Virus record (IMG/VR): IMGVR_UViG_3300025626_000006
Span: 1-64,000 of that record
DNA length: 64,000 bases
DNA from: a virus
Strand: one strand, 5' to 3'
Part shown: one piece after another, positions 1 to 64,000 of the stretch
Numbering within the stretch: the first letter of the stretch is position 1
Layout: every line of letters starts with the position of its first letter
Program-made: the position numbers and the translations under genes
The notes under the pieces: model-generated
Databases searched by the model: none
The model's input: the letters and a program-made list of their open reading frames with translations, nothing else
What the model was told of the DNA's origin: nothing

Positions 1-1020
1 TCACCTTTTGTTCCTGTAGCACCTTTAGCACCTTGAGGACTTGAACCTTGAGCACCTTGGTCACCTTTAGTACCAGTAGCACCTTTAGCACCTTGAGGAC
101 TTGAACCTTGAGCACCTTGGTCACCTTTAGTACCAGTAGCACCTTTAGCACCTTGAGGACTTGAACCTTGAGCACCTTGGTCACCTTTAGTACCTGTTGA
201 ACCTTGAGCACCTTGAGGACTTGAACCTTGAGCACCTTGGTCACCTTTAGCACCTGTAGCACCTTTTGAACCTTGAGGACTTGAACCTTGAGCACCTTGG
301 TCACCTTTTGTTCCTGTAGCACCTTTAGCACCTTGAGGACTTGCCCCTTGAGCACCTGTTGAACCTTGAGCACCTGTATCACCTTTAGCACCTTGAGGAC
401 TTGCCCCTTGTGCTCCTTGGTCACCTTTAGCTCCAGCAGCTCCAGTAGCTCCTTGAGGACTTGAACCTTGAGCACCTTGAGGACCTGTTGCCCCAGTAGC
501 TCCCTTAGCACCTTGAGGTGAAGAACCTTGAGCACCTTGAGGACCTGTTGCCCCAGTAGCTCCCTTAGCACCTTGAGGTGAAGAACCTTGAGCACCTTGT
601 GGGCCTGTAGCCCCAGTAGCACCTTTAGGGCCGGTTGGACTTGCCCCTTGTGCACCTTGTGGGCCTGTAGCCCCAGTAGCACCTTTAGGGCCGGTTGGAC
701 TTGCCCCTTGAGCACCTTGTGGGCCTGTAGCCCCAGTAGCACCTTTAGGGCCGGTTGGACTTGCCCCTTGAGCACCTTGGTCACCTTTAGCACCTGTAGC
801 ACCTTTAGGGCCGGTTGGACTTGAACCTTGAGCACCTTGGTCACCTTTAGCACCTGTAGCACCTTTAGGGCCGGTTGGACTTGCTCCTTGAGCACCTTGG
901 TCACCTTTAGCACCTGTAGCACCTTTAGCACCTTGAGGACTTGCCCCTTGAGCACCTTGGTCACCTTTAGCACCTGTAGCACCTTTTGAACCTTGAGGTG
1001 AAGAACCTTGAGCACCTTGT
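1..1020 (-). repeat. 60-bp tandem repeats coding for 20-residue collagen units
   Basis: About seventeen consecutive 60-bp units are visible and are in phase with the reading frame. Three sub-types occur: units with [18 protein letters not shown], units with [12 protein letters not shown], and units with GSKGATGA. Identical units are clustered, for example near 600-780 and 60-180, which points to recent unequal recombination or slippage. The units are joined directly, without spacers, so this is not a CRISPR array. Confidence 0.9.
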
Positions 1021-1676
1021 GGGCCTTGAGCTCCAGTAGCACCTTGAGCACCTGTTGGACTTGAACCAGCTGAACCTTGAGCACCTTGTGGGCCTTGATT
1101 ACTTGCTCCTTGAGCACCTGTTGAACCAGCACCACCGCCTGCTCCTTGAGCACCTTGTGGGCCTGCTCCACCTTGTTGACCTGTCGGCCCTTGAGAGCCT
1201 AATTGGCCTTTTTGACCTTTTTGACCTTTAGCACCTTGTGGGCCTGTGTTATGTACTAATAAATTTCCTACGAAATAATTGTGGTCTGGTTCTACTGTAA
1301 TACTTACAACTTCAATGTCTTCTTCTACTAACTCTATTGATGTTATAGATAAATCATTGTAAAATAGGTTATTACCACATTTACAATCAGAACATCCACA
1401 TGATTCGTTATTAATTGGTGAAACCCATTCACCATTTTTGTATATTTTTATATCAACGGAAGTTTTTAAGGTACTTCCATCTGATAATTTAAATTTGAGA
1501 TATTGGTGTAACGTACCAGTAGCTATTTGGGTAACTCTGTTATCTCTATTAACACCATTAGCTAAGTCACGACCTTGTACTAAGTCTCCAATTTGGATAG
1601 TTTCTAACTTTACGGAACTTCCATTGATATTAACTAAGGTATCTTTATGTAAACTGTGTATTAAATTGTAATTCAT
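1..1676 (-). CDS. Collagen-like fibre protein with N-terminal Hint (intein-like) domain, partial
   Basis: The reading frame opens at an ATG at 1676 and stays open to the left edge (558 codons seen, no stop), so the C-terminus is missing. Residues 8-143 resemble a Hint/intein domain: a block-A-like S-L-x-x-x-T start with IGDLV downstream, and a block-F-like D-H-N-Y-F-V-G ending in V-H-N, followed by Thr144. From residue 145 onwards the protein is Gly-X-Y collagen-like repeat ([17 protein letters not shown]), largely in 20-residue units. A cysteine cluster C-G-C-S-D-C-K-C lies at 93-100. The gene is last in a run of fibre genes, so an exposed virion fibre or adhesin is likely (inference). A GAGG sequence lies just upstream of the start. 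The collagen assignment is firm; host-binding function is not shown by sequence. Confidence 0.85.
1248..1655 (-). other. Hint / intein-like domain
   Basis: This covers residues 8-143 of the collagen-like protein. What is seen: Ser at the position where inteins usually have Cys1 (S-L-H-K-D-T), an IQIGDLV strand, and a C-terminal block [13 protein letters not shown] followed by Thr. The penultimate His and terminal Asn needed for Asn cyclisation are present. The block-B T-x-x-H motif appears as T-S-V-D (72-75), so the conserved His seems lost. No homing endonuclease is inserted; the size (about 136 residues) fits a mini-intein or bacterial intein-like domain. The N-extein would be only seven residues. 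Autocatalytic C-terminal cleavage is plausible; full splicing is doubtful. Confidence 0.72.
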
Positions 1677-1688
1677 GTTTTACCTCAA

Positions 1689-2246
1689 TTATGTTGTTAT
1701 CATATAAGTAATTGTTAGACCAAAACCTCTTGACCTAAGAGCGGCTTCTCTATCTATAAAAATGTTTATGTAATCTCCAGCTGCAAAAGAATGATTCGTA
1801 CCGAAGTTGAAATCTGTTACAGTTCCGGCAGTTGCACTTACTGTTGCAGATACGTCTGATGATAATTGTGACCCATTTTTTCGTATTCCCAACGTAACTG
1901 ACCCTGCAGTTGCTCCTTGGTGTGGATGTAAACGTATATCTTTTACATATCCAGCAAATGGTACTACAAATCTCCAATAACCTGTGGTTACTTTCCTATC
2001 AATGATGTTAACATTAGAAAATGGAACAAATCCTTCTATTTCATCATTTTTTAGTACTTCAGCATTTGTATTTTGAATAAATGGTACTTTTCCTCGAATT
2101 GTATTACTTCCAGCGGAAATACTACCCACATTCGAAAGATTGTTATCATCAAAGTCTACTCCACCAGTAAACAATGCAGCAGACGCTGTAATTTGATTTA
2201 AACTAGCATTAGAGCCGCTAGTGACTATTTTTTTCCAATTTGGCAT
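1689..2246 (-). CDS. Small tail/fibre structural protein
   Basis: This 185-residue protein starts with an N-terminal module of the form W-K-K-I-V-x-S-G-S-x-A-S-L-N-x-[IV] that is also at the start of the 499-residue fibre protein at 2781-4280, so both probably share one docking or assembly site. The rest (residues about 60-185) is predicted beta-rich, with no recognised catalytic motif. A structured leader and an AGGA sequence precede the start at 2246. A virion-associated fibre or fibre cap is inferred from the shared module and position; the exact role is unknown. Confidence 0.7.
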   Translation of the reverse strand: MPNWKKIVTSGSNASLNQITASAALFTGGVDFDDNNLSNVGSISAGSNTIRGKVPFIQNTNAEVLKNDEIEGFVPFSNVNIIDRKVTTGYWRFVVPFAGYVKDIRLHPHQGATAGSVTLGIRKNGSQLSSDVSATVSATAGTVTDFNFGTNHSFAAGDYINIFIDREAALRSRGFGLTITYMITT

Positions 2247-2264
2247 ATCCTTAATCCTTTTTGC

Positions 2265-2311
2265 GGTTGGTAACTCTTCTTGAGCCCACTTCCCTTAACG
2301 GGCCAACAACC
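2265..2311 (-). promoter_or_regulatory. Structured leader of the 1689-2246 gene
   Basis: In the 116-base gap upstream of the start at 2246, 2265-2269 (ggttg) can pair with 2307-2311 (caacc) and 2284-2287 (gccc) with 2300-2303 (gggc). The structure is GC-richer than its surroundings. No U-tract follows it on the minus strand, so it is probably a 5' leader structure rather than a terminator. Confidence 0.35.
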
Positions 2312-2330
2312 AGATTTAACTTTGTTTGTA

Positions 2331-2338
2331 TATAAGTA
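2331..2338 (-). promoter_or_regulatory. Candidate late promoter box (TACTTATA)
   Basis: The coding strand reads TACTTATA, a C-variant of the recurrent TATTTATA box, 85 bases upstream of the start at 2246. The predicted transcript would include the structured leader at 2265-2311. Confidence 0.45.
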
Positions 2339-2362
2339 TTGGAATAAATAAAGAAAATGTAA

Positions 2363-2551
2363 CTATTCTTTTAGAATTATATCACCTTTAGATGGTTTAT
2401 CTTTTGGATTAAGTGCGAAATCCATTTCCATCTCTATCTTTTTTTGTAATTTTACCATTAATGGAGCCTCTTGTCCTGTAATTGGTAACTTTTGAAGTGC
2501 TATTTGGATTATTTTAAAATCTGCAGCAGTTAATCCTTCGTATTGTTCCAT
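2363..2551 (-). CDS. Hypothetical small protein (62 aa)
   Basis: This small acidic protein is not recognised. It is probably mainly alpha-helical: the segment with TAADFKIIQIALQKL looks amphipathic. It is separated by two bases from the 69-residue gene upstream (2554-2763), and the pair sits between two fibre genes. Small helical proteins in this position are sometimes fibre chaperones, but nothing in the sequence proves that here. Confidence 0.6.
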   Translation of the reverse strand: MEQYEGLTAADFKIIQIALQKLPITGQEAPLMVKLQKKIEMEMDFALNPKDKPSKGDIILKE

Positions 2552-2553
2552 AA

Positions 2554-2763
2554 CTAATTACTTTTGTTTAATTTATTATTATCTTCTTGTTGTTTTGATA
2601 ATTGCGAATGTAACTTATGTGCTAATTTATACATTACTTCTAAATCTTTGCCTGAAAATGTTCCGTTTGATATTAAAAACAATAATACCTCAAGCTCTTG
2701 ATTAGAGAACTTGAGGTTATTGCTACTATTGGGTTTAATTCCAGCTTTTTTATGTAAACTCAT
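2554..2763 (-). CDS. Hypothetical small protein (69 aa)
   Basis: This small protein is basic at the N-terminus and polar at the C-terminus (KQQEDNNKLNKSN). The middle contains two predicted helices (FSNQELEVLLFLISNG and DLEVMYKLAHKLHSQL). It lies directly downstream of the 499-residue fibre gene and just before the 62-residue gene, so all three are likely on one transcript. No family is recognised; a role in fibre assembly is a guess from position only. Confidence 0.6.
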   Translation of the reverse strand: MSLHKKAGIKPNSSNNLKFSNQELEVLLFLISNGTFSGKDLEVMYKLAHKLHSQLSKQQEDNNKLNKSN

Positions 2764-2780
2764 AACTTTTTAATTAATTT

Positions 2781-4280
2781 TTAAACGTAAATATATATTT
2801 CGTTTGATTCTATTCTGATGTTACCAGGATGGTCAGCTAAAGCAGTTGCAGCGTTTGCAGCACTTCCTTCAAATACACCACTTAAGTAGTATCCACTTGT
2901 TCCAGCAGCGAAATCAGCAGTTGAATTAGCAGCTGTATCTGTTACTTTCACAGCAAGACGACCATCATTACTATTATATGTGTTATCTAATATAAGAGCG
3001 TGACCTGCTTGAGCAGTTCCATTAGAACCACCAAAGATAATACCACTATCACCTGACGTTGAACCTGAATTCAATAAAATGAATGCATCTTCTACGTTTA
3101 AGTTAGCAGTTTGTACTTCAGTTTTTGTTCCTTGAACAGTTAAATCACCACTTAACACTAAACTAGCACCATTAGCAACTCCAGTAAATGTAGGAGCAGT
3201 AAACATTGTTGCTTTACTCTCGTTTGTTACATTTCCTAAAGATACGTCTGAAGCAGCAAGTCCTAAGAATGTTTTAACATTAGCAGCTGAACCTGAGACA
3301 ACATTAGCATCATCCATCACAGTAACTACTGCTGCGTCAGTATAACCAACTTTATTTGTGTTAGTAGTAATTGCTGAAGCCTGCCCACCACTTATAGTTG
3401 TAGTATCACCCGCAAGTGCAGTAGTACTACTCGTACCTAATTGTAAAGTTGTTACTGAACCACCTAATGAGATAGCTGAACCATCTATTGATATAGAAGA
3501 GTTTGCTAATTTTCCATTTGCAATTGAACCAGCCAACATACCATTTGTAATACCACTAGCTTTTACTTTTAATTGACCAGAACCAGATATTTCAATAGAT
3601 GAATCATCTACATTCGCGTCTAAGTTCTCACCATTTGCTACAATACCATTTCCAGCTACATCTGAAGCGTCAAAATCAAATGTTATTGTTGAATCACTTG
3701 CATTGTTCAATGTAAATGAACCACCAGTTTTTAAACCATCACCAGCAGCTAATGTTATTGTTGAATTTTCAACACCAGCTAAAGAAGATACTTGAGCAGA
3801 TGATGAAATGATACCAGCACCCAATGCAGCGATACCTGCGGCATCTGTTACATCAGCACTTGCTTCAATATTATCTAATTTAGTTTTTAAAGTATTTGTA
3901 AAATTGTTTTGTGTTAAACCACCATCACCTACACCAATTTGTGCTGAAGATGAAATGATACCATTTAAGATATCTGCTGAACCATTGAATGCTACTCCAC
4001 CAATTGTTCTTGAAGTTTCAAGTAGTGTTGCTGTTGCAGCATTACCACTTGTGTCTTGATTACCAGATGCATTTACGCCTGGTAAATTGATAGCGGAACT
4101 ACCATCAAATGATACTCCACCAATGTTTACTGCACTTGCCAAGGCTGTCGCTGTACTTGCATTACCAGTTACATTACCAGTTACTCCACCAATTAAGTTT
4201 CCTTTAAAACCTACTGATGCTGATACTTCTGCTAAACTTGCTACCGACCCCGAGACAATGACTTTTTTCCATGTTGCCAT
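2781..4280 (-). CDS. Tail fibre protein (499 aa)
   Basis: The N-terminus has the WKKVIVSGSVASL module shared with the 185-residue protein at 1689-2246. The body is low-complexity and Ser/Ala/Gly-rich, with repeated GGVxFxGSA and IISSSAQ[IV] units. A segment NNFTNTLKTKLDNIEASADVTD is close to one in the 1502-residue fibre. Near residues 370-400 is DLTVQGTKTEVQTANLNV, a beta-strand signature common in fibre proteins of marine T4-like phages. An AAGGG sequence precedes the start. The protein is very likely a trimeric fibre; which receptor it binds cannot be read from sequence. Confidence 0.8.
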   Translation of the reverse strand: MATWKKVIVSGSVASLAEVSASVGFKGNLIGGVTGNVTGNASTATALASAVNIGGVSFDGSSAINLPGVNASGNQDTSGNAATATLLETSRTIGGVAFNGSADILNGIISSSAQIGVGDGGLTQNNFTNTLKTKLDNIEASADVTDAAGIAALGAGIISSSAQVSSLAGVENSTITLAAGDGLKTGGSFTLNNASDSTITFDFDASDVAGNGIVANGENLDANVDDSSIEISGSGQLKVKASGITNGMLAGSIANGKLANSSISIDGSAISLGGSVTTLQLGTSSTTALAGDTTTISGGQASAITTNTNKVGYTDAAVVTVMDDANVVSGSAANVKTFLGLAASDVSLGNVTNESKATMFTAPTFTGVANGASLVLSGDLTVQGTKTEVQTANLNVEDAFILLNSGSTSGDSGIIFGGSNGTAQAGHALILDNTYNSNDGRLAVKVTDTAANSTADFAAGTSGYYLSGVFEGSAANAATALADHPGNIRIESNEIYIYV

Positions 4281-4326
4281 TTTGTTTTCCCTTTTTGTTT
4301 GTTATTTAAACGTTTACATTAAAAAT

Positions 4327-4352
4327 TGATACCAGAATCACTTTCCGTATCA
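4327..4352 (-). promoter_or_regulatory. Leader hairpin upstream of 499-aa fibre
   Basis: TGATAC at 4327-4332 is complementary to GTATCA at 4347-4352, with a 14-base loop. It lies between the candidate box at 4378-4385 and the fibre start at 4280, so it would be in the 5' leader. No U-tract follows. Confidence 0.3.
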
Positions 4353-4377
4353 GTTGTAACTACTTGTAATATCTTTA

Positions 4378-4385
4378 TATAAGTA
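4378..4385 (-). promoter_or_regulatory. Candidate late promoter box (TACTTATA)
   Basis: The coding strand reads TACTTATA, 98 bases upstream of the 499-residue fibre start, in a 127-base intergenic gap. It is the same C-variant as the boxes at 2331 and 29684, and gives a similarly long leader to the one at 2331. Confidence 0.45.
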
Positions 4386-4407
4386 TGTATTTAATTTTAA
4401 TTACCTA

Positions 4408-5067
4408 TTAATCTGTTCCTAAATAATAGCAAGATGCTGAATATATTATTCCACCTTCTATTGGAGTAGGTGTACTATCAAATTTCTTAATACTAAATAC
4501 CCCATTTACGTTTAATGACCCAGTAATTTCTAAATTATTTGTTGTACTTTTTACCGACCCAGTTGTAGCGAATATACCACTTCCACCACCACCACTTAGT
4601 GCTGATAAGTCTACTACGTTACCATTTGATAATGTTAGATTACTATTACCTGAATTGAATGATAAAGTTTGTAAGAAAGAAGCCGTTTGACTATTTGATA
4701 TAGCAGACCCAGTAAATGTATTCAATGCAGTTAAGCTTGTTTGAGCTGAACCTGTAAATGTATTTAGAGGTGTGGCATTAAATGAACCACCACCACCACT
4801 AATACCTAAATTAGTTGTGTGAAATGATGAAGAGTCATCCGTACCATCATACCCTACCGTTTCGAAAGCAACAAACTTGCGAGTTAAATAGAGTTGGTCT
4901 GAGTTTTCAACATATATGATTTGACCATCAATTAATCTTGAGTTATCAAGACTTGTCATGTTAGAAGAAGAGGCTACAGTAATCCACCCACCTTGTACAT
5001 ATTGTACGGATGTAAATGCCCCTGAAGTGCCACTTCTTACATAAATATCGCCTGCCGTAGTTGCCAT
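4408..5067 (-). CDS. Fibre-associated structural protein (219 aa)
   Basis: The N-terminal half (residues 1-85) includes GDIYVRSGTSG and IDGQIIYVENSDQLYLTRKF and looks like a compact beta domain. The C-terminal half shares units with the neighbouring 1502-residue fibre: LNTFTGSAQTSLTALN, then a strand ending GNVVDLSALSGGGG. An AAAGGGAAAA sequence precedes the start at 5067. The shared units suggest both proteins belong to one fibre complex, with this one perhaps as a tip or joint. Function is inferred from context. Confidence 0.7.
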   Translation of the reverse strand: MATTAGDIYVRSGTSGAFTSVQYVQGGWITVASSSNMTSLDNSRLIDGQIIYVENSDQLYLTRKFVAFETVGYDGTDDSSSFHTTNLGISGGGGSFNATPLNTFTGSAQTSLTALNTFTGSAISNSQTASFLQTLSFNSGNSNLTLSNGNVVDLSALSGGGGSGIFATTGSVKSTTNNLEITGSLNVNGVFSIKKFDSTPTPIEGGIIYSASCYYLGTD

Positions 5068-5084
5068 TTATTTTTCCCTTTTGT

Positions 5085-8000
5085 TTATGGTGCCGATGCT
5101 GAATCAGGCATTATATAATATCTTGAATTATTTGTATTTTCACCCTCTGCAAATATCATACCCCATCTATTGTATCCTTGATGTGCGTTTTCTAAATCAA
5201 AGTAGTAAACACCAGTTCCAATTGTACCAGGTATTGATGCGTCTTTTGCATATACATAGTATTCTTTTGGAGTACCTGTTGAATCAGGTGGAACACCATC
5301 ATACATACTTACAGGTTTACCAAGTTGATTAGACGCTGAAGCGAATAAAATTATTAATCTCTGAGACCCACCACTTGAAAAATTAAAATGACCAAATGTT
5401 GATGTTCCGGTACCAGCTGAATCTGATAATGTGTTTAGTGACCCTGACTTATGTAATGTCATTGTACCACCAACATATGTTGGATTAAATGTTGTACCAA
5501 GTGAACCACTTTGTAAATGTGAAATCACAGAACCACTTGTTATACCAATACCGTCAGCTCCACTATCACCCATAGCAGCGATTGCTGCAGCTTGACTAGC
5601 AGCAGAACCACCATTCCAACCATAACCATACACAAGTGCTTTTTGGTCAATAATAGTTATACTTTTATTATAGCTTGTTGATTTACCAAAGTTATCATGT
5701 ACTGATGCACTATAATTGTAAGTAACACCACTACTGATTATTCCTGTGTTTTGTAGTTGATATGATGATGAGTTTGCATTTTGTGGTACAAGTTTTAAAT
5801 TACCTGCGTGTGTTCCACCTAATGAAGCCGAGAATGGTGTGTCCGATTCTGTATCTGTTATAGTAATTGTTGTAAGGTTTGTTGATGCCGCAACTGATGC
5901 GGTCATGTTTGCACCCACTTCACTAAATGTTGCAGTTGGTGCTTGGTTTGCGAATACATTAAGTGTTAAAGTACCTGTTCCAACATTATCATATTGGTCT
6001 CTGTATGTTATTGTTGATGTAATTACATCACCACTACCAGTAGATGAGCCATTAAGTGCTACACCCATAGTCAAATTACCACTATTGTCAATACTGACTG
6101 ATGCGTTTGATGAAGTAAATGATTGAACAGCCGCTGAGTTATATGTTGGAGAATAACTAACCGTTACTTGTGAAGGGTTACCTGCACCAAATCCACTTGC
6201 ATCTCTAATTGCTTCGTTATTTAATCCCGATTCAATTATGTATGACGTAGTGTCTCCACCTAATGTTCCGTTTCCGGCTTGAGCTATTGTATTTGTATGC
6301 TTACCTACCCCAGTACTAAAACCATGACTATCTTTTATAGATGCTGTATATTGGTAGGTTGATGCACTTAAGTTATTTATTGCTTGTACAAAATAAGTAT
6401 TACCATCTTTAACAGTATTCAATTGACCACTTGGGTCTGTGAATACAAATGAAGGATGATTTAAATTATTACTTTCAGCATCAGTAAATGATATTACACT
6501 AAGTGTACTACCAGACCTAGCACCATTTGTATTTAAGTTTTCAGATTGATTATTAAATGAAACAGATGGTGGGTTGTTTTTAACAACATTAATATCTACA
6601 TCGATAAATTGTTTTGTTGTTTCAAACCCATGTTCTGATGCGGTTACAGCTACACTAATAGTACTACCACTTGCGTATGCAGAGCCACTTAAATTTCCTA
6701 TTTGTAAAGTAGTACTTGAACCTGTAGCAGTTGATAATGAAACTAAATTACCAGTTACAGTACCTAATGACCATCTTTGACTTACAGCAGATGTCCAAGT
6801 TGCAGTATTACCTGTTAGACCATCTGCGTTTACTTTAATATTGTCACCACTCGTAGCCGATTCTATAATATATAAGTTAGTCCAATTATCTGATACAGCA
6901 CTTGTTGCATCTGCTGTAATTGGAATTGTGATTTCACCTGTATCTTCTGTTGTGTTAAAAGCATCTTTAACAGTAACTTGATAAACGTATCTATCAGCTA
7001 TATCAGAGTTTAAGTATATTCCATTTTTTCTTGTTACTACGCCAGCAGAACTACATTGGAATGGATTACTATGTGGGTTGTATAATGATACACCACCTAA
7101 AGATGACGTGATATTTGTGTTAACACCATTTTTGAATGCTTTAAGTAATGTAAAGTTTGAAAATACAATCGTATCACCTTCAGAGTCATTAGCGGTAATT
7201 GTACCTAAAGATGCACCATCTGCTGAATTTTCATTAATTGAACTTAATGTTTGGTTGTTTACAGTTGGTATTACATTATCAACTACGGACACTCTGAATG
7301 GTAGGTAAGCAACTCCTTCACTATCATCACCACTCACATGATGTTCATCACTAGCAGTTAATACGATTTCATATTTAGGAGTTACTTCAAAATCCAATGA
7401 AGCCGTTGTTTGGTTTAATTGTACATATGTTCCGTATTTTGTAAATGTAAATCCATTCATGTTTACAGAACCACTTTTAATTGTTATTTCATCACTCTCG
7501 TCATCAGTAAAATAAACTCTTACTTTATTATTTCCAGCAGTTGAGTTTTCATTTAGAGAATGAGTAAAGTTAGTGATAATACTTCCACCAACTGAGGTTT
7601 GTCTCCACTTAGGAGCTGTATTGGGTGTTACCCTAATGTATATTGTTTTAGAACCAACTCCACCAAATGTGTCTACTGCCTCAACTTGAATTGGATGAGA
7701 CCCACTGCCTGGTGTAGAATCGGTATTCAATGATGCCGTTGATTTTGTATTTAAAGTAACTGCTCCTGCGGTTGATATTTTAAATTTGTCAGCTGAGTAA
7801 GAACTTGCAGTTCTAAATGTAAAAGATTGACCTTCAGCATCCGTTCCAGTAATAGTTCCTATTGTTGAACCACTTACAACAAATTCACCAATTGTAAATC
7901 CATTAGTATTAATTGTAGGTACTGTATTAGGGAAAAACACTTTAGAGACAAAATCGGATAATGATGTTGTTGTTCCAAAGTTAGTATTATATATACCACT

Positions 8001-9593
8001 TGGTAAATCAGTATTCGATACAACTCGGTTACCATCAAATCCTATAAAGGAAGATGTAGCGACTGACATTGAAGCCGTTTGACTATTTGATATAGCAGAC
8101 CCAGTGAATGTATTTAAAGCCGTTAAACTTGTTTGAGCTGACCCAGTAAATGTATTTAAAGGTACAATGTTAGTAGAACCACCACCAAACCCTAAAGCGG
8201 TTATTTGATTTGATGAGGATACGACACCTGATGGTAAATTAGCTTTTACATTAATAGCATCTGTAACATCAGCACTTGCTTCAATTAAATCTAATTTATT
8301 ATGGTCTGCTGTTGTAAAATCATTAGTGGTTAATCCACCATCACCTACAACTGGTTTATTTGCAATATTGTTAAAGTTTACTTGAGCTGATGAACTAATT
8401 GTTCCACCAGGTAAAGTAGATGACCCAAATCCAGCTTGTGATATTGAACGTGATACTTCAGTATCAAAATCTGTTATACTCGAAGTTGTAATTGAACCTA
8501 CTGATGTTAGGTATGAACTTGAAGCTGCATTTAGAGCATTTATACTTGTTTGAGCTGAACCTGTAAAGTTATTTAAAGGTGTAGCGTTGAATGACCCACC
8601 ACCACCAAAACCTAAAGCGGTTATTTGTGCTGATGAAGATACTGTACCACTTGGGACTGATGTTAGGTATGAACTTGAAGCTACGTTTAAGGCAGTTATA
8701 CTTGTTTGAGCTGAACCTGTAAAAGTATTTAGTGCACTAATGTCCGTAGAACCACCACCTTGTCCAAATCCACTACTTGCGGCTGATGCCGAAATGTATG
8801 AATCAGTTACTACTGATGTTATCTGAGATGAACCTGAAATCGTTCCACTTGGAACTGATGTTAGATATGAACTTGAAGCTGCATTTAGAGCATTTATACT
8901 CGTTTGAGCTGAACCTGTAAAAGTATTTAGTGATGATATGTCTGTATGTGATGAACTTACAAGACCACTTGGTACATTATCTAAATTAGACCAATCAATT
9001 GACCCAGTAATTCCACCATTAACTTCAAAAGACCCAGTTACTTGTAAATCTGCACTTACTTTATAGTAACCAGACCCAGTCGTCCATATAGATGAACCAC
9101 CGGCTCCACCACCACCACCTAATGATGATAAATCAACAACATTTCCTTCTGATATACTTAATTCTTTAGATACTTGGTTGAATGTAAGTGTCTGATTGTC
9201 ACCACTAGCCTCTACTTGAGTTAAACGAGTGGATATTGAACCACTATCTGTTTCTAAAGAAGAAACTCTAGCTTTTATTGAACCACTTTCAGTATTTAAT
9301 GCAACAATACTACTTGTTATAGCTTCTATACTATCTACTCTACTATCTAATATAGCTTTTTCACTTTCGACTGTTGTAAGTCGAGTGGATACTGACGCAG
9401 ATGTAGCTAAGTTTGTAACTTGTCTAAAGTTATTGTTAGCTACAATTGAATTTTTTTGAAATGCAGAAATAGTTACAGGTCTATTAGAAATAGAATTGTA
9501 ATTAATCTGGTTTGATGACGACACAACTCCGTTAGAAGCCGTTATATCGCCATAAAATGACCCACTAAAGGAACCTGAATAGTCAAATGACAT
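5085..9593 (-). CDS. Long tail fibre/adhesin with cadherin-like repeats (1502 aa)
   Basis: Residues about 1-520 hold repeated fibre-shaft units (LNTFTGSAQTS[IL], ASSSYLTSVPSG, SSSAQITALGFGGG). From about 540 to 1330 come tandem beta-sandwich domains with cadherin/VCBS-like features: N-x-A-P linkers, E-N-S starts, and acidic D-D-E-S-D-E or D-S-E-G-D turns likely to bind calcium. The C-terminal ~170 residues are distinct and could be the receptor-binding tip. A GGAG sequence precedes the start at 9593 and a TATTTATA box lies 34 bases upstream. It is almost certainly a surface-exposed virion fibre; the host ligand is unknown. Confidence 0.8.
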   Translation of the reverse strand: MSFDYSGSFSGSFYGDITASNGVVSSSNQINYNSISNRPVTISAFQKNSIVANNNFRQVTNLATSASVSTRLTTVESEKAILDSRVDSIEAITSSIVALNTESGSIKARVSSLETDSGSISTRLTQVEASGDNQTLTFNQVSKELSISEGNVVDLSSLGGGGGAGGSSIWTTGSGYYKVSADLQVTGSFEVNGGITGSIDWSNLDNVPSGLVSSSHTDISSLNTFTGSAQTSINALNAASSSYLTSVPSGTISGSSQITSVVTDSYISASAASSGFGQGGGSTDISALNTFTGSAQTSITALNVASSSYLTSVPSGTVSSSAQITALGFGGGGSFNATPLNNFTGSAQTSINALNAASSSYLTSVGSITTSSITDFDTEVSRSISQAGFGSSTLPGGTISSSAQVNFNNIANKPVVGDGGLTTNDFTTADHNKLDLIEASADVTDAINVKANLPSGVVSSSNQITALGFGGGSTNIVPLNTFTGSAQTSLTALNTFTGSAISNSQTASMSVATSSFIGFDGNRVVSNTDLPSGIYNTNFGTTTSLSDFVSKVFFPNTVPTINTNGFTIGEFVVSGSTIGTITGTDAEGQSFTFRTASSYSADKFKISTAGAVTLNTKSTASLNTDSTPGSGSHPIQVEAVDTFGGVGSKTIYIRVTPNTAPKWRQTSVGGSIITNFTHSLNENSTAGNNKVRVYFTDDESDEITIKSGSVNMNGFTFTKYGTYVQLNQTTASLDFEVTPKYEIVLTASDEHHVSGDDSEGVAYLPFRVSVVDNVIPTVNNQTLSSINENSADGASLGTITANDSEGDTIVFSNFTLLKAFKNGVNTNITSSLGGVSLYNPHSNPFQCSSAGVVTRKNGIYLNSDIADRYVYQVTVKDAFNTTEDTGEITIPITADATSAVSDNWTNLYIIESATSGDNIKVNADGLTGNTATWTSAVSQRWSLGTVTGNLVSLSTATGSSTTLQIGNLSGSAYASGSTISVAVTASEHGFETTKQFIDVDINVVKNNPPSVSFNNQSENLNTNGARSGSTLSVISFTDAESNNLNHPSFVFTDPSGQLNTVKDGNTYFVQAINNLSASTYQYTASIKDSHGFSTGVGKHTNTIAQAGNGTLGGDTTSYIIESGLNNEAIRDASGFGAGNPSQVTVSYSPTYNSAAVQSFTSSNASVSIDNSGNLTMGVALNGSSTGSGDVITSTITYRDQYDNVGTGTLTLNVFANQAPTATFSEVGANMTASVAASTNLTTITITDTESDTPFSASLGGTHAGNLKLVPQNANSSSYQLQNTGIISSGVTYNYSASVHDNFGKSTSYNKSITIIDQKALVYGYGWNGGSAASQAAAIAAMGDSGADGIGITSGSVISHLQSGSLGTTFNPTYVGGTMTLHKSGSLNTLSDSAGTGTSTFGHFNFSSGGSQRLIILFASASNQLGKPVSMYDGVPPDSTGTPKEYYVYAKDASIPGTIGTGVYYFDLENAHQGYNRWGMIFAEGENTNNSRYYIMPDSASAP

Positions 9594-9626
9594 CTATAAT
9601 CTCCAAATATTTAACACTTTTATACA

Positions 9627-9634
9627 TATAAATA
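9627..9634 (-). promoter_or_regulatory. Candidate late promoter box (TATTTATA)
   Basis: The coding strand reads ATATTTATA in the 65-base gap between the PhoH gene and the 1502-residue fibre gene, 34 bases upstream of the fibre start. A GGAG ribosome site lies between the box and the ATG. Confidence 0.55.
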
Positions 9635-9658
9635 TGTTTCTTTTTTCCTAATAGTTAC

Positions 9659-10321
9659 TTATTCAAAAGAAAACAGCAATCGTAACACTTCGTCAAGGGA
9701 TTCGTGTCTATGGTTATCCTTGAGGTTTATTGTATATACATATGTAGATTCTTTTAATTTGTGTACTTCATGTACAGCTGAATCATTTGCAAACTTTAGG
9801 TCAATTTGTTGCGGGTCTCCACACAACATCATTGTTGACCCCTTACCTAATCTTCCCAACACCATACTAAGTTGTTGTTTTGTTAAGTTTTGAAATTCGT
9901 CTACTATAACTATTGAATTATCAAAAGTTCTTCCTCTAAAATGTGATAAAGATACCAATTCAATATTTTCATCCTTCTCCATCTTTTCCAATATAGCTGG
10001 TTTGTTGTAAACCTTTCTCATATTAGAGCGAATTGGAACTAGCCAAGGCTCCATCTTCTCATTAAGTGAGCCAGGAAGAAATCCATTGTCCTCATTTGAG
10101 ATAGTTGGTCTCGTTATTACAATTTTATTTACATTCCGTTTAAAATAAGAATCTAATGCTACTTGAACTGCTAATAATGTTTTACCACTACCCGCCTTTC
10201 CTAAGATAAAATTAAATGGATGTTTTAAAACATTAGATTTTGCGACTTTTTGTTCGTCTGATAATGTTAGTGAAAACTTTATGGCTCCTTTAGGAACTCG
10301 CTTTGTTGTATTGTCTGGCAT
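9659..10321 (-). CDS. phoH: PhoH-like ATPase
   Basis: This 220-residue protein is the single-domain PhoH type. Seen: Walker A GKAGSGKT at 41-48, ITRPTI at 69-74, Walker B IVIVDEFQN at 137-145 and GDPQQ at 168-172. The family is a P-loop ATPase related to helicase domains and is very common in marine phages; its role in infection is unsettled, with RNA metabolism and phosphate-stress links proposed. It sits behind the terminator that follows the major capsid gene and has its own TATTTATA box, so it is probably transcribed separately from gp23. An AGGA precedes the start. Confidence 0.93.
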   Translation of the reverse strand: MPDNTTKRVPKGAIKFSLTLSDEQKVAKSNVLKHPFNFILGKAGSGKTLLAVQVALDSYFKRNVNKIVITRPTISNEDNGFLPGSLNEKMEPWLVPIRSNMRKVYNKPAILEKMEKDENIELVSLSHFRGRTFDNSIVIVDEFQNLTKQQLSMVLGRLGKGSTMMLCGDPQQIDLKFANDSAVHEVHKLKESTYVYTINLKDNHRHESLDEVLRLLFSFE

Positions 10322-10362
10322 ATACTATCCTATTTAGATGTTATTGTGTAACTTTACTTTAG

Positions 10363-10370
10363 TATAAATA
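10363..10370 (-). promoter_or_regulatory. Candidate late promoter box (TATTTATA)
   Basis: The coding strand reads CATATTTATAC, 42 bases upstream of the PhoH start. It begins about ten bases beyond the U-tract of the gp23 terminator, so termination is directly followed by re-initiation. Confidence 0.55.
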
Positions 10371-10380
10371 TGTTGCGCAT

Positions 10381-10407
10381 AAAAAAAGGGTGACCGAAGT
10401 CACCCTT
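10381..10407 (-). terminator. Rho-independent terminator after gp23
   Basis: Read on the minus strand: AAGGGTGAC, loop TTCG, GTCACCCTT, then seven T in total. The nine-pair stem is perfect (10386-10394 with 10399-10407) and is closed by the very stable C(UUCG)G tetraloop. It lies 38 bases past the gp23 stop. Confidence 0.93.
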
Positions 10408-10444
10408 AATTATTGATAATTAAATTTAATGTTTAATCAAATGA

Positions 10445-12079
10445 TTATGACATTATCTCTAATCCATGTACAAGTACCTTACCGTAGAACTCACCTCTTA
10501 CCATTTGTTTAGCGTAACGTGTCATTACACCTTTTCTTGGCGTGAAGTTTTTCGGGTCATACACAAGTGGAGTCATGATTAATGGAATGTACGGAGCGTA
10601 AACTGCACCAGTTTCCAAGAATTGAGAACCTTTGAATCCTAATAGGATTACATTTTCTTTCATGTATGGGTTTTTGTAAACTTGATATCTGTTAGCGAAT
10701 GAACCTACTTGAGAAACTCCCATAGCAAATTGCATTTCGTTACCTGTACCACTAGCAGCAAATCCTGGAATTGATTCTAAGATAGTTGCAACATCAGGAG
10801 AAACTACCATAAAGTTAGCTCCACCTCTCATAGTCTTAGAGTGAATCTGGTTAGAAACTCTCTGTAACTGAGTACCTAAAGTCTGGAACCATTGTTGTTG
10901 AGTATATCTTTCAACATTAGCGTTAAGACCTGAAGATGTGAAACCACTTCCGTTCCATGAATATCCGATTCTTGCAGACCAGTATCCAGTTGTTAAAGCA
11001 TTTTCTAATAACATATCTAAGATTTCTAAATCAATCTCTTGAGAGATGTACTCAGATAACATAGAAGTTAATTCTGCTTCAGCATCTACTGAATGGTAAG
11101 CATTTAAATCTTGTGCGAACTCAGGCGTCCATTGTGCTTTTAACTTTCTTGTCTTAGCAACGATTGGTACACTTCTAAGTTCAACGTTTAATTCAGGAAT
11201 TCCTAAATCTGTAGCGTCAGAATCTGTGTTCTCAAAATCACCTCTTGAAATATCAGTAGGTTGTTTTTGATAGTTAACAACAACTTGGTCAAGTACAGTT
11301 GCAGCTGCAGAAGCTTTAACGATAAATTCAACATTGTTTCCAACTAATTTAGTGTATCTTGGGTAGCTATCAGCAATACCAGAACCTGAAATACTGAAAG
11401 CTCTTACACCTTCTAAATCAGGGTTAGTCATAGAACCTTTAGCAACAGTTACTTTTCTAAGTAAAGCAAAGTCACCAGCAGCAGCAGCTTCTAATGATGC
11501 AGAAAATTCTGAATCATAATCAACAGCAGCCAAATCAACTGAACCAGTTGCGATTTCTGTGTTAGATGCAGCAGCAGCGATTCCTAATGCAACAGTTGAA
11601 GCTTCATTGATTGAATAACCAAATCTACCTGCCCCATAAAGACCTTCACTAGCTTTAGCAGCAGTTTCAGTAATACCGAAAACTGAGTCAGTTTGTGAAT
11701 CTTTTCCAGCACCAGTTTCAAAGTTTGGTTGTGCTGTTCCATACTTAAAGTCTAAATAAAATACTAGACCTGAAGGTAAGTTCATCGGTTGAACCGAAAC
11801 GAATTCTTTAGCAGCGATTTCGCTGAAAATTCTTCTTACTAATGGTAATGCAACACCAGCCCACTCTTCAGAGTTTGCAGATGTTCCTGTTGAAGAAGCT
11901 TCTTTTACTAATTCTCTTGCTTGATTTTCAAGTAGAGTAGCAATAGCGCTTCTTTCGAAATCAGACTCGATACCTTCTAAAAGGCCAGTCTTGTTCCACT
12001 TAGATACAAGACCTTTTGACTCTTCAGACATTTTCTTGTTAAATCCAGCGGATTCTTTTAATAATGAATTTGTATCCAT
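10445..12079 (-). CDS. 23: Major capsid protein gp23
   Basis: This 544-residue protein builds the hexameric lattice of the T4-type head. Typical gp23 features: an N-terminal helical prohead region (residues about 1-65), a MNLPSGLVFYLDFKYG strand near 100-117, a variable Ala-rich insert, and a conserved C-terminal half ending with IPLIMTPLVYDPKNFTPRKG and YGKVLVHGLEIMS. The N-terminus (MDTNSLLKE then S) and a later LVKE-A site near residue 60 fit hydrophobic-X-Glu cleavage by the prohead protease gp21. AGAGGAAA lies upstream of the ATG. The gene follows gp22 directly and ends at a strong terminator, as expected for the most abundant virion protein. Confidence 0.95.
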   Translation of the reverse strand: MDTNSLLKESAGFNKKMSEESKGLVSKWNKTGLLEGIESDFERSAIATLLENQARELVKEASSTGTSANSEEWAGVALPLVRRIFSEIAAKEFVSVQPMNLPSGLVFYLDFKYGTAQPNFETGAGKDSQTDSVFGITETAAKASEGLYGAGRFGYSINEASTVALGIAAAASNTEIATGSVDLAAVDYDSEFSASLEAAAAGDFALLRKVTVAKGSMTNPDLEGVRAFSISGSGIADSYPRYTKLVGNNVEFIVKASAAATVLDQVVVNYQKQPTDISRGDFENTDSDATDLGIPELNVELRSVPIVAKTRKLKAQWTPEFAQDLNAYHSVDAEAELTSMLSEYISQEIDLEILDMLLENALTTGYWSARIGYSWNGSGFTSSGLNANVERYTQQQWFQTLGTQLQRVSNQIHSKTMRGGANFMVVSPDVATILESIPGFAASGTGNEMQFAMGVSQVGSFANRYQVYKNPYMKENVILLGFKGSQFLETGAVYAPYIPLIMTPLVYDPKNFTPRKGVMTRYAKQMVRGEFYGKVLVHGLEIMS

Positions 12080-12105
12080 AATATTATTTTCCTCTATTTT
12101 TTAAA

Positions 12106-13197
12106 TTATTTTACTAATCCAGCCAATTTCTTAAATCGGTTGGCTACTTCGTTACCTTCTGAGATTATTGATTTACTTGGAGCAGAAGATTTAGTTGGTT
12201 TAGAAGCCAAAGACTCTTTTACAATTGTCTTAGTTTTCTTAGCAACGTTTAAATTCTCACCTAGTGTAGAAAATACTAACTTAACTTCTCTTAAGTTTGC
12301 AGCTCTATCAAAGTTCTCGATAACTTTAATTTTTTGTGACTCGTTCAAATCAAAAGTTCTGAATAGTTTATTAGTATAAAGTAGTTTAGCGTTTAATAAA
12401 TTTACTTCGTTGATTGTACCTTGTAAAGACTTAATAGTCTCATAAGCTTCTTCCAACTCAGCTTCTTTGTTATCTTCTTCTTCTTTTACTTCTTCTTCTT
12501 CGTTTTCTTTTAATTCTTCTTCGTCAGACTCTTCTTCTTCAGTCATTTCTTTTAAAGTAGCGATGATTTCGTCTAAGTTAAGCTCTTCGTCTTCTTCTTT
12601 TACTTCGTCTTCTTCTTCTTCTTCTTTAAGTTCTTCAACTTCGTCTTCTTCGTCTTCTTCTTCGTTGATTGAAGCTTCAAGTTCAGCGATTACAGATTCT
12701 AAGTCAAGTTCATCTTCTTCTTCCATTTCATCTTCTTCAGATTCGTCTGCAGGTACAGCTTCAGCTTCTTCAGCTTCTTCTTCACCATGCATTTCATCTT
12801 CGTGAGATTCGATTTCATCAGATGCGATGTCTTTTACTTCTTCTTCTTCGTCAGACTCTAACTCTTCTTCAACTTCTTCTTCTTTTACTTCTTCTTCTTC
12901 AGATACTTCTTCACCTTCTTCAGATTCTTCTACTTCTTCTTCAGACTCTTCTACGTCTTCTGATTCGTAAGTTTCTTCAACTTCTTCTTCAGATTTCATA
13001 TCAGACATCTCAGCAGAGATTTCTTCTTCTTCTTCAATTTCTTCATCGTCAAGCTCTTCAGCTATCTTATGAGATAACATTGATTGAAGTTTAGGTGTAA
13101 AAGCTTCTTCAAGTGCCATTTTTGCGTTAGCTAGTGCAGTTTCTTTTACTGCTTTAGCATCGGCAATAGCTTCTTTTAATAAATCAGATTTAGCCAT
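12106..13197 (-). CDS. 22: Prohead core scaffold protein gp22-like
   Basis: This 363-residue protein has an alpha-helical N-terminus (residues 1-50) starting MAKSDLLKE-A, then a long, extremely acidic Glu/Asp region (about 50-245), then a helical C-terminus ending in VANRFKKLAGLVK. T4 gp22 has a comparable layout and a similar V-A-x-R-F end. The T4 protein forms the inner scaffold around which gp23 assembles and is later cut to peptides. Position directly upstream of gp23 supports the call. An AAGGAG ribosome site is present, one of the strongest in the window. Overall identity to T4 gp22 is probably low, so the call rests on architecture and synteny. Confidence 0.82.
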   Translation of the reverse strand: MAKSDLLKEAIADAKAVKETALANAKMALEEAFTPKLQSMLSHKIAEELDDEEIEEEEEISAEMSDMKSEEEVEETYESEDVEESEEEVEESEEGEEVSEEEEVKEEEVEEELESDEEEEVKDIASDEIESHEDEMHGEEEAEEAEAVPADESEEDEMEEEDELDLESVIAELEASINEEEDEEDEVEELKEEEEEDEVKEEDEELNLDEIIATLKEMTEEEESDEEELKENEEEEVKEEEDNKEAELEEAYETIKSLQGTINEVNLLNAKLLYTNKLFRTFDLNESQKIKVIENFDRAANLREVKLVFSTLGENLNVAKKTKTIVKESLASKPTKSSAPSKSIISEGNEVANRFKKLAGLVK

Positions 13198-13305
13198 TAC
13201 AGTTCTCCTTAATTAAATTTTGGATAATAAGATTATTTGGAATCTTAATAGAATATTTCTATTGTTGTGTTGTGACCACACATTGGGGAGTGGTATTCTT
13301 GAGGT

Positions 13306-13313
13306 AATAAATA
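13306..13313 (-). promoter_or_regulatory. Candidate late promoter box (variant TATTTATT)
   Basis: The coding strand reads ATATTTATTA, differing from the common box only in the last core base. It lies 109 bases upstream of the gp22 start in the 152-base gap after the bS21 gene, the largest gap in the window. Weak AT-rich hairpins are near it, for example 13325-13342. Confidence 0.4.
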
Positions 13314-13349
13314 TGGTAATAAACTTAAAAACGTTTAAGTGTTTACCAA

Positions 13350-13598
13350 TTATTGTTCTCTTTTGTTTCTTAGCCATTCTGCTCGAATAGCATCGTCCAT
13401 CTTTTTTCGTTTTCTAGCTGATGGTTTGATAAACTCTTTTCGGTCTTTTAGCTCATCTAAGATTTCAGATTCCTTCATCTGTCTCTTAAAAAACTTTAAT
13501 GCTGCTTCAATGTTTCCATTAACTACTTTAGCCGCTCTAAATCTACCTGGAATCATCATTTGTTCTTTTCGAACTTTTCTATTATTGTTTCGTTGCAT
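13350..13598 (-). CDS. rpsU: Ribosomal protein bS21 homologue
   Basis: This 82-residue protein matches the bS21 pattern from residue 26 on: NGNIEAALKFFKRQMKESEIL, DELKDRKEF, KPSARKRKK and a basic C-terminal helix. The family binds the 30S platform near the 3' end of 16S rRNA and affects initiation; phage-encoded copies are known. The N-terminal ~25 residues are an extra basic, Arg/Asn-rich extension. The gene has no Shine-Dalgarno-like sequence, unlike most neighbours. It has a TATTTATA box and lies immediately after a terminator, so it may be controlled separately from the genes before it. Confidence 0.88.
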   Translation of the reverse strand: MQRNNNRKVRKEQMMIPGRFRAAKVVNGNIEAALKFFKRQMKESEILDELKDRKEFIKPSARKRKKMDDAIRAEWLRNKREQ

Positions 13599-13610
13599 AT
13601 ATAAGGTATA

Positions 13611-13644
13611 AAAAAATAAACACCTATCAGTTGTTGATAGGTGT
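13611..13644 (-). terminator. Rho-independent terminator between H1-like gene and bS21 gene
   Basis: Read on the minus strand: ACACCTATCA, loop ACAAC, TGATAGGTGT, then TTTATTTTTT. The ten-pair stem (13620-13629 with 13635-13644) is perfect. There is no T-run on the other side, so it works for leftward transcription. Confidence 0.9.
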
Positions 13645-13645
13645 A

Positions 13646-13653
13646 TATAAATA
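13646..13653 (-). promoter_or_regulatory. Candidate late promoter box (TATTTATA) abutting a terminator
   Basis: The coding strand reads AATATTTATATAC, 48 bases upstream of the bS21 start. The terminator stem begins two bases downstream, so a transcript from this box would probably start inside the stem and escape termination, while read-through from upstream would be stopped. Confidence 0.5.
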
Positions 13654-13680
13654 TTAAAAATAAATTAGTAAATTTAATTA

Positions 13681-13851
13681 TTACTTACTTTCGTCTACTG
13701 AAGCTTTTCTGTAATCGGTTACCAACTTTTTTATCTCTCCAATAGCTTTTCTTGCTCTACTCTTAGATGCTTTAGTTGTTCCATTGTGTTCTGCTTCAAA
13801 TGTTTCGTATAAATCTTTTATACTTTCAAAAATTTCTTGTGACTTTGCCAT
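13681..13851 (-). CDS. Histone H1-like (Hc1-type) small DNA-binding protein
   Basis: This 56-residue gene has a short helical N-terminus (SQEIFESIKDLYETFEAE), then N-G-T-T-K-A-S-K-S-R-A-R-K-A, then a helix EIKKLVTDYRKAS. The pattern N-x-x-A-x-x-R-x-R-K-x-[IM]-x-E-[IL]-K-x-L is that of the small H1-like proteins widespread in Bacteroidota. These are basic and thought to compact DNA. Here it lies among prohead genes and directly before a terminator, so it may help to condense genome DNA or alter host nucleoids. The start at 13851 is the only reasonable ATG. The net charge is less basic than in bacterial copies. Confidence 0.72.
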   Translation of the reverse strand: MAKSQEIFESIKDLYETFEAEHNGTTKASKSRARKAIGEIKKLVTDYRKASVDESK

Positions 13852-13879
13852 AACGTTTCTCTTTTTAAATTATTATTGT

Positions 13880-14584
13880 TTAACTTGCGAACTTCATTAG
13901 TTCTTTTACTTTCTTTTCCATAGCTGGTACTTTTAATCCATAGGTATTAGCCATTAAGGATTTCATATACCCACTATTAAGAAAATTTTGTAATTCTTTT
14001 TTTGTAGCTACTGATGAGTTAAAATCATTTTTAGATATTTTATCTAATTCTTCAGCTGATACTTTACCCTTCATGTAGGCGTTCATAGCATCTTGCTTGT
14101 AATTAAATTTAGCTTCTTCTAAATGTTTAATTGTGTCTTCTCTCATTGCTTTAGCTAAAGTTTTGATATGTTTCAATTCTTCTTTAGCACCTTTGAATTT
14201 AGCATATCTATCTAATCCCATAACACTCATAATACCTAATGATATGTGTAATCTAGCTTTAGCTGCTTTTGGATACTTTCTACCATAAGGAGATGAGTTA
14301 AACCAATCAATCATAGATTGTGCCATTTCTTTTGATAGTTTAATTCCTTCTACTCTATCAGTATTACCTTTTACAACCTGCTTTAATCCACCGATTGCTG
14401 AGATTTCATTGATTGACTCAACTACATTTTCTGATAAGTCATCAACACCTTGCTTCATATCAACAAATAGTTTTGTAAATTCTTTTTGTTTTTTAGAATC
14501 TAATTTTTTGATATTCTTAAGGTGTTTTTTTATCATGAAAGATAAATCAACTGAGATGTCTTGTAGTATTGCTGTGTAATTCAT
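13880..14584 (-). CDS. Head-region hypothetical protein (234 aa)
   Basis: The frame could start at 14632, but that would overlap the preceding gene by 43 bases. The ATG at 14584 (MNYTAILQDIS) has AGGAT upstream and lies five bases after the upstream stop, so I prefer it. The protein is predicted almost entirely alpha-helical and Lys-rich, with coiled-coil-like stretches (residues about 1-60 and 120-190). There is no membrane segment or catalytic motif. Position between gp21 and gp22 suggests a prohead core or internal protein; the family is not recognised. Confidence 0.65.
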   Translation of the reverse strand: MNYTAILQDISVDLSFMIKKHLKNIKKLDSKKQKEFTKLFVDMKQGVDDLSENVVESINEISAIGGLKQVVKGNTDRVEGIKLSKEMAQSMIDWFNSSPYGRKYPKAAKARLHISLGIMSVMGLDRYAKFKGAKEELKHIKTLAKAMREDTIKHLEEAKFNYKQDAMNAYMKGKVSAEELDKISKNDFNSSVATKKELQNFLNSGYMKSLMANTYGLKVPAMEKKVKELMKFAS

Positions 14585-14589
14585 TGTGG

Positions 14590-14925
14590 TTATCCTATTT
14601 TCTTTAAGGAGTGTGTTTGTGTAGCAATCCAATTTTTTCCAACACCAGCCATCTTAGCTGCTTTCTTAATAGCTTCAACTGTATTTCTTGCTTTTACTTT
14701 ATACACATTCTTCTTAGATAGTTTAACACCACCAAGATTCATATCTGAAAATCTCATTTCCCAAGTTGCAAATCCAGCTTCGTTGATTTCTTCAGATTCA
14801 TTTACTTTTTCATTCTTAACTGAATCCATCATTTCTTTAGCAGATACTTTCATAGTTTTTAATTTAGATGAAGGTAATTCGCCCAATCCAAAGGATTCAT
14901 TAATTAGTTTTTTTAATTTAATCAT
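14590..14925 (-). CDS. Prohead internal/core protein with gp21-type cleavage tag (111 aa)
   Basis: The N-terminus MIKLKKLINE followed by S closely resembles the capsid-targeting leader of T4 internal proteins, which gp21 removes after Glu. Two more such sites lie inside: K-V-N-E-S near residue 43 and E-I-N-E-A near 50. The C-terminal ~60 residues form a compact module (FATWEMRFSDMNLGG, NTVEAIKKAAKMAGVG) that would be the mature product. The start overlaps the upstream stop (ATGA-type), indicating translational coupling. The internal capsid location is inferred from the tag. Confidence 0.68.
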   Translation of the reverse strand: MIKLKKLINESFGLGELPSSKLKTMKVSAKEMMDSVKNEKVNESEEINEAGFATWEMRFSDMNLGGVKLSKKNVYKVKARNTVEAIKKAAKMAGVGKNWIATQTHSLKKIG

Positions 14926-15494
14926 TTTATTAAGTCCTTTAGTTTTATTGATACTGATTCGTTAGTAAATTCTTTTGCGTTTTCTTTATCGTCCTTGTCA
15001 ACTGACTTTACAGGATATTTTTTACCATCTACTTCGAATTCATCTTCGTCATTAGCGATTGCTTTAGCTCTTTCAGCACCGAATTCATTTCCTTCTTTAA
15101 TTTCATAATATTTCGAAAGTACTTCACCGATTTCATCATAAGTAGACTCCATTCTTTGTTGTAAGGTATGAACTTCTTTTATAGTATTAGTAAATACTTT
15201 AAATGATTCATTCATTGATTTCATATGTCTATTAACTGTAACTCTATCAAACCAATCACCTGTTTCTTCAAGTGTTACTTTGTTTGCATTTTCTACAATA
15301 CCTTTTATTGAACCATAGGTTTCCATTAAGTCACCATTTCTGTAAATAGCTTCTCCAAACTTCTTATATGCAGATACAGCCTCTAAGAATGCTCTTTTTT
15401 CTTCAGAAGTCATTTTAGTTTCTTTTTCTTCTTCACCAATGTTTAATCTTTTGTAAGACTTTGATGATTCGTTAAGTAAATCTTTTAATTTCAT
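14922..15494 (-). CDS. Prohead core protein with terminal cleavage tags (190 aa)
   Basis: The N-terminus is MKLKDLLNE followed by S, and the C-terminus repeats the motif as F-T-N-E-S then KLKDLIK, so both ends look like gp21 targets. Residues about 30-140 are helical; residues about 147-165 contain an acidic DEDEFEVDGKKYPVKSV segment. It follows the protease gene by 14 bases and overlaps the next gene. A prohead core or scaffold function is likely; no clear T4 counterpart could be named. Confidence 0.68.
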   Translation of the reverse strand: MKLKDLLNESSKSYKRLNIGEEEKETKMTSEEKRAFLEAVSAYKKFGEAIYRNGDLMETYGSIKGIVENANKVTLEETGDWFDRVTVNRHMKSMNESFKVFTNTIKEVHTLQQRMESTYDEIGEVLSKYYEIKEGNEFGAERAKAIANDEDEFEVDGKKYPVKSVDKDDKENAKEFTNESVSIKLKDLIK

Positions 15495-15508
15495 AATATA
15501 TCCCTAAT

Positions 15509-16141
15509 CTAAAAACATTCACAATAGCCACCAACTTCACAGATGATGTCTCTCATAATGTTTTGTGCTTTTTTATATCTATAAGTATTATTTTTTTGTG
15601 AAACACCTTCTTTTAACATACTTTCATTTGTAGGTTTTAAAAAAGCGCCGTGAGTAGATGGGTTGGAAACAAAGTCCCAGCATATCAAATCAAAATCATT
15701 TTCCACAGCAACCGTTCCATCTTCTCTAATTTGTTTAACCGAACCCATCCCTCTTGAGGATATACCCACGGTACAACCAGCTTTTATTATTTCTTGTAAT
15801 ATTTTACCTGAAGGTGTGTTTAGTATCTCTACTGAACCTACAACGTCATTTCCAGCCCACTCAACTTTTCTTACGATGTGTGAGGTGTTCTTAAGTTCTA
15901 CTACTGAAGATTCTGGATGGTCTAATTCACCATATGCTCGGTTTTCTTTGATTTCTCTACCGATATATTTAGTTACTTCACGTTCAAGTATGTTTTTTGG
16001 ATATACACGACCATTTTGGTTTTTGGCATCAGCTCGTTGTAAAACGCCACTAACCAAAAATCTACCATGTTCAGATTTTGCTTCTGCTAACATAGTAGGT
16101 GTTACTTCAAATACCATTGTATCAATCAATAGTTGCTTCAT
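15509..16141 (-). CDS. 21: Prohead core protein protease gp21
   Basis: This serine protease of the T4 gp21/herpesvirus assemblin-like class matures the prohead by cutting core and capsid proteins after Glu. Seen: a conserved N-Q-N-G-R-V-Y-P-K segment, GELDHP with the likely catalytic His (residue 75 from this start), and a GISSRGMG block with the likely catalytic Ser (128 or 129). I chose the ATG at 16141 (MKQLLID) because GGGAG lies five bases upstream; the ATG at 16153 adds four residues and has no comparable site. The C-terminus has C-E-V-G-G-Y-C-E-C-F. The substrate tags described for neighbouring genes fit this enzyme. Confidence 0.92.
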   Translation of the reverse strand: MKQLLIDTMVFEVTPTMLAEAKSEHGRFLVSGVLQRADAKNQNGRVYPKNILEREVTKYIGREIKENRAYGELDHPESSVVELKNTSHIVRKVEWAGNDVVGSVEILNTPSGKILQEIIKAGCTVGISSRGMGSVKQIREDGTVAVENDFDLICWDFVSNPSTHGAFLKPTNESMLKEGVSQKNNTYRYKKAQNIMRDIICEVGGYCECF

Positions 16142-16143
16142 TG

Positions 16144-16278
16144 TTACTCCCATTGTTTTTTCTTACGGTATAAATCAAAAAATACTCTAGCTAACTCATG
16201 ACGAATTAACTTTCTGATTTGTTGGATATCCGAAATTTCCAATTCTTCGTTTATTTTATTTTTGTTACATCCACACAT
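16144..16278 (-). CDS. Small head-region protein (44 aa), MCGC N-terminus
   Basis: This is a 44-codon frame with a MCGCNKNK start followed by one amphipathic helix (DIQQIRKLIRHELARVFFDLYRKKKQW). Its stop overlaps the start region of the protease gene and the GGGAG that serves gp21 is inside its last codons, so the two are probably translationally coupled. It fills an otherwise unexplained 125-base gap. T4 has small prohead genes 67 and 68 at this place, but I see no direct similarity. Confidence 0.5.
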   Translation of the reverse strand: MCGCNKNKINEELEISDIQQIRKLIRHELARVFFDLYRKKKQWE

Positions 16279-16279
16279 A

Positions 16280-16819
16280 TTATGCACTCAATTCTTTTAA
16301 TTGACGAGCAACTTTTAACATTCTTTCAGAAATTTTTCCAAAACGTTTTTGTGTAGACTTCCAATACTGACCAGTGTGTACACCTGTTTCAGTTTTTAGT
16401 TTGGAATTTTGATTTACAATTTTAGTGATTTCCCACATCAATCTGTTAATTTCTTTTATAGATGTATTAACCTTTTGATGAGCTTTCATTGAATCATCGT
16501 TCTTGTATTCTTTATATGTAGCCTCTATAATACTTTCTAAATTAGACTCCATTCGTGTTATGGATTCGAAATTAGATTTAGATTTTTTACTTTTCTTATA
16601 TCCTAATACTTCAATATTGTCAATATTTAAATCATCTTCATCAGTACTCTTTGCAAATGCATTTGGGGTTTTTATTGGGCCTGCTCCCCCATCCATGTTA
16701 CCAGTTACATTAGCTTCATCAGTAGTATCTTCATCTTCGTCTTGACCAAGTAATACATCTTTCTTTTCCTCTAACTCAACAAATTTCTTATCAAGTTGTT
16801 CTAATAAAAATCTTGACAT
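16280..16819 (-). CDS. Prohead core-like hypothetical protein (179 aa)
   Basis: The N-terminal half is acidic (QDEDEDTTDEAN, TDEDDLNID) and includes a short Gly-rich linker; the C-terminal half (about 85-179) is helical and basic. The start overlaps the stop of the upstream gene by one base. It sits between portal gp20 and protease gp21, where T4 has the minor prohead proteins gp67 and gp68. The acidic/basic arrangement suits a scaffold partner, but there is no recognised family. Confidence 0.6.
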   Translation of the reverse strand: MSRFLLEQLDKKFVELEEKKDVLLGQDEDEDTTDEANVTGNMDGGAGPIKTPNAFAKSTDEDDLNIDNIEVLGYKKSKKSKSNFESITRMESNLESIIEATYKEYKNDDSMKAHQKVNTSIKEINRLMWEITKIVNQNSKLKTETGVHTGQYWKSTQKRFGKISERMLKVARQLKELSA

Positions 16820-17655
16820 TATTTTCTCCTTAGTTCTTGAAGTAATTGATGATACCTTAATAAAGCAAGTACTTGATTTTCATTAACTACTTTATTTTTA
16901 GTTAGCTCACTAATTAAGTTTATAGTTTCATTTAGTTTTATCTGAGTTACTTTGTCAGTAATTTTGAGTTTTTTCAACTCTCTTCTTAACTTAGCTACCT
17001 CAGCAACAACAAATTTTCTTAAATTACCTGAGTTATCTATGTTGTTAATATAAGACTTAAGGATTCCCTTTTGGTCTTCAGATAGATTTGAATATTTTGA
17101 ATTAAAAGAATCAACTAAAAATTTGTAAGCCAATAATCTAATTTCTTTTGGTTCTTTGTTGTATTTTTCGTTTACGTTGTCTTCTTTGATTACTACCTTG
17201 TTAGTAGTGATTGCCTCAAAGATAGTACTCTTACAATCTACATAGTCTTTTGGAGACTCAGACTCAGTACTTTCAAATAATTTGTAAGTAGATGCCATTT
17301 CTTTGTAATTGTTTACTCTATACTTAAAGAAGTCACCTATATCATATGATTCTTTAATAGATTTAATTACATTGTATTTTTGTCTTCTTAAAATACTCTC
17401 ATTAAGTTTAGTTCTTTCTTTAAGAACTATGTTTAAAAACTCTTGCGCTTTATATTGAGAGTCAAAGTTTTCTTTAGTTAGTGCTTGATACAAAGCTAAT
17501 TCTTTTGCTATCTCACTACCCTTTTTGAAATGCTTTTTAATAATCTCAGTTGCGTAGCATTTTTTATCCGACAGCGTATCGGATGCAATTTGTCTAACTA
17601 ATAGTTCAAACAATATGCCTGTGTTTTTAAATTTGCTATGTTTCAATTTTGCCAT
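16819..17655 (-). CDS. Head-region hypothetical protein (278 aa)
   Basis: The protein is helical and Lys/Glu-rich, starting KLKHSKFKNTGILFELLVRQIASDTL. Similar proteins occur after the portal gene in marine T4-like phages, as I remember the family pattern, but I cannot name a function. Several [VL]-N-E sites occur (for example T-K-L-N-E-S and V-V-N-E-N), so it may be a protease substrate. AAGG precedes the start, and a TATTTATA box lies 29 bases upstream. Confidence 0.65.
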   Translation of the reverse strand: MAKLKHSKFKNTGILFELLVRQIASDTLSDKKCYATEIIKKHFKKGSEIAKELALYQALTKENFDSQYKAQEFLNIVLKERTKLNESILRRQKYNVIKSIKESYDIGDFFKYRVNNYKEMASTYKLFESTESESPKDYVDCKSTIFEAITTNKVVIKEDNVNEKYNKEPKEIRLLAYKFLVDSFNSKYSNLSEDQKGILKSYINNIDNSGNLRKFVVAEVAKLRRELKKLKITDKVTQIKLNETINLISELTKNKVVNENQVLALLRYHQLLQELRRK

Positions 17656-17683
17656 TTCTCTACCTTGTTATTAACAACTACCA

Positions 17684-17691
17684 TATAAATA
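17684..17691 (-). promoter_or_regulatory. Candidate late promoter box (TATTTATA)
   Basis: The coding strand reads GATATTTATATGG in the 48-base gap after gp20, 29 bases before the start at 17655. Confidence 0.5.
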
Positions 17692-17703
17692 TCTAAAAAT
17701 AAA

Positions 17704-19581
17704 CTAAACCGTGTCATCTCTTAATTGAGATTCATCTAATAAACCACCTTTATCGGTGTTTTTAGTGTCTTCTTTCAAAGATTCAAGTATTACACTTCTT
17801 GATTTTCCTTTAACTTTCTTTAAAGATGTTGTTAAAGCTTCTTTTTGTTCATATGCCAGTGGTGAGTTCTTGTACTTGTGATAAGTAGTAGCTCGTTTTC
17901 TATCTGTATCTTGACCAAGTGGGTCTCTACCAAATGGATTATCATCTGTTTTGTAGTTACCTGATTCTGGAGGTCTTCCAGCACCATCATGACCACCTTG
18001 AGGTGAACCACCCTCTTGTGCAGGTTGGTCACTATCATCACCACTTTGTTGAGATAATGATGCTAAATCATGTGCAGTACCAAATGATTCACCAGTTTTA
18101 ACTGGGTCATTACCTTCATCTTCTATTTGACTATGTCTGAATCCTAATTTAATATCACTAATGACTTTTCCTTGTTCAAGCTTCCACTCGTCATCACTCA
18201 TATTAAATATATTCTTATACATCCACTCTTGAGATAACATATTTAAGTCTTTCATATCTGAAACTAATGATACTTTTTCAGACCAAAGATTTGCTTTCTC
18301 TTGTTCGTATATGATAGATGGGTTAGTAAGTTCTAATTCAAAGTTTACTAAATCTGCGTTTTCATATCCTTGTGAATACAAGTGTACAACAGCTATTTTA
18401 GTTAATTCAGAAAGAACAATTTTTTGAATTCGTTCAACTGTTCTAGCGAAACGAATATCTTGTTGTGCAAGTGTAGCCTTACCTTCAACACCTTCTTCAT
18501 ACCCAATAAAAGCTTTCGGAACTTTCAGAGCAGCCATCATTCTATTTTTTAAATACTCAATATCATCAATACCACCGAATTCCATTCCTTGTAATGAATC
18601 AATTTCAGTACCACTTTGACCACCTCTTACAGGTAGATAGTAATCTTCTAACATATTCATTAAGTTAAACTTTAGATTGTAATCGCCAGTATTTTGGTCT
18701 AAGTAAGGAACTTTTTTCATTTGGTCAATAATACTTCTCATGTGATTATCAACTTCACCAGGAGGAATATTACCAACATCAATTTTAAAGACTCTCTTTT
18801 CAGGCGCTCTCATAATTCTATGAATCATCATAGCATCTTCCATAAGAGTTAATTGCTTCCAAGTCTTTCTAGCACCTTCTAATAGTGAACGACCATAAGG
18901 AAGGAAGTTTGTATCTGACATTAATCTAAAGTGTGCCATTTCATAAAACTCAAAGTACTCAGCATTTTTGTTTACACTTGCACCATGTGCAGCCCCCATT
19001 GACCCCATTTTGAATCTTACTTCATATGGGTTCTCTGGATTAAAACCTTCTTCACGTTCTACTTCATATGCAGACATTGGTGATGCGTTAACAATACCTA
19101 CTTGTTCTTCTATATCAAGATGTAAGTAATAATCACCATACTTGTTCATACCCCTAATCCATGACCATAGATTAAACTCAATGTTTAGTACGTCATAGAA
19201 TAAGTTATGTAATATCTTTTTAATATTCTCGTCATTTGACTTAATACGGATTACATCACCCATATCATTTTTTAGAGTAGTCTCGTCTGAATATATATCT
19301 AATACAGATGCGATGATAGAATCCTTATCCATCGCTTCGTAATCTGTATATAATTCTAATTTATTAGAATGATAGTTGAATTGATTGTTATAGGTTTCCC
19401 AATGTCTTCGAGTGGTATGTAGTCTACCAAATCTGTCGTAGTAAGATGAGCCTCTTAAGTTACCTTGAGACTGGAGTCGTTGCGTATCAATAGCTTGGGT
19501 ATTACCCTTACCTACCCTACGAACTACCACTTGCGTGTTAAATAGTTTCTTTAACCTACCAAATAATGATTTATCTGCCAT
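17704..19581 (-). CDS. 20: Portal vertex protein gp20
   Basis: This 625-residue protein forms the dodecameric portal through which DNA is packaged and to which the neck attaches. Conserved gp20-type segments are visible: RRHWETYNNQF and ALELYTDYEAMD-like text in the first 90 residues, a MEDAMMIHRIMRAPEKRVFKIDVGNIP block (about 245-270), a central YYLPVRGGQSGTEIDSLQGM segment (about 310-335), and KNRMMAALKVPKAFIGYEEG (about 345-365). The C-terminal ~130 residues are Gly/Asp/Gln-rich and probably disordered. It lies directly downstream of gp17, as in T4. No strong Shine-Dalgarno sequence is seen. Confidence 0.95.
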   Translation of the reverse strand: MADKSLFGRLKKLFNTQVVVRRVGKGNTQAIDTQRLQSQGNLRGSSYYDRFGRLHTTRRHWETYNNQFNYHSNKLELYTDYEAMDKDSIIASVLDIYSDETTLKNDMGDVIRIKSNDENIKKILHNLFYDVLNIEFNLWSWIRGMNKYGDYYLHLDIEEQVGIVNASPMSAYEVEREEGFNPENPYEVRFKMGSMGAAHGASVNKNAEYFEFYEMAHFRLMSDTNFLPYGRSLLEGARKTWKQLTLMEDAMMIHRIMRAPEKRVFKIDVGNIPPGEVDNHMRSIIDQMKKVPYLDQNTGDYNLKFNLMNMLEDYYLPVRGGQSGTEIDSLQGMEFGGIDDIEYLKNRMMAALKVPKAFIGYEEGVEGKATLAQQDIRFARTVERIQKIVLSELTKIAVVHLYSQGYENADLVNFELELTNPSIIYEQEKANLWSEKVSLVSDMKDLNMLSQEWMYKNIFNMSDDEWKLEQGKVISDIKLGFRHSQIEDEGNDPVKTGESFGTAHDLASLSQQSGDDSDQPAQEGGSPQGGHDGAGRPPESGNYKTDDNPFGRDPLGQDTDRKRATTYHKYKNSPLAYEQKEALTTSLKKVKGKSRSVILESLKEDTKNTDKGGLLDESQLRDDTV

Positions 19582-19619
19582 AATTTTATTTTCTAATAAT
19601 GTGATATAACTCTACAATG

Positions 19620-19627
19620 TATAAATA
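19620..19627 (-). promoter_or_regulatory. Candidate late promoter box (TATTTATA)
   Basis: The coding strand reads GTATATTTATACA, 39 bases upstream of the gp20 start, in the 73-base gap after gp17. Confidence 0.5.
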
Positions 19628-19654
19628 TACAAAAAAAATAGTTTATATCCAAAT

Positions 19655-21229
19655 TTATAGTAACCAAGTTAAATCGTTATCGTTTCCACGTTGGTCTTTT
19701 TGTTTCCATGGGTCACTTCTAAGGTTATGAGACGCATAAGCACCAGGTGAGTTTTTTCTCATATGGGTTAATGTAGTTCTTGTTAAATCCATACCCTGTT
19801 GTCTTAATTTTAATGCCGTATCTCTTACCCAAAGTCCTGTTGAGAATGATATCACCAAATCATCATTGTAACCACGTTGGGCTTCAGCTCTACTACCATT
19901 CCATATAAAAACAAAGAGTTCATCTATTAAACGTTTTGAACGTACAATAGGTGTTCTCTCTCTCATATAAGTATCTAATTTTGAGATAACCAATGGTCGT
20001 GTTCTACTTGTCATTGAGAATCCAGGTACCATATCATCTTTACGTTTTAAATCAAATCCTTTTCGTAAATGAATATCTTCATCAATATAACCAATATCTC
20101 TATATGAATAATATAAGTTTTGATAGTTTCGGTCTATAACTTCTTGAATAACTGCCCAACCTATATTAGCGTTTTCTATAACTAATAAGGCGTTGTTCCA
20201 TTCGGTAGCAACTGAAGTTAAGAATGCCCCATATTGTTTAGTTTCTATTTTACCTTTATATTCGGCAACTTGCTCAACAGTCTCTACATCAAATACATGA
20301 AATGCTGAGTAATCCGTAGAATCACCACGAGCAACATCAGCCACTACTACATAACTTTTTGAATAATTAGGGAAGTCCCATAACCAATAATTTCCATCAA
20401 ATCCTCGTTTTTCAATTGGGTCTTTAACGTGTGTTTCTTCATACCATTGTAGAGTAGAACCCTCAACAACTGTATAACCAGATGAAATGAAGTCACAATC
20501 ACATTCTTGTGCTGCTCCCTTTTCTCCAAGAAGTTTAGTTTGTTCTTCTCTCCATTGTTGATTTCTATCAGGATGTACTGACCAATGTAGTTCTATTGGA
20601 TTCCATTGTTCACCAGCTTGTCCTTGTAACCATACTTTATGAAACCAATTACCAACACCATTAGGGGTAGATAGTACAATTGCACCACCACCAGTAGATA
20701 ATGTAGATTGTGCTGATGTCCAAATTTCTTCTACATTGTCGATAAAGGCAGCCTCATCAATTACTAATAATGATAATGCTTCAGAACGACCAGCATCACC
20801 TGCTGCTGATGTAGCTTTTATTTGAGACCCATTTTTAAGTCTAAGAGAAAGTTTATTATCTTCTTCAGTCTGGCCTTTTAGCCACGATGGTAGATTTTGA
20901 TGCATAAACCTAACTTTGGTAACTAAGTTTTTAGCTACCTCTTGTTTGGTTGCAATTACCAATACGTTCTTGTCTTCGTGAAATAACATTAACCAGAGTG
21001 AATATCCGGCTGATAGTGTTGATATACCTAACTGTCGTGATTTAAGTATTACATTGAATCTTTTTTCAGATACAGCCCCCATTAAGTCTTCTTGGAAATC
21101 ATAAAGATTAAAAAGAATCTTACCACGAGATGGGTGTTGTATATAACAATACTTTCTAAAAAAGTATACGGGGTCTTTAGCACATTTAACGTACTCTTCT
21201 CTTACTATTTCTTTAATAGACTTTGACAT
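19655..21229 (-). CDS. 17: Terminase large subunit gp17
   Basis: This 524-residue protein is the DNA-packaging motor and headful nuclease. ATPase domain: Walker A-like SRQLGIST at 64-71, Walker B LLVIDEAAF at 154-162, and a STPNG coupling motif at 187-191. RNase H-like nuclease domain: acidic residues Asp298 (VVADVARG), Glu352 (VIENANIG) and Asp456/457 (GYNDDL), matching the catalytic triad of T4 gp17. It is shorter than T4 gp17 (610), mainly at the N-terminus. No gp16 small terminase was recognised in the window. It is translated directly after the 200-residue membrane protein gene (three-base gap). Confidence 0.95.
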   Translation of the reverse strand: MSKSIKEIVREEYVKCAKDPVYFFRKYCYIQHPSRGKILFNLYDFQEDLMGAVSEKRFNVILKSRQLGISTLSAGYSLWLMLFHEDKNVLVIATKQEVAKNLVTKVRFMHQNLPSWLKGQTEEDNKLSLRLKNGSQIKATSAAGDAGRSEALSLLVIDEAAFIDNVEEIWTSAQSTLSTGGGAIVLSTPNGVGNWFHKVWLQGQAGEQWNPIELHWSVHPDRNQQWREEQTKLLGEKGAAQECDCDFISSGYTVVEGSTLQWYEETHVKDPIEKRGFDGNYWLWDFPNYSKSYVVVADVARGDSTDYSAFHVFDVETVEQVAEYKGKIETKQYGAFLTSVATEWNNALLVIENANIGWAVIQEVIDRNYQNLYYSYRDIGYIDEDIHLRKGFDLKRKDDMVPGFSMTSRTRPLVISKLDTYMRERTPIVRSKRLIDELFVFIWNGSRAEAQRGYNDDLVISFSTGLWVRDTALKLRQQGMDLTRTTLTHMRKNSPGAYASHNLRSDPWKQKDQRGNDNDLTWLL

Positions 21230-21232
21230 AGG

Positions 21233-21835
21233 TTATTTTTTACCGAATTGAAGTCGCCAATAAAGTCTACCTGTAATGATTGGTTCTAAATTCTGATTTA
21301 CACCAATTCCTAACCCATATACATTATCTTTTTTAGACTTGTAAAGTAAGTCTCCAGATAAAAAGTTTATTTGTGATTTATTTCCACCTATACTAACACC
21401 ACCAAAGAATTTACTTTGATTTAAATAAATATCATTGGTTATTGTAGTAGTTGGTATTAATATTTGACTATCAAATCGTCTACTAAAGATTTTGTTCTGA
21501 GTAATTGTGTCCATAATAACAACATACCCTAAGCTATCTAGCTTAAGGGTATCTTGATAAACATACTTAGAATAATAATCTTTTAATATTGCTAAAGTAT
21601 CTATTTTGTATTTTTTAAAAACAGTATCAGTAATAGTGTTCGTTCGAATAACAGTCTTAACCTTTGGTACAAAAACCCGCTTTTCAACTTCTAAAGTATC
21701 GTATCTTACTTCTACTTTAGTTATTACTTTTTCAATTGGGTCAGATGAGCCAAGCCCACCACAGGTTTTTAATAAGACTAAAATTACTAAAACAAGGATT
21801 ACTAATGTTTGTATATTGCCTACAAACTTTTTCAT
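21233..21835 (-). CDS. Single-pass membrane protein (200 aa)
   Basis: Residues about 8-24 form one hydrophobic segment (TLVILVLVILVLL), followed by KTCGG. The remainder is polar and rich in Thr, Tyr and Lys with many short beta strands (residues 30-200), suggesting a domain on one side of the membrane. No lipobox is convincing because the Cys lacks the usual context. Small membrane proteins beside terminase could be lysis components such as spanins, but no such motif is seen. An AAGGA ribosome site is present. Function unknown. Confidence 0.6.
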   Translation of the reverse strand: MKKFVGNIQTLVILVLVILVLLKTCGGLGSSDPIEKVITKVEVRYDTLEVEKRVFVPKVKTVIRTNTITDTVFKKYKIDTLAILKDYYSKYVYQDTLKLDSLGYVVIMDTITQNKIFSRRFDSQILIPTTTITNDIYLNQSKFFGGVSIGGNKSQINFLSGDLLYKSKKDNVYGLGIGVNQNLEPIITGRLYWRLQFGKK

Positions 21836-21847
21836 AGTAATTCCTTA

Positions 21848-22291
21848 TTAGTTTTTAGATTTACCGTTACCTCTACCAGAACCTGATGATTTTCTTCCAC
21901 GTCCTTTACCTGAACCTGATGAAGCTTTTCTTCCACGTCCTTTGCCAGAACCTGATGAAGCTTTTCTTCCACGTCCTTTGCCAGAACCTGATGATGGTTT
22001 TCTACCTTTTCTTGATTTACCTTTTACAGCATCAACTACGTCATCTACTTGGTTTACTAATTCTTTAGCTTCTTTTTTAACGTCAGCCAATTCTTCTTTT
22101 ACTCTTTTAGCTCTACGCTTAACTTCGTTTTTAGTTTTGTTGACTTTTTTCTTAACGTCAGCAATTTTGTCTTCAACTACGTCTGCTACTAAGTCATTGT
22201 CTTCGTCTTTAATCTTACCAGTTTTGATAAGGAAGAAGTATACTCCTGCAGCTACTGCTAGTACACCTAAAATAATTAAAATTGTGGTCAT
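21848..22291 (-). CDS. Membrane-anchored protein with basic GSGKGRGRK repeats (147 aa)
   Basis: Residues 2-22 form a transmembrane helix (ILIILGVLAVAAGVYFFLI). Residues about 35-90 are a charged Lys/Glu coiled-coil region. Residues 95-147 consist of 12-residue repeats based on RGRKASSGSGKG, strongly positive and probably disordered, able to bind nucleic acid or acidic surfaces. It resembles YtxH-like small anchored proteins only in general layout. AAGG precedes the start. The role in infection is unknown. Confidence 0.6.
   Translation of the reverse strand: MTTILIILGVLAVAAGVYFFLIKTGKIKDEDNDLVADVVEDKIADVKKKVNKTKNEVKRRAKRVKEELADVKKEAKELVNQVDDVVDAVKGKSRKGRKPSSGSGKGRGRKASSGSGKGRGRKASSGSGKGRGRKSSGSGRGNGKSKN
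21877..21997 (-). repeat. 36-bp tandem repeats (12-residue RGRKASSGSGKG units)
   Basis: Three near-identical 36-bp units plus partial ones encode the basic tail of the membrane-anchored protein at 21848-22291. Two of the units are identical over almost their full length, indicating recent duplication. Confidence 0.8.
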
Positions 22292-22323
22292 AATTTACCT
22301 TTTTATTGTTTAACTTTGTTTAT

Positions 22324-22353
22324 GTTCCCATTAGAGGAACTATTTAATAAATA
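22324..22353 (-). promoter_or_regulatory. Candidate promoter box and leader hairpin
   Basis: A variant box (coding strand ATATTTATTA, 22346-22353) lies 55 bases before the start at 22291. Between them GTTCC (22324-22328) pairs with GGAAC (22336-22340). No U-tract follows, so it is a leader hairpin. Confidence 0.35.
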
Positions 22354-22368
22354 TGTGAATAAAATTAA

Positions 22369-23373
22369 TTAATCACTTTTAGTAGTTTGTGTCTGAGTTT
22401 CTTCGTTTGATTCGATGATAGAATCATCAGGCACTTTTCTTACACTATCAGTTATAGATTCTAATATATCATACAATGTATCATCATTTAAGCTTGGAAT
22501 TAGATTTGAAATCGATGAGGTTAGACTTTTAACTAACGCAGTAAATACACTATAATTACCCATTTCAAATACCGACTTACTATTCCATAAATGGAACATA
22601 CTATTATTAACACCTTCCATTAATTGTGGTAATGGCATATTGTAGTCTTGTGGTTTGAATCCAGCAATATGAGATAATATTGGTAAAAGTGATTTAGAGC
22701 TGAAGTTTTCATTTGTTTGCTGTTCTAATAAAATCATAGCTGATAGTAGCCATTGTTCTGATGTTAACTGAGCTCCATTTTTATGTGTATATCTGACCTC
22801 ATCTTCTGTCAACGTCATTCTACCCTCATTATTTGTTACGAATTCAAAATATCGGTCAAGGTATTTCTGTAAGAATGAAATATCTGTCCATATTGATAAT
22901 GCTGTATTTACTGGTAGTGAATTTAGAAATCCACTCAACTCAATTTCACTCCATTTAAAATCATCAGAATGTTCTAATTTAGTTGGAAATGGATATGTGG
23001 TTGGATTTTCTTGATGTAAAAACACAACAGAGTCGTCTATCATTTGTAATTTTTTATGAAATACAAAATCAGTATCTAAATTAACAAATGGTGTTGTTTG
23101 ATTTTTCATTACCCATAACTTAGGGGTTGCCCAAAATACTTTATTATTAATATTAGATGGGTATCTGTCTAATACATCAGTATCTATTTTATCGTATAAC
23201 TTATCTATACCATAACTTTTGTATTCACTAAGTGTTTTAGTGTTTGTGTACAACCACAATGTATCTGAGGGGTTGTGGTGTTTCCAACTGAGTGCGCTTA
23301 ATACTTGAGTAAGTAAAGATACCTCAGTAATCTTAGTGTCATCATGTGAGATGAACGTATGTATAACTTTCAT
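22369..23373 (-). CDS. Glycosyltransferase-like protein (334 aa)
   Basis: The N-terminal domain has a GT-A-like layout: MKVIHTFISHDD strand, a helix, LWLYTNT, and then FVNLDTDFVF with a D-x-D motif (Asp100, Asp102) of the type that binds metal and nucleotide sugar. The C-terminal ~200 residues include an LTSEQWLLSAMILLE segment and an HLW motif near 270. It sits between the 783-residue polyprotein-like gene and small membrane proteins. It might glycosylate a virion protein or host surface, but no acceptor can be read. The call rests mainly on the D-x-D context. Confidence 0.55.
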   Translation of the reverse strand: MKVIHTFISHDDTKITEVSLLTQVLSALSWKHHNPSDTLWLYTNTKTLSEYKSYGIDKLYDKIDTDVLDRYPSNINNKVFWATPKLWVMKNQTTPFVNLDTDFVFHKKLQMIDDSVVFLHQENPTTYPFPTKLEHSDDFKWSEIELSGFLNSLPVNTALSIWTDISFLQKYLDRYFEFVTNNEGRMTLTEDEVRYTHKNGAQLTSEQWLLSAMILLEQQTNENFSSKSLLPILSHIAGFKPQDYNMPLPQLMEGVNNSMFHLWNSKSVFEMGNYSVFTALVKSLTSSISNLIPSLNDDTLYDILESITDSVRKVPDDSIIESNEETQTQTTKSD

Positions 23374-23389
23374 AACTGTTTTGTTTGTA

Positions 23390-23397
23390 TATAAATA
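23390..23397 (-). promoter_or_regulatory. Candidate late promoter box (TATTTATA)
   Basis: The coding strand reads AATATTTATATAC, 17 bases upstream of the glycosyltransferase-like gene start, leaving a very short leader with no ribosome site. Confidence 0.5.
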
Positions 23398-23422
23398 TTA
23401 AAAATAATTTAATGAATGTAGA

Positions 23423-25774
23423 TTACCATTTTCTACAAGACCAATATCTAGCCTTATGTCTTGGTCCAGGATTATCACAATTGTGTCTAGCTCTAAATGC
23501 TTTTCTAGCATCAGGATTATTTTTTCTGATTGACATTGTTTTACCTTTAGCTGAAGACCCACCGTGTCCAAAGTTTACTTTTACAACATTACCCTTTGGA
23601 TTCTTAACGTATACTTTAAACTTTTTAACATCACCCTGCATTGGCTTACCTAACTTAACATCTCTACCTTGGTATTCTGCTTCGTTAATATCACTTTTGT
23701 ATTCTTTCATAAAGTTTACAAAGTCTTTAGCTTCTTCAATTGTATCAACATCATATTCTTGTACATACTCGGTAAATAGTATTCTTCCTGAACTATCTTC
23801 GAGTGCTACTAAATCATTTGGATGTTTTTTCTTCAATACTCTAAACATAGCTGGTGCTTCATTTGGGTTTTGAATGTGTACTTGGTCAATAACTTTTCCG
23901 TTTCTTGATATTACAAGTGAATATGGATTGGGTCTGTTTCTTACAGCTTTCTTTATGTCACCAAGCTTTGCTTCATTTACATCATTATATAAATCAGTTG
24001 CCCAATTAATAGTGTCAGAGTTTTTCTTGATTTGCTTTCCATACTCTTTAAAGAATTTCTTTAAAAAGTCATCTAAAGTCTTAGCTTGCTTTGACATCAT
24101 ATTGATATCACTCATCACACCTTCTTTGAGTCCTTCAGGTAATGAGTTGGAGTATTTTTTAGCTCCACTTAGTGATGGGTGTGAACCAATGTGTTTAACT
24201 ACCTTACCTTTTTTATCTACAATCTGCATAAGAAACTTATCTTCTTTTTCAGGCCTTCTCATACCTTTCATATCTCTATCGATTACTTGAAAGATATTAC
24301 CACTTTTTAATTTCTTTTCAAAGTGTACTTTAGCTTCGTTAATAGATTCACCAAGTTGGTTATGATATTTCTTATCTATATTTTTTTTGAGAGTTTTCTC
24401 ATCTTTAAAATATGCAGTTATTAATCCTTTAAATCCTTTTTGTGGTGAAATGTAAAATCCATCTTTTTTATACTCAGATTTTCCTTTAGAATCTTTTGGT
24501 TCTTCGCCAACTATAAGTAAAAAGTGTCTACCTTTATCATCTGTGATTGAATACGAATCATTTTCGTTTACTGATTCAGATAATGGATTCATATTTTTAT
24601 CAGTAATGATATATGCTGTCATCTGTCCACCCATAGAACCACCCCTTTGGAGTTTCTCTACTTCTTTTTGAGCGTCTTTGTATGATTTAAACTCTTTTGG
24701 TTTATCGCTAGTTTTTTGCTTTTTTATATCGTAATGTCTAATTAATGCTTTACCCTGCCCTCTACCTAAGTTACGAGTAATGTAATATTTAGCTTCGTTT
24801 AATATAGAAGTAAGTTTCATTGAGTTAGATTCTGTGGTTAATCTTTTTTTGTATTTTTTTGCCAGCTTCATCGCTGCTTTTACTATACCTTTAAAATCTT
24901 TAGCATCATCATCTGAAACTTTACCAGCATCAAATCCCTCAATACTAACGTAGTATGGTTTATCTTCATCTTCATATTTACCAACATACAGCATCAAATC
25001 TTCACCACCATCAAATGCGAAGTTACTATTACCACCATGATATCTAGTATCATCAGGTTCAGAATCAACACCTACACCCACTGCTCTTTCTAAAGCTTTT
25101 CTAACAATTTCTTGCTCTTTATCTGTTAGCATTGGTTCTGCTCTTTCATTCAATACAGATTCTTTAATTGATTCCATTAAACCAATTGCAATATCACCAA
25201 CTTCTCTATCTGCTTTATCAACATACTTTTTATTTACAATAGCGATAGGTAGTTTATCAAGTTTGTACATTGGAATCATTGATGTAGAAAAAGAATACTT
25301 AACTTTATGTTTCTTTAATTGATTACCAACATCCATAAATGAACTAGCTTTAGAAACTAAATCTTCGATAACATCTAACATACCATCGTATTTACCTTCG
25401 TTTACTGATTCCTTCTTCATAAGTTTGTAAGCCATATGTCCCATCATTACGATACCACTCTTAACAAACTTATCTTTATTAGATTGTTGTTTAAGTGCAT
25501 CATATACTTGAACCATTAGGTTTGCTGAATTCATATCAACTCTTACCTTCTTACCACTCTTAGTATCTTTAATCATATCGTTTTGTTTATTCTTTACGAT
25601 TTTTCTTAATTGAGTAATTACTTCAGGTTCTTTAGCTTCGTTTACAAATGATGTTGCGTAAGGATTAGAAATAACTTTTCCTAATTCAGGAGTAAATCCA
25701 TACTTTTCTTCCATAAATGATTTAACATTATGGTATTCTTCTTTTACAAGCTTTTTTAAATCAGATTTTTTCAT
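23423..25774 (-). CDS. Putative capsid cargo polyprotein with eight gp21-type sites (783 aa)
   Basis: Not assignable as a whole. Hydrophobic-Asn-Glu sites recur after residues 46, 126, 210, 327, 404, 480, 601 and 698, mostly followed by Ala or Gly, leaving nine pieces of 46 to 121 residues. One internal site is preceded by MKLTSILNE, a copy of the N-terminal tag of head proteins. Several pieces look like separate small alpha/beta domains, for example 328-404 and 602-698. The last piece ends with a basic, cysteine-containing motif FRARHNCD then ARYWSCRKW that recurs in marine phage proteins. AAAGGA precedes the start. Cleavage and packaging into the head are inferred. Confidence 0.6.
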   Translation of the reverse strand: MKKSDLKKLVKEEYHNVKSFMEEKYGFTPELGKVISNPYATSFVNEAKEPEVITQLRKIVKNKQNDMIKDTKSGKKVRVDMNSANLMVQVYDALKQQSNKDKFVKSGIVMMGHMAYKLMKKESVNEGKYDGMLDVIEDLVSKASSFMDVGNQLKKHKVKYSFSTSMIPMYKLDKLPIAIVNKKYVDKADREVGDIAIGLMESIKESVLNERAEPMLTDKEQEIVRKALERAVGVGVDSEPDDTRYHGGNSNFAFDGGEDLMLYVGKYEDEDKPYYVSIEGFDAGKVSDDDAKDFKGIVKAAMKLAKKYKKRLTTESNSMKLTSILNEAKYYITRNLGRGQGKALIRHYDIKKQKTSDKPKEFKSYKDAQKEVEKLQRGGSMGGQMTAYIITDKNMNPLSESVNENDSYSITDDKGRHFLLIVGEEPKDSKGKSEYKKDGFYISPQKGFKGLITAYFKDEKTLKKNIDKKYHNQLGESINEAKVHFEKKLKSGNIFQVIDRDMKGMRRPEKEDKFLMQIVDKKGKVVKHIGSHPSLSGAKKYSNSLPEGLKEGVMSDINMMSKQAKTLDDFLKKFFKEYGKQIKKNSDTINWATDLYNDVNEAKLGDIKKAVRNRPNPYSLVISRNGKVIDQVHIQNPNEAPAMFRVLKKKHPNDLVALEDSSGRILFTEYVQEYDVDTIEEAKDFVNFMKEYKSDINEAEYQGRDVKLGKPMQGDVKKFKVYVKNPKGNVVKVNFGHGGSSAKGKTMSIRKNNPDARKAFRARHNCDNPGPRHKARYWSCRKW

Positions 25775-25783
25775 AGGATTCCT

Positions 25784-26359
25784 TTAGCAAGATTTCCAAC
25801 CACCACCGTTGGCTTTATATTTTTTAGCAGCCCACCCATTAGCATATGCTGATGGGTATACATCAAACTTAGCTTTAGCTTGTGATTTAGCTGAACTCCA
25901 CTTAGCTGAATCAGTTGGACAATTTTTTTCTTGAAGTTTTTCAACCTCTTCGCCTAATTGTTTGAGTTCTCTAACTGCTCTAAGGTCATTATATCTTTCA
26001 ACGAGGTTTTCATTTTTTAAATCAGATATTGATTTTCCTTTTTGCCCACCTATCCACATTGATACAAAGAATCCAATTGCATCAAGAATGTCGTGACCAT
26101 CCCACTTAGCAGCAGCAGCGATATCCATTCCATGGTTTTCTAAATTATCTTCCCATGAGCGATTACCATAATATTTAGCTTTTTTAGCTTTTGGAAAAAG
26201 TTTATCTACTTTCTTAGCCGTACTATGAAAGTTTGCATCAGTTAATGCACCTTTTAGTATAAAGGATATTGCGTGATGTCCTTCTGGTGAAGATGCTGAC
26301 GTTCCTTTGAAATACGCGTCTAAATCTTTTTTAACTTTTTTATTTAATCTTGGATTCAT
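25784..26359 (-). CDS. Hypothetical protein with C-terminal YPSAYANGW module (191 aa)
   Basis: Residues 1-130 are mixed alpha/beta without a known motif (includes PEGHHAISFILKGAL and HDILDAIGFFVSMWIGG). The C-terminal ~40 residues carry an AKAKFDVYPSAYANGW, KYKANGGGWKSC signature. I recall this signature from small domains in phage and giant-virus proteins (possibly DUF5872), but I cannot verify the name. A good AGGAG ribosome site precedes the start at 26359. It is next to the polyprotein-like gene whose end also carries such a cysteine motif, so a shared internal-protein role is plausible. Confidence 0.6.
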   Translation of the reverse strand: MNPRLNKKVKKDLDAYFKGTSASSPEGHHAISFILKGALTDANFHSTAKKVDKLFPKAKKAKYYGNRSWEDNLENHGMDIAAAAKWDGHDILDAIGFFVSMWIGGQKGKSISDLKNENLVERYNDLRAVRELKQLGEEVEKLQEKNCPTDSAKWSSAKSQAKAKFDVYPSAYANGWAAKKYKANGGGWKSC

Positions 26360-26361
26360 TG

Positions 26362-26772
26362 TTATGCTCCTGTTTTACTATTTGTAGGTTTTTTACCTTT
26401 AGTTTTGTTACCACCTTTTTTGGCGTCACCACTTTTCTTTTGTGCTCTTCGCTTTCTACCAACAAAGGTTTTACGACCATCTGGTCCAAGTTTAGCGGCT
26501 TTTTCTTTTGATAAACAGGCCGCATATGCACCACCTTCTTTACCATCACCACACTTACCTAGCTTCTGACCATCACTTCCGTATCTATCCCATCCACCAC
26601 CTGAGGTTGTTCCTGTTTTACCTTTACCAAACCACTTACGAAGGTCTTCGTTCATAAGGTTTTCTTTAACTAATATTTCATATACATCGGAAATGGTGTA
26701 CTCCACAGCTAATTCATGTGGGACACCATCATTATGATATACTTCATATATGTCGTTAACAAGTTTACTCAT
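26362..26772 (-). CDS. Hypothetical basic protein with Gly/Cys module (136 aa)
   Basis: Residues 1-45 are helical and acidic and include a L-M-N-E site near 39-42, followed by DLRKWFGKG. Residues 60-95 hold GGGWDRYGSDGQKLGKCGDG and GGAYAACLSKEKAA, a small cysteine-containing unit seen in several viral proteins. The tail (about 95-136) is very basic (GRKRRAQKKSG, GGNKTKGKKP). Cleavage by the prohead protease after M-N-E would release a basic DNA-binding-like product, as with T4 internal proteins. This is inference from composition and neighbours. The start overlaps the upstream gene by eight bases. Confidence 0.55.
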   Translation of the reverse strand: MSKLVNDIYEVYHNDGVPHELAVEYTISDVYEILVKENLMNEDLRKWFGKGKTGTTSGGGWDRYGSDGQKLGKCGDGKEGGAYAACLSKEKAAKLGPDGRKTFVGRKRRAQKKSGDAKKGGNKTKGKKPTNSKTGA

Positions 26773-27352
26773 CTTCAGTTTCCAGCTTAGCTATAAAGTT
26801 ATTTTGAAATAACTCAAATTCGCTATCTATTTTTTCTTCCAACTCCGGCCAAGACATCCCATCCCATTCTTCAAACGAACCATCTTCGTTTATGAACTTA
26901 GCTTTCATTGCTGATTTTAAAGCTTCTTTTTCAAGTTTAGCTTGTGTTAACCAAGCCTTACCATTCTGTAACATTTTTGTACTTTCATAAGCCCCATATC
27001 CACCATTTAATTTAAGCTCATGTTCCATATTGATTACACAATCGAAACATTTACCATGAATGACCTTCATTTTCTGGTCATTTCTTTTTGGATTAGTACA
27101 AGTACAAACTTCTTTATCACAATTTGGGAATGAGTTTAAGTCGTTTCTTAACTCTGAAAGTTTACCAAGTTTAACTTTGTAACCTTTCTTTTGTTCCCAA
27201 CTATTTCCATCTTCATCTACCCAAGTTTCTCCAACTTCACGTTTGATAAAAGACTTCACCTCACTAAAACCTATTGTTTTTTTAGTTTGGCTTTTATGTG
27301 TACCAGCAATCATTTCTGATACTGCTTTTACATTTTTTAATTTTTTTGACAT
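26765..27352 (-). CDS. Hypothetical protein with cysteine cluster (195 aa)
   Basis: The middle of this protein contains C-D-K-E-V-C-T-C-T-N-P-K and, about 20 residues on, G-K-C-F-D-C-V, a probable zinc-binding site (C-x4-C-x-C then C-x2-C). The remaining sequence is helical and charged, with an acidic C-terminus containing W-D-G-M-S-W-P-E-L-E-E-K. No enzyme motif is seen. It is the last of three short genes between the polyprotein-like and adenylyltransferase/ligase-like genes, and has its own TATTTATA box 21 bases upstream. Function unknown. Confidence 0.6.
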   Translation of the reverse strand: MSKKLKNVKAVSEMIAGTHKSQTKKTIGFSEVKSFIKREVGETWVDEDGNSWEQKKGYKVKLGKLSELRNDLNSFPNCDKEVCTCTNPKRNDQKMKVIHGKCFDCVINMEHELKLNGGYGAYESTKMLQNGKAWLTQAKLEKEALKSAMKAKFINEDGSFEEWDGMSWPELEEKIDSEFELFQNNFIAKLETEDE

Positions 27353-27372
27353 AACTTGATTTTAGTTCTTTA

Positions 27373-27380
27373 TATAAATA
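27373..27380 (-). promoter_or_regulatory. Candidate late promoter box (TATTTATA)
   Basis: The coding strand reads GTATATTTATATA, 21 bases upstream of the start at 27352, in the gap behind the adenylyltransferase/ligase-like gene. Confidence 0.5.
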
Positions 27381-27388
27381 TACGAAAA

Positions 27389-29680
27389 TTAATAGAAAAG
27401 TCCTAATATTTGATTCAATGGGGCAAAGGTACCTGTTAACTTGTATGTATTACCCTTGTAAACAAATACGATTCCCTCATTTGGTACTATTTTATTTCTA
27501 CCACCAATTGAATTCAATCTTTCCAATTCCATTTTTAATTTTGCTATCTTTTTTTGGTCACCACTTTTTCTGACATCTTTAACAATTTGGTCTAACTTCT
27601 TTTGAATATCTCTAAGAGATTTTTCAGGATTTACAGTTAATGCTGATGACATAAATGATAATACTTCGGCACCTACACCTAAGAATATATCTTCAAATGG
27701 TCTAATATTTTGTTTTGATATTTTAGCTTGGTCTTGCTTATCGGTTTTTTTAGCCCAGTCTAATACTTTAGAATCAGAAATGTTTTTTTTATCTAATCTA
27801 AATCCTTTGTCATAAAATGCCCACCTTTTAACTAATCCCATTTTGGTTTTGTTATCTAATGTAGATGGTGAATTTTTATCAACGTATTGTTCCCACCACG
27901 CTTGATGGTAATCTGCAACACCATTAGAATCTTTTAGTTTAAATTCTTTTTGTAATTTTTTAACATCAGATTCAAACTTAGATTTCATTTTACTTAATTC
28001 AGTATTCTGAGGTAGTTTTACTACTGGAGGCCCTTGGATTGTATATTTAGATTGAACGTCAGCATTTACTTGCTTAATCATACCAGCGAGTATTTTAGCG
28101 TCTGATGTATCTGCTCCGATTGCCACACCCTTTTCATCATATTCCATTGTACCATGAAAAACTAATAGTGGTTGACCATATGGTATTACGTTTACTGACT
28201 CCGGCCAGATGACTTCAAGGTTCATAAATTTAGCGCCATCCTTGAATACCTTATTTACTTGTGCATCGGAAAGTTTAGATATGGCTGATTCTAAATCTCT
28301 CATTGCGAAATTATACGCATCGGTCAACCCGCCTCTATTAGCAAACTTATCTGCGACACCTTTAATGTCTAATGCGTTAAGTCCTCTATCTTTGAGGTGT
28401 CCTTTATTTCTAGCTGCAATTATACCTCTATCCTTACGATATGATATAGCCAAAGCTTGTCCATCTGTTTTTTCTCTTGTAAATTCTAGCTTACCATTTA
28501 AAGCATTTGATATGATTGTTTTTAAATCACCAAATGTTAAATTCATTTCTGTATCGAATGGATGATTCATATGCCCATATGCACCACCTTCGGTTAATAT
28601 ATTTTCTTTAAGATTGTTCTTTTTTGTCTTTTGCTTTTCAGTATCAATTGTATTAGTAAGATTTTCGATATCTTTTGGTTCAGCGAATTTAACAAATTCC
28701 ATACCCAAACGAAGGGCAACTTTCTTAATATGCTTTGCCCATTTTCTATAAGCAGGTCTACCAGTTATATCCTTACCATATCTTTTTTTCTGTCCATCCA
28801 TAGTGTCACCACTTGGAAAGAATGATACTTGATATCTACCAGGTCCTTTGGGATATGCTGTATCAAATGACTCCATAGCCTCATCACCCATTAGATAACT
28901 TACGATGTCCCACCCAAGGTCTCCAATTACATCTTCCATTTCTTTTTGATAAGTTAACATATTACCATAAAAAGCACCAGGCCCATCATCTACTACACCT
29001 TTACCACTTGTTGGTGTATGTGAAGTTTCATTGATTACGTTACTTATATTAATTGATTGTAAAAAAGATTCCATTACGGATTCTACTTTTGATAATCTAC
29101 CTGAAATTAGTTTGAATACTTTAGGGTCAAATTTACCATATACTTTTTTAAAGAATGCTTTTCTTTTTGATTCATCCCCCTTTGACATTCCGTTACGAAC
29201 ATCAGTACCACTTATATTACCAAAAGATGGGGATACATAAACATAACCATTATCGTCATAACCATTATCAACACTTCCCTTTTTGTAAGGTAAGAAATAT
29301 TTTGATTGACTTTTTAATCTACTTGCATCTTTTTTACCTACAACAGTAATGTATGCAGTTGTTTTTGATGGAAATTTTTCAATTACTTCTTTTGGAGAAT
29401 ATGGGTTTTTAACCTGTACAATCATATTGGATGGTACTTTAAACATCTTTGTCATAATTTCCTTTTTCTCTTTGAAATTAAAAGGATGTCTCGGCCCACC
29501 TTGTTTATTGGATGTACCTATGTAAACGTTGGATTTACCAAATTTACTAACAAGGTGGTCGTATACTTTCGCATGACCAATATGAAAAGGTTGAAATCTA
29601 CCTGAGTAGACTATTACCTCTTTTTTTATATCTTCACTTAATATTGAGTCTATTACCCAATTTGTTAAATCATTTCCCAT
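27389..29680 (-). CDS. Fused nucleotide adenylyltransferase-like / ligase-like enzyme (763 aa)
   Basis: N-terminal domain (about 20-205): GRFQPFHIGH at 27-36 and ISGTDVR at 156-162, the two signatures of NadM/NMNAT-type nucleotidyltransferases. C-terminal domain (about 370-763): K-T-D-G at 404-407 in EKTDGQAL, EGIVF at 735-739 and YKLTG at 746-750, which fit motifs I, IV and V of the covalent nucleotidyltransferase (DNA/RNA ligase) superfamily. A middle domain (about 220-360) is unassigned. Possible gp21 sites lie in the linkers: V-I-N-E-T near 218 and I-L-T-E-G near 364, so the three parts may be separated during head maturation. NAD metabolism, nucleic-acid end repair or both are possible; the substrate is unknown. 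Confidence 0.75.
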   Translation of the reverse strand: MGNDLTNWVIDSILSEDIKKEVIVYSGRFQPFHIGHAKVYDHLVSKFGKSNVYIGTSNKQGGPRHPFNFKEKKEIMTKMFKVPSNMIVQVKNPYSPKEVIEKFPSKTTAYITVVGKKDASRLKSQSKYFLPYKKGSVDNGYDDNGYVYVSPSFGNISGTDVRNGMSKGDESKRKAFFKKVYGKFDPKVFKLISGRLSKVESVMESFLQSINISNVINETSHTPTSGKGVVDDGPGAFYGNMLTYQKEMEDVIGDLGWDIVSYLMGDEAMESFDTAYPKGPGRYQVSFFPSGDTMDGQKKRYGKDITGRPAYRKWAKHIKKVALRLGMEFVKFAEPKDIENLTNTIDTEKQKTKKNNLKENILTEGGAYGHMNHPFDTEMNLTFGDLKTIISNALNGKLEFTREKTDGQALAISYRKDRGIIAARNKGHLKDRGLNALDIKGVADKFANRGGLTDAYNFAMRDLESAISKLSDAQVNKVFKDGAKFMNLEVIWPESVNVIPYGQPLLVFHGTMEYDEKGVAIGADTSDAKILAGMIKQVNADVQSKYTIQGPPVVKLPQNTELSKMKSKFESDVKKLQKEFKLKDSNGVADYHQAWWEQYVDKNSPSTLDNKTKMGLVKRWAFYDKGFRLDKKNISDSKVLDWAKKTDKQDQAKISKQNIRPFEDIFLGVGAEVLSFMSSALTVNPEKSLRDIQKKLDQIVKDVRKSGDQKKIAKLKMELERLNSIGGRNKIVPNEGIVFVYKGNTYKLTGTFAPLNQILGLFY

Positions 29681-29683
29681 ATC

Positions 29684-29691
29684 TATAAGTA
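29684..29691 (-). promoter_or_regulatory. Box-like sequence (TACTTATA) at a start codon
   Basis: The C-variant box lies only four bases before the ATG at 29680, in the 22-base gap behind the 3491-residue fibre gene. If used, the transcript would be nearly leaderless. It may be a chance match. Confidence 0.25.
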
Positions 29692-29702
29692 TCTATTTTT
29701 AA

Positions 29703-30101
29703 TTAATCACCACTTCCACTAATCAATAATTTCAATCTACTTACCTCTTCAGATAATTCTTGTATTGATTTAATCATTGGTGAAATAAGTTCGTTGTATC
29801 TAATACCCCATGGTGCATAGTTTTCTACAATAGTTCCATCTGGCTCCACCTGAGTGGTTGCAGGGTTTATAGTAATTCCTGCAAATTGTTGAGTATTTAC
29901 TCCAGCACTAGCAAGTGATGAACTTAAATCTTGAGCTATTAAACCATAATGTGTTCTACTACCACTTGTGAGATTTTGAATTTCCCATGAGTTTCTATTT
30001 CGAGTTTCTTTCCATTTGAATGAAACTGGATTTAGCGAGTTTACAAAATCTAATCCTAAGTTTGAACCTGTAATTTCTAACTTGTTACGTCTATCAGATG
30101 T
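29703..30101 (-). other. S74 intramolecular chaperone domain
   Basis: This covers residues 3360-3491 of the giant fibre. The catalytic Ser and Lys of the family (S-D-x-x-x-K) are both present, so self-cleavage just before Ser3361 is expected. The C-terminal helix SIQELSEEVSRLKLLI would form the trimeric coiled coil that is released. Confidence 0.88.
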
Positions 30102-33100
30102 TTGGATAACACCATTAGTTGCGTGGATATCATCCCATCGCTTTCTCACATTAGAGCCGTTTTCACCTAAATCATATGTATTGTCGAGGGCAGGTGATAC
30201 ATGACCTGTAACACGAAGAGCTCTTTGAAGAGTTGTAGCGTAGGTTTCTGCTAAAAGTGTAACCTGATTTCCTAAAGTCACAGCTCCAGCATTTATTGAA
30301 GAAGCTTTCATTCCCTTCACCATACGCATTTCAGAAACTCTTATTTGTGGTGCAACTTCACCCGTACTACCTCCTGAAGAATTAACCTTCCACCAACTTA
30401 ATTGTATTTTGAAGTGTTTTATTTGAGTTAGCTGTCTATATTCGGGATTAGCGTTTGACCCGCCTGGAGGAACACCAAGGTTAAGTTTTTCAAGAGCGTG
30501 TGAAAGTGGTATATCCCATCTGTGTGGAGAACCTGAATATATAGCAGCACGTTGGTCTCGCCAAAGTACAACTCCTTGATTAGAAATATTATTTGCATCT
30601 ACATCGTCTGGGTCATCGTGTATTATTTCTACCATGGTAGCCATTAACGCACCACCCCAGTTTCCTGTCCATGTGGTGTCAAATTGTAATAATATACAAT
30701 CATCTTTAAAACGTGTTGTTTCTCCAATGGATAGTGTGTCTGACTTAATTCCTAAGTAATTTCTACCCAAACCATCAGTTCCACCATATCGCGGGAATAT
30801 AGCATTTGTAATTTGATTAGCAAAGCCGGCACCTTTCATTCGGACTTTCGCTGTGTTATTAACATCGTCATATATATTAAAACTACCAGTGTAGAAACCA
30901 CCAGAGTGCCAGTAACCTGCTTGATAATCTTCATAATCACCACCTTCAGTCATCATTGTTCTAAACTCTTTTTGAGCAGTCATGTATGACAAATCATCAC
31001 CAGCGAATCCAGTTATACCACCAATCGGCTTACCACCAGTAGTTATAGAGCTTCCACCCCACTTTGTGAGTCCACCTTTAAATAAAGCTGTGTTTCCTAA
31101 TGACGCTGAATATTGATTTAAGTATTTGCCAGCAGCTGCTACCTGTGTACCTCTAATTGTGTGCCATTTATTTACAGCAGTAGCAATTATACCTGCCCCA
31201 CCTCCTGAACTCCCCGTAGCTGCTATTCCGAATTTTTTTATTGAACCAGCACCAGCACCACTACCCATAACGCCATCAAGGTCTGACCCAGTAACCCATG
31301 TTTCTACCCAAATTGGCCCATCAGAAGATATCCTATATGGTTGACCTGGATATGATGGTGAGTTACTTGAAAGTTCTCCCGTGTCTCCAGATGGATAATC
31401 TAGTAGGAAATTGTAAGAACCACTTTGACCAGCTTGTATAGGTTTACCTAATGCGCGGACATTTCTAAATGTACCAGTTCTAGCTACAATGTCACCATCG
31501 ATACTCGTATCACCTGAGGAAGACATAAAGAAGTTTGACGAACTTATTTCTATAAGTCCACCTGAACCACTTAGGTATTGTACACCATCTTTTCCAAAGA
31601 AAAACTTATCTACTTCTAAAACAGCTTTAGAACCTGTTATTAATAATTCTTTAGCAGTATTATTCCAATATAGATACCCGTCAACTGAACCACTCCCTAA
31701 AAAGAAATTACCACTACTATCTAAATATGATGTAAAGTCATCTAATGTAGCGTTAGCGGATGTTAATTGATTGTGAAACCCAAATACATTAGCTGTCATT
31801 AGTAATCCAGCTGGAGCGGGCCCCACGCCTGTTAAGTTTTCGTTTGCAAATGTAAAGTCTTGATTATCAACTCCCGGCGAACCTGGTGAACCTGGTGAAC
31901 CTGGTGAACCTGGCCCACCTGGTGTACCTGGTGTACCTGGTGTACCATCAGTACCATCAGTACCCGGAGTACCATCTGTACCATCTGTTCCATCTGTTCC
32001 ATCTGAGCCATCATCACCTTGTAAAGCTACTGCGATTGACATAGTTTTAGCAAGTTGTGTACTTGAACTTACAGCCGTTACTACAATTGAGCCGCTGAAT
32101 GGGGTTGTAGCTCCTGTGATTGTTACTGGGTTAGTACCACTTGTTGTATGATGTGTTGAAGAAGTAACACTAAACGTATAATCACTTGTTACATTATTGA
32201 TACCTTGATATACAAACATATCAGTACCAGCACCTGCGAATGAGATAATAGCACCTGAGCTACTTAATGGTAATGTGTGTGAATCATTAGTTAAGAAGGC
32301 AGATATAGCATCTGAACCATCTGAACCTGGAGTTCCATCACCACCTGGTGTTCCATCGGAACCTGGAGTTCCATCACCACCTGGTGTTCCATCGCCACCT
32401 GGTGTTCCATCGCCACCATCTGCTCCACCTTCAACTTTAAATATTTTTACTGCATCGGTTAATCCATCTTTAGTAGCTGAAATAGTGAATGGGAATGCTC
32501 CTTTAGTTTGAGCCATACCACCAGTTTGATTATTTCCTGTCCATGTAATACTACCACTTACAATACCCGTACCATTAGATATGTTATTATTATTAAAAGC
32601 AAATCCTGTTATTGAAGTACCTTGCGTTGTTGTTATTGATATATCACTACTACCAATAGCACCACTTAAGTTTTGTTGTTGAAAACTAAATATAATATTA
32701 AGTGGAGTTGCTGAAGTGTCTGAAGAATCATCAAATGACATTACTTGTGAATCTAAACTACCAATTAATAATTTTGCCGAAGTTCCATCTGAACCATCGT
32801 TACCTTGTTGTGATACAGCGAGTGACATTGTTTTTGATATGGAAACGGAAGCACTAGCAGCTGTTAAAACAAGTGAGCCACTAAACGGAGCGTTAGTACT
32901 TGTTACTGTTACTGGATTTGTACCACTTGTTGTTATGTAAGATGCTGATGTGTGTGTTATTGTATAATTTGAAGTTCTATCATTTATACCTTCAAATACA
33001 AACATTTCAGTTTGTGCGCCACTTAGTGATATCACATTGCCAGTATTATCAACTGGGATTGTATGTGAATCGTTAGATAAGAATCCACTAATTGCGTCAG

Positions 33101-36100
33101 TACCATTTGTTCCATCAGACCCATCAGACCCATCAGACCCATCGGAACCTGGCGTCCCGTCACCACCACCTTCGACTTTAAATACTTTTATTGAATCGGT
33201 TAATCCATCTTTAGTAACAGATATTGTTACAGGTAAAAATCCCTTGGTTTGTTGCATTCCACCTGCGGCTTGCCCACCAACCCACTTCAAACTACCACTA
33301 ACTATACCAGTCCCACTTGATACATCAGCGTTATCAAAATCAAATCCTGTTACTACTGAACCACCATTTCGTGTAATGGTTACGTCACTACTAGCGATAG
33401 TACCACTTAAGTTTTGTTGGTTAATACTGAATATAATATTAGATGGAGTTGCTGAAGTGTCTGAAGAATCATCAAATGCGAATACTTGCGAATCAACACC
33501 AATACTTAATAATTTAGCGGATGTACCATCTCCACCATCATCACCTTGACGTGCTACTGATAATGACATAGTTTTAGCAAGTTGTGTACTTGAACTTACA
33601 GCCGTTAGTATAACCGAACCACTAAATGGAGTTGTAGCTCCTGTGATTGTTACTGGGTTAGTACCACTTGTTGTTATATGAGCTGATGACGTAACGCTTA
33701 ATGTATAATTACTTGTTCTATTAGTTACACCCTCGAATACAAGCATTTCACTACTTGCACCTGCAAATGATATAATTTGATTTGAAGAACTTAATGGAAG
33801 TGTATGTGAGTCATTAGTTAATAATGCTGTTACTGCGTCTACACCATCTGAACCATCTGAACCATCTGAACCTGGAGTTCCATCTGAACCTGGTGTCCCA
33901 TCACCACCTGGTGTTCCATCTGAACCAGCAGTACCACCTTCAACTTTAAATATCGTTAATGAGTCACTTAGTGAATCTTTAGCTGCAGTAATTGTTATTG
34001 GTAAATTTGATTTTTGTCCTGCGGCTCCACCACTGGTTGTACTATTAGCAAATATAATTGAACCACTTACAATACCCGTACCATTAGATACATTAGCATT
34101 ATTAAAACTAAAACCAGCGATTGAACCACCACCAGCCCTTGTTACAGTTATATCACTACTACCAATAGTACCACTTAAGTTTTGTTGTTGAAAGCTAAAC
34201 TCTATTGTGGTTGGTGTTGCTGATGTATCAGCAGTATTATCAAAAGCAAATACTTGTGAATTTAAACTACCAATTAATAATTTAGCAGCAGTACCATCTG
34301 AACCATCGTTACCTTGTTTTGCTTTAGCAAGTGACATTGTCTTAACTAACTGAGTACTTGAACTTACAGCAGTTATAGTTAATGAACCGCTATCATGTCC
34401 CATGCCTGTAATTGTGAACGTTTTTGTTGATTGTGAAAATGTTACATTAGCACTTCCTGTTCCACTAAATGTATATTCAGATGTTTTATTATTAACACCT
34501 TCAAATACTTCCATATCAGTACTACCACCAGTAAAAACTGCAATCGTACCACTTGCATCAGCAGCGAATGTGTGATTTTCGTTTGTTAAGAATGTGGTTA
34601 CAGCATCAACACCATTTGAACCATCAGAGCCATCAGAGCCATCAGAACCTGGAGTTCCATCTCCACCATCTGAACCACCTTCAACTTTGAATACTTTAAC
34701 ATCATCAGAAAGAGAATCTTTAACTACCTCAATTGTTAGTGGTAAATCTGCTTTATTTGTTAGGTCTGTAAATGAAACACTACCACTCAGTTGACCACTA
34801 CCACCTGATACAACCCCACCTAATGATGGCGTAGTAATTGTACCACCACCAGCTTTAGTAATTGTAATATTACCAGTACCAACTGCACCACTTAGGTTTT
34901 GTTGGGATATAGTAAATACAATAGAGCTTGGAGTAGATGTATTATCTGAAGAGTCGTCAAAAGCAAATACTTGTGAATCTGTTGCTATTGTAAGTATTTT
35001 TGCGTTAGAACCATTTAGACCAGCCGTACCTTGTTTAGATTTGGCAAGTGACATGGTTTTAGTAAGTTGAACACTTGAGCTAACAGCCGTTATTGTTAGT
35101 GAGCCACTATCATGACCCATTCCAGTAAGGGTAAATGTTTTTCCACTTTGAGTAAATGTTACATTAGCACTTCCTGTTCCACTATATGTGTAAACTGAAG
35201 ACTTACTTGTTATACCTTCAAATACCTCAATGTCAGTTGAGCCGCCAGCGAAACTAGCAATTGTGCCAGTTGCATCAGCAGCAAAGGTATGAGATTCGTT
35301 TGTTAAAAAAGCAGTTACTGCATCTGACCCATCGGAACCTGGCGTTCCATCGCTACCATCGCTACCATCACTACCATCTGAGCCGCCTGTTCCACCCTCT
35401 ATTTTAAATATTTTTATTGAGTCACTTAAACCATCTTTAGTTACTACGACATCTAATGGTAATTTTGTTTTTGTAGCACTAACAGTTCCACTAAATGTAA
35501 TACTACCACTAACTTGACCACTTCCATCTGTAACATCTTGTTGTAATGTTGGGTCACTCAGTACATTATTCTGTGCATCGGTAATTGTTAAATCACCCGT
35601 ACCAATTGTACCACTTAGGTTTTGTTGATTAATGATTAATAAAATATCATTATCAATTGCTGTGTTACTTGAAGCACTTGCAAATGCAAATACTTGAGAG
35701 TCTGACGTTAAGGTTAGTACTTGAGCATCAGACCCAGCGAGTCCATCTGTTCCTTGTTTAGATTTAGCAAGTGACATTGTTTTAGCAAGCTGTGTACTTG
35801 AACTCACTGCTGTAATTGTTAACGAACCACTATCGTGACTCATTGAACTTATAGTAAACGTATTGGTAGATTGGCTAAAACCAACACCACTACTAGCGGT
35901 AGCACTAAAGGAGTATTCTGATGTTGAGTTTGTAACTCCTTCAAATACTTCCATGTCAGTTGAACCACCAGCGAATGATACTATGTTTCCATTACTTAGT
36001 GATGCAAATATATGACTTTCATTTGTTAAGAAAGTAGTTACAGCATCCGTACCATCAGAACCCGGCGTTCCATCAGAACCATCAGAACCATCAGAGCCAC

Positions 36101-39100
36101 CTGTTCCACCTTCTACTTTAAAAAGTGTTATGGTATCAGTCAAAGAATCTTTTGTTGCTGATATAGTTACTGGTAAATTACTTTTTGTAGAATTTAAACC
36201 ACCACTATTTAATGCGCCTGAAAATGTTATACTACCACTTACGATACCACTACCAGCCGATACATTAGTGTTATTAAGACTAAACCCAGTTACGTTTCCA
36301 CCAGCAGAAGAAATTGTAATATCACTACTATCAATAGTACCACTTAAGTTTTGTTGATTAAATGAGAATATTATATTAGATGGGGTTGATGTATTACTCG
36401 AAGCACTAGCAAAGGCAAATACTTGTGAGTTAGCACTTGCTATTAATGATTTAGCGCTACTACCATCTAACCCTGCATTTCCATCAGTACCCGGAGTACC
36501 ATCTGTACCATCTGTACCATCTGTTCCATCTATACCTTCTTTTGATTTAGCAAGTGACATTGTTTTAACTAATTGAACGCTTGAACTTACAGCCGTTATA
36601 GTTAATGAGCCACTATCGTGGGCGAATGATGTTATGCTAAAAGTTTTGGTACTTTGATTAAAACCTACACCAGCTGAACCTGTACCACTAAATGTATATT
36701 GTGAAGATTTATTTGTTATACCTTCAAATACCTCAATGTCGGTAGCTCCACCTACAAAACTTGATACTACACCAGTAGCACTTGCGGCAAATGTATGACT
36801 CTCGTTTGTTAAGAAAGCAGTTACTGCGTCAGTACCATCGGAACCTGGTGTTCCATCTGACCCGTCTGAACCATCTCCACCTGGTGACCCACCCGTACCA
36901 CCTTCTACTTTAAATATTGTTGTAGAATCGGTTAATGAATTTTTAGAAACTGAAATTGTTAGTGGTAAATCTGCCTTATTTGTTAAAGATGAGAATGCCA
37001 CACTACCACTTAATTGGCCGCTACCATTTGAAATAACACCATTGATTGCTGGGGTTGTAAATATACCACCACCAGCTTTAGTAATTGTAATATCAGATTG
37101 TGCGACTGCGCCACTTAGGTTTTGTTGAGATACAGTAAATACAATAGAGCTTGGGGTAGATGTATTGTCTGAAGCGCTATCAAATGCGAATACTTGTGAA
37201 TCTGTTGTAATAGATAATGCTCTAGCCGTATTTGAACCAGTAGCTTCTGCTAATACTGATGCAGTAGCTTCGTTAATAGCATCCTCAACGGATTGTCCAC
37301 CCGGTGTTCCATTTTCTATTCTAATCTGACCTCTTACAGTTAAAGATGACCCATCCCAAGTTAATTTTTCTCCTAAAGAAAAGTTACTTGCTGAGTCTAA
37401 ATAGAATCCTGTATTAGTGTTACTATGTACACCCTGTCCGATAAATAATTTACCAGCGTCCATTTTTATTCCACCAATCGAACCTGTGTTTGCTATGATA
37501 CCACCTTGGAGAAACACATTATCGGTCATTAATCCAAAACCTGGATTTGAGTTACCGAATACATAAGATGAATCTGCTAACCCACTTAAATCACCCAATC
37601 TTACTTTTAGAGCTACGTCATATAAACCACTACCTGTTCTTTCAACAATATCGATATATGGAGTTGCCGTATCATTTGGATTGGCGTTCATTTTAATGTA
37701 ACCAGTATTTAATTTACCAGTAGAAACAATGACTTGGCCATCTTCGTATGCTTGAGCCGCTGAAGATAGGTCACCCACAAAGTCTCCTGAAGAACCACTT
37801 CCATAAGCTCTCTGAACGTATATTCTACCATGAGTTTCGTCCTCATTAGAATTATCACCATCTACTGATGCTGATTGTAATAAGATGTATTCTGTTTGGA
37901 ATCCAGTGTTATCTACTTTTTTAGCTAAAAGTATTTCACCTTGTGAGAATCCACTAGCATTCTTTACAGACATTGTAGTTTCAGTTGATGTGACCGAACC
38001 TGTTATTGTTGTTGAGTTAGCTACCCATAATTGTCCACCAACGGCGTTTACCGATTCTTTTTCAAATGTAGTTGTTCTTAATGTACCTCTAATTCGTACA
38101 TTTTCAAATTCAGCAGTTCCATTTCCTTCAGATGAAATCTTCCATCCTTTTAATCCACTTGCAAAATCTCTGGTTTGTAAAATACCTTGAGGTTTCATTA
38201 TTAGGTTACCACCTTCAATAGAACCTGTTGTTATATCCCACCCACCTATTGATGCTGATACAAATTTAGCAAAACCACCCGCGTCAATAGAAGATGAAGC
38301 ATTTGCTTGTGTAGATGGGCTTCCATTAATTACGGCAGGAGTTCGGATATTATCTGTTGTTAAACTACCTAAAATAGTAGCATCAGCGCCAATAGTTAAA
38401 CTACCAGCTCCACTATTTGCTTTAGGGTCTAAGTGAAATAAAGATGAGCTGATTTCAATGTTACCACCAGAGCCACTCATAAACTGACTGCCAGGTGTAC
38501 CTATAAAAAACTTCTCAGCCTTTATATCTAATGTACCACTTCCTGATGTTGTGAAGATAAGGTGACTATTATCGTTATCACCAATGAATTGCATACCAAC
38601 TCCATCAAGTTGGTCAACCCCTACTGCTAAATTTCCACTACCAGAATATATTATGAATCCACCAGGACCTTTTCCCAATGAAGCTGATGTTAGTCCTTCA
38701 AATCCTACTGACCGTACGAAACCACTACTCGCACCACCAAGTTCAATACCACTACCTAATGCGTTTGATATAAAAATAGAACCTGTTATCAATGAACCTT
38801 TACCACCAATAAATGTATTTGCGGCGGGGAATACTACATCATCTATTAATATAAATGTTTTAGAAATTACCGATTCAGAATTTAAGAATTCTATTTTAAT
38901 TGTTTTTGGGTCACCAATATGATTTGTTGGGATTAAAACATCATATGTTATATTTTCAGTTCCATTTACAGTTGTTGATGATAATATTTCAAAATCACTT
39001 GGAACACCTTTAGATTTTATAGAAGTTTGTATAGTAACAACTTCACCAATAGAAGGTTTCAATGATGGTATTGTAAAACTACCAATTGAATTTAAATTTT

Positions 39101-40178
39101 CAGTTGTTGAATTTGATGCTGATGAAAAGTATTCAATTTCTGCTGGTATGTCAGCATAATCTGAGTATTTGTAAACGTGGTCTTTACTACCCGTTATTTT
39201 ATCTTTTATTTTTACAATACTACCATTCGTCAGACCTGTTATACTTGAAGTAAATGATGTTGGTTGTGCGAATGTTGGGCTGTCTTGTAATGGATACAAT
39301 GTAATGTTAGATAAGTCTAATCTAACTTCTGCCTTACCATTAAGCATTTCACCATTAAATTGACCACTTGATTGAAGTGATACGTCATTTCCAAAGTTAG
39401 ATGCATTATACTTAACATTAAAACTATCAGTTCTTAATGCCAGTTTAGTATCTATTCCTAATAATAATGGGTCATTACCCGTTACCATTTGGAAGTTAGT
39501 AAATGGTCGTAAACTAGCTGAAACAGTAGCTGTTGGTATTTGTGGTGCTTCGAACTCAAGAATAGCTGCCGAAGCGTCTTCAATAACAACTGGTATTTTT
39601 GTTGACCATTTTACAATTTTACCTGGTAGGGGTTTATTTTTTAATCGTCTACCAACACCACGTCCTGAACCTGAACCCCTACGTCTTAATAAAGGGGATT
39701 CATCATCTAAACTAATATCTCGTGATATATTAGATGGTAAAGCCTTTGACTCATTGTACCCACGACCTCGACCACTTCCACTACTACCACGCGCTGGAAC
39801 ATTACTTTGTACATTATTTTTAGCAGTACCTATAATTGTAATAGTCGCAGTACCTGGTGCTGTATTTTCTTTTGGATTTTCTCTATCGTTATATACCCAT
39901 ATTGTAATTACACGAGACCCATCGGAATATGTCTTATTTGGGATTTCGTAATATATAGGATTTCCAGCCGAATCTAATACTTCAACTTGAATTTGACTAT
40001 TGGGTTGTAATAAGTTTTTATTAGACCCAACTATTCTCATGGAATTTTTACCATACCCAAGATATGGTGGTAAATCCACAATATTAAAAAAATCAGATGA
40101 AGTTGCCGAATCATCAATGATGTCGGGCTTTATCTTATCAAGCTTTTGCTTAAATCGTTTTCTGTACTCTAATGCCAT
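29703..40178 (-). CDS. Giant tail fibre with collagen-like repeats and S74 chaperone (3491 aa)
   Basis: The N-terminus (1-130) probably docks to the baseplate. A long beta-rich shaft follows (about 130-1000), containing SGSGGNIEISSS-type units. From about 985 to 2770 there are seven similar modules, each with two beta domains joined by short Gly-Ser-Asp or Gly-Thr-Asp collagen-like linkers (GSDGSDGTPG). A second shaft and a distal domain follow. The last 132 residues are a peptidase S74 intramolecular chaperone: S-D-R-R-N-K (Ser3361, Lys3366), FKW, HYGLIAQDL, RYNELISPMIKSIQEL and a final coiled coil. In this family the chaperone cuts itself off after trimerisation. GGAG precedes the start. 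Host recognition is likely. Confidence 0.9.
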   Translation of the reverse strand: MALEYRKRFKQKLDKIKPDIIDDSATSSDFFNIVDLPPYLGYGKNSMRIVGSNKNLLQPNSQIQVEVLDSAGNPIYYEIPNKTYSDGSRVITIWVYNDRENPKENTAPGTATITIIGTAKNNVQSNVPARGSSGSGRGRGYNESKALPSNISRDISLDDESPLLRRRGSGSGRGVGRRLKNKPLPGKIVKWSTKIPVVIEDASAAILEFEAPQIPTATVSASLRPFTNFQMVTGNDPLLLGIDTKLALRTDSFNVKYNASNFGNDVSLQSSGQFNGEMLNGKAEVRLDLSNITLYPLQDSPTFAQPTSFTSSITGLTNGSIVKIKDKITGSKDHVYKYSDYADIPAEIEYFSSASNSTTENLNSIGSFTIPSLKPSIGEVVTIQTSIKSKGVPSDFEILSSTTVNGTENITYDVLIPTNHIGDPKTIKIEFLNSESVISKTFILIDDVVFPAANTFIGGKGSLITGSIFISNALGSGIELGGASSGFVRSVGFEGLTSASLGKGPGGFIIYSGSGNLAVGVDQLDGVGMQFIGDNDNSHLIFTTSGSGTLDIKAEKFFIGTPGSQFMSGSGGNIEISSSLFHLDPKANSGAGSLTIGADATILGSLTTDNIRTPAVINGSPSTQANASSSIDAGGFAKFVSASIGGWDITTGSIEGGNLIMKPQGILQTRDFASGLKGWKISSEGNGTAEFENVRIRGTLRTTTFEKESVNAVGGQLWVANSTTITGSVTSTETTMSVKNASGFSQGEILLAKKVDNTGFQTEYILLQSASVDGDNSNEDETHGRIYVQRAYGSGSSGDFVGDLSSAAQAYEDGQVIVSTGKLNTGYIKMNANPNDTATPYIDIVERTGSGLYDVALKVRLGDLSGLADSSYVFGNSNPGFGLMTDNVFLQGGIIANTGSIGGIKMDAGKLFIGQGVHSNTNTGFYLDSASNFSLGEKLTWDGSSLTVRGQIRIENGTPGGQSVEDAINEATASVLAEATGSNTARALSITTDSQVFAFDSASDNTSTPSSIVFTVSQQNLSGAVAQSDITITKAGGGIFTTPAINGVISNGSGQLSGSVAFSSLTNKADLPLTISVSKNSLTDSTTIFKVEGGTGGSPGGDGSDGSDGTPGSDGTDAVTAFLTNESHTFAASATGVVSSFVGGATDIEVFEGITNKSSQYTFSGTGSAGVGFNQSTKTFSITSFAHDSGSLTITAVSSSVQLVKTMSLAKSKEGIDGTDGTDGTDGTPGTDGNAGLDGSSAKSLIASANSQVFAFASASSNTSTPSNIIFSFNQQNLSGTIDSSDITISSAGGNVTGFSLNNTNVSAGSGIVSGSITFSGALNSGGLNSTKSNLPVTISATKDSLTDTITLFKVEGGTGGSDGSDGSDGTPGSDGTDAVTTFLTNESHIFASLSNGNIVSFAGGSTDMEVFEGVTNSTSEYSFSATASSGVGFSQSTNTFTISSMSHDSGSLTITAVSSSTQLAKTMSLAKSKQGTDGLAGSDAQVLTLTSDSQVFAFASASSNTAIDNDILLIINQQNLSGTIGTGDLTITDAQNNVLSDPTLQQDVTDGSGQVSGSITFSGTVSATKTKLPLDVVVTKDGLSDSIKIFKIEGGTGGSDGSDGSDGSDGTPGSDGSDAVTAFLTNESHTFAADATGTIASFAGGSTDIEVFEGITSKSSVYTYSGTGSANVTFTQSGKTFTLTGMGHDSGSLTITAVSSSVQLTKTMSLAKSKQGTAGLNGSNAKILTIATDSQVFAFDDSSDNTSTPSSIVFTISQQNLSGAVGTGNITITKAGGGTITTPSLGGVVSGGSGQLSGSVSFTDLTNKADLPLTIEVVKDSLSDDVKVFKVEGGSDGGDGTPGSDGSDGSDGSNGVDAVTTFLTNENHTFAADASGTIAVFTGGSTDMEVFEGVNNKTSEYTFSGTGSANVTFSQSTKTFTITGMGHDSGSLTITAVSSSTQLVKTMSLAKAKQGNDGSDGTAAKLLIGSLNSQVFAFDNTADTSATPTTIEFSFQQQNLSGTIGSSDITVTRAGGGSIAGFSFNNANVSNGTGIVSGSIIFANSTTSGGAAGQKSNLPITITAAKDSLSDSLTIFKVEGGTAGSDGTPGGDGTPGSDGTPGSDGSDGSDGVDAVTALLTNDSHTLPLSSSNQIISFAGASSEMLVFEGVTNRTSNYTLSVTSSAHITTSGTNPVTITGATTPFSGSVILTAVSSSTQLAKTMSLSVARQGDDGGDGTSAKLLSIGVDSQVFAFDDSSDTSATPSNIIFSINQQNLSGTIASSDVTITRNGGSVVTGFDFDNADVSSGTGIVSGSLKWVGGQAAGGMQQTKGFLPVTISVTKDGLTDSIKVFKVEGGGDGTPGSDGSDGSDGSDGTNGTDAISGFLSNDSHTIPVDNTGNVISLSGAQTEMFVFEGINDRTSNYTITHTSASYITTSGTNPVTVTSTNAPFSGSLVLTAASASVSISKTMSLAVSQQGNDGSDGTSAKLLIGSLDSQVMSFDDSSDTSATPLNIIFSFQQQNLSGAIGSSDISITTTQGTSITGFAFNNNNISNGTGIVSGSITWTGNNQTGGMAQTKGAFPFTISATKDGLTDAVKIFKVEGGADGGDGTPGGDGTPGGDGTPGSDGTPGGDGTPGSDGSDAISAFLTNDSHTLPLSSSGAIISFAGAGTDMFVYQGINNVTSDYTFSVTSSTHHTTSGTNPVTITGATTPFSGSIVVTAVSSSTQLAKTMSIAVALQGDDGSDGTDGTDGTDGTPGTDGTDGTPGTPGTPGGPGSPGSPGSPGSPGVDNQDFTFANENLTGVGPAPAGLLMTANVFGFHNQLTSANATLDDFTSYLDSSGNFFLGSGSVDGYLYWNNTAKELLITGSKAVLEVDKFFFGKDGVQYLSGSGGLIEISSSNFFMSSSGDTSIDGDIVARTGTFRNVRALGKPIQAGQSGSYNFLLDYPSGDTGELSSNSPSYPGQPYRISSDGPIWVETWVTGSDLDGVMGSGAGAGSIKKFGIAATGSSGGGAGIIATAVNKWHTIRGTQVAAAGKYLNQYSASLGNTALFKGGLTKWGGSSITTGGKPIGGITGFAGDDLSYMTAQKEFRTMMTEGGDYEDYQAGYWHSGGFYTGSFNIYDDVNNTAKVRMKGAGFANQITNAIFPRYGGTDGLGRNYLGIKSDTLSIGETTRFKDDCILLQFDTTWTGNWGGALMATMVEIIHDDPDDVDANNISNQGVVLWRDQRAAIYSGSPHRWDIPLSHALEKLNLGVPPGGSNANPEYRQLTQIKHFKIQLSWWKVNSSGGSTGEVAPQIRVSEMRMVKGMKASSINAGAVTLGNQVTLLAETYATTLQRALRVTGHVSPALDNTYDLGENGSNVRKRWDDIHATNGVIQTSDRRNKLEITGSNLGLDFVNSLNPVSFKWKETRNRNSWEIQNLTSGSRTHYGLIAQDLSSSLASAGVNTQQFAGITINPATTQVEPDGTIVENYAPWGIRYNELISPMIKSIQELSEEVSRLKLLISGSGD
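31870..37230 (-). repeat. Seven-unit module array in the giant fibre
   Basis: Each unit, about 230-260 residues, runs from S-Q-V-[FM]-[AS]-F through FKVEGG, a Gly-x-Asp collagen-like linker, D-A-[VI], FL[TS]N[ED][SN]HT, to a KTMSLA strand and a second short linker. Linker lengths differ between units. The last linker passes into GTPGTPGGPGSPGSPG. The units are diverged at DNA level, so this is older than the 60-bp repeats at the left edge. Confidence 0.82.
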
Positions 40179-40200
40179 TCATAGACTCCGTAATATGTAA

Positions 40201-43200
40201 CTATAAATATGAAACTTTTGAGAACCCCTTCACTTTACTGATATCTATTATCTGGTCGACCATATCTCGGGTCTTATCGATGTGTGAAATCGTGATAATA
40301 AAATCAAATTGTGTCTTAAGGTAATCAAATAATAAATATAGTGAATTAAAGTTATCCGTATCTAATGAACCAAATCCCTCGTCAATGGCGATAAAATTAG
40401 GTCTTGGTAGGTTAGATACATTAATTAATGCCGTTCTAATTGCAATTGATGAAATGAACTTCTCCATACCACTTGTTAATTCAAGAGGCCAAAACTCATC
40501 AGTTCCATATGCTATATATGAATTAATGTTTTTTCCATCAGTATTTAATAATACTTGAAAATCAACTATTGGTGATAGGATGTTGTTTATTTCTATTTCT
40601 AATTTTGGTAGTACTTCAGATATTAATTGGTATGGTATCCCATCTCTTCGTACACATTTTATGTAATATTCATATCCATTATATTTGAGTTCCATACCCT
40701 TTAGCTTTTCAATTGACTCGTTTACTTGTTTAATTGAATTTTCAGCTAATTTAATTTCAGAGTTCACGTCTACAATCTCATTGTTCAATGTGGATAGTTT
40801 CTCACGAATCATCTCTCGTGTGTCTTTAAAAGATTTTATCTTTTCGTTTAACAACTTATTATGCTCAACTGCTTGTTCTTGCTTTTTAGCTTGTTCAAGT
40901 TTTTGTTTTAAATCTTTTATATCTGAATCGTATTCTCTCACTTGAGACATACATTTATCATATACAAACGTAGCACTTACCCAATCCTTCTCTAATAACG
41001 TTAGCTCAGAAGATAGTTCTTCATATTCTAATAATTCCTTTTTAACATTAAATGTACGTCTTTCATCTAATAAGGATGTTTTGTCATTTAGCAATTTAGA
41101 GTATTGTTTTTGAGATGCTTCAATGTCTCTTTGTAACTCTATTCCTTTTTTAGCAAAAGGAGTGTTTTGATTCTTTACACAATGTTCACATTCATCATCG
41201 AATGATAATTGACCAATTCCTTCTAAATGAGATTTGTTGTGAGATATATCCAATTCAAGTGTTTGAAGCTTGGATTGAACTTCGTTAAACTTAGTATCTA
41301 ATTGTAAAAACTTTTTATTTGTTTCTTTTAAAGCTTTTATATCTAACTCTTTAAGTTTTGTTTCTACATCTGATTTAGATATCTCTATACTTTTTAATTG
41401 AGATAAATTAAAGGTACACTCTTTGTCTTGTGTTGTACGAAGGATATTTATATCTTTTAATGAAGATTCCAATTCATCAATATCACCAACATCTTCAGTT
41501 GCTTTTAAGTCCCTCATTTGAAATTCAATCTTAGTATTAGTGTTTTCTAATTTAAGATTTAAATCGTCTTTTTTAATATTTAAAGAATCAAGTGAACCTG
41601 TTATACTTGTTAGTGTTTGCTCTGCGTCTATTAACTTTGTAGGAAAATCTTGTTTCTTGTAATCCTTTAGTAACGTATTTAGTTCTCTAAATTCTTCACT
41701 AGCTATTTGATATAAGTCTTCAAACACATCCATATCTAAAAACTGAGCTAATAATTCTTTTCGTTCCTTTTGGGTTTTTTCTATAAATCCGCTACTATTA
41801 GATTGAGTTGACATTGCTGTTAAAACAAAATCTTCATATGTTCCAATATATTCACGAATGTTAGAATTAGTCTCTCTTCTTTGCTCTCCATTAAGAGACT
41901 CCTTTTGCCCATCTACCATACGATAGAATTCTACATCAACTTTTACAGTTCCCCTCTTAGGACTCTTCTTAGCGTGTCTCTCGATAAAGTATTGAATATT
42001 ATTTAATTCAAATTGGAATTTACAATCAAAACCCATCTTAGAATAATTTAAAACATCTTCAGCTCTGATTGTTCTTGAACATTTATCAAACATACAAAAT
42101 GATAGAGCATCCCAAAGTGTAGACTTACCACTAGCGTTTGGCGCAAATATTCCATAAGCCCCTTTCATATTAGTGAAGTCAATTACATTATTGTTTCCAT
42201 ATGAAAACATATTTGAAAATTCAAAACGTCTTGGAATCCAAGTTGAATTACTAATAACGTTATGTTTACCAAGTTTGTCGTTTAGGTTATTATTAATCTG
42301 AGTTACAACACTTAATTGTTCTTGGGTTAAATGGTCGGTCTCTTCTAAGTATTCACTAATAAGTTTATTTTGAAAACCAGTATCTCTTACGTTTTGTAAA
42401 ATAATTGATTGATGTTCAATATCACGTTTACGAGTAAGTACTTTTTGAACTGTAAGCTCTTGTACTTTACGACCTTTTTTAATATCTACTATTAGCTTAT
42501 TAAGCTGAGAAGCTTTTGTGTCTTTTACTCGTACTCGTATTCTTGGTTTATTAGGTATGGGGTTATCTGATACTATTTTACCATTCTCGATATCAATAGT
42601 AACGTAACCATAATCGTTGTGTATTTGAACAAACTCACTTGTTAAGGTTTCCATATCCCATACTAATATACCATGATTTGGATATTTAGCTTCACCATGA
42701 TTTTGAACAACGAGAGACCCAGGATACTTTATATGCTCGTTACCCATGACTGGGTTGTTTGGTTTATGAATATCACCTAACAATACTAAATCAAAGTTTG
42801 TAAAGTCACCTACTTTAACATTTTGGTTTTGAATAACAAACCCATGCTCTGTTTCTATATTATCGACAGGCCCATGAAACATTCCAATACGACCCTTGTT
42901 CTTTTTATATCCAGTAGCTTTAGGGAATCCAACTGTGGTGTCCCATATTGACTTATGTATAAAAGTATAACCACCAATACCAAAACCACCCGTATCTTTT
43001 ATATAGTGTAGGTTTTTATGTGATAATGCGTTGATGATTGGGCTAAGTGCGTCTAATCTTGATGTATTATTTAAGTTAGCGTCATGGTTACCAGGAATTA
43101 CAATTGTTGGTAATAAGTCAGCTAATCGAGTAAAGAACTCTTGTGTTAAATCAACTACTTCTGGAGACATATCCGTTTTTGCGTGAACAATATCACCTGC

Positions 43201-43371
43201 AATGTAAATGATGTCATTTTCCCTCATTGTGGTCAGAATATAACCATAAAGTTGGGAAAAGACCTCACGATACTCAGAGTGTCTTTTTAAATTTCTAATA
43301 TGTACATCGGCTATATGGTAAATCTTACCAATATTTTCAACACCGACATCAATGTACTTTATTTTTTTCAT
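40201..43371 (-). CDS. Mre11-Rad50 (SbcD-SbcC, gp47-gp46) single-chain fusion (1056 aa)
   Basis: N-terminal calcineurin-like nuclease (1-370): ADVH at 21-24, GDIVH at 59-63, GNHD at 94-97 and GDIH at 199-202 supply the metal ligands of Mre11/SbcD. Rad50/SbcC part (about 380-1056): Walker A APNASGKST at 410-418, a long coiled coil interrupted by a C-E-H-C zinc hook, then a signature-like LTSGMEKFISS and Walker B FIAIDEGFGSLD. T4 uses two separate proteins, gp47 and gp46, for DNA-end resection in recombination-dependent replication; here one chain carries both. The frame is continuous with no sign of a stop between domains. The start overlaps the primase stop by ATGA, so translation is coupled. 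Confidence 0.92.
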   Translation of the reverse strand: MKKIKYIDVGVENIGKIYHIADVHIRNLKRHSEYREVFSQLYGYILTTMRENDIIYIAGDIVHAKTDMSPEVVDLTQEFFTRLADLLPTIVIPGNHDANLNNTSRLDALSPIINALSHKNLHYIKDTGGFGIGGYTFIHKSIWDTTVGFPKATGYKKNKGRIGMFHGPVDNIETEHGFVIQNQNVKVGDFTNFDLVLLGDIHKPNNPVMGNEHIKYPGSLVVQNHGEAKYPNHGILVWDMETLTSEFVQIHNDYGYVTIDIENGKIVSDNPIPNKPRIRVRVKDTKASQLNKLIVDIKKGRKVQELTVQKVLTRKRDIEHQSIILQNVRDTGFQNKLISEYLEETDHLTQEQLSVVTQINNNLNDKLGKHNVISNSTWIPRRFEFSNMFSYGNNNVIDFTNMKGAYGIFAPNASGKSTLWDALSFCMFDKCSRTIRAEDVLNYSKMGFDCKFQFELNNIQYFIERHAKKSPKRGTVKVDVEFYRMVDGQKESLNGEQRRETNSNIREYIGTYEDFVLTAMSTQSNSSGFIEKTQKERKELLAQFLDMDVFEDLYQIASEEFRELNTLLKDYKKQDFPTKLIDAEQTLTSITGSLDSLNIKKDDLNLKLENTNTKIEFQMRDLKATEDVGDIDELESSLKDINILRTTQDKECTFNLSQLKSIEISKSDVETKLKELDIKALKETNKKFLQLDTKFNEVQSKLQTLELDISHNKSHLEGIGQLSFDDECEHCVKNQNTPFAKKGIELQRDIEASQKQYSKLLNDKTSLLDERRTFNVKKELLEYEELSSELTLLEKDWVSATFVYDKCMSQVREYDSDIKDLKQKLEQAKKQEQAVEHNKLLNEKIKSFKDTREMIREKLSTLNNEIVDVNSEIKLAENSIKQVNESIEKLKGMELKYNGYEYYIKCVRRDGIPYQLISEVLPKLEIEINNILSPIVDFQVLLNTDGKNINSYIAYGTDEFWPLELTSGMEKFISSIAIRTALINVSNLPRPNFIAIDEGFGSLDTDNFNSLYLLFDYLKTQFDFIITISHIDKTRDMVDQIIDISKVKGFSKVSYL
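40202..40209 (-). promoter_or_regulatory. Candidate late promoter box (TATTTATA)
   Basis: The coding strand reads CATATTTATAG, 24 bases upstream of the giant fibre start. It overlaps the last codons of the Mre11-Rad50 fusion gene, so it would let the fibre be expressed separately from the replication genes. Confidence 0.5.
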
Positions 43372-44303
43372 ACGTTAAATAACTGATACTCCATGAGCTT
43401 TCTTAAATCAAGCGCTGGTGTATCATAGATTTTATTGTTAATACGTTCATATCCCATTTCGGATGGGTCTTCATCACCTAGGTCAACTAAATGCGTATCT
43501 ATACCATACGACATAAACTTCTTAGCGAGGCTTAGAGCGTTAGATATAGCATCCGAATCTAATACAATATACAACTTTTTTACGGTATTTCCTATTATTT
43601 TCTTTTCTAATTCAGATTGTATAGATTTTCCAAATAAAGGTATGGCATTTCTACGAATAGCAATTGCATCAAATGCCCCTTCACATAATATTAATGGGGT
43701 ATCCCAATTTACAAGTAAATCGAATCCCACTATATCTTTAGATACCTTTGGATTTTTATGCTTATATTCTGTTTGGTAAAATGACCTTCCTACAAAGAAG
43801 TTTAATTTACCCTTATCATTATATGATGGTATAATAATTTTGTCTCTATATTCACCATCCTCACAATATCCAATATTATATTTTACAATATCACTTGGAC
43901 GAACACCTCGTTTTAGTAAATAATTCATAGCGTGTTTATACTTGAATGATGAGGTTGGTTTGTAAAGTGGTTTAAATTCTTTTGGAAGCTCAACTTGGTC
44001 GTTAACTTGGTCGTTACCTTGGTCGTAGCTGTATCTATTGATTCTACTAAATATTGCATTATACTCATCCCAAATTTGTTTGGATACGCGTATCTTTTTA
44101 AGTAACCCCTTGATGGTTCTACCCTTTTCATCAGAAATCCAACAATGCCATGGGTTTTGCCCATTAGCTGTAATCCTAATGTTAATCTCTAACTTAGGTT
44201 TGTAGTGGTCTACGAATGGTGAATAAAATGCGTAATTATCACCAGACGTTTTCTTGGATATACCAAGAACAGACTCTAACAATTCGAGTAGTCTATCTTC
44301 CAT
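43368..44303 (-). CDS. 61: DNA primase, gp61-like (DnaG/TOPRIM type)
   Basis: This 311-residue protein has a TOPRIM catalytic fold in its second half: CEGAFDAIA (Glu209) and YIVLDSDA (Asp249, Asp251), the acidic residues that bind metal. Residues 40-70 (NPWHCWISDEKG, KGLLKK) look like the remains of a CHC2 zinc-binding domain, with only one Cys and one His left, so zinc binding is doubtful. Residues 95-105 hold a short duplicated D-Q-V-N-D-Q-V stretch. The size is close to T4 gp61 (342). Overlap with the Mre11-Rad50 fusion gene indicates one replication/recombination transcript. Confidence 0.85.
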   Translation of the reverse strand: MEDRLLELLESVLGISKKTSGDNYAFYSPFVDHYKPKLEINIRITANGQNPWHCWISDEKGRTIKGLLKKIRVSKQIWDEYNAIFSRINRYSYDQGNDQVNDQVELPKEFKPLYKPTSSFKYKHAMNYLLKRGVRPSDIVKYNIGYCEDGEYRDKIIIPSYNDKGKLNFFVGRSFYQTEYKHKNPKVSKDIVGFDLLVNWDTPLILCEGAFDAIAIRRNAIPLFGKSIQSELEKKIIGNTVKKLYIVLDSDAISNALSLAKKFMSYGIDTHLVDLGDEDPSEMGYERINNKIYDTPALDLRKLMEYQLFNV

Positions 44304-44308
44304 ATTGT

Positions 44309-44316
44309 TCTAAATA
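44309..44316 (-). promoter_or_regulatory. Box-like sequence (TATTTAGA) upstream of the primase gene
   Basis: The coding strand reads GTATATTTAGA, one mismatch from the common box, six bases before the primase start. The gap is only 30 bases. A very short leader would result, so this is weaker than other boxes. Confidence 0.25.
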
Positions 44317-44333
44317 TACAAAAAATATTTCAA

Positions 44334-44759
44334 TTAACCAAAGAATTTCTTAATTGGTTTTTCATCTATCCATTCTTGAGGTATTTCTTTCTTAGCCCAT
44401 TTAAACCCATTCTTTTCACACCATTGTGCATAAGTGGTTTTAGAACCTTTGTATATTTTACCATTTGGGGATTGTAATACAAACCTTAAATCCATGTCAG
44501 GATTTTGTTCTTTAATTAATAAATGCTTCTTTCTGTCTTCTGGTAAGAACCATCCCTTTGATTCTATAAAGATATCATTGGGTAATCTAAAATCAGGTTT
44601 GTAAGTATGGTAAGTTGCTGGGATTGTATATGATACTTCGTGTTGTTCATACTCCCCATCAATTCCTTGAGTTTTTAATTGTTCATCAATTCGTGTCTCA
44701 AGGCCGGACTTATGTCCTTTTTGTTTTTGGATGTGACTCCAATTGCCTTTTTTATTCAT
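44334..44759 (-). CDS. T7 endonuclease I-like Holliday junction resolvase
   Basis: This 141-residue protein has the whole active-site pattern of phage T7 endonuclease I: Glu21 in SGLETRID, Asp56 in YKPDF, and Glu66/Lys68 in IESKG, each one residue from the T7 positions (20, 55, 65, 67). The usual C-terminal segment YAQWCEKNGFKWAKKEIPQEW is present too. The enzyme cuts branched DNA and resolves recombination intermediates before packaging. T4 uses the unrelated gp49 for this, so this is a replacement by a different family. It lies directly before the primase and Mre11-Rad50 fusion genes, which fits a recombination cluster. Confidence 0.93.
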   Translation of the reverse strand: MNKKGNWSHIQKQKGHKSGLETRIDEQLKTQGIDGEYEQHEVSYTIPATYHTYKPDFRLPNDIFIESKGWFLPEDRKKHLLIKEQNPDMDLRFVLQSPNGKIYKGSKTTYAQWCEKNGFKWAKKEIPQEWIDEKPIKKFFG

Positions 44760-44761
44760 AA

Positions 44762-46483
44762 CTATTCAAAATCTAATCGAACATCTACTGTGACATCAAC
44801 ATCACGTCTTTTCTTTAAGGGCGAACCCAGTTTACCTATAGCGACTAATTCACCACCATCATTGTATAGTCCTACGGATGTAATATATGGTCTAAAATCA
44901 GAACCTGTTACAAAGTTCTTCAAAGTATAATCATCTTCAACACCACTTAGTCTTAAGGTGTTATTTTGTGATACATTAAACTCATTTTTTCCAATTTCAC
45001 ATAGTATCGATTGTTGTTCAATTTTTTTTGTAGATTTGTATTTAAATTCAAATGTTCTATCGTGGTCAGCGTAATTCCAATTACCATCACCTAAAAAACA
45101 ATTTTGATATTTAGGCCTTGGGTCTGTTATTACTATTAACCCCTTTTTATGAAACACATAACCTACATTATTTGTTTGATATGCCGAACCACTTGTTATG
45201 TGGTTATTATATAATGACATTCTGTTACCACTCGTTAGTTCTTGGGTGACAATTCTAACTTCATCTAAAGAACCACTTGTTCCATTTTGCGTTTTGGATT
45301 GGTCAGTACACATTATATTTAAGTCATACTCATTATCTATTATATCGGTAAGTCTAGTTTCACTACTACCCATTATTTCATTATTTAGATAAAAATTAAG
45401 TTGACCACTTGTCTTTTCAGTTGCGGCTGTATGGCTTACCATTACATTATGCCATGATTCATTATTAACTTTAGCCGATGAAGTTGCTATAATACTTGGT
45501 AATGCTTTACCACTACTTCTACTGTATGTAAACGCTAGCTTTCCGTTATCAGAACCCGCGGCTTGATTATATACTTCTATTGAGAATGGAAACGCATCAG
45601 GTCTTCTTTTGAAATCCAATTGGTCAGCTCTGAATGGTCTATGAGCAGCGTAGTTGTTTACTCGTTGATTCTTTTTATTAATAATAGTATTAGTTATTTT
45701 TTCTGTAAATGATTGACTTTGTGGTAGTTTAATCCACATAGAAACTCCCCACGACCTGGATGTTGTAAATGGAGAAAGGTGAGCTGCTGGTATTGTTAAT
45801 TCAGAATTAGCAGTCATTGTTACACCATAACCACTTGCCGATGTCGGTGTTGGTGATTGTCCTTGTGTATCAATTCCCTTACAAATTTTTAAATTAGAAA
45901 CTTCTATTGGAGTATTGGAAATGGATTCATCTTTGCTTGCTTTATATAATTTACCAAATACACCACCATTAAATCCTAAGTAAACTCTATTGTTACTTTC
46001 ATTGATAAAATGTGTAGTATCAATTTCGGTATCATAAATGTAACCAAAGTCATCGTCTTGATATGATGAGCTTAAAAATAAATTACCACCATCAAAAGAA
46101 TAATCTGTAATTTGTACAGATTTGGGTTTAATACCAAGTCCTATTTTTTGTTGAGGTATCGATATGATTGATGCCGTAGGATATAACGTCTTACCATCTT
46201 TCTTAAAACACGTTGAATTTATTGAAGACCATACTACTTGTTGCGGAATTTTATTTAACTCTTCACTTATAGCACCTGAGCCAGTTGCTAGTGTTGAATC
46301 GAATGTTACACCTTGGTGTTTAGAAGTAGATACTTCCGTATGTGTTCCATTGGGTGACGTTCCTCGTAGTATAGATATTTCAAATGATGACGAATAATTA
46401 GCAGTCGTCACTTCATATGTTTTATGAGCGATAAAGGGATACGTTTGTATACCTTGATTGAATATCCTTTTTAATATAGCCAT
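44762..46483 (-). CDS. Structural protein with LamG-like domain (573 aa)
   Basis: The N-terminal ~190 residues are beta-rich. Residues about 230-430 resemble a LamG/concanavalin-like domain: SWGVSMWIKLP, ESWHNVMVSHTA, LNFYLNNEIMGSS and GSLDEVRIVTQELTSG. The C-terminus contains YITSVGLYNDGGELVAIGKL, which also ends the next protein upstream (46497-47846), so both have the same attachment or assembly module. The protein probably sits on the tail or baseplate and might contact host glycans. No strong Shine-Dalgarno sequence is seen. The resolvase gene starts three bases after its stop. Confidence 0.75.
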   Translation of the reverse strand: MAILKRIFNQGIQTYPFIAHKTYEVTTANYSSSFEISILRGTSPNGTHTEVSTSKHQGVTFDSTLATGSGAISEELNKIPQQVVWSSINSTCFKKDGKTLYPTASIISIPQQKIGLGIKPKSVQITDYSFDGGNLFLSSSYQDDDFGYIYDTEIDTTHFINESNNRVYLGFNGGVFGKLYKASKDESISNTPIEVSNLKICKGIDTQGQSPTPTSASGYGVTMTANSELTIPAAHLSPFTTSRSWGVSMWIKLPQSQSFTEKITNTIINKKNQRVNNYAAHRPFRADQLDFKRRPDAFPFSIEVYNQAAGSDNGKLAFTYSRSSGKALPSIIATSSAKVNNESWHNVMVSHTAATEKTSGQLNFYLNNEIMGSSETRLTDIIDNEYDLNIMCTDQSKTQNGTSGSLDEVRIVTQELTSGNRMSLYNNHITSGSAYQTNNVGYVFHKKGLIVITDPRPKYQNCFLGDGNWNYADHDRTFEFKYKSTKKIEQQSILCEIGKNEFNVSQNNTLRLSGVEDDYTLKNFVTGSDFRPYITSVGLYNDGGELVAIGKLGSPLKKRRDVDVTVDVRLDFE

Positions 46484-46496
46484 ACTGGTTCATTTT

Positions 46497-47846
46497 TTAA
46501 AAGTCTAATTTAACCTTTACTAATATCTCATTAGAGAATGATTTTAGTATTGGTTTTGATAACTTAGCTATTGCTAACAATTCATTATCATTATTGTAAA
46601 GACCTACCGAAGTAATATATGTCTTAGGGTCACCTACAAATGTATTTTGTGCTAATCTACCTTCAGAACCCGAAACATATGTTGGGTTATTACTAAAGTT
46701 ATACTCAGCGTTCTTAGCTCTAATAAAATAGAATGTTGACTTTATCTCTTCTTCACTTCTAGCTTGGAATCCATTTAGTACACTATCTTCAGCTGAACCA
46801 CTAATTGCATTAAACAATTTGTTATGGTTTTGTGCGTCTGATACAGTTCGTACTGTTCCTAATGAAGCCGAAGCATCCATAGCAGCTGCACCTAATATGA
46901 TGATACCATGTTGTGGGTATACTTCACCATATATTTGAGCCGAACTTTGAACACCATTAAGTAGAGAACCACTTACAATGTTGTACTTGGTTTGTCTAGC
47001 ATTACCTGCTTGGTCTGTGTCTCCACTATCATCAATAAGTCTTAGCATTGGTTTTCCAGCTGAACCTGAGATACATAACTCCCAATTTCCTGGGTCTAAT
47101 CTATCTTTGATTCGTGCTCTGTTTATAGCTATAGCGTATATGTCATCTTGTGACTCATCAGAAAACTTAAATTTCTTTTGATTTGAAGATAATAAGATTT
47201 GTTGCATTTGAGAATATATAGCAGATGAAGGAGAATCTTCGTTTGTTCCTAAAGAACCACTACCAGCGTAGTGACCATATGCAACTGAGAACTGAGGTTC
47301 ATTTGTTGATACAGTTGGGTCTCCGTTATATATCTCATAGTAATATTGTTTTTGAGTATTTGATTGGTATGATGAAGTATGGAATACAGTTAACTCACCA
47401 CTATTACCACTCCACAATCCTCTTGTTACTCTTTTAGTTCCACCTTCTACAATGTCTTCAGTTGTAAATGCCGAATAGACTTTACCACTTCCATAATCAT
47501 ATGCTCCAGCTGGAATGATTGGTGTGTCATCTTGTATGACATCATCAACTGCGATATTATCTATTGTAGCGATATCAGCCTTTCGTGGGCCACCACCTGC
47601 GGCTACAGTATTACCACCACCTGTAGCTACGACATTACCACCGCCTTGAGTTAATATATTTCGTGGGTCACCTAAGTATGTTGCACCACCACCGCCGCCG
47701 TTAAAGTTTACACCTTCACCACCGCCAAACAGATTGCTACCATTTGTATTAAAGTAAGGGTTACCACCGCCATAGTATCCACCACCGCCTCCAGAGCCCA
47801 TTCCGAATCCGTTTCCAAATCCACCGAAAAAATCATTTATTGCCAT
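46497..47846 (-). CDS. Structural protein with Gly-rich N-terminus (449 aa)
   Basis: Residues 1-100 are very Gly/Asn-rich (GSGGGGGYYGGGNPYF and similar), probably flexible. The rest is a beta-rich virion-like fold with TRGLWSGNSGELTVFHTSS. Its C-terminus YITSVGLYNNDNELLAIAKL matches the end of the 573-residue protein. AGAGGA lies upstream of the ATG. A tail or neck component is inferred; there is no clear T4 match. Confidence 0.72.
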   Translation of the reverse strand: MAINDFFGGFGNGFGMGSGGGGGYYGGGNPYFNTNGSNLFGGGEGVNFNGGGGGATYLGDPRNILTQGGGNVVATGGGNTVAAGGGPRKADIATIDNIAVDDVIQDDTPIIPAGAYDYGSGKVYSAFTTEDIVEGGTKRVTRGLWSGNSGELTVFHTSSYQSNTQKQYYYEIYNGDPTVSTNEPQFSVAYGHYAGSGSLGTNEDSPSSAIYSQMQQILLSSNQKKFKFSDESQDDIYAIAINRARIKDRLDPGNWELCISGSAGKPMLRLIDDSGDTDQAGNARQTKYNIVSGSLLNGVQSSAQIYGEVYPQHGIIILGAAAMDASASLGTVRTVSDAQNHNKLFNAISGSAEDSVLNGFQARSEEEIKSTFYFIRAKNAEYNFSNNPTYVSGSEGRLAQNTFVGDPKTYITSVGLYNNDNELLAIAKLSKPILKSFSNEILVKVKLDF

Positions 47847-47858
47847 GTCTTATTCCTC

Positions 47859-48500
47859 TTATTGATTTAACTTAGGTGAAACAGTTACATCTACTTCTAC
47901 ACGTCCACCAGTTTCATTACCAATAATTACAATTCTTGTTGTTGTCACTTTGTCAACAGGTAGAGTTGAAGTTGGTATGAATGAAAATGAGTTTAACCCA
48001 TTAACAGCGATTGCTTTACTTGTAGCGTATGAATTAACATTTATTACAGGACTTACTTTTCCTGGAACACCAGCATTACCTGTTATTGTTCCAACGTCAC
48101 TATTAAGTAATATAGCAGTGTATCCTAATTGTTCGTTACCACCATTTTTGGTTGTAACATTAATCGGCACCATTATTTCTTCTTCTCTTACTGAGATAGA
48201 AGTTTGTGATACAGTTAGGTATGGTAACTTAACTGTTGTTTTTGGTAACGATAGAAGTTTATACTTCATTAAGTAGTTCTCATCGGTAATAGCCTCTAAT
48301 ACTGGCATATTCTCGATTACAATACCATAGTAGTCACTACCTAATGAATGCGCGGGATTCCAAAGGTCATAATCTACCTCATCATCAGCTAATGCGAATT
48401 GAGTGATTTGAAATTTGTCCCTACCTTCGGCAAGTAACTCTCTTCCACGCTTAGTAAGTATAGCGTCTACTGTTACAGATGAATTATCTAAAAATCCCAT
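47859..48500 (-). CDS. Tail/baseplate structural protein (213 aa)
   Basis: The N-terminal ~70 residues include VTVDAILTKRGRELLAEGRDKFQITQFALADDEVDYDLWNP, a conserved-looking segment that I recall from structural proteins of other Bacteroidota and marine myoviruses. The C-terminal part is an Ig-like beta domain. AGAGGAAAA and a TATTTATA box lie in the 84-base gap upstream, so this may head a transcript with the two following genes. The exact virion location is unknown. Confidence 0.7.
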   Translation of the reverse strand: MGFLDNSSVTVDAILTKRGRELLAEGRDKFQITQFALADDEVDYDLWNPAHSLGSDYYGIVIENMPVLEAITDENYLMKYKLLSLPKTTVKLPYLTVSQTSISVREEEIMVPINVTTKNGGNEQLGYTAILLNSDVGTITGNAGVPGKVSPVINVNSYATSKAIAVNGLNSFSFIPTSTLPVDKVTTTRIVIIGNETGGRVEVDVTVSPKLNQ

Positions 48501-48522
48501 AATTGTTTTCCTCTTTTATACA

Positions 48523-48530
48523 TATAAATA
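48523..48530 (-). promoter_or_regulatory. Candidate late promoter box (TATTTATA)
   Basis: The coding strand reads CTATATTTATATG, 23 bases before the start at 48500, with AGAGGA between box and ATG. It is the clearest promoter/ribosome-site pair in the window. Confidence 0.6.
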
Positions 48531-48584
48531 TAGTTTTTTTTATTATTTAACCTATTTCTTGTTTTATAGTTTATTTAAGGTAAA

Positions 48585-51500
48585 TTAAAACCCTAAATTA
48601 CGTGCGTTTCTATTTCGTCTACCCCTTAATCCTCGTTGAACTATATCAGTTGATATACGAGTTTGATTTGGTATTATTTTTGGGTTACTAGCTGCTTTAC
48701 CACCTCGTATTCCTTTAACCCTTGGGATTGGAAGTGGTTTAGATACTTGGAATGAACTCTCAACGTCTTGTGCTGAATCAACAGCGTCTTCTTTATCTAC
48801 TTCTTTGATATATGCTACTAAATCTTCAACAGGAACGAGTTTAACAGGTTTGATAGGTTTTGTACCACTACCAGCACCTGAACCTACACTACCATTATCA
48901 GATGGAGTATTGTACACTAATACAGTTGGTTCAACTTTAGTTATTTCAATCACAGGCCCACCATCGGGTGTATCTAATGAATCTGTTGTTAATGAATCAC
49001 TTGATATTTTACAACCATTGTAAAGTAAATTTTCTATATTACCAGCAAGACGTGTGTCTTGTACTCTTGCGAAATGAAACGATGCTGAATTAGCGAATTC
49101 GATTCCTAAAGAAGCACTTACTGAATTACTATAAAAGTATTTTGGTTCTAAGTAGTGAGATGACATTCTCGCATTTGTTATATGTGAACCTGTTGGTGAA
49201 TATTCCCAATACGGGTTTGTATCATCAAAGTATTGACCAGTTGTTATATTTAGTCTTTGTATTTTTTCAAACTTGTAAACAGCTGATGTAAAATTATCTA
49301 TGTCAATACTTGAGGACAAATGAAGGAATGACCCACTAATACTTTGTACCACAGTAATAGGATTAGCTTTGTACTGATGGTCAGTATGTGATATAGTGTC
49401 AGGTCTTTTGTAATTATTTCTTTCAAATACATGAGGTTCAATCAATATACCTTTGTGCCAATCAGCTCTCGCAGGTACAATTTGTTTCATAGAATCAAAT
49501 ATAGACATATCATATCTTGATAACATATCTATGATTAATTGAATACCAGTACGACCAGTATACTTTTGAAAATAGTTTCTAGCTCTAAAGTCTAATATAT
49601 CATAACCATCGTTATTTCTGACATCAGTATCCCCTACTAAATCATCTATTTCAAAATACCCCTCTGATGCGTATATATCAAAGTTGACAGTATCTGTTGT
49701 TGAAAAGTATGTTCCTAATAGGTTTGAATCATTTGGAGCAAAATCATATTGACTCACTTCATTTGATTTATCAAATAGTAATGGGCCTTTTAACGAACCT
49801 GATTCAATTCTTACTTTATTGTTAGTAAGGTTTAATGCACCTACTGATGGAATTGTTACATACATCGTATCAACTTCACCCACCAATTGACTCGGACTTC
49901 CGTTTGCATATGATGCTGATAAGAAATGACCATAGTCCGAAGTTGATATTTTTTGATTTGGATGTCTTGATATTATAGAACCACTAATTGTGTTAAAAGT
50001 ACTATCAGGAAATATTCTGTATAATACTTTTTCAAATGAAGTATCTAAATCTAAGTCAGTTGTATTGTCGTCACTAAAATAAGCTTCTCTATTTTTAGCG
50101 TGTTCTTGAATTATCTCATTTGATAATGGTTCTGAATAATATCTGACTTCTTGAATACTTGAAGTTGTATTAATTCCATTATTAAATGGAGATTCTAATC
50201 TGTTTAAACTACTTGATTGTTGTGTTGAGTTCCAAATAATATTAATATCATGTGATGTTGTTGATGCAGTCGGATTAGCTAGTATATCACCCCAATCGTC
50301 TACCCACGCAGAATATAAACTATATCCACCAGAACCAGAGTTTACTGTCACAGCGATATCACGTTGTTTCTTATATGGAACAGTTGGTGTGGTCATAAAC
50401 GCTGAACTTCCGTTTGTGACTGAGAAATGTCCAGTAGCTAATTGAGAGTTGTAATGCCATCTCAAATCAGAAGTAGCCCCATCCCATTGGTGTAATCTAA
50501 ATACAGTATGGTTACCTTGTGGCATTTTTCCTATAATTTCAATAGCACCTGGTCGTTTAGATTGTATAGTATCCCATGGGTGTATGGCTGGTTGACCGCC
50601 TGATAATTTTAGTTTATATACAAATCTATCGTGTTCGTATACATTTTTAGTATCTGCGATTTTTGGCCCACCATACTCTCTAATTTTAAGAAATGAACTT
50701 GGAATACCATATGATGATATCAATGATTTAAATGACCTAGCAGTACCTTTAGATTTATATATACCAGGTAAGTTGTTTAGTAAACGTCTCCACGTTTCTT
50801 GTACTATTTCTTTTGTAGGTTTCGTCTCAAGTGAGCCGGAATTAATCCCATCATTAGTACCTGTTTTATTAACACCTAATTCATAATTCCATAAAGCTGC
50901 GTCTGAGTATCCGTTGAACAACTTCCAACCAAACCCTTCAGCTACTACATCGACTAATTGATTTGGAAGTCCATCTTTTGGATGTTCTTCTCGTAGGTTT
51001 ACAGTTGTTAGAGCTTCTATGTAAGTCCATACTATATCAAAATGTTGCCCAAGCATATTAATAAATGTTATATACTCAGAGTTCTTTTCGTCATCTTGTA
51101 TATTTACAGGAATTAAATTTCGTAATCTTCCAGCGTTTACGGCATCATAGTCTTCAGCTATTTTGTAAGTTTTATTATACCACAACTTACCTTGTGAAGT
51201 TGTTGACCCATAGAGCTCATTTGGATTTGTAGAAGCTTTTGGGTATGGTTCTACAATAAACTCAGATGATGAGTGATGTGTATATAGTGAAGCTTGATTA
51301 CTATAATATAACCAATATTCAAAATCGTCAAATCCACCAATTAATGCGTCTCGTCTATTTTGTGATTGAGATATGTTAGTTAATGCTTCAGAACCACTTA
51401 CATTATTTAATGTGGAAATTCTTGAATCAAATCTTTCAATTTGTTGTAGTTTATATCTAAAGTTCTTGACTCTCTCAGCTGCTGACGAGAAGTTTACAAA

Positions 51501-52799
51501 GTTTGAAAAATCTGAATGGTCGGTGTTTAGTTTAATGTTACCTAAAGACCCACTAAAAAACTTGTCTATTACTTGTTGGCTAGTTGGGTATCCTGCGTCT
51601 AACAAACTATTCCAACTTTCAAATTCTCCACTACCATTATTGGATGATGCTAATTCGTAGTTAAAGTTTGGTTCAGAAAAATCATTAGCACTACCGATTG
51701 TTTCCAATGCATTGAAGACTATTAATTTCTCAACATAAGGTTTTATTAATTCTAATTGAACATCTACTACGTCATTAATTTTAACTGATGAGTCAACTTC
51801 CGTATATAACTTTAATATTGCCTCATCTACTGATTGTAATCCATCAGCTTGTGTATTATATGTTAAGCTAAGATTGTCAGTATTAATAACAACAGTACCA
51901 CCCGTTTCTACTAACCTTGCCGTATCTTGTGGTACATCTGGTGGTAATGATCCAGATGTTAAGAACGGCTCATCATCTTTCTTAATCCAAGACAATGTAG
52001 TATTAGAGTTTCTTGTTAGTTTATATCTATCAAAGTTTTGGGTTACAGGATACGCTGTTGCACTTCCCGGATAAACTGTATTGAATGGTCGAGTCGTGTC
52101 TACTTCCATAAACGTTGCCCATTTACCAACACCACCATTACCATCTAAGGTTGTAGAAGTTGGTATCCAAACCAAACCTGCTCCATCGTTTGGATAGGGC
52201 AGAGTGGCAACAGTAACAGGATTTAACGTTCCAAAGAATGCCATATCTAAGACATTATTTATTTTGTTATTACCTAAGTTTAAAATAAATGGCGTATGAT
52301 TATCTCTGCCCTCAAAAGAATTACTTGGACTTCCAATATTTTTTCCATTGTATACGTTTCGTAATCCCAAAAATGCATTAGGGGTTACTGAAGCAATTCT
52401 AATTTCTTTTTTGTCTGCGGATATCTCTGTTATTCTACCCCTAGCTACTTGATGAACATGATTATATACAATTGAATATGTACCCGATTGAAATCCAGCA
52501 TATCTAATATCCTTTTCAGGTTGTACTAAAATAGCAGGAGATGTTCCATTTGCTGGAACATTGGTTTTTATTTGATTACCAATACTTGAGTATTGTCTTT
52601 GGTCACCAGAATAAACGTGGTACTCCATTGTTGGAATCGTAAGACCCCGTACACCAGTACCAGTTAAATCTTGTGGTTGTAGCTCTAACTCAACTATCCC
52701 ATTTGATATAGCGGCTAAATCGTCTGCAGACCACGTCTGCCCAAAAGTAGGAGACTTGGAATTAACTTGGTCGGTATTTGTATATCTATCTAAAGGCAT
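48585..52799 (-). CDS. Large baseplate/tail structural protein (1404 aa)
   Basis: Residues 1-300 are beta-rich. Near residues 630-720 there is QLVDVVAEGFGWKLFNGY and then ETWRRLLNNLPGIYKSKGTARSFKSLISSYGIP, which resembles the segment of tail protein I/baseplate wedge proteins that carry a fibre. Residues about 760-920 look like a LamG-type sandwich (AVTVNSGSGGYSLYSAWVDDWG, IQEVRYYSEPLS). The C-terminus is basic and Gly/Arg-rich (GLRGRRNRNARN). It overlaps the nucleotidyltransferase gene by 14 bases. A wedge or fibre-linking role, comparable to T4 gp7, is a guess from size and position. Confidence 0.7.
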   Translation of the reverse strand: MPLDRYTNTDQVNSKSPTFGQTWSADDLAAISNGIVELELQPQDLTGTGVRGLTIPTMEYHVYSGDQRQYSSIGNQIKTNVPANGTSPAILVQPEKDIRYAGFQSGTYSIVYNHVHQVARGRITEISADKKEIRIASVTPNAFLGLRNVYNGKNIGSPSNSFEGRDNHTPFILNLGNNKINNVLDMAFFGTLNPVTVATLPYPNDGAGLVWIPTSTTLDGNGGVGKWATFMEVDTTRPFNTVYPGSATAYPVTQNFDRYKLTRNSNTTLSWIKKDDEPFLTSGSLPPDVPQDTARLVETGGTVVINTDNLSLTYNTQADGLQSVDEAILKLYTEVDSSVKINDVVDVQLELIKPYVEKLIVFNALETIGSANDFSEPNFNYELASSNNGSGEFESWNSLLDAGYPTSQQVIDKFFSGSLGNIKLNTDHSDFSNFVNFSSAAERVKNFRYKLQQIERFDSRISTLNNVSGSEALTNISQSQNRRDALIGGFDDFEYWLYYSNQASLYTHHSSSEFIVEPYPKASTNPNELYGSTTSQGKLWYNKTYKIAEDYDAVNAGRLRNLIPVNIQDDEKNSEYITFINMLGQHFDIVWTYIEALTTVNLREEHPKDGLPNQLVDVVAEGFGWKLFNGYSDAALWNYELGVNKTGTNDGINSGSLETKPTKEIVQETWRRLLNNLPGIYKSKGTARSFKSLISSYGIPSSFLKIREYGGPKIADTKNVYEHDRFVYKLKLSGGQPAIHPWDTIQSKRPGAIEIIGKMPQGNHTVFRLHQWDGATSDLRWHYNSQLATGHFSVTNGSSAFMTTPTVPYKKQRDIAVTVNSGSGGYSLYSAWVDDWGDILANPTASTTSHDINIIWNSTQQSSSLNRLESPFNNGINTTSSIQEVRYYSEPLSNEIIQEHAKNREAYFSDDNTTDLDLDTSFEKVLYRIFPDSTFNTISGSIISRHPNQKISTSDYGHFLSASYANGSPSQLVGEVDTMYVTIPSVGALNLTNNKVRIESGSLKGPLLFDKSNEVSQYDFAPNDSNLLGTYFSTTDTVNFDIYASEGYFEIDDLVGDTDVRNNDGYDILDFRARNYFQKYTGRTGIQLIIDMLSRYDMSIFDSMKQIVPARADWHKGILIEPHVFERNNYKRPDTISHTDHQYKANPITVVQSISGSFLHLSSSIDIDNFTSAVYKFEKIQRLNITTGQYFDDTNPYWEYSPTGSHITNARMSSHYLEPKYFYSNSVSASLGIEFANSASFHFARVQDTRLAGNIENLLYNGCKISSDSLTTDSLDTPDGGPVIEITKVEPTVLVYNTPSDNGSVGSGAGSGTKPIKPVKLVPVEDLVAYIKEVDKEDAVDSAQDVESSFQVSKPLPIPRVKGIRGGKAASNPKIIPNQTRISTDIVQRGLRGRRNRNARNLGF

Positions 52800-53367
52800 T
52801 TTTTATATCCAAATGTACTCCAGAATAAATATCCTCTTGTACTCTTTTTTTAGCTTTAGCTATTGTACGATAATCATAACCATCCATTTGATACAATCCA
52901 CATGGTAATGGTGTAACTCTATATTTGGTTTCATATCTTGTTATAGTCCTTGGCGTATTAATATCTCTTGCTTCGTATTCAGTAAAATTTTTAATTCGTG
53001 TAAACTTTTCAGTTTTCTGTATTCGTTGACACTTTTTTCTTATAGCTAAATGCTCTTGATAAAGATTTTGATTTTGCCATTTTATATCTATAAGTAGTTT
53101 ATTTTGAAATCCTAAAATCATTGCTTTATCTAAAACATCTTTTAAATTAGGATAACTTTTAATCTCACCTCTTAGTATTATATCAATATCATTTGTTTTA
53201 ATATTAGCACCATACACTTTTTCTGCAAATGAACCTACTAAATAAACTTTATAGTCGTCTAAGTTAGTAGCTTTTTTAAGCTGACCCCACCATGATTTGA
53301 ATGCCATCATTGTTGGTTCATTCCATGGGGTTCGAGTTTCTATGTTACCTGCTCTAAAATAAAACAT
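52786..53367 (-). CDS. MNT-type nucleotidyltransferase (193 aa)
   Basis: The catalytic core of the polymerase-beta-like nucleotidyltransferase fold is present: VGSFAEKVYG (Gly44-Ser45), T-N-D-I-D-I with Asp60 and Asp62, and a third acidic residue in LLIDIKW (Asp94). The family transfers nucleotides to proteins, antibiotics or RNA (for example the MNT antitoxins that AMPylate toxins). The C-terminal half is basic and unassigned (FTRIKNFTEYEARDINTPRT). AAGGA lies upstream. It is embedded in a baseplate operon, overlapping the next gene, so it is expressed late. The target is unknown. Confidence 0.78.
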   Translation of the reverse strand: MFYFRAGNIETRTPWNEPTMMAFKSWWGQLKKATNLDDYKVYLVGSFAEKVYGANIKTNDIDIILRGEIKSYPNLKDVLDKAMILGFQNKLLIDIKWQNQNLYQEHLAIRKKCQRIQKTEKFTRIKNFTEYEARDINTPRTITRYETKYRVTPLPCGLYQMDGYDYRTIAKAKKRVQEDIYSGVHLDIKNAFR

Positions 53368-53375
53368 ATATTCCT

Positions 53376-53966
53376 TTAATCTGAGTAATAGTCATCTGAG
53401 TAATAGTTTCCACCACCACCACCACCAATGGAGTTTGAACCACCAGTAACACCCGATAGGTTACCTACTCCACCACCACTTGTGTTTCCAGCTGGTTGAT
53501 TAGCTTGTGCATTATTAAGGTTAGCCATATTATTATCAATGTAACCTGGTGGCACCATTGATGTGGTTTCTGTTTGACCTTCTACATAACCCCATCCAGC
53601 TGTTGTAGCTAAGTCTCTTGGGATTTGTGAATAAGTTCCTGTATTAATTCCGGCTGGAACACTTGGGTATACAAATGACAATTTCTTGATAACTGTATCT
53701 ATATTATTTCTAAACGTTTGGTCATCATATCGTGTAGCTTTTGTTGATGGAGTACCTTCTATTGGTAGTACAGGCAACTGTCCATATGTTGGTGTTGCAA
53801 GGTCTGAACTATTTGGAACTATCTCATATGATATTATCTGACCTCTAACGTTTCGCTCAATAGGACGTGACACCTGTGGGTTTTCTCCACTTGGTGCTTG
53901 TAATGGAGTTCCTGAATCTACGTTAACTGGTGTAGATGTTTGATTTGTTGTAGGTGCCATTGCCAT
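53376..53966 (-). CDS. Hypothetical structural protein, Gly/Pro-rich (196 aa)
   Basis: Low-complexity N-terminus (MAPTTNQTSTPVN), a short conserved-looking middle (RGQIISYEIVPNSSD, TFRNNIDTVIKKLSFVYPSVPAG) and a Gly-rich C-terminus ending in a D-D-Y-Y-S-D type repeat. No domain recognised. It lies between two baseplate genes, with only one base between its start and the upstream stop, so it is probably part of the same assembly. Confidence 0.6.
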   Translation of the reverse strand: MAMAPTTNQTSTPVNVDSGTPLQAPSGENPQVSRPIERNVRGQIISYEIVPNSSDLATPTYGQLPVLPIEGTPSTKATRYDDQTFRNNIDTVIKKLSFVYPSVPAGINTGTYSQIPRDLATTAGWGYVEGQTETTSMVPPGYIDNNMANLNNAQANQPAGNTSGGGVGNLSGVTGGSNSIGGGGGGNYYSDDYYSD

Positions 53967-53967
53967 A

Positions 53968-56043
53968 TTATCTTACCACTTTAAAATAAAAATTATCATC
54001 ATAGTATCGTGTTGTACCACCTTGGTCTACTCTAAAACAAAACTTATAGAATCTTTCAGGTTGTAATCCATTAAACCAAAAGTTAAAGTAATTACCACTT
54101 GAATCACAACTTAACTTTGTATAGCTTGTATCAAATGGAATAATAACTTGGTCTGTATCGGCGTCAACTATCGAGTAATATGATGTGGTTGGTAAATACT
54201 TTATAGACTTTAATGGGTTTGACGCAAAACTTCTACTTGGATATCGTTCTCTACCAAATACTCGTATCTTACCTTTTGATTTTTCTTTATATTCGGTTTG
54301 TAGGTTTTTAACATAAACTACTATATCGTCTGAAACTAATGATGATAGTGACCCCGTAACAAAAGAAGAATCATCCCATCGTGTTTCTAAAACAGGTGGA
54401 TATATTGTATGCGTGTCTGATGAAAAGAATTTGATTGTACCAAACTTTGTTGGAGAACTCTCATCTACATTTTTCTTTTTGATTATGAACCCATTGTTAT
54501 TACGAGTTCCATCAATCCACTCTGTAACATATTGTGTTACATTGGTGTCAAAACTTTCTGTGTATTTATCAAATGATTGGGTGTAGTGTAATCCGCTAAA
54601 TGATGACGTGAACCATGTACCCCCACCTTCGGTTACAGACCAACGTGCGTCATAAAATACATCGGCGTATAACGATGAGGTTGTATCGACATTAAATGAG
54701 ATTAAATTAAAGTTGTCCAATGACCCACTAGCCGAATAACTACCACTAGCGAAGAATGTCCATCTAAACAAATAATCTCCATTTTGACGTGCATTAAATG
54801 AAATTGATGGAGATAGGCTTGATGTTATATTTTTAACATATCCAGTTAAGTCATTTGTGTCAACCACACGACCATCAGGATCAATAATATCAAATTCAAT
54901 TCCTTGTGCAGTTCCATCAGCGTATGTTGTTTTATAGTTACCAGAATCTAAATCGAAACTAGCAGTATACCCAGCGTCAGCTTGTAAATAGTATTTTCTA
55001 TTAAGAGTTGCTCCGCCAAATCCGTTTGCGTTTAATTGCATTTTACTATTACTAATGACAGCAGACCCAGTAGTTTGTGGATTTCCAGCATCACCCGTAA
55101 TTGGTTGGTTTAAGGTGTAAGTAGTAGGTAGTGTATCTGACTCAACATTAAATTGGTCTAAGATTAATGTACCAGGAGGTGTTGTTGCAAATAATAAGAA
55201 GTTGTCAATATTACCCGATGAACCATCAGCTCCGTTAGTATCAAAGAATGTATATTGTATTTTATACTGACCGGCCATACTTGATGTAAATCCAAGTTTG
55301 TAAGTTCCAGTAGCTGATATTGATTCCTTGTATCCTACAATTTCATCATTTAATCGTGAACCGCTTGGGTCGATTACATTAAAATCTACACCTGATAATG
55401 TGTCTCTATTAAAATCAAAATGAATATTATATATTTTAGCATCGTCCAATGATGCTGACAAGTTTGCCGTTCCACCACTAAAATTAGATGATGATAATAC
55501 TAACTTACCATCTATTGCTTGTACAGATGGTACTTCACCTAATGTACCATTGATAGCTTCAACTAATGTAAATCCACCAGTATTACCAACGAAATCATAA
55601 TATGCTTCTAATGCGCCAACTGTTGCAGCGTCAAGTGGTTTGTCCACTGTTGAATTTGCTGTATCCCAACTTGAACCACTTAGTCGTTGTGTCCAAGTAA
55701 CACTTTGGTCTTTTAATGGATAGTCTATTTTTCCAATACCCTCTTCCCAAGATTCTTTTAATGGAAACGTATATAGAGTGTAGTCCGATTGTATTTCTCT
55801 ACTCTCAATGTTTTCTAATCTAAGTCTATATTGTGGTGATGTTATTGTACCAGCATCCACAAGACTCTTTAACTCGTTTAAATTAAATTGAATTAAAGCT
55901 CGTGAGTTACCTAATAGGGTAGTGTTATCTGTGTCGTAAAACTTTCCGACTTCAAGAATTTCATCTTTACCTGTGTTTTGAGACTTACGAACATTGTCTT
56001 CGTATATTGTAGCGTCTTTTTGTGGATATATTCTATAAATCAT
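53968..56043 (-). CDS. Beta-rich baseplate/tail structural protein (691 aa)
   Basis: Residues 1-110 resemble a DNRLRE-type beta-sandwich: DATIYEDN, ILEVGKFY, NSRALIQFNLNEL and LYTFPLKESWEEG. The middle has two similar halves (about 190-290 and 340-450), each with a D-F-N- or E-F-D-x-I-D-P-[SD]-G motif and an SASGSLDNF-type end, suggesting a duplicated domain. The C-terminus has CFRVDQGGTTRYYDDNFYFKVV. AGAGG precedes the start. Position directly after gp6 suggests a baseplate component; the exact role is unknown. Confidence 0.72.
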   Translation of the reverse strand: MIYRIYPQKDATIYEDNVRKSQNTGKDEILEVGKFYDTDNTTLLGNSRALIQFNLNELKSLVDAGTITSPQYRLRLENIESREIQSDYTLYTFPLKESWEEGIGKIDYPLKDQSVTWTQRLSGSSWDTANSTVDKPLDAATVGALEAYYDFVGNTGGFTLVEAINGTLGEVPSVQAIDGKLVLSSSNFSGGTANLSASLDDAKIYNIHFDFNRDTLSGVDFNVIDPSGSRLNDEIVGYKESISATGTYKLGFTSSMAGQYKIQYTFFDTNGADGSSGNIDNFLLFATTPPGTLILDQFNVESDTLPTTYTLNQPITGDAGNPQTTGSAVISNSKMQLNANGFGGATLNRKYYLQADAGYTASFDLDSGNYKTTYADGTAQGIEFDIIDPDGRVVDTNDLTGYVKNITSSLSPSISFNARQNGDYLFRWTFFASGSYSASGSLDNFNLISFNVDTTSSLYADVFYDARWSVTEGGGTWFTSSFSGLHYTQSFDKYTESFDTNVTQYVTEWIDGTRNNNGFIIKKKNVDESSPTKFGTIKFFSSDTHTIYPPVLETRWDDSSFVTGSLSSLVSDDIVVYVKNLQTEYKEKSKGKIRVFGRERYPSRSFASNPLKSIKYLPTTSYYSIVDADTDQVIIPFDTSYTKLSCDSSGNYFNFWFNGLQPERFYKFCFRVDQGGTTRYYDDNFYFKVVR

Positions 56044-56052
56044 GTTTTACCT

Positions 56053-57975
56053 CTAAAATAACGGAACTACTCTACCACGAATATCAATATCAGGAAATTT
56101 AATTTCAAATACCGATGGGTCTTTAGGTGGGTATACAATACCCTTCTTTGTAGCGTTCTTAATGTTATACTTTCGTGGTGAATATTGACCACCATCTTTA
56201 TTTATTATTTGTAAACCACCCTCACCTAAAGCGTTCGGTCTAACCACACTCTGAACACCGTCAACTTCATCTAACATTACATAAAGGTCAGATAACAGAA
56301 TGGGTTGGTTGATTCCAATTTTGTCTACTGCAAAATAATTTTTTAATTTAGCTATACAATTTAAAAGAACTTCGTTAGCGTTAAAGTTTGGTTTAACTAC
56401 AAGTTCGAAATCAATAGCAATATTTACTATATATGCATTCTTTATATTGATAGCATCTGTTAGGATTCTATAAAAAGACATATAGTTTAATAAGTTTGTT
56501 TTAGTTGCGTTGTTTATTAAAGCAAGTTTCTTGTTAGAATCGTATCCTAATACATAAAAGTTTATAGCTAATGGATTTGAAACAGATGTATCTGTAAATA
56601 CCCCATCATCTAATAATGTTTGGATTTGAAAATCTGGCGCCACAAATGCTTTTGATATAGAACCAAATTGAGGTGGCATAGCGTAAGCTCTTACTACATA
56701 ATCTTCTCGTGTTACTGCTCTTGCCTGAGCTCCAAAATATGCTTTAGCATTTTCTCTTACCTCATCCATGGTCTCTTCAAACTTACCACCCATTGCTGGT
56801 ACTTCATTTGATACTGCTATTGACTTTTTAGCTTCTTTAAATAAGTCACCATCTAATCCTATATCTGTTGTTTCGATAACTACATTAGCTAACTTATTCA
56901 AATCTTGTGCAACAACATTATCAATAACACCCTTACTAATTCTATACGTTACACTTAATGTAGTGTTTGCTGGAGCGACTCCATAGGTTTTTGAATACAA
57001 AAAGTTTGATGGGTCAAGTCCTTGATTTAAGTTACCAGTTGCATTGTACAATGATGACCCAACGTTATCTGGATTTGGAAGTAACTCTTCATCAGCATTT
57101 GATGATACACCTGCTCCAAATTGAATTTCAATCTCCCCCTCGTCTGTTACACGAGTTATATATCGTTTAGGAACTTTTTTTAATTTTAATAAAGCTGGAG
57201 TTTCACTTGCAAATGCTGAATGCTTTAATGAGTACTCTGATGTGTTAGGTGATTCTTCAAATACAGTATCTTGCCCAAGGTAATCTACCTTAGTCCACTC
57301 ATCACCCTCAGAATCCATTATTTTAATTACGTCAATTAAACCATCTTCATCTTTTAATCGTATCTTATCATATATCTTAGGAGAACCGAATGTATATGTT
57401 TTAACCTTCTCTTTACCACTTGTAGCTTGTACATATTTTTTCAAAAGAAATTTTACTGGTAGATTTGTATTGTCATCTATTTGATAAACGGATACTTCCG
57501 TTGGGTCGAATGATGATGAATAATTAAATCTAACTTTTTGATTTGTAGTAAATGCAATATCACCATCAGATTCTGCGGTGACTTTAGCTCCTTCTTGAAG
57601 AGTAAGTGCGTATCTAAAATCAGGCGATACATTAACACCAGTACCAATAGCTGGAACTAATTGGTACATACTTAACTTAGAAGTTGCTGGCACATTAAGT
57701 TTAGGTTTATATCCTAAAGATTGTGCGATTGCAAATACGTTCTTTTTTTCTTGTGCTTGTTCTAATAGAGACTCTCTTAACTGAACATCCGTATAGTACG
57801 AAAGTACATCACCTACATATGATGCGATTTCCATCATCATCATACCAGGAGAAGCCTCGTTGAAGTCATTGTAAGTTTGAGGGAAATAGTTTTTTGTGAA
57901 GTCTATAAGATTAGTTCTTATACTTCCAAAATCTCTACCTATTAAACTAACATCTTTTTTAATTTTATCTGCCAT
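56053..57975 (-). CDS. 6: Baseplate wedge protein gp6
   Basis: This 640-residue protein shows the gp6/gpJ-like pattern: FTKNYFPQTYNDFNEASPGMMMMEIASYVGDVLSYYTD near the N-terminus, QAQEKKNVFAIAQSLGYKP, then a beta domain, and a conserved VTREDYVVRAYAMPPQFGSI segment about two-thirds in. In T4 it forms the inner iris ring of the wedge and is needed for baseplate expansion. AGGAT lies near the start. It is 11 bases downstream of the gp25 gene, the expected order in this superfamily. Confidence 0.93.
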   Translation of the reverse strand: MADKIKKDVSLIGRDFGSIRTNLIDFTKNYFPQTYNDFNEASPGMMMMEIASYVGDVLSYYTDVQLRESLLEQAQEKKNVFAIAQSLGYKPKLNVPATSKLSMYQLVPAIGTGVNVSPDFRYALTLQEGAKVTAESDGDIAFTTNQKVRFNYSSSFDPTEVSVYQIDDNTNLPVKFLLKKYVQATSGKEKVKTYTFGSPKIYDKIRLKDEDGLIDVIKIMDSEGDEWTKVDYLGQDTVFEESPNTSEYSLKHSAFASETPALLKLKKVPKRYITRVTDEGEIEIQFGAGVSSNADEELLPNPDNVGSSLYNATGNLNQGLDPSNFLYSKTYGVAPANTTLSVTYRISKGVIDNVVAQDLNKLANVVIETTDIGLDGDLFKEAKKSIAVSNEVPAMGGKFEETMDEVRENAKAYFGAQARAVTREDYVVRAYAMPPQFGSISKAFVAPDFQIQTLLDDGVFTDTSVSNPLAINFYVLGYDSNKKLALINNATKTNLLNYMSFYRILTDAINIKNAYIVNIAIDFELVVKPNFNANEVLLNCIAKLKNYFAVDKIGINQPILLSDLYVMLDEVDGVQSVVRPNALGEGGLQIINKDGGQYSPRKYNIKNATKKGIVYPPKDPSVFEIKFPDIDIRGRVVPLF

Positions 57976-57986
57976 ATCCTATTACC

Positions 57987-58424
57987 CTATGCTATTGATA
58001 GACCACCTTGTTCATCTACATTTAATATAATTATGTTATTTGCTCCACTTTCTCCAACAGAAAATGTAAAAGAAATATTAACTCTATTACTATCCGCTAA
58101 GTTTTCTACTACTATTTCAGTCATATTAATATATGGTAGCCAGAATTTAATATCTTCCGATACAGTATCTTTTAGATTATCTAATAGCTCTTGAGTTATA
58201 TTTTCAAATAAGAATGATGGAATATCTGTTCCAAATAATGGTTGTAGTGGTCGTTCTCCTTTACGCGTTAATAGTAAATTTTTTAAATTAGATAAAGCTT
58301 GGTCTTGTGTTGTGTAAGTGCTAGCGAATATTGGAGTACCCCCTAATGGGAATGGTATTCCAACTGCCACATTCTTTTGTAAATCTAAAGGATTTATCTT
58401 TTGTGATACTCTAGCTTTTGCCAT
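57987..58424 (-). CDS. 25: Baseplate wedge protein gp25
   Basis: This 145-residue protein is of the gp25/GpW lysozyme-like family and is close to the usual length (T4: 132). Seen: DQALSNLKNLLLTRKGERPLQP, LFGTDIPSFLFE, and a C-terminal strand VNISFTFSVG. It joins gp6 to gp53-type subunits and is thought to start sheath assembly. It has a one-base overlap with the upstream 148-residue gene, indicating coupling. Confidence 0.93.
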   Translation of the reverse strand: MAKARVSQKINPLDLQKNVAVGIPFPLGGTPIFASTYTTQDQALSNLKNLLLTRKGERPLQPLFGTDIPSFLFENITQELLDNLKDTVSEDIKFWLPYINMTEIVVENLADSNRVNISFTFSVGESGANNIIILNVDEQGGLSIA

Positions 58425-58870
58425 TACAATAACCCTGATTTCTTTTTATTAATAGCTTTCATTAGCCCTGAGTAATCTCGTGTTAATGCATCTGCTACAC
58501 CAGAGTCAACGACTTTCTGCATATCAGTTGTTCGTCCATCTGAATCTGTTTGTGGTATCATGGATGTATTTACTTGACCATTACCACCAAATGCTTGAGC
58601 CATATCAGCCCCAAACATACCATTTGGTGTACCACTCATATTTCTCCATTGACCATCATTAGCGGTTTCATTTAATAAATCAGAAAACTTGTTCTCTTTG
58701 AACATTGCTGTGTTTGGTTTACTTTTAGTTTTTCGACTAATCGCTTGCTTTGGAGTATTAGCTTCTTTTAAAAGAGATTCCTTAATAGCCATTGTCTGTT
58801 TAGCTACTTGCTTTTTTACCTCTTCTTTAATTAACAATTTGATTGCTTTTACAAATTTGTTTGTGTCCAT
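58424..58870 (-). CDS. Hypothetical baseplate-region protein (148 aa)
   Basis: The N-terminal ~50 residues are basic helical (FVKAIKLLIKEEVKKQVAKQTM). Two sites fit the head-protein tag: S-L-L-K-E-A near 35 and S-D-L-L-N-E-T near 68. The C-terminal half is polar with Gly and Asp, and includes D-S-G-V-A-D-A-L-T-R-D-Y. Why a gp21-type tag should occur in a gene between gp5-like and gp25 is unclear; it could be chance, or an internal head protein encoded out of place. Confidence 0.6.
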   Translation of the reverse strand: MDTNKFVKAIKLLIKEEVKKQVAKQTMAIKESLLKEANTPKQAISRKTKSKPNTAMFKENKFSDLLNETANDGQWRNMSGTPNGMFGADMAQAFGGNGQVNTSMIPQTDSDGRTTDMQKVVDSGVADALTRDYSGLMKAINKKKSGLL

Positions 58871-58894
58871 AGTAATAAATAGTTTAAATTATTT

Positions 58895-59950
58895 TTATTG
58901 TTTCATTAAGCCCAATTCAGTCGTTATTTTTGCAATACGAGCTGTTATTGCGGCTGTTTGTCCTTTGAGTGTAGCACCTGCGCCAGCAAGTGGGGCATTT
59001 ACCCCTACAATAGTGTTTGGAGTTGTAGAAATGTTTCCAATTGCTCCAGCTTGCGCAAAACTACTCACAGCACTTGTTAACTCATTTAACTCATTTTTGA
59101 TTTCTTCGATTTGAGTAAACATATTATCCATAGCAGCTTTCCATGTTGGAGTTGATATATTTACATCACCACTACCAATGATAGCTACACTATCTGTTTT
59201 AGCATTAAGTACAATCCTATCACTATTAGCTACAATCTGATTACCAGTGTAGACTGCTGTTGGTATAATCCCCCTAGCTCCAGCTACATCATGTGCTGAG
59301 TCAAGGGATATTTTATGTCCCGATGTAAGGTATATTGACGTGTCGTCATCATTTACATCTTCGATTGTGAATGTGTTCCAACCATCTGCTTTTTGAGTAT
59401 TTCTTAAAATTGTGATTGGGTTTGCTGGTGGGCCTGACCAAGTAGGTTCTTTAGATGTTTGTGCTCCTGATGGTGTATATCCTAATCTTATCGATTGACC
59501 GAATCTACCTTCAAGTAAAACATCACCACTAAATGGTTGAAGTTGTGATAGGTCAGCTACTTCTTCAAATCCAAAATCAAAAGCAAAATCAGAAGAACCA
59601 CCACCCGATGGATTCCCTGCTGCAGCTGCTTCGTAACTACCACCGTCTGTACCAGATGATAACCCAAGTGAAGATTTAGGAAGTACGTTGTGATTTATGT
59701 TTCGTTGTAAAGATACCGAAGTTGTATAGTAGTATCTTGAAGTTCTTGATAATGAACTAGCGTCTGGTCCGGGATGTTTTAGAATATGAATCATTTCACC
59801 TATAACAGGAACACGTTGAATATTCGTGTCCATTGGCCATGCTACAACTTCACTAAAAGCGTTTCCACCATTATTGATTTCTACTATTATGGAGTGTAGA
59901 AAATCAGATTCGGAGTCATTAAGTTTAACTTGTTTAACAGTACCTACCAT
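58895..59950 (-). CDS. Baseplate hub/spike OB-fold protein, gp5-like (351 aa)
   Basis: The N-terminus begins MVGTVKQVKL and includes SEVVAWPMDTNIQRVPVIGEMIHIL, an OB-fold-like pattern as in the N-terminal domain of T4 gp5 and other spike proteins. The C-terminal half has SIRLGYTPSG, a DSDRIVLNAKTDS-like strand and then a helix FTQIEEIKNELNELTSAVS with a Gly/Ala-rich end. No lysozyme domain is present, unlike T4 gp5. It is likely to be the central baseplate hub that carries the puncturing spike. Confidence 0.75.
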   Translation of the reverse strand: MVGTVKQVKLNDSESDFLHSIIVEINNGGNAFSEVVAWPMDTNIQRVPVIGEMIHILKHPGPDASSLSRTSRYYYTTSVSLQRNINHNVLPKSSLGLSSGTDGGSYEAAAAGNPSGGGSSDFAFDFGFEEVADLSQLQPFSGDVLLEGRFGQSIRLGYTPSGAQTSKEPTWSGPPANPITILRNTQKADGWNTFTIEDVNDDDTSIYLTSGHKISLDSAHDVAGARGIIPTAVYTGNQIVANSDRIVLNAKTDSVAIIGSGDVNISTPTWKAAMDNMFTQIEEIKNELNELTSAVSSFAQAGAIGNISTTPNTIVGVNAPLAGAGATLKGQTAAITARIAKITTELGLMKQ

Positions 59951-60324
59951 TACTCGTCTCCACTTTCTTCTTTAGGTAAATCTTTTTCTACTTCATCGAT
60001 AGCGTCCATTAGTTGGCGCTTTTCGTCTTCTGATAACATAAACCCACCATCGTCTGATGAGTTATTGTCTTTCATCATTCTTTGAACAATAGCCGCTAGT
60101 TTTACTAATGCGTCATCATTCCTAACTGATATGTCAAGATATTCCTTTATTAATGGAACAACTACTGATGCATCATTTAGATTCTTGACCATTGGTTCAA
60201 GTTGTGCAATCAGTAGTTTAATTTGTCTATCTTTCTTTTTTTGATTGGAGTATATATCCCCCATCAAGTCAGCAAAAGACTTTCCTTTAAATATTTCATC
60301 GTCTTTGGTCATTGAATTCCTCAA
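59950..60324 (-). CDS. Hypothetical protein between sigma factor and hub (124 aa)
   Basis: Mainly helical and highly charged: FKGKSFADLMGDIYSNQKKKDRQIKLLIAQLEPM, then an acidic C-terminal tail (EVEKDLPKEESGDE). The first Met gives a 29-base overlap with the sigma factor gene, and a second Met at residue 5 shortens it to 17, so translation is coupled. T4 needs a coactivator gp33 with gp55, but I see no gp33 sequence signature here; that role is only a possibility from position. Confidence 0.6.
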   Translation of the reverse strand: MRNSMTKDDEIFKGKSFADLMGDIYSNQKKKDRQIKLLIAQLEPMVKNLNDASVVVPLIKEYLDISVRNDDALVKLAAIVQRMMKDNNSSDDGGFMLSEDEKRQLMDAIDEVEKDLPKEESGDE

Positions 60325-61027
60325 TTCTATGGTTTAGATTTTGTAAACCACCATTTAAATAATCGATATATAATTCTTTATATAAGTATTTTAATTTTCC
60401 AATTACTTTTGTTATATATTGTGTTTGTACGCCGGTTCTTTCTCTAATAAGTATGTAGAGTGCCTTTTTGTTGTACGAATAAAGGTCGTGTCGTGTTCTA
60501 AATAACTCATTAATAGAGTCAGCAATTTTTTGGTCTCGTTCTTTTGTAAACAATTTAAATAGATTAGCATCTATATATCTTACATAGAAATCAAAAAAGT
60601 CAGATACCGATTCTCTCATTTCTTTATCAAATACTTCATTCGTTATATTTCTTGAAGTATCAATCGCTTCTACCTTATCTTTTTGCTTCATACGTTGGTA
60701 GTTCTGATTGTTTTCATTGAAGAGGTAGTTTCTAGCTACAACTGTAAAGTAGGAAAATGCTCTACCATTTTCTCCATTGAATTTAGTTATCTTTTGATTT
60801 AGAAAAGCTACTACGTTTGCCTTTACGTCATCGTAAGGAACATCGAAGTAATACGTTTTGTAAGTATGTATTACATTTTCAGACAACTTATCGAATGGGT
60901 AGTGAATAAATCTATTGTAGATTTTATTCTTTAACTTCATATCATCAGAACCATTATATGCGTTTATAGCTATTTCTGTGATTTTTGTAAAATACCTCTT
61001 ACTTCGTTTCCTTCGCTTCTTGGCCAT
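60296..61027 (-). CDS. 55: Late-transcription sigma factor, gp55-like (243 aa)
   Basis: Residues about 65-115 match sigma-70 region 2: a VVAFLNQKITKFNGENGRAFSYFTVVARNYLFNENNQ pattern, where the aromatic-rich helix opens the promoter. The rest is helical, with a C-terminal TQYITKVIGKLKYLY helix that might act as a degenerate region 4. Like T4 gp55, it lacks a full set of sigma domains. In T4 it directs RNA polymerase to late promoters together with the sliding clamp. The recurrent TATTTATA boxes upstream of late units are its likely targets. The basic N-terminus (KKRRKRSKRYF) is notable. Confidence 0.82.
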   Translation of the reverse strand: MAKKRRKRSKRYFTKITEIAINAYNGSDDMKLKNKIYNRFIHYPFDKLSENVIHTYKTYYFDVPYDDVKANVVAFLNQKITKFNGENGRAFSYFTVVARNYLFNENNQNYQRMKQKDKVEAIDTSRNITNEVFDKEMRESVSDFFDFYVRYIDANLFKLFTKERDQKIADSINELFRTRHDLYSYNKKALYILIRERTGVQTQYITKVIGKLKYLYKELYIDYLNGGLQNLNHRIEEFNDQRR

Positions 61028-61289
61028 AATATTTTTCTAAGTCTTCTATTATTTCATACATCTGCTTAAATATAGTCCCAGTCTCATCGTCAGCTTCAAA
61101 TGCTCCTTTGGTATCTAAGTCTTTTAACTTTTCCATCGACTTATCAATCTTTTGAGCGATTGTCGATATTGTGTTTTCCTGCTCTTCAACAACATCCTCA
61201 GTAGCTTCGTTCTTACGGAGTAAATTCCATGTTGTAAAAATGAATACTAATGATACAATTGTATTGAGTATAATAATTGTTGTTATCAT
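60999..61289 (-). CDS. Small single-pass membrane protein (96 aa)
   Basis: Residues about 2-22 are a transmembrane helix (TIIILNTIVSLVFIFTTW). The remainder is an acidic coiled coil (EEQENTISTIAQKIDKSMEKL) ending DLEKYYGQEAKETK. The gene overlaps the sigma factor gene by 29 bases, and the HD hydrolase gene stops one base upstream. It has no recognised family. Confidence 0.6.
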   Translation of the reverse strand: MITTIIILNTIVSLVFIFTTWNLLRKNEATEDVVEEQENTISTIAQKIDKSMEKLKDLDTKGAFEADDETGTIFKQMYEIIEDLEKYYGQEAKETK

Positions 61290-61290
61290 A

Positions 61291-62073
61291 TTAATCTTCT
61301 ACTATGTCTTTAAATGCATCAAATACATTTACAGACGTTTTTGTTTGTTTAGAAAACGTATCGCTTAACTTACCTTTAGCTGACGGTCTACCATTGGGGT
61401 TTCGAGTTGATTTAACTTTACTACCTTGTGTTTCCCATCTTTTGTTTTCATAAATAGCAGCCATCTGGTCTGCAGTGTGCATGATGAATGGTAATGAGGT
61501 TTTTAATCTGTCATCGTTATTGTACTTAATGTAATATTGTTTATTACCTTCGTCATATAACCCATCAGTTAATCTCATACCTATCATTTCCACTTCGGTA
61601 TACTTTACACCAAAATGATTTAGGTTGAACATAGTTCGGTCATTGGTATTCATCCAATGAATATCAGGACTTGTTTTATATATCTTTCCTTGATTCTTAA
61701 CATGCCACTCAGAATCATTCTTTATATAATAGTCTTTGTCAGCAGTACCTAACTTACCTAAGTCATGGTGAAGTGCTGTAAACAACAAGGTCTCTCTGTC
61801 AATGTCTTCCATTATCATTCCAAGGTCTTTCCATAGGTCGTATACCTTTAGTGAGTTTCTACACACTCTAAGTACATGGTCTACATATCCACCTGGAAAT
61901 GCATTATGATAATGTTCAACTGATGATGCTGGTGTGTAAATCATTCTCTCTTCATAATGGTCATACATTTTGTTAAGAGATTCCAACCTTTCACCAGTAA
62001 AGGTTTGGTTGATTAACTTTCTGAACTTTTGGTAGTTTTCTACAAGTTCTTCTGCTGTAAAGAAATTTGTCAT
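61291..62073 (-). CDS. HD-domain phosphohydrolase (260 aa)
   Basis: The metal-binding H...HD...D pattern is present: HVLRVC (His66), ALHHDLGK (His102/103, Asp104), and IMHTADQMA (Asp202). An additional H-Y-H-N near 54-57 precedes it. The family hydrolyses phosphate esters; phage members include nucleotidases and cyclic-nucleotide or RNA phosphohydrolases. The substrate cannot be decided here. It is next to a ClpP-like protease and a sigma factor gene, a late regulatory cluster. The C-terminus is a basic linker plus short helix (TSVNVFDAFKDIVED). Confidence 0.85.
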   Translation of the reverse strand: MTNFFTAEELVENYQKFRKLINQTFTGERLESLNKMYDHYEERMIYTPASSVEHYHNAFPGGYVDHVLRVCRNSLKVYDLWKDLGMIMEDIDRETLLFTALHHDLGKLGTADKDYYIKNDSEWHVKNQGKIYKTSPDIHWMNTNDRTMFNLNHFGVKYTEVEMIGMRLTDGLYDEGNKQYYIKYNNDDRLKTSLPFIMHTADQMAAIYENKRWETQGSKVKSTRNPNGRPSAKGKLSDTFSKQTKTSVNVFDAFKDIVED

Positions 62074-62083
62074 TTTATATTAT

Positions 62084-62725
62084 TTAAATTATTACGTCTA
62101 CTATTCCTAACTCCTTAGCTCGTTCAGATGACATAAAGAAATCTGATGATGATATGTTTTCCCAATATGCTTTATCTTCGTTAGAATATTTAGCCATTAA
62201 TTCATTACAATCGCTTTCTAATTCTTCGCTAAATTTAGCATTAGATTTTACATCATTTAATTTACCAACAACAACTGTTGATAATTGGTGAACCATAATC
62301 TTAGAATGTTTTGATATCATTCGATTACCAGTTCCACAAGTAAGTAGTAATGCAGCTGCAGACATGGCTGCTCCCCTAACTATAATATTAAAAGTTATAC
62401 CTTGTGCTTTCATTGTATCCATAAAGTCAATTAAAGCCAAAGTTTCTATTACATCTCCTCCTGGAGAATTTAATAGAATATTGAACACCTTAACATCTTC
62501 GTTAAGTTTCATTAACAATCGTGTTTTAGCAACGACATCGAATGTCATTCCTGATTGTATTTCACCTTCAATAATAATTACATTATCTTTAGTATCAATA
62601 CCATAGTCGAATTCTCTGAAATACTTTCTGTTTGGGTCTGTCATTCCTTGCTCTTCTTTATTATAGGAAACCGATATACTATCATCTAAATAGGTGTTCG
62701 ATTCATTTCCGTATAGTTCGTCCAT
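62084..62725 (-). CDS. clpP: ClpP-like serine protease (213 aa)
   Basis: S14 family signatures are present: NSPGGDV at 86-92 (oxyanion region), GAAMSAAAL with the catalytic Ser122, and MVHQ with the catalytic His146. The C-terminal segment RAKELGIVDVII matches the usual ClpP end. The N-terminal ~45 residues are an extension not typical of bacterial ClpP. ClpP homologues occur in many marine T4-like phages, where they may work with the host ClpX/ClpA or in head assembly; no phage-encoded Clp ATPase is seen in this window. Confidence 0.92.
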   Translation of the reverse strand: MDELYGNESNTYLDDSISVSYNKEEQGMTDPNRKYFREFDYGIDTKDNVIIIEGEIQSGMTFDVVAKTRLLMKLNEDVKVFNILLNSPGGDVIETLALIDFMDTMKAQGITFNIIVRGAAMSAAALLLTCGTGNRMISKHSKIMVHQLSTVVVGKLNDVKSNAKFSEELESDCNELMAKYSNEDKAYWENISSSDFFMSSERAKELGIVDVII

Positions 62726-62787
62726 AATTCTATTATTAAAGTTATACTAATATACAACATTTGTATGAGAATACCAAATGTTTTTGT

Positions 62788-63876
62788 TTATTTTTTAGAA
62801 GTGTCAGCGTAGTTGTGTTTTGAGTTACGTTTTATGGATTCACCATAAAGTTCTTTAGTGTCTAAGGTTTCAACTTTTTCATTAGGAACAAACCTTACTT
62901 CTTCTTTTTGAGGTTGTTCTTTTTCCACCTCTTTTTCACTATCTCCGCCCGTTTTTTCATCAGCATTAAACTGCTCGTTAAAATCTTGCATCTCTTCTTC
63001 AGTCCACATACCATCATCTATAATATCTAAAACCTTCTCACTATCATCAATATCTTCAGCTTCTTTATTTTTTTTATCGTTTCCTAATAACTTATTTAAT
63101 GCTATTACCATAGCTATCGCTAATGGGTCAAACACAAAGACAATTAGTAATGTAAACCAATTTACAATTACATTCATAGCTTTACCAGTTATTTCAGACA
63201 TATATCTAAGAGGCCCAATTTCAGCGGCTATCTCATTATTAGATTCTAAATCTAATATTTGTAAGTCAAGCCTTGTAATTGAATCTGTAACTGATTCTAT
63301 CTTTATACTAATATCATTTCGTGATTGTACAGCCAAGTCTAACTCTTTTGTTAATAACCTTCGAGTTGAGGATGATTGTGTCGTAATTATATTACCAAGC
63401 GTGTCTTTATATTGTATCTTATTATTAGTTATACCATTCCTTAAATCACCAATCGATGTACTTAGGCTGGATTTCTCATTCATAAAATAATTTAATTGTT
63501 CATTAAACCTATTCTTTTTTAGTTCAATTACATTTATCTGTTTATCCATAACACCAAGTTGGTCAGCTGTTTTTTGATAAGCAGCAGTTAGGAATCCATA
63601 GATACCAGCTGATGTGATTATCATTAATACACCTACTGCTAAGGTAAGATACCACTTCATCCACCCAGCTTTATTCCAATGGTTATGTAGGTATGATGCT
63701 ATTATTAATTTAGAGAACTCTAAAGCAGCCGCCATAATTATTACTTCTGTTTTTGCTCCAGCAAATAAAGAGCTAAGCCCAAAGACCGAATAGTATGCTG
63801 CTGAACCAGCCAACGCAAGTGTACTGAGTATCATCAGTAATATGAATATATTTGACCTGTTAAATATTTTTTTCAT
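62788..63876 (-). CDS. Multi-pass membrane protein with coiled coil (362 aa)
   Basis: Four probable membrane helices: about 9-30, 42-62, 75-100 and 238-264 (VNWFTLLIVFVFDPLAIAMVIAL). Between the third and fourth is a ~120-residue coiled-coil domain (DKQINVIELKKNRFNEQLNYFMNEK, then SISIKIESVTDS-type heptads). The C-terminal ~95 residues are acidic and soluble. The layout recalls DUF4407-type membrane proteins, but the family is not certain. It could affect the cell envelope or superinfection; there is no holin-like size or motif. Confidence 0.7.
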   Translation of the reverse strand: MKKIFNRSNIFILLMILSTLALAGSAAYYSVFGLSSLFAGAKTEVIIMAAALEFSKLIIASYLHNHWNKAGWMKWYLTLAVGVLMIITSAGIYGFLTAAYQKTADQLGVMDKQINVIELKKNRFNEQLNYFMNEKSSLSTSIGDLRNGITNNKIQYKDTLGNIITTQSSSTRRLLTKELDLAVQSRNDISIKIESVTDSITRLDLQILDLESNNEIAAEIGPLRYMSEITGKAMNVIVNWFTLLIVFVFDPLAIAMVIALNKLLGNDKKNKEAEDIDDSEKVLDIIDDGMWTEEEMQDFNEQFNADEKTGGDSEKEVEKEQPQKEEVRFVPNEKVETLDTKELYGESIKRNSKHNYADTSKK

Positions 63877-63983
63877 GTTTTTGTACCAAAATTGATTTTA
63901 TTAACTTTTAGTTTTGTACTTATATCTACACAACCTAAGTTGCTAAGCTTAATAACTTAGTAATTATCTAAGATAATCACAAG

Positions 63984-63991
63984 TATAAATA
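63984..63991 (-). promoter_or_regulatory. Candidate late promoter box (TATTTATA)
   Basis: The coding strand reads CTATATTTATACT, 108 bases before the membrane protein start, near the right edge. The remaining gap (63877-63983) is AT-rich with a short inverted repeat (TTGCTAAGCTTAATAA) and no gene. Confidence 0.45.
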
Positions 63992-64000
63992 TAGATTATT

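Follow-up and report, generated by a model that had tools for sequence, protein, structure and literature searches.

The internal proteins IPI, IPII, and IPIII of phage T4, which have a capsid-targeting sequence and are processed by gp21, resemble the modules of the polyprotein described here in having a short leader that ends in hydrophobic-x-Glu and a gp21-family protease encoded in the same genome (PMC9026906, PMC12373910, PMC3012670). The bodies in both systems are small, basic, and highly variable, the variability being suggestive of an arms race with the host. Each T4 internal protein has its own gene and a single leader, whereas here many site-bounded bodies are carried by one chain, and DNA seams that fit an exchange of modules are shared, unlike in the T4 proteins. 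Packaging and injection have been demonstrated for the T4 internal proteins, whereas the polyprotein is known here from sequence. Since its eight sites divide one chain into about nine segments, in place of one body with one leader, the polyprotein is not a plain member of the T4 internal-protein class.

Several cuts per chain are known from the T4 core proteins gp22, gp67, and gp68, which are cut into multiple fragments (PMC9026906, PMC5694885). The polyprotein shares with them many gp21-type sites per chain, a protease of the same family, and a neighborhood of head genes, the cuts here being predicted. The T4 core pieces are short peptides that are mostly expelled, whereas the pieces here would have the size of whole modules, differ from one another, be mostly basic, and move between phages. 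The head and ejection proteins of phiKZ and SPN3US, are likewise cut after a short x-x-Glu motif, by gp175 and gp245, respectively, and deliver cargo into the host; three or more cuts are known in SPN3US gp53 (PMC10052503, PMC5694885). In SPN3US, 13 of the 14 mapped cuts remove N-terminal propeptides (PMC10052503), and a chain of exchangeable modules, as seen here, has not been described for giant-phage head proteins. Finally, the polyvalent proteins of phages and conjugative elements are multidomain invasion proteins, extensively shuffled, with processing proposed before or after delivery, and have recognizable enzymatic domains and often a metallopeptidase of their own (PMC5512222), whereas the modules studied here are small, mostly orphan, and without a recognized peptidase, and the sites at their ends are those of a capsid protease encoded separately.

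In the open-access papers searched, no description was found of a phage chain whose modules are exchangeable and are separated by the head protease. Polyproteins that give rise to many individual cargo proteins by cutting are not generally known from phages. The original prediction had considered so many sites in one chain to be undescribed; this is true of a chain of many unrelated modules but not of multi-site chains as such, given gp22, gp67, and gp68.

The DNA comes from an uncultured T4-like aquatic phage, represented in IMG/VR by a virus contig of 111,909 bases, of which positions 1 to 64,000, here called the window, were analyzed. We suggest that one ORF of the window (P0001, Table 1) is probably a head-cargo polyprotein, that is, a chain of many small modules loaded into the virus head and cut apart there by an S77 protease.

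Repeated sites, module layout, and head genes

Table 1. Features of the window. A slash marks the end of a site; residue numbers refer to the polyprotein.
Feature	Coordinates	Strand	Basis or remark
Major capsid protein Gp23	10445..12079	-	Pfam 1.6e-78; predicted maturation site LVKE60/A
Acidic scaffold-like protein, gp22 position	12106..13197	-	Between protease and capsid protein; composition
Gene with VVESINE/ISAIGGLKQ	13880..14632	-	Relatives separately tagged or fused
Tagged gene MIKLKKLINE/SFGLG, two further [VLI]NE sites	14590..14925	-	Internal module in L004
Tagged gene MKLKDLLNE/SS, C-terminus NESVSIKLKDLIK	14922..15494	-	Fused in L004
Prohead core protease, Peptidase S77 (T4 gp21 family)	15509..16153	-	Pfam 4.9e-32; T4 gp21 structure 5JBL E=1.2e-18
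Portal, T4-type	17704-19581		
Terminase, T4-type	19655-21229		
Multi-module polyprotein ORF P0001, 783 aa	23423..25774	-	Open frame; plus strand of the interval full of stops
C-terminal module 699-783 (AEYQGR...YWSCRKW)	23426..23680	-	Net charge of +17; a phrog_7595 member found widely in marine phages
Module 602-698 (AKLGDI...SDINE/)	23681..23971	-	Residues about 602-670 the only confidently predicted fold
Module 481-601 (AKVHFEKK...NDVNE/)	23972..24334	-	Relaxed seam near residues 547-555 (LPEGLKEGVM)
Module 405-480 (NDSYSI...GESINE/)	24335..24562	-	Chain comparison and module families
One-mismatch seam copy, site 404	24562-24577	-	
Module 328-404 (AKYYITRN...SESVNE/)	24563..24793	-	Chain comparison and module families
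Module 211-327 (RAEPML...MKLTSILNE/), full tag-like end	24794..25144	-	Tagged stand-alone relative in L009
Module 127-210 (GKYDGM...SVLNE/)	25145..25396	-	4 members; 4 upstream and 4 downstream neighbors
Exact seam copy GAATCAGTAAACGAAG (ESVNE/G), site 126	25396..25411	-	
Module 47-126 (AKEPEV...KKESVNE/)	25397..25636	-	Best-sampled internal module; 16 members, 8 upstream and 4 downstream neighbors
N-terminal leader segment, residues 1-46 (MKKSDLKKLVKEEYHNVKSFMEE...SFVNE/)	25637..25774	-	N-terminus homologous in L006 and others
Neighbor gene, DUF5872-like C-terminus	25784..26359	-	Fused to polyprotein front in L003, L004, and L011

The ORF lies on the minus strand, a point left unstated in the original prediction. 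All eight [VLI]NE sites foreseen in the original prediction were recovered, with their ends at residues 46, 126, 210, 327, 404, 480, 601, and 698. By the mean of shuffled sequences 0.59 such sites are expected in the 783-aa chain, and none of 200,000 composition-preserving shuffles gave eight, the maximum being six. The wider motif [VLIF]xE[ASG] occurs 13 times compared to 2.2 expected, and there are 24 hydrophobic-x-E motifs in all, some of them within modules, which speaks against the cleavage reading. The claim that the sites stand mostly before Ala or Gly holds as well: the P1' residue is Ala in five cases and Gly in one, with Arg following site 210 and Asn following site 404. The full tag-like sequence MKLTSILNE expected in mid-chain lies at residues 319-327 and resembles the N-termini of the window genes 14922-15494 (MKLKDLLNES) and 14590-14925 (MIKLKKLINES). 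An internal translation start was considered as the origin of this copy and rejected, the AGGA/GGAG/GAGG core being found upstream of none of the internal ATGs of the polyprotein. The modules of the window are about 75-120 aa in size. Segment 481-601 probably comprises two of them; in one relative (L002) an additional CWNGYKQVGG module occupies the point matching the seam at residues 547-555.

Homologues of 15 module bodies were collected by similarity of the body alone, and the residues just upstream were read. Of the 226 distinct upstream contexts, counted with related sequences included, 211 (93%) have Glu at position -1 and 210 (93%) have V, I, L, or M at -3; position -2 is free, with N in 143 of the 226 and D, E, T, S, K, or A otherwise. 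In some exceptions to the rule at -1 and -3 the register seems to have shifted by one residue, as in SVVNEA/. Module 127-210 is directly preceded by hydrophobic-x-E in all of its 18 contexts and the C-terminal module in 82 of 82, the latter having N in only 41. Cutting by gp21 after hydrophobic-X-Glu, as stated in the original prediction, agrees with the published T4 rule L/I-X-E (PMC9026906), and the same pattern is found at the module junctions. The constraint on the junctions matches the specificity of T4 gp21, and this comparative evidence strongly supports a reading of the sites as protease targets.

A candidate enzyme is encoded in the same genome. The protease motifs GELDHPE, ISSRG, and CWDFVS align to the catalytic region of gp21, and their His, Ser, and Asp residues we take, from the alignment and by analogy with S77 proteases in general, to be the catalytic triad. 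The gene had been placed at 15509-16141; its ORF runs further, to 16153, and 16141 corresponds to the next in-frame Met. As in the case of the T4 internal proteins, the gp21-family protease is accompanied by T4-type head genes (Gp23, a T4-like portal, and terminase), and the locus shares with polyproteins cut by virus proteases a repeated, conserved motif between modules together with a cognate protease. Capsid-protein maturation is predicted at a site that conforms to [VLI]xE/A in 22 of 22 sequences, and Glu60 of the window protein is close in position to the length of the 65-residue propeptide lost by T4 gp23 (PMC9026906). At the DNA level this capsid site, GAATTAGTAAAAGAAG (window 11899-11914, minus strand), is two mismatches away from the seam GAATCAGTAAACGAAG. 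Outside the window, the N-terminus encoded by G000:C1:89081-90679 (minus strand) looks like a phage-encoded GroEL-type chaperonin.

Cleavage of the chain by the prohead protease is likely. Several unrelated small modules would be translated as a single chain, which leader or tag-like sequences probably target to the prohead core. After assembly, the S77 (gp21-type) protease would cut after hydrophobic-x-Glu at the junctions and release separate small proteins, and the freed modules would probably stay with the DNA and be delivered to the host as the T4 internal proteins are.

Composition, fold, and fate of the modules

The modules are basic, with a median pI of 9.4 for 130 family representatives compared to 5.2 for the other window proteins (p=1.4e-7). 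In searches of P0001 against Pfam, NCBIfam, and PADLOC nothing significant was found (for Pfam, at E<=0.001), and the only match was phrog_7595, a family of no assigned function. Among the 70 related chains, family matches were scattered; few were informative, and none was to a peptidase. The recognizable enzymatic or DNA-binding domains, or own metallopeptidase, that are typical of polyvalent proteins were not found in P0001 in the Pfam search.

The AF2 model of the whole chain is poor, with a mean pLDDT of 56, apart from block means of 84-95 over residues 601-670. Its low quality as a guide to the accessibility of the sites, and the location of site 601 inside a predicted helix, we count against the cleavage reading. 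Compared to PDB, the whole-chain model gave no match at E<=0.001; a resemblance to Dmd of phage RB69 (E=1.1) was not significant and was discarded, and the best match of the fold among viral models is to a protein of Virus NIOZ-UU157 that is itself uncharacterised. Folding of the C-terminal module by itself, from an alignment in which four rows from annotated phage records were left out, also gave low confidence, with a pLDDT of 55.

Because most modules are without a known family, their effector role is proposed by analogy. The T4 proteins Ip1-Ip3 have only the leader in common and differ in the restriction enzyme that they block (PMC12373910); by comparison, a counter-defence role of the modules is a reasonable suggestion. 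On the same analogy we infer that the chain enters the prohead core and is cut there, and that its pieces remain in the head, are injected, and act against the host. That the mature modules are kept in the head and delivered is, on balance, the favored outcome.

Several relatives' chains adjoin protease and scaffold genes, and in T4 the fragments of gp22, gp67, and gp68 mostly leave the head (PMC9026906), multi-site cutting serving there also simply to dispose of core proteins. The chain might accordingly be a component of the prohead core or scaffold with pieces that are mostly expelled, the modules being filler and not cargo. This we consider unlikely, because the modules are heterogeneous, mostly basic at the median pI of 9.4, and in at least one case predicted to fold confidently; further, they are swapped intact at high identity and are found as free genes, neither of which would be needed for filler.

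Module exchange, stand-alone genes, and the DNA seam

The reading of the modules as separable cargo can be compared with their distribution in relatives drawn from IMG/VR, mostly metagenomic fragments, in which the same modules occur in other orders and in other company. For instance, relative L006 matches the window at 82-89% identity over residues 1-132 and 671-783, the modules between being different, and in L003 and L004 the order is 405-480, 481-555, 47-126, and the last module, all behind a homologue of gene 25784-26359. Clustering with mutual coverage, used because single linkage had merged unrelated modules, yielded 61 module families with at least two members (78 connected chains), and their neighbors change, the C-terminal module family having 15 upstream neighbors. 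For HSPs of at least 85% identity, 64% of the homology breakpoints are no more than 6 aa away from a strict [VLI]NE site, compared to 11% of random positions; for any hydrophobic-x-E, the share at a distance of up to 10 aa is 94%, compared to 48% of random positions. The sites almost certainly delimit independent modules. Their conservation in homologues, named beforehand as a test that could refute the original prediction, was examined and found. In six further relatives (L019, L024, L027, L040, L045, and L080) modules are inserted in mid-gene, at hydrophobic-x-E sites, in homologues of window gene 16280-16819, which is conserved and lies near the protease.

Some modules also exist as stand-alone genes, whose N-terminal tag ends exactly at the residue where the internal site ends. 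An 82-aa gene of L136 begins with MKLLDILNE/GKEPLIITQ, compared to SFVNE/AKEPEVITQ in the window (module 47-126), and L009 has MIKLKNLLSE/KADPAL and MIKLKDILTE/ISAIGG for the window sequences VLNE/RAEPML (module 211-327) and VVESINE/ISAIGG, respectively. Similarly, MIKLKELLNE/SDYKIYHKSF in L148 corresponds to KSVNE/AQYQVYHKSF. In the opposite direction, the tagged window gene 14590-14925 (MIKLKKLINE/SFGLG) corresponds, at 91% identity, to MKLTSLLNE/SFGIG at residue 633 of a 732-aa chain in L004. The stand-alone relatives thus carry an N-terminal leader, some 10 residues long, with L/I-X-E at its end (MKLLDILNE/, MIKLKKLINE/, MIKLKNLLSE/). In Pelagibacter siphophage Kolga, gp56 is the last module alone (79 aa, MAKYQGRTVKL...), and its initiator Met sits directly before the residue equivalent to the predicted window P1'. 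Indirectly, these natural splits argue more strongly than any other observation that independent proteins end at the junctions.

Fused forms are also observed, the 732-aa chain of L004 uniting homologues of the window genes at 13880, 14590, and 14922. The arrangement of 14922-15494 and 14590-14925 looks like a recent gene split or fusion with a remnant of an internal tag: the NESVSIKLKDLIK end of the former overlaps the start of the latter and matches the internal tag NESKSMKLTSLLNE of L004. Tagged genes are often fused or split (compare window 14922/14590/13880 with L004 and L115), and this, with the tag-like remnant at the C-terminus of 14922-15494, is what would be seen if adjacent tagged head genes had fused by chance in a variable locus and without benefit. 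Such an origin as debris is improbable, since chains with 4-9 sites recur in many contigs beside head genes with open frames and preserved module boundaries, whereas debris would lose sites and frames.

Similar domains and tags occur elsewhere. The window genes 26362-26772 and 25784-26359 (minus strand) encode small Gly/Trp/Cys-containing domains (GGGWDRYGSDGQKLGKCG... and the DUF5872-like FDVYPSAYANGWAAKKYK, respectively), and the DUF5872-like type is also a module inside the chains of relatives. A cytidylyltransferase-like/NadR-like protein (27389-29680, minus strand) contains the tag-like sites SNVINE/TS and ENILTE/GGA, and a domain homologous to it is part of larger proteins in L041, L054, and L088. 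Outside the window, a small gene (G000:C1:101418-101741, minus strand) is tagged MKLKDLLNE/GKILL. In the isolated Flavobacterium phage immuto, two proteins annotated without a function are enriched in sites: gp192 (L155:19007-21529, 841 aa) has five [VLI]NE sites (p=0.0004) and a near-exact seam, GAATCAGTAAATGAAGGC, and gp200 (L155:28579-29658, 360 aa), encoded immediately upstream of the protease, has seven hydrophobic-x-E-[AGS] sites (p=0.0008).

At the DNA level, the seam GAATCAGTAAACGAAG recurs between unrelated modules. In loci fetched via protein similarity, 60 of 83 SVNE sites are coded by TCAGTAAACGAA, compared to 5.3 expected from independent codon usage, and this sequence is present in 56 of the 77 distinct junction types (upstream family by downstream family). 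The 16-mer GAATCAGTAAACGAAG occurs in at least 120 IMG/VR stretches and, among the matches listed, often 2-6 times per contig; the reversed 16-mer, used as a control, has 24 IMG/VR matches, once each. In new loci among the matches listed, 166 of 171 seam copies lie within an ORF and are read there as ESVNE in its frame; the chains have up to nine [VLI]NE sites. Window-gene homologues are encoded in 36, and head genes in 33, of the 37 loci with at least two seam copies among the matches listed, whereas the control loci have them in 7 and 5 (terminase only) of 24, respectively. Where the protease is visible (41 loci among the matches listed), all 74 seam copies share its strand, the median separation being 1.4 kb. 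Because the polyprotein family served as the seed of the scan, these counts measure linkage and frame and not independent origin.

We infer recombination at the seam; alternatively, selection may act on its DNA for another reason. So strong a DNA-level seam would equally suit a motif that is only a recombination seam or flexible linker in a protein that stays whole, with an incidental match to gp21, yet this is very improbable, because where the seam DNA is lost the hydrophobic -3 and Glu -1 are kept and -2 is free, the N-terminal tags and the capsid-protein site follow the same rule, and a pure linker would not conserve P3 and P1 alone. For the protease reading, what can be observed directly in these sequences is the sites with their gp21-like constraint, the exchange of modules there, the free-standing forms of modules, and the genetic proximity of the chain to the protease. 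Conserved sites, exchange at them, tagged stand-alone modules, the capsid-site motif, and the S77 linkage uphold the part of the original prediction that described a string of small domains joined at prohead-protease sites; the DNA seam and the shuffling of modules across related phages are additions to it.

Implications for T4-type phages

With each junction being both a protease site and a recurrent seam, GAATCAGTAAACGAAG, modules could be inserted, lost, or swapped in frame without harm to their neighbors, and recombination would let the chain gain, lose, or exchange them in this way. Whether T4-like aquatic phages draw on a population-wide pool of modules, in which any module inserted at the seam would automatically enter the head as part of the chain, be released there, and reach the next host, we regard as evenly balanced. 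Restriction enzymes directed against phages are blocked by all three of the T4 internal proteins that have been studied (PMC12373910), and so the modules, if they are cargo, would offer a ready list of candidates for counter-defence. If the proposed reading is true, a T4-type phage needs only one gene, and an enzyme that it already has, to load a large and fast-changing set of small proteins, and head-delivered proteins in uncultured phages could be found by a simple rule, that is, by cutting chains at the seam and listing the pieces. The use of one sequence as both protease site and recombination seam would then illustrate clearly how a gene can have evolvability built into it, and the locus would represent a modular, recombinable device for loading effectors of a kind undescribed for phages.
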